Part shown: positions 1 to 7,751 of the stretch, piece by piece
Numbering within the stretch: position 1 is the first letter of the stretch
How the letters are laid out: the number at the start of each line of letters is the position of its first letter
From: CBDUXZ01 sp965371325 [NCBI: uncultured bacterium]
GTDB lineage: Bacteria; JAUYMQ01
Length of the DNA: 7,751 nt
Direction of reading: 5' to 3'
Assembly: GCA_965371325.1 (NCBI GenBank)
Contig: CBDUXZ010000080.1
Location: 1 to 7,751, forward strand
Made by a program: the position numbers and the translations under genes
Notes under the pieces: model-generated
What the model saw: the letters and a program-made list of their open reading frames with translations, nothing else
Told to the model about the DNA's origin: nothing
Database searches by the model: none

Positions 1-87
1 CGGGAGCACGTCTCCGCGCACGACATCAACTGGTGGCGTGACGAGTTCCTCGGAGAGTTTCTGGCCTCCGCCCGGCAAGAGACGTAA
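1..87 (+). CDS. otsA: C-terminal end of probable trehalose-6-phosphate synthase (partial)
   Basis: Frame 1 is open from the left edge to a TAA at 85-87, giving 28 residues that end in SARQET. The stretch HDINWWRDEFLGEFL resembles the last helix of GT20 trehalose-6-phosphate synthases, where an HDV..W...FL pattern is usual. Only the tail is visible and no catalytic residue can be checked. The call therefore rests mainly on this pattern and on the trehalose-6-phosphate phosphatase 108 bases downstream on the same strand. OtsA makes trehalose-6-phosphate from UDP-glucose and glucose-6-phosphate in the cytoplasm. Another GT20 enzyme, such as a glucosylglycerol-phosphate synthase, is possible. Confidence 0.6.
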   Translation, partial: REHVSAHDINWWRDEFLGEFLASARQET

Positions 88-178
88 CAGCATCCAGCGC
101 TCCGATCCCTTCTCCCACTCCCCCCGTGGAAATGCCCATCGATGATATTCTGCATTCAGTATCCCCTCGCATCGCTCC

Positions 179-187
179 GGGAGGAGG
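179..187 (+). promoter_or_regulatory. Ribosome binding site of otsB
   Basis: GGGAGGAGG is a strong Shine-Dalgarno sequence ending 8 bases before the ATG at 196, and it fixes that start. The 108-base gap after otsA (88-195) otherwise shows only a modestly AT-richer patch at about 140-162. I could not identify a convincing promoter there. Confidence 0.75.
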
Positions 188-195
188 CGTAACCA

Positions 196-1035
196 ATGGT
201 AGCGCGTCGTGGCCGCGCGCCGGCCGATCTCACGAAGGCACGAAAGAGCGTCCAGGGACGCATCCGTGCGGCGAGTTCGCTTTTCGTGGCTGTCGATTAT
301 GACGGGACCCTCGTTCCGATCGTCGCCAGGCCCGAGATGGCGCGCCCCAGCGATGAGACGCTCGAGGTGATCGATTCTCTTTCGAAGACCCCGGGCGTCA
401 GAGTGGCCGTGGTGTCGGGTAGAAGTCTCGAGGTTCTTCGAAAGTTTCTGCCGCTCCCGAACGTGATTCTATCGGGCCTTCACGGGCTCGAGATCTGGCC
501 TCAGGTCGAAAGGGCGGCCACACGGACCGACGTTCATGCGGTGCGCGCCGACCTTGAAAACCTGCTTCTCTTGCTCGAAGAGAAGATTGGAAGCGGAAAG
601 CCGCCGCGCATCGAAGACAAGCGTCACGCCCTCGCGTTTCATTTCCGGGGAGAAAAACCCGGCATCGTCACCCGCCAGCGCACCGCGATCCGGGCGGCCT
701 TCGAGGAAATGGGCGAAGCCCCCACCGTCATGCTCGTCCCCGGAAAGCAGGTGCTCGAGGCGCGCGCGGTCAACGTCGACAAGGGGGCGTCGACGCGCGC
801 GGTCTGGAAGCAGCTTTCGCCGGGGTCGCTCCCGATCGCGATCGGTGATGACGTTACCGACGAGGATCTTTTCGAGGCCTTCGCCAAGGAAGGAATTACG
901 GTGCGCGTGGGGAAGAGCGCCCGGAAAACGGGCGCCCGGTACTATCTCCGGAACCCTGTGGAACTCGTTGCGTGGCTGAGGGATCTCGGGGCGCTCTGGC
1001 GAGAGGCGGGCGCGGGGGGCACGAAGGAAGGGTAG
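196..1035 (+). CDS. otsB: Trehalose-6-phosphate phosphatase OtsB
   Basis: This 279-residue cytoplasmic HAD-superfamily enzyme is predicted to remove phosphate from trehalose-6-phosphate, the second step of the OtsA-OtsB pathway. HAD motif I is DYDGT with nucleophile Asp34 and acid/base Asp36. Motif II is VVSGRS with Ser74. The motif III region is PGKQVLE with Lys184, followed by a KG pair at 196-197. Motif IV is GDDVTDED at 217-224 and supplies the Mg2+-binding aspartates. GLHGLE near residue 94 matches the cap-domain GxHGxE of the family. Length is typical (about 230-290). The ATG at 196 has a strong ribosome binding site. The gene follows a probable otsA on the same strand and converges with ccmD, leaving only 22 bases between the two stops. 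A role in osmotic or desiccation stress is inferred from the pathway. Confidence 0.93.
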   Translation: MVARRGRAPADLTKARKSVQGRIRAASSLFVAVDYDGTLVPIVARPEMARPSDETLEVIDSLSKTPGVRVAVVSGRSLEVLRKFLPLPNVILSGLHGLEIWPQVERAATRTDVHAVRADLENLLLLLEEKIGSGKPPRIEDKRHALAFHFRGEKPGIVTRQRTAIRAAFEEMGEAPTVMLVPGKQVLEARAVNVDKGASTRAVWKQLSPGSLPIAIGDDVTDEDLFEAFAKEGITVRVGKSARKTGARYYLRNPVELVAWLRDLGALWREAGAGGTKEG

Positions 1036-1057
1036 GGGAGGCAGCGCTTCAATGCCA

Positions 1058-1225
1058 TCAGGGAGCCGGGGGCCGTGCCTGTTGGCGCGATTTCAGCGTT
1101 TCCGCCAGAACCTTCAGCTCGTTGGCCACCTGGCGGCTTCTGCGGATGAGGCTTGCCGAATAGACGGTGACAAGCACGCCGACGAGCGCGTAGGCCCAGA
1201 TGAGGTACGACATATTTTCTTTCAT
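1058..1225 (-). CDS. ccmD: Heme exporter small subunit CcmD
   Basis: This is a 55-codon gene just downstream of ccmC. Residues 5-15 (MSYLIWAYALV) match the CcmD signature of a short start, an aromatic pair and then one membrane helix (about residues 6-26). A basic stretch, LIRRSRQ, and a charged amphipathic tail follow. CcmD helps release the holo-CcmE heme chaperone from the CcmABC complex in the inner membrane. The ATG at 1225 is chosen because AGGAAGGA lies upstream, with its AAGGA core 9 bases from the start. Met5 (1213) is a weaker alternative. It is the last gene of the minus-strand operon here. ccmE, often the next gene, does not follow, because otsB converges from the other side. Confidence 0.87.
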   Translation of the reverse strand: MKENMSYLIWAYALVGVLVTVYSASLIRRSRQVANELKVLAETLKSRQQARPPAP

Positions 1226-1234
1226 GGATTGAAT

Positions 1235-1242
1235 TCCTTCCT
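1235..1242 (-). promoter_or_regulatory. Ribosome binding site of ccmD
   Basis: On the minus strand AGGAAGGA precedes the ccmD ATG, and its AAGGA core is 9 bases away. It supports this short gene being real and translated from Met1. It directly abuts the small inverted repeat at 1243-1260. Confidence 0.6.
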
Positions 1243-1273
1243 GGGGTCAGGATTCACCCCGTTTTATTTCTTT
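1243..1273 (+). terminator. Possible intrinsic terminator for the otsAB transcript
   Basis: GGGGT (1243-1247) and ACCCC (1256-1260) can pair as a 5-bp stem around an 8-base loop, followed on the plus strand by a T-rich tail, GTTTTATTTCTTT. The orientation fits transcripts arriving from otsB. They would first run antisense through ccmD. The stem is short and the T tract interrupted, so this is tentative. On the minus strand no T tract follows, and the same hairpin would sit just upstream of the ccmD ribosome binding site. Confidence 0.33.
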
Positions 1274-2024
1274 AACTTCCCGATAGCACGCGGCGGCGCA
1301 TGAGCGTTGCGAGATCGCGCAGACGCTCGATCTCGGCCCGAAGGGCGATGAAGCTCACCGTCAGGAGCGTGAACGCGGCGAGCGTCAGGAAAAGCGTCTG
1401 GAGCATCTCCGGCGGAAGTTGCGGCCCCTCCGCGTTCATGACGACCGGAGCGGGATGCAGCGTGCGCCACCACCGCACCGACAGGTGCACCAGGGGGATG
1501 TCACAAAACCCCACGATGGCAAGCACCGCCGCAAAGCGCGCCCCCCGCTCCCCCTCGCCGGCAAAGGGCCGGAGGAGCAGATAGCCCAGAAAAATAAGCC
1601 ACAGGATCAACGTCGAGGTGAGCCGTGCGTCCCAGGTCCACCACGCGCCCCAGATCGGTTTTCCCCAGAAGGGACCCGACAGCAGCACCGCGGTGCAGAA
1701 AATAACCCCGACCTCCGCCCCGGCCAGCGCCAGCAGATCCCAGGCACGATCCCGCTTCCACAGGTAGAGAATGCTCGAAGCGAAGCAGATGAAGAAGGCG
1801 AGATAGCTCGACCAGGCGCTCGAGACGTGCATGTAAAAGATCTTCTGCACGACGCCCTGTGTCCTCTCGACGGGGGCATAAAGCGCAATCGCCATCATCG
1901 CGCCGAGAATCCCCACCCCCGCGAGGGGGAGCGTGACATTTCTGATACGCCTGAGAATTACGTCCATCCGATCCTGAAGCGCTGATCCCGCTTCCGCACT
2001 CACACCCGGCAATTGAGATTTCAA
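1272..2024 (-). CDS. ccmC: Heme-handling membrane protein CcmC
   Basis: A 250-residue polytopic inner-membrane protein of the heme-handling (WWD) family. It presents heme to CcmE at the periplasmic face. The tryptophan-rich motif WGAWWTWD is at residues 125-132. The two conserved heme-ligand histidines are His66 (in FYMHVSSAW) and His180 (in LVHLSVRWW). About six membrane helices are visible, and the length matches the family (220-250). The start is TTG at 2024, supported by GGAGGAG ending 7 bases upstream inside the ccmB stop region. Met20 is the alternative start if the TTG is not used. It begins 4 bases after the ccmB stop. A 46-base gap separates its TAA from ccmD. Histidines, WWD motif and neighbours agree, so the identity is secure. 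Confidence 0.96.
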   Translation of the reverse strand: MKSQLPGVSAEAGSALQDRMDVILRRIRNVTLPLAGVGILGAMMAIALYAPVERTQGVVQKIFYMHVSSAWSSYLAFFICFASSILYLWKRDRAWDLLALAGAEVGVIFCTAVLLSGPFWGKPIWGAWWTWDARLTSTLILWLIFLGYLLLRPFAGEGERGARFAAVLAIVGFCDIPLVHLSVRWWRTLHPAPVVMNAEGPQLPPEMLQTLFLTLAAFTLLTVSFIALRAEIERLRDLATLMRRRVLSGS

Positions 2025-2028
2025 AGGT

Positions 2029-2736
2029 CTACTCCTCCAGCACGTGTCCGAAAAGAAATGTTCCCGCGACCAGGAATAGCGCGTCGCAAAGAACGAGCAA
2101 TCCCACCCAGGGCAGCTCCGGCCCGAGTTCGTTCCCGGCGAGCGCGGCGGACGTGACGCGCACCGAGGAGATGAGCACCGGAATGCTGGCCGGAAGAAGA
2201 AGAAGGGGGAGCATTACCTCCCGAATTCGCGTTTGCGTTGCCATCGCCGCGAAGAGCGTCCCCGCGCTCACGAAACCCAGGCTCCCCAGGGTCACGGGGA
2301 GCAGCAGTTCGGGGAAGGCCCGGGCGAGCGGGAAGTTGAAAAGCAGCGCGAAGAGGGGAAGAATGACCGCCTCTGTAACGGTGATGAAAACGAGATTCGA
2401 GGCCACCTTGCCGAGAAAGATAGCCCCTGGATCTGCTGGCGACAGAAAGAGGGCGCCGATGCAGCCCCCCTCCTTCTCTGTTACGAACGTTCGGTTAAGA
2501 CCGAGCATCCCCGCAAACACAAACGCTACCCAGAGAAAGCCCGAGGCCATCTCCTCCACCGCCCGTGCGCCCGGCTCGAAAGAAAAGTTGAACGTCACCA
2601 GGACAAGCACCCCGAATACCACCGTCGCGGAGAACACCTCCCGCGTGCGCCACTCCAGGCGAAGGTCCTTCCGGAGGACGATCATCATGGCCGCTCCGAA
2701 AGATGCGCCCGCGCTCTGGACGCTGCCCGTGTTCAC
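2029..2736 (-). CDS. ccmB: Heme exporter membrane subunit CcmB
   Basis: This 235-residue protein is the ABC permease partner of CcmA in the CcmABCD complex, which releases heme-loaded CcmE. The family opening (residues 19-30, IVLRKDLRLEWR) leads into the first helix. The cytoplasmic loop TEKEGGCIGALFLSP..P..IFLGK is the typical CcmB loop expected to contact the ATPase. About six membrane helices follow, and the length is normal (about 220). The GTG start shares the 4 bases GTGA with the ccmA stop, and GGAGGGA lies just upstream, so ccmA and ccmB are probably translationally coupled. Met17 or Met18 would give a shorter alternative start. Confidence 0.95.
   Translation of the reverse strand: MNTGSVQSAGASFGAAMMIVLRKDLRLEWRTREVFSATVVFGVLVLVTFNFSFEPGARAVEEMASGFLWVAFVFAGMLGLNRTFVTEKEGGCIGALFLSPADPGAIFLGKVASNLVFITVTEAVILPLFALLFNFPLARAFPELLLPVTLGSLGFVSAGTLFAAMATQTRIREVMLPLLLLPASIPVLISSVRVTSAALAGNELGPELPWVGLLVLCDALFLVAGTFLFGHVLEE
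2032..2038 (-). promoter_or_regulatory. Ribosome binding site supporting the TTG start of ccmC
   Basis: GGAGGAG on the minus strand overlaps the last codons of ccmB and ends 7 bases before TTG 2024. It is the main reason to prefer the TTG over Met20. Ribosomes finishing ccmB would be positioned to reinitiate here. Confidence 0.6.
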
Positions 2737-3464
2737 GGGGTCCCTCCGATAAGCGAGGTGTACAGGTTCTTGAAGCCCTCAGTGTCGGTCACCCGCGCGG
2801 TCTCCTCGTGGGCGATGCGGCCTTTGATGAGCACCGCCACGCGGTCCGCGATGCGCAACCCAACCTCCAGCCGGTGCGTTGTTATGAGCAGCGTTCGTGC
2901 GCCGTCGTGAATCCCGGAGAGCAGATCCATGAGAATACCTATCGCACGGTCGTCGAGTCCCGTCGTCGGCTCGTCGAGAAGAAGCAGTTCGGGATCATGC
3001 AGGAGCGCGCGCGCGATGGAAAGGCGCTGCGTCATTCCGTGCGAAAACATCCGGGCGGGATCGTGCCTGCGCGGTAGAAGCTCCACGCGATCCAGAACCT
3101 CGCTGATGCGTTCCTCCAGGTGATCAACGCCATAAAGAGCGCCGAAGAAGCGAAGGTTCTCGTCGGCCGCGAGATCCGAGTAGAGTTGCGGCTTGTGGGA
3201 GACGAAGCCGATGCGTCGGCGAAGGCCGGGCGGATGCCGCACCGGAGACTTCCCCAGCACGCGCACCTCACCGCCCGAGGGGCGGGCCAGCCCGGCGAGG
3301 ATCTTCAGAAGGGTGGTCTTTCCCGCCCCGTTCGGACCGAGCAGGGCGACAAAGCTCCCCCGGGGGACCGACAAGCTTACGTCCCGCAGGGCGATCTGCG
3401 GCCCGAAGGATTTTGTCAGTCCCGACGCCCAGAGGGCCGGCTCTCCGGCTCCTGCTGCGCTCAC
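2733..3464 (-). CDS. ccmA: Heme exporter ATP-binding protein CcmA
   Basis: A 243-residue ABC ATPase that pairs with CcmB at the cytoplasmic face of the inner membrane. Walker A is GPNGAGKTT at 43-51. The signature region is FSHGMTQR at 140-147, so the first position is Phe and Ser-His-Gly replaces the usual Ser-x-Gly context. Walker B and the catalytic Glu are in LLLLDEP (160-166, Glu165), and the switch histidine is His197. The Q-loop position reads FVSHKPQLY, where His90 appears to replace the usual Gln; an SH pair at this place is, from memory, common in CcmA-like ATPases. GTG is the start and overlaps the upstream stop as GTGA, with GGGAGGGGGG before it. CcmA alone resembles many ABC ATPases; ccmB and ccmC directly downstream settle the name. 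Confidence 0.94.
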   Translation of the reverse strand: MSAAGAGEPALWASGLTKSFGPQIALRDVSLSVPRGSFVALLGPNGAGKTTLLKILAGLARPSGGEVRVLGKSPVRHPPGLRRRIGFVSHKPQLYSDLAADENLRFFGALYGVDHLEERISEVLDRVELLPRRHDPARMFSHGMTQRLSIARALLHDPELLLLDEPTTGLDDRAIGILMDLLSGIHDGARTLLITTHRLEVGLRIADRVAVLIKGRIAHEETARVTDTEGFKNLYTSLIGGTP

Positions 3465-4078
3465 GGGTCGCCCCCCTCCCCAAGCTTTGCCTTCGCGTCC
3501 GCCGCCTCGCTGCCATCGGGATCGAGCTTCAGGTAACGGGCGTAGTACACGCGCGCCCTTTTCATGTTTCCGCCCCGCTCTTCCAGACGCGCGAGATTGT
3601 AAGCGGCGGCGGGATGGGGCGTCCGGCCGGTGAGCGCGGCTTTGAATGAGGCGCGGGCCGTCGCCTCATCGCCCATTGCAAGCTGGGCGATTCCCAGATC
3701 AACAAGGATCGACAGGTTGGAAGAGTCGAGCGTGGCGGCCCTTCGATAGAGATCAACGGCCTTTGAAAACTGTTTCGCTCCGGAGGCATCGTGCGCGCGC
3801 GAGAGGAGCGACGCTGCGCTCTCCGCCTCTCCCACGGAGGGTTCATCAGGGGGGGAATGGGTGGCGGTCGGAAAGGCGAGGCCCAGCATGAGCCCGCCGA
3901 GAAGCCCCAGCCCCCAACTGACGAGAAGGGTGCGTGACCCCGGTTTCTTCACGGGGGGAGCTTCGAGTTTCGGCGGAGCCGTCTCGAGATCGATCGAAGC
4001 GCCGCAACTGCCGCAGAACCGGACGCCCATCGGCATCCCGGAACCGCACTTCTCGCAGACCACGCCAAAGGGGCTCAC
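3461..4078 (-). CDS. Zinc ribbon-TM-TPR protein, CcmI C-terminal-half-like
   Basis: The predicted 205-residue protein has three parts. An N-terminal zinc ribbon has Cys8, Cys11, Cys22 and Cys25 (CxxC-x10-CxxC). One membrane helix (about 50-69) follows a KKPGSR basic patch, which suggests the ribbon is cytoplasmic. A periplasmic region (about 85-200) then holds roughly three TPR-like helical pairs, including AVDLYRRAATLDSSN and ARVYYARYLKLDP. In CcmI the periplasmic TPR domain binds the apocytochrome C-terminus, and the position beside ccm genes suggests the same job here. The start is uncertain. GTG 4078 has an AAGGGGGGGG just upstream. The frame stays open further, with TTG 4144 and an ATG at 4240 inside the upstream gene as alternatives. 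A G8 tract precedes the start (see findings). Its last 4 bases overlap ccmA. Confidence 0.72.
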   Translation of the reverse strand: MSPFGVVCEKCGSGMPMGVRFCGSCGASIDLETAPPKLEAPPVKKPGSRTLLVSWGLGLLGGLMLGLAFPTATHSPPDEPSVGEAESAASLLSRAHDASGAKQFSKAVDLYRRAATLDSSNLSILVDLGIAQLAMGDEATARASFKAALTGRTPHPAAAYNLARLEERGGNMKRARVYYARYLKLDPDGSEAADAKAKLGEGGDP

Positions 4079-4140
4079 GCGCCCCCCCCTTCGGCCGGCC
4101 GTGGGGCGAACCGGGAATCGCTCATCGGCTCCCTTTTCAT
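4075..4140 (-). other. Possible 21-codon leader ORF overlapping the TPR gene start
   Basis: Starting at ATG 4140, a 21-codon frame beginning MKREPMSDSRF runs through a G8 tract and stops at TGA 4077-4075. That stop overlaps the GTG at 4078 as GTGA, the same arrangement seen at other junctions of this operon. It could be a translated leader that couples into the TPR gene. It could also be the true N-terminus of that gene: one extra G in the tract would join the two frames. A second ATG at 4125 has AAGGGAG just upstream. I cannot tell these apart from one sequence. Confidence 0.25.
4082..4089 (-). repeat. G8 homopolymer (C8 on plus strand)
   Basis: An uninterrupted run of eight C on the plus strand (G on the coding strand) lies at the very 5' end of the TPR gene, where the start is ambiguous. 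Runs of this length are prone to slippage in replication, transcription or sequencing, and a change of one base would alter the predicted N-terminus. Confidence 0.85.
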
Positions 4141-4175
4141 CCAAACCTGCACGCCGGAGGAGGGGCGGGACTTCG

Positions 4176-5132
4176 TCAATCGAACTGCCTTCCCCGGCGA
4201 ACGACCCATAGGAAACCCAGGGCGGTGGTGAACAGACCACAGAGCCCCCAGGTTATCTGGCGGCCCGAGACCCCCCTGGCTATCACGCCGCTAAAGGCAC
4301 GCGCCCTTAGCCTCGCGCCCTTGGCGATGGGACCGCCGGCCGAGACGACAAAAGAGCTCCCCTCGATGCTCACCGGTTTTCCCTTCAGGAGATCTGCGGA
4401 CTGTATGCGCAGCCCCGCGTTCCGGGGAACCGCGACGTTCACAGCCTTGATCTCGAAGGGAAAGCTTCTGTCCAGGGCGGTCCCCAACAGTCCCCCCGGA
4501 AGTCCGTAAGAGATCGTGACCTGGAGCGATCCGGGTACAATGGGCAGCGAAAGATGAAATCCCGACTCCGTCGGGTTGAAAAACCGGCTCTCCAGCCACG
4601 ACGGCGCCGAGAGATCGGTGTACCCCTCCGGAAGCGGTATGAACATCCCGTATCCCGAGGGGGAGGCGGGAGAGACCGCGCCGAGGTAGGTGCGGTCACC
4701 CGTGTTCTCGAAAATGATCACCTCGGTCACGCGAAGCCCCTCCGTCGGGCTCTGCAGGATGAGGTGATCGGCGCGAATGATGACGTCCTCGTCGGACGTC
4801 GTCGTCAGATATACCTGAATATCGGCGGTGGCCCGTGGTGATTCATCCGAGAGGGTGATATCGGTTCGCATATAGGGGACATCAAGGTAATTGGCGATGA
4901 CGAGATAGGGGCCGGGCGCGGCGTTGGCGAAACGAAAGCGACCCTCGGCGTCGGAGACCGTACTGCCTGCCTCCTCCTGGGTGCCGCGCCAGAGAAGAAG
5001 AACTTCGAGCCCTCCGACGGCCCGGCCGTTCGCCCCATCGGTCACCCTGCCGGCAATCTCGCCCGCGAGGGCAGGCGCGATACCGGGGGGGAAGAGCCAT
5101 GCAAGCATCAATGCAGCAGCGAGTCGTTTCAT
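4176..5132 (-). CDS. Secreted beta-sandwich protein with C-terminal membrane anchor, unknown role in ccm locus
   Basis: This 318-residue protein has an N-terminal signal peptide (residues 1-23, probable cut after APALA). A domain at about 24-110 resembles the carboxypeptidase regulatory-like (transthyretin/CnaB-type) fold, with the usual pattern GRVTDGANGRAVGG followed by SDAEGRFRFANAAPGPYLV. A further beta-rich region (about 111-285) is not recognised. It ends with one membrane helix (about 293-311) followed by WVVRRGRQFD. Most of the protein should therefore be periplasmic and anchored at its C-terminus. I see no catalytic motif and no heme-binding CxxCH. It starts at ATG 5132, overlapping the upstream stop as ATGA, so it is an integral part of the operon. 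By context it may act as an accessory or scaffold for heme ligation; that is inference. Confidence 0.78.
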   Translation of the reverse strand: MKRLAAALMLAWLFPPGIAPALAGEIAGRVTDGANGRAVGGLEVLLLWRGTQEEAGSTVSDAEGRFRFANAAPGPYLVIANYLDVPYMRTDITLSDESPRATADIQVYLTTTSDEDVIIRADHLILQSPTEGLRVTEVIIFENTGDRTYLGAVSPASPSGYGMFIPLPEGYTDLSAPSWLESRFFNPTESGFHLSLPIVPGSLQVTISYGLPGGLLGTALDRSFPFEIKAVNVAVPRNAGLRIQSADLLKGKPVSIEGSSFVVSAGGPIAKGARLRARAFSGVIARGVSGRQITWGLCGLFTTALGFLWVVRRGRQFD

Positions 5133-5584
5133 CCACCGGCCTTCTCTGCGGGAACCTCGCGGCCGCAGTGCGTGCAGAAGCGATGCCCCGGGACACTCTC
5201 CGCGTTACAGGCCGGGCAGATCACCCCGGCCGCTTCCTCCTGCTTCGCCTCTGGACGGTCCGCACCCGGTTCAGCGAAGGCTTCCCGCGAAGACGTACCC
5301 GCCTCGGGGCCGAACTGATCGATGGTTTTCAGCAGCGACATCGCGTGCCCGCGGTATCGCGCCATCAGGCGGCGGTAATCATCGTCGGATACCACGCCTG
5401 TCCCGTGGTCGAATTCAAGCTCACGTATGGCCAGGTAGACCCCCTCCTTCTCCCGCTCGAGCACCTCACGTCGGGAGTCGGGTACAGCCTGTGCAGCGGT
5501 CCGGTCGCTCCCGAAGACGGGACGAAGGAGATAGAATATCGCGGCGATGGCCAGGAGGCCTGCGAGAGCAAGGGGAATCATCAC
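5129..5584 (-). CDS. CcmI N-terminal-half-like membrane protein with zinc ribbon
   Basis: A 151-residue protein. Residues 3-20 form one membrane helix followed by positive charges (Arg21, Arg28), so the rest is probably cytoplasmic. Residues 37-90 are a charged helical region, including VYLAIRELEFDHGTGVVSDD and DYRRLMARY. This resembles the CcmI N-terminal segment, in which a coiled-coil 'RDQLAELE..GLSEEEY' pattern is typical. A linker leads to a C-terminal zinc ribbon with Cys123, Cys126, Cys137 and Cys140 (CxxC-x10-CxxC). CcmI with CcmF and CcmH forms the heme ligation complex. There is no TPR domain, unlike full-length CcmI; a TPR protein is encoded two genes downstream. The start is either GTG 5584 (4-base overlap with the ccmH stop) or ATG 5581 one codon later. 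Confidence 0.75.
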   Translation of the reverse strand: MMIPLALAGLLAIAAIFYLLRPVFGSDRTAAQAVPDSRREVLEREKEGVYLAIRELEFDHGTGVVSDDDYRRLMARYRGHAMSLLKTIDQFGPEAGTSSREAFAEPGADRPEAKQEEAAGVICPACNAESVPGHRFCTHCGREVPAEKAGG

Positions 5585-6156
5585 GATTCGAATCGCGAAA
5601 GTTCGTCCTCGAGCTTTTGCTCGTAGACGGAGGTTGCCTTCCCCTCGGGCTCATCTTCGGCCGGCTTCTCGGCCGGCGCTTCCCCGGCCGGTTTTCTTAC
5701 CATTCGCCGCGCCACCCATACAACGATCAAGGCGCCCAGAACCAGAACGCCGAAGGGGGCGAGCCAGGCAAGGCGATCAAGCCAGTGTGATGTTCCCGGG
5801 CTCGCGAGGACCATGCCGCCATAACGCTTGACCAGCGCTTCGAGGATTTCCGCCCTGCTCATACCCGCGCCGATCATGGCGTCGAGTTCCTTGCGCATGG
5901 AGCCCGAGAATCCGCATACGCAGTTCGCCAGGAGCTTTCCGCAGTTGTCCTCGCAGGGGCAATTGACGTTATTCTCGATATCTTTTCGCTGAACAGGGGC
6001 GGCCCCATCCGCCGTTTTCCCCGTGGCGCCGGCCGAAACTCCGTCCGCCGGATCGGCCACGGCGAGGGTCTCCGCCGCCGCGTCCGGGGCGAACTGGGCC
6101 GTTACCAGGAGAGTCAGGGCGATCGCAAACATCATGCGGGATGCCAAAGGGTTCAT
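5581..6156 (-). CDS. ccmH: Cytochrome c maturation protein CcmH, variant cysteine motif
   Basis: A 191-residue periplasmic protein anchored in the inner membrane. It has a signal sequence (residues 1-28), a CcmH-type three-helix domain and a C-terminal membrane helix (about 128-147), then a cytoplasmic Pro/Ala/Glu-rich tail. After the cysteines, SMRKELDAMIGAGMSRAEIL and VKRYGGMVLASP match the conserved CcmH region (LR..I..GKSD.EI...V.RYG..VL..P). CcmH is a thiol-disulfide protein that keeps the apocytochrome CxxCH cysteines reduced for CcmF. The usual LRCxxC is replaced by CPCEDNC and CVC (Cys66, 68, 72, 79, 81). The start is ATG 6156, 4 bases after the ccmF stop and directly before the signal peptide. 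A start at 6216 would overlap ccmF and add a non-hydrophobic extension. Confidence 0.88.
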   Translation of the reverse strand: MNPLASRMMFAIALTLLVTAQFAPDAAAETLAVADPADGVSAGATGKTADGAAPVQRKDIENNVNCPCEDNCGKLLANCVCGFSGSMRKELDAMIGAGMSRAEILEALVKRYGGMVLASPGTSHWLDRLAWLAPFGVLVLGALIVVWVARRMVRKPAGEAPAEKPAEDEPEGKATSVYEQKLEDELSRFES

Positions 6157-6160
6157 ACTC

Positions 6161-7751
6161 TCACACGTATTTTGCCAGAACCTGGCGGCGGTTTCCCGCC
6201 TCCGGCCACATGGCAATCACCGTCCCCAGACCGAAAATCAGGCCGCCGATCCAGATCCACTGGACGAGGGGATTCACATAGACCTTGAAGGTGATCGTGC
6301 CGTCCGCCTCGACCGATGCAATGGCCAGATAAAGATCCTCGCGCAGCGAGGTCCGGATGGCGACCTCCGTCGTCGGCTGCTGGCTGGAAATATAAAAGTT
6401 CTTCGCGGGGAACAGGTCGCCGACATATTCAGTACCCTCGTAAATCCTGAAGCTCGCTTTGGCCCACTCGTGGTTTGCATCACGGCCGCCCTGCACCCCG
6501 TCGTAGCGCAGTGTGTATCTCCCCACCTCCACCGTCTCGTTGGGTTTCAGCGTGGCTTCCCGCTCGGTATTGAAGGCCGTTCCGGTGATCCCCACGAAGA
6601 TTGAAACCATGCCGAGGTGGACCACGTACCCGCCATAGCGTCGCCGGTTCTTGCCGAACAGGCGGCCGAGCGCCCGCCAGGCGCTCTCTCCGAACTGCCG
6701 CCGCCGCGCGCGCGTTCCCCGCCAGAACTCCTGAACGATTCCCGCCACAACGAAGATCGAAAGTCCGAAGGAGATGATGGCGTACACGTGCGCAACGCCG
6801 AGAATCCAGAGCGTCAGTGATCCGGCGAGGCCCACGCCCACCGGCATCACGAACATCCGCCGCAGGTTCCTGGGAGAAGCGCGGCGCCAGGCGATAAGCG
6901 GCCCGATGCCGGTCAGCGCAAGGAGGAGCAGTCCGATGGGAACGTTCACCTGGTTGAACCAGGGAGGTCCCACCGAAACGCGCACGCCGCGAACCGCCTC
7001 GCTGAGAATCGGAAAGAGCGTTCCCCAGAGGACGGCGAAGCACGCCCCGAGCAGGATCAGATTGTTCAGAAGGAAGCTCGACTCGCGCGAGAGGTAGCTG
7101 TCAAAACTCGACTTGCTGCGGAGCTGATGGCGCCGCATCCAGAAGAGGGGGATAAGGGCGCCGATGATGATGAATATGAAGCTGAGAAAGAACGGGCCGA
7201 TGGGAGAGAGGGCGAAGGAGTGAACGCTGGAGACAACGCCGCTTCGCGTAATGAAGGTTCCCAAAATGGCGAGAATGAAGGTGAGACTCATCAGGAAATG
7301 GCTCCAGGCCTTCATGATGTCGCGCTTCTCCTGGATCATGACGGAATGGAGGTAGGCCGTCCCCGCGATCCAGGGCATGAGAGAGGCGTTCTCGACGGGA
7401 TCCCAGGCCCAGTATCCGCCCCAGCCCAGTTCCACATAGGCCCACCGTCCTCCCAGCAAGACCCCGAGCCCCAGGAACATCCAGGGAACGAGCATCCACC
7501 GGCGCGCGGCGCGAACCCAGGTGTCGTCCAGCTTTCCGGTCAAGAGGGCCGCCGTCGACAAGGCGAAGGGAACCGCGAGCCCCACATAGCCGAGGTAGAG
7601 ACAGGGCGGGTGGATCAACATGGCCGGATGCTGAAGAAGGGGGTTCAGCCCGCGCCCGTCCTTGGGAACGTTGAAGCTCGGCAGGATCTCGAAAGGATTG
7701 GCGATGAAGAGAATGAGCAGAACGAAGAAGAGCATGAGGGCGGAAAGAACC
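6161..7751 (-). CDS. ccmF: Heme lyase subunit CcmF (5' end outside window)
   Basis: This is the C-terminal part of a large WWD-family membrane protein that attaches heme to apocytochrome c with CcmH and CcmI. About 530 codons are visible, and the frame is still open at the right edge (upstream codons VLSA before the Met at 7735). Family members run to about 650 residues, so roughly the first 100 or more are missing and that Met is not the start. GLNPLLQHPAMLIHPPCLY matches the CcmF segment carrying a heme-ligand histidine. The WWD motif WGGYWAWDPVENASLMPW lies at about 7375-7428. ITRSGVVSSVHSF (about 7216-7254) and VVHLGMVSIFVGITGTAFN near 6570-6625 carry the other conserved histidines. Many membrane helices are present. 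It is the first visible gene of the operon and ends 4 bases before ccmH. Confidence 0.96.
   Translation of the reverse strand, partial: VLSALMLFFVLLILFIANPFEILPSFNVPKDGRGLNPLLQHPAMLIHPPCLYLGYVGLAVPFALSTAALLTGKLDDTWVRAARRWMLVPWMFLGLGVLLGGRWAYVELGWGGYWAWDPVENASLMPWIAGTAYLHSVMIQEKRDIMKAWSHFLMSLTFILAILGTFITRSGVVSSVHSFALSPIGPFFLSFIFIIIGALIPLFWMRRHQLRSKSSFDSYLSRESSFLLNNLILLGACFAVLWGTLFPILSEAVRGVRVSVGPPWFNQVNVPIGLLLLALTGIGPLIAWRRASPRNLRRMFVMPVGVGLAGSLTLWILGVAHVYAIISFGLSIFVVAGIVQEFWRGTRARRRQFGESAWRALGRLFGKNRRRYGGYVVHLGMVSIFVGITGTAFNTEREATLKPNETVEVGRYTLRYDGVQGGRDANHEWAKASFRIYEGTEYVGDLFPAKNFYISSQQPTTEVAIRTSLREDLYLAIASVEADGTITFKVYVNPLVQWIWIGGLIFGLGTVIAMWPEAGNRRQVLAKYV

Follow-up and report, generated by a model that had tools for sequence, protein, structure and literature searches.

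A stand-alone CcmI-type membrane anchor with a candidate zinc ribbon in a bacterial cytochrome c maturation operon

The stretch of DNA analysed here (the window, 7,751 nucleotides from an uncultured bacterium) carries a tightly packed ccm operon on the minus strand, in which a 151-residue protein, here called the stub, ends in a four-cysteine ribbon. Sequence comparison supports its membership of a family in which a CcmI N-terminal domain, made up of a transmembrane helix (TM) and a helical hairpin, stands alone. Four gene pairs, ccmH/stub, stub/beta-sandwich, ribbon-TM-TPR/ccmA and ccmA/ccmB, overlap by 4 bp (Table 1). The window copy of ccmF is partial, and its 429.7 bits with TIGR00353 do not reach the cut-off of 569. 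We tentatively read the stub as a ribbon-tagged CcmI anchor beside CcmF and CcmH that would dock exchangeable single-span periplasmic partners handling apocytochrome, a reading we hold to be quite possible if short of probable.

Table 1 Features of the ccm operon in the window
Feature	Coordinates	Strand	Evidence
ccmF, heme lyase core	6161..7750	-	5' end beyond window; CcmF_C E 9.8e-74
ccmH, thiol-oxidoreductase type, CcmH/NrfF	5581..6156	-	PF03918 E 4.9e-16, 58.7 bits
Stub (151 aa), putative CcmI N-terminal domain on a chain of its own, ending in a putative zinc ribbon	5129..5584	-	
Stub TM1, residues 2-25	5510..5581	-	Hydropathy (segment about 2-20) and AlphaFold helix 3-25
Stub predicted cytoplasmic helical hairpin, residues 38-90	5315..5473	-	AlphaFold helices 38-62, 67-90
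Stub C-terminal putative zinc ribbon, residues 123-140	5165..5218	-	Four Cys; Foldseek
CarboxypepD_reg-type beta-sandwich protein	4176..5132	-	PF13620 E 9.5e-12, 45.5 bits
Ribbon-TM-TPR protein, 205 aa from GTG	3461..4078	-	TPR_19 42.7 bits, Zn_Ribbon_1 24.6 bits
N-terminal putative zinc ribbon of TPR protein, residues 8-25	4004..4057	-	Sequence
TM of TPR protein, residues 51-69, predicted N-in	3872..3928	-	Hydropathy; K/R 4 before, 0 after
TPR repeats, residues about 90-199, predicted periplasmic (side inferred)	3482..3811	-	Pfam TPR matches
ccmA	2733..3464	-	TIGR01189 128.8 bits, just under cut-off 131.6; position
ccmB	2029..2736	-	PF03379 E 8.9e-34
ccmC	1272..2024	-	TIGR01191 159.4 bits (below cut-off 186); Cytochrom_C_asm 119.5 bits (above cut-off)
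ccmD-like 55-aa ORF, single hydrophobic stretch	1058..1225	-	Translation and position

Like CcmI (CycH of System I; TIGR03142), the stub has an N-terminal TM followed by a predicted cytoplasmic loop with the conserved hairpin, and its gene likewise stands near ccmH and ccmF, overlapping the former, with the latter next. Unlike CcmI, the chain stops after the ribbon, has a single TM and lacks both the second TM and the periplasmic TPR domain, so we class it as a CcmI N-terminal-domain protein, not a full CcmI, that has gained a C-terminal ribbon. The first-pass annotation had taken this protein for the N-terminal part of a divided CcmI, and profile comparison bears out the CcmI relationship at the level of the family, not for the window copy taken alone: TIGR03142 matches 19 of the 28 aligned stub domains at E ≤ 0.1 (best 3.9e-8, above cut-off), whereas the window stub reaches 13.5 bits (E 0.065) against a cut-off of 29.3. 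The stub family's own HMM matches the window copy, which is among its seeds, at E 1.7e-29. One relative (L074) scores 32 bits over its whole length, above the TIGR03142 cut-off; a TM-loop-TM-TPR protein from NC10 (L077) scores 27.2 bits, and hhalign aligns the 36 ribboned stubs with it at E 1.2e-16. At E ≤ 0.05 TIGR03142 matches neither the near stubs L205 and L025 nor the three fusion proteins L252, L255 and L258 described below. E. coli CcmH has no similarity to the stub profile, and among the plasmid CcmI sequences searched none matches a ribboned stub, L077 drawing generic TPR-type matches there; a PDB sequence search with the stub gave no CcmI-type relative (best E 0.022). In a single-chain AlphaFold model, 10-residue blocks across residues 41–90 of the hairpin reach pLDDT 95–98. 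The relatives resemble System I*, in which CcmE has a Cys ligand, in that their ccmF-adjacent ccmE ends C-x-[ST]-[KR]-[YF]; unlike System I*, ccmH is present here, and ccmE lies outside the window.

Both ribbon-bearing reading frames reported in the first pass were verified, together with their CxxC-x10-CxxC motifs. The stub contains exactly four Cys, all within CPACNAESVPGHRFCTHC (residues 123–140), and the 205-residue ribbon-TM-TPR protein likewise, all within CEKCGSGMPMGVRFCGSC (residues 8–25); composition-preserving shuffles gave such a motif in 9 of 200,000 and 6 of 200,000 trials, respectively. Each protein has one hydrophobic segment, at about residues 2–20 in the stub and 51–69 in the ribbon-TM-TPR protein, whose reading frame also extends open to another GTG at 4240. 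The motif spacing is that of Zn_Ribbon_1 and DZR (PF13240, PF12773), from whose typical members the window ribbons differ in scoring under the curated cut-offs and in being joined to Ccm-operon proteins. With Zn_Ribbon_1 the scores are 21.4 bits (stub, for which the Pfam scan of ribbons covered the window copy only) and 24.6 bits (TPR protein), both below the cut-off of 25, which 7 of 10 N-ribbon relatives exceed. The four Cys, invariant in 36/36 stub rows that were all picked for having a ribbon, probably bind zinc. The top Foldseek match of the stub ribbon is an NZF zinc finger (prob 0.98, rmsd 0.7 over 26 columns), at an E-value that is not significant (0.59).

The first-pass claim that both ribbons face the cytoplasm agrees with the charges flanking the window TMs, from which that side is predicted. 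In 32 of 36 stubs more Lys and Arg follow TM1 than precede it, a weak signal because few residues stand ahead of TM1. In 10 of 15 N-ribbon proteins, that of the window included (4 vs 0), more of them precede the TM than follow it; among the N-ribbon proteins of Gemmatimonadota the excess before the TM is seen in 0/4.

The partner that nature has fused to the stub is the product of the gene directly after it in the window, a beta-sandwich protein with a hydrophobic N-terminus and a TM at the C-terminus. Such fusions occur in relatives L252, L255, L258 and L159; in the first three, the stub profile aligns over residues 1–104, with E from 2.7e-12 to 6.6e-8, and past the ribbon the same chain matches the beta-sandwich profile, with E from 3.1e-27 to 6.6e-15. 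In the three spirochaete-group fusions the ribbon sits between TM1 and TM2, in keeping with the earlier proposal that CcmI is broken within its cytoplasmic loop with a ribbon at the break, but the domain joined on is a beta-sandwich and not a TPR.

The stub domain was found at 65 of 80 ccmF loci in the first sample, the other 15 having no stub in the available DNA, and at E ≤ 1e-4 in 119 of 150 genomes of the Gemmatimonadota group, 42 of 82 Calditrichota-type genomes and 103 of 201 Chloroflexota genomes, some of the weaker matches being the domain copy borne by beta-sandwich proteins. Its C-terminal ribbon is common, not universal: it is present at 27/65 first-sample loci, 18/30 Chloroflexota loci, 20/20 Gemmatimonadota regions and 17/20 regions of the Calditrichota-type group. 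On a CcmF tree from which L059 (stub within a 1219-aa frame) was excluded, the ribbon was gained or lost 12–13 times on the best tree, with 5 changes forced by starred branches. Such turnover, together with a ribbon count (1, 2 or 3) and linker length that vary among relatives, favours a reading in which the stub is genuinely a Ccm subunit of CcmI type but carries its ribbon only as a structural end cap or stabiliser, the ribbon of the TPR protein is unrelated and the two ribbons never meet. We regard this end cap as a serious possibility, though we lean somewhat against it, and the evidence on whether the two ribboned proteins travel together falls on both sides.

Near ccmF, N-terminal-ribbon TM proteins lie 0.8–4.0 kb upstream at 7 of 27 loci whose stub is ribboned and at 0 of 38 whose stub is not (Fisher p 0.0013, kinship ignored; L078, a short contig with no stub found, was excluded, and loci with only a short upstream flank of ccmF were retained). 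This restriction to ribboned stubs among the 80 loci argues against unrelated ribbons, as does the presence of the N-ribbon tag on two different kinds of ccm-linked periplasmic domain, TPR-fold and CcmH-like. The former kind includes a Gemmatimonadota ribbon-ribbon-TM protein (L034) of TPR-type fold, for which the leading Foldseek matches are titled as TPR proteins, at E 0.0048 for the best and never below 0.001. On the CcmF tree a sign test of stub ribbon against N-ribbon partner gave p 0.25–1 with no opposite pair, from too few independent pairs. Forty further regions, of which 37 have a ribboned stub, yielded just two more N-ribbon TM proteins (L143 and L151), in line with an end cap. Equally so, ribbon-TM-TPR relatives are found in 140 of 150 Gemmatimonadota-group genomes and are linked to the stub in only at least 9. 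Of 117 genomes having both the stub and a relative of L034, at least 9 carry the latter 2–3.3 kb upstream of the stub and on its strand; the linkage that stays after removal of the three profile-seeding loci, in 6/114 Gemmatimonadota-group genomes (rough chance estimate 0.34), speaks for a connection.

The co-occurrence that the first pass suggested surveying was seen in two groups, mostly without linkage, and was not detected in Chloroflexota. In the Calditrichota-type group, 20 of 21 genomes with a ribbon-TM-TPR protein have a stub, compared with 22 of 61 without one (p 1.5e-6, kinship ignored). In those 20 genomes the two are never on one contig save in G451, where they stand 214 kb apart, and none of five inspected ribbon-TPR genes lies within 1.5 kb of a ccm gene. 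No ribbon-TM-TPR protein was detected in 201 Chloroflexota genomes (12 candidates scored per genome), using a profile that is mostly Calditrichota-type; seven genomes match at E ≤ 1e-19, none of the matches reaching the ribbon (earliest start 47 of 247). Ribboned stubs are present in that phylum all the same, as an end cap would have it, and a matching ribbon on both sides cannot be upheld as a rule. In the phylum of G008, 126 of 395 genomes match the profile (earliest start 21 of 247, 6 candidates scored per genome), and at 15 of the loci (L268–L282) the matching protein has no ribbon and no ccm gene lies within 1.5 kb.

It is improbable, in our judgement, that the ribbons act as a cytoplasmic sensor through which zinc, heme or thiol-redox state tunes heme ligation outside. 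Their predicted cytoplasmic side and Cys ligands would suit such a role, as would contact of the cytoplasmic Ccm face with heme traffic, which is indicated for Shewanella by BioID labelling of CcmA, C, D, F and I by a cytosolic heme-trafficking protein (PMC10470608). Against a sensor, no regulatory partner or extra ligand was seen, and the motif resembles a plain structural zinc site.

The 205-residue protein is a TPR protein by Pfam (TPR_19, 42.7 bits, cut-off 25), one of two matched at E ≤ 0.001 among 77 scanned proteins (68 of 100 candidates, eight hand-added N-ribbon/TPR proteins and that of the window) in a scan that replaced a home-made TPR regex, which had given no matches. It had been put forward as the TPR half of CcmI, to which it is not assignable: the CcmH/CycH TPR family PF23914 is not among its matches up to E = 1, and the control, E. 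coli CcmH, gives E 1.2e-60. L077 also has no PF23914 match (at E ≤ 1e-4), which makes PF23914 a blunt test in these phyla. A PDB sequence search with the TPR half returned TPR-type chains only. As a TPR protein with a TM anchor and a gene among those of a heme lyase, it resembles NrfG, which is named in PMC3601427, and E. coli CcmH in its C-terminal half (PF23914); it differs from E. coli CcmH in lacking a PF23914 match and in its N-terminal ribbon, for which E. coli CcmH has no match at E ≤ 1e-4. That the TPR gene is the severed C-terminal half of a full-length ancestor, with ribbons replacing the lost covalent link, is very improbable, since its operon position, TM plus TPR and N-in charge pattern, and the TM-loop-TM-TPR protein known in NC10, are outweighed by the absent PF23914 match, a best match to L077 that covers a TM plus TPR with 26% identity (E 0.001), the finding of no stub-ribbon-TM-TPR fusion among annotated loci, and the stand-alone stubs of many groups, which make a recent split unnecessary.

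The TPR domain of CcmI is thought to present apocytochrome c to CcmF. On our preferred reading of the stub as a docking anchor, CcmI would have been reduced to its membrane anchor and cytoplasmic hairpin and then given a zinc ribbon, yielding the 151-residue protein, which most likely belongs to the heme-lyase complex next to CcmF and CcmH. With one zinc ion bound, the ribbon may serve on the cytoplasmic side as a small docking knob, recruiting or orienting further single-span subunits with apocytochrome-handling periplasmic domains. In the window operon the docked partners would be the neighbouring beta-sandwich protein and the ribbon-TM-TPR protein, the latter offering apocytochrome c to CcmF; with anchor, beta-sandwich and ribbon-TM-TPR on separate chains, the role of CcmI would be divided among two or three proteins. 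A broader version, in which cytoplasmic ribbons are a shared docking code, with a receptor ribbon on the stub and matching ribbons on single-span TPR, CcmH-like and perhaps FtrD-like proteins as exchangeable apocytochrome-handling heads, fitted from the cytoplasmic side to the heme lyase of an uncharacterised System I branch, seems to us unlikely.

Among openly licensed PMC papers we found none linking CcmI, ccmF or cytochrome c maturation to a zinc ribbon, the single match being an unrelated paper on ribosomal protein L36 (PMC3377617), and none on CcmI with Gemmatimonad. To our knowledge, the role of the cytoplasmic part of CcmI is little understood. In several phyla this part is kept alone, often with a likely metal site, and the periplasmic part has a gene of its own, is missing from the neighbourhood, or has given way to a beta-sandwich or Asp-box repeat domain; this pattern suggests that the anchor, rather than the TPR, is the conserved core of CcmI. 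In many little-studied bacteria the membrane-anchor part of CcmI is made as a small protein of its own, often with a likely zinc-binding cytoplasmic tag, and the window cluster encodes another tagged membrane protein that may provide the outer part it lacks. The stubs are small pieces well suited to testing what the cytoplasmic part of CcmI does.

At the family level, our sequence profiles indicate that the stub, with its predicted TM helix, helical hairpin and C-terminal CxxC-x10-CxxC ribbon, is the N-terminal domain of CcmI. When 36 ribboned stubs are compared as a profile with L077, an NC10 protein of TM-loop-TM-TPR layout, the result is E 1.2e-16 over stub residues 3–94. Against TIGR03142, the NCBI CcmI model, L077 reaches 27.2 bits, slightly short of the cut-off of 29.3. 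TIGR03142 matches 19 of 28 aligned stub domains at E≤0.1 (best 3.9e-8), the 28 being 19 ribboned and 9 ribbonless and the matches not attributed to either class. At genome scale, it matches in 23 of 30 genomes at E≤0.1, one over cut-off, the best matches being L077 and the ribboned stubs of the L074, L048, L063 and L028 loci (stubs 3.2e-7 to 3.1e-5). Because 9 of 14 control genomes match too (over cut-off in 2), isolated weak matches carry little weight. The window stub scores 13.5 bits, under cut-off, and L205 and L025, among the stubs closest to it, give no match at E≤0.05. E. coli CcmH is not similar to the stub family by profile. A profile built from 24 stubs, including the window copy, finds the domain in 65 of 80 ccmF loci, the best 80 of at least 591 confirmed relatives in a scan with the window CcmF. 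The reviews PMC3884852 and PMC3601427 describe CcmI with two TM helices, a short cytoplasmic region and, in the periplasm, a TPR domain believed to be the binding site for apocytochrome c. AlphaFold models the stub with a single TM helix, a helical hairpin at high confidence and the ribbon (mean pLDDT 82.2, pTM 0.46).

The natural fusion partner of the stub is the beta-sandwich protein rather than the TPR protein. In three genomes of the spirochaete group (phylum of G010, including L028), a single chain runs TM1-hairpin-ribbon-TM2-beta domain-TM3, with the stub profile matching the first 90–104 residues and the beta-sandwich profile matching after the ribbon. None of the three reaches E 0.05 with TIGR03142, no Pfam domain is called after the ribbon, and their ribbons, like the window's, score under the Pfam cut-offs. 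L159 likewise fuses a ribbonless stub to a beta-sandwich-type protein (E 1.5e-18 for the stub, 2.7e-50 for the beta-sandwich). The window beta-sandwich gene adjoins the stub gene and encodes the same protein type as the fused domain. The first-pass annotation had proposed a split CcmI with a matching ribbon on each side of the break; the fusions do place the ribbon between TM1 and TM2, but the domain joined is the beta-sandwich. In several relatives, L028, L039 and L004 among them, the beta-sandwich protein ends in a TM and a further CcmI hairpin copy; the window protein stops directly after its TM.

Features of the window and of related loci (L numbers), with profile E values
Feature	Coordinates	Strand	Length (aa)	Stub or hairpin E	Beta-sandwich E
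Window stub	5129-5584	-	151
Window beta-sandwich	4176-5132	-
Window ribbon-TPR	3461-4078	-	205
Window trehalose-phosphatase gene, adjoining ccm operon	196-1035	+
L252 fusion			551	2.7e-12	6.6e-15
L255 fusion			453	3.7e-10	3.1e-27
L258 fusion			453	6.6e-8	5.9e-26
L028 beta-sandwich with hairpin copy	12705-13853			2.5e-10
L039 beta-sandwich with hairpin copy	12482-13477			2.5e-8
L004 beta-sandwich with hairpin copy	3723-4928			3.3e-7

The window operon is ordered, on the minus strand, ccmF(partial)-ccmH-stub-betasandwich-ribbonTPR-ccmA-ccmB-ccmC-(ccmD-like), with 4-bp overlaps at four junctions. A gap of 97 bp separates the beta-sandwich gene end (4176) from the ribbon-TPR start (4078), and the latter frame is open as far as a GTG at 4240. 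All cysteines of the stub and of the ribbon-TPR protein lie inside the respective ribbon. The split CcmI of the first-pass annotation, with its paired ribbons, is an attractive description of this operon, but it is not the general pattern.

The C-terminal stub ribbon is common, not universal. It is present in 27 of the 65 stubs of the 80-locus set and absent in 38, including 11 Neobacillus/Bacillus relatives. Forty larger regions were hand-picked for contig room, working down the match lists: ribboned stubs occur in 20/20 from the Gemmatimonadota group (phylum of G028, including L010; 119 matched genomes) and in 17/20 from the Calditrichota-type group (phylum of G005, including L016; 42 matched genomes). 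Among the 30 best of 103 matching genomes of Chloroflexota (phylum of G015, including L048), 18 stubs carry the ribbon, 11 lack it and L225 is ambiguous, its gene containing undetermined bases and ribbons appearing in the next frame. The phylum of G021 has it in 6/17 stub loci, with L216 (a 99-aa stub) taken as ribbonless and L217 and L218 matching via the beta-sandwich protein. On a CcmF tree with long branches and an unsure window position, the trait requires 12–13 changes, of which branches with good support impose 5, versus about 21–24 with shuffled labels.

The window ribbon-TPR protein is one more of the N-terminal-ribbon membrane proteins found near ccm. The 80 loci (1.285 Mb) hold eight ORFs with an N-terminal ribbon and then a TM (L008, L016, L017, L025, L028, L034, L070 and L078) on the ccm strand, 0.8–4.0 kb upstream of ccmF; one additional ORF, at L077, is on the opposite strand and 9.3 kb off. 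Such ORFs lie near ccmF in 7/27 loci with a ribboned stub versus 0/38 without (p 0.0013; kinship uncontrolled), and 40 further regions, 37 with a ribboned stub, add just two, L143 and L151. Their periplasmic parts are not uniform. Those of L008 and L016 are CcmH-like (Pfam CcmH E 0.001 and 0.0018, under cut-off), as are L028 by alignment and L151 by our own CcmH profile. L034 has a predicted TPR-type fold (AlphaFold mean pLDDT 74.8; Foldseek best E 0.0048, none <0.001) and no TPR by Pfam; L070, L078 and L143 are 50–54% identical to it, with L017 and L025 unassigned. Clusters of N-ribbon-TM proteins with CcmH-like domains and an FtrD-like domain occur at L178, L179 and L103, the CcmH-like domains standing in tandem, by eye, in the first two; the L179 FtrD-like domain matches PF10080 (81 bits), and a ccmF-like frame lies within that locus. 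Upstream of ccmF, ccmE-like proteins (L034, L040, L048 and others) have C-x-[ST]-[KR]-[YF] as their last residues, which is the cysteine type named System I* in PMC3601427.

Across 150 Gemmatimonadota-group genomes, double-ribbon-TM-TPR-fold relatives found with A3, the L034-type profile (E≤1e-6), occur in 140, the stub in 119 and both in 117, mostly unlinked; many A3 matches start at model position 25–30, leaving the first ribbon uncovered. Eight of the 10 genomes without an A3 relative, which may be a single lineage, also lack the stub (p 4.9e-5; kinship uncontrolled). In at least 9/117 genomes the two lie 2–3.3 kb apart on the same strand; six of these nine matches span both ribbons, those of G347 and G359 start at 28–30, and that of G332 is cut at a contig end. 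A3 was itself seeded from three of these loci, G275, G030 and, judging by its coordinates, G357; with them left out, linkage is 6/114 among the matches listed, with a rough chance expectation of 0.34. In the Calditrichota-type group (82 genomes), a ribbon-TM-TPR match starting in the ribbon occurs in 21 (E≤2.7e-52), the next match (5.4e-25) covering the TPR part alone. The stub is matched in 20/21 of these versus 22/61 others (p 1.5e-6; kinship uncontrolled), and the pair shares a contig in 0/20, G451 excepted (214 kb apart). For five ribbon-TPR genes inspected there, the flanking 1.5 kb is free of ccm genes. At L187, L188, L189, L192 and L200 the ribbon-TM-TPR gene sits in a recurring non-ccm neighbourhood, with neighbours that, judged by their translations, we take to be plsY, HEAT/transglutaminase-like and 2Fe-2S ferredoxin genes, each in part of the five. 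The ribbon-CcmH-like profile, A4, matches in 15 genomes of this group (E<1e-27; ribbon motif in 13/15 proteins), with the stub in 13/15 versus 29/67 others (p 0.0034; kinship uncontrolled). Its protein lies within about 6 kb of a stub in five genomes, of which G005, G002 and G455 are A4 seeds and G446 and G447 hold the ribbonless two. No ribbon-TM-TPR was detected in 201 Chloroflexota genomes at E≤1e-19, with 12 candidates per genome scored by a mostly Calditrichota-type profile.

The periplasmic heads also vary. In Chloroflexota L236, L237, L239, L243 and L248, encoded beside ccmF/ccmH, the ribbonless stub domain leads into another TM and then, in the TPR's place, a domain of Asp-box type; Pfam on three of the five puts BNR over cut-off in 3/3 and YCF48- and sortilin-type models under. 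The L077 head is TPR. PF23914 (CcmH/CycH TPR) does not match the window TPR up to E 1, gives 24–39 bits for five Calditrichota-type ribbon-TPRs (cut-off 42), 38 bits for the ribbonless TM-TPR proteins L028:3985 and L270, and 204 bits for the E. coli CcmH control. Since L077 has no PF23914 match at E≤1e-4, this model is not a sharp test here. The window ribbon-TPR protein aligns weakly with L077 (E 0.001) and is 18–22% identical to other rows of the ribbon-TM-TPR alignment.

Our tentative proposal, with chances approaching even, is that the stub ribbon acts as a cytoplasmic docking knob for partner subunits. That it makes no contact with the TPR-protein ribbon is an alternative almost as probable, and it gains strength because some of the linkage consists of profile seeds and two linked CcmH-like proteins are ribbonless. 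The same two points weaken the docking proposal and its extension, in itself unlikely, that zinc ribbons are a shared docking code for exchangeable apocytochrome-handling heads on the heme lyase. The parts are consistent with a heme-lyase accessory system whose constant piece is the CcmI anchor and its cytoplasmic hairpin. The ribbon would be a frequent cytoplasmic extension of that anchor, and the periplasmic head may be fused to it, encoded separately or swapped.
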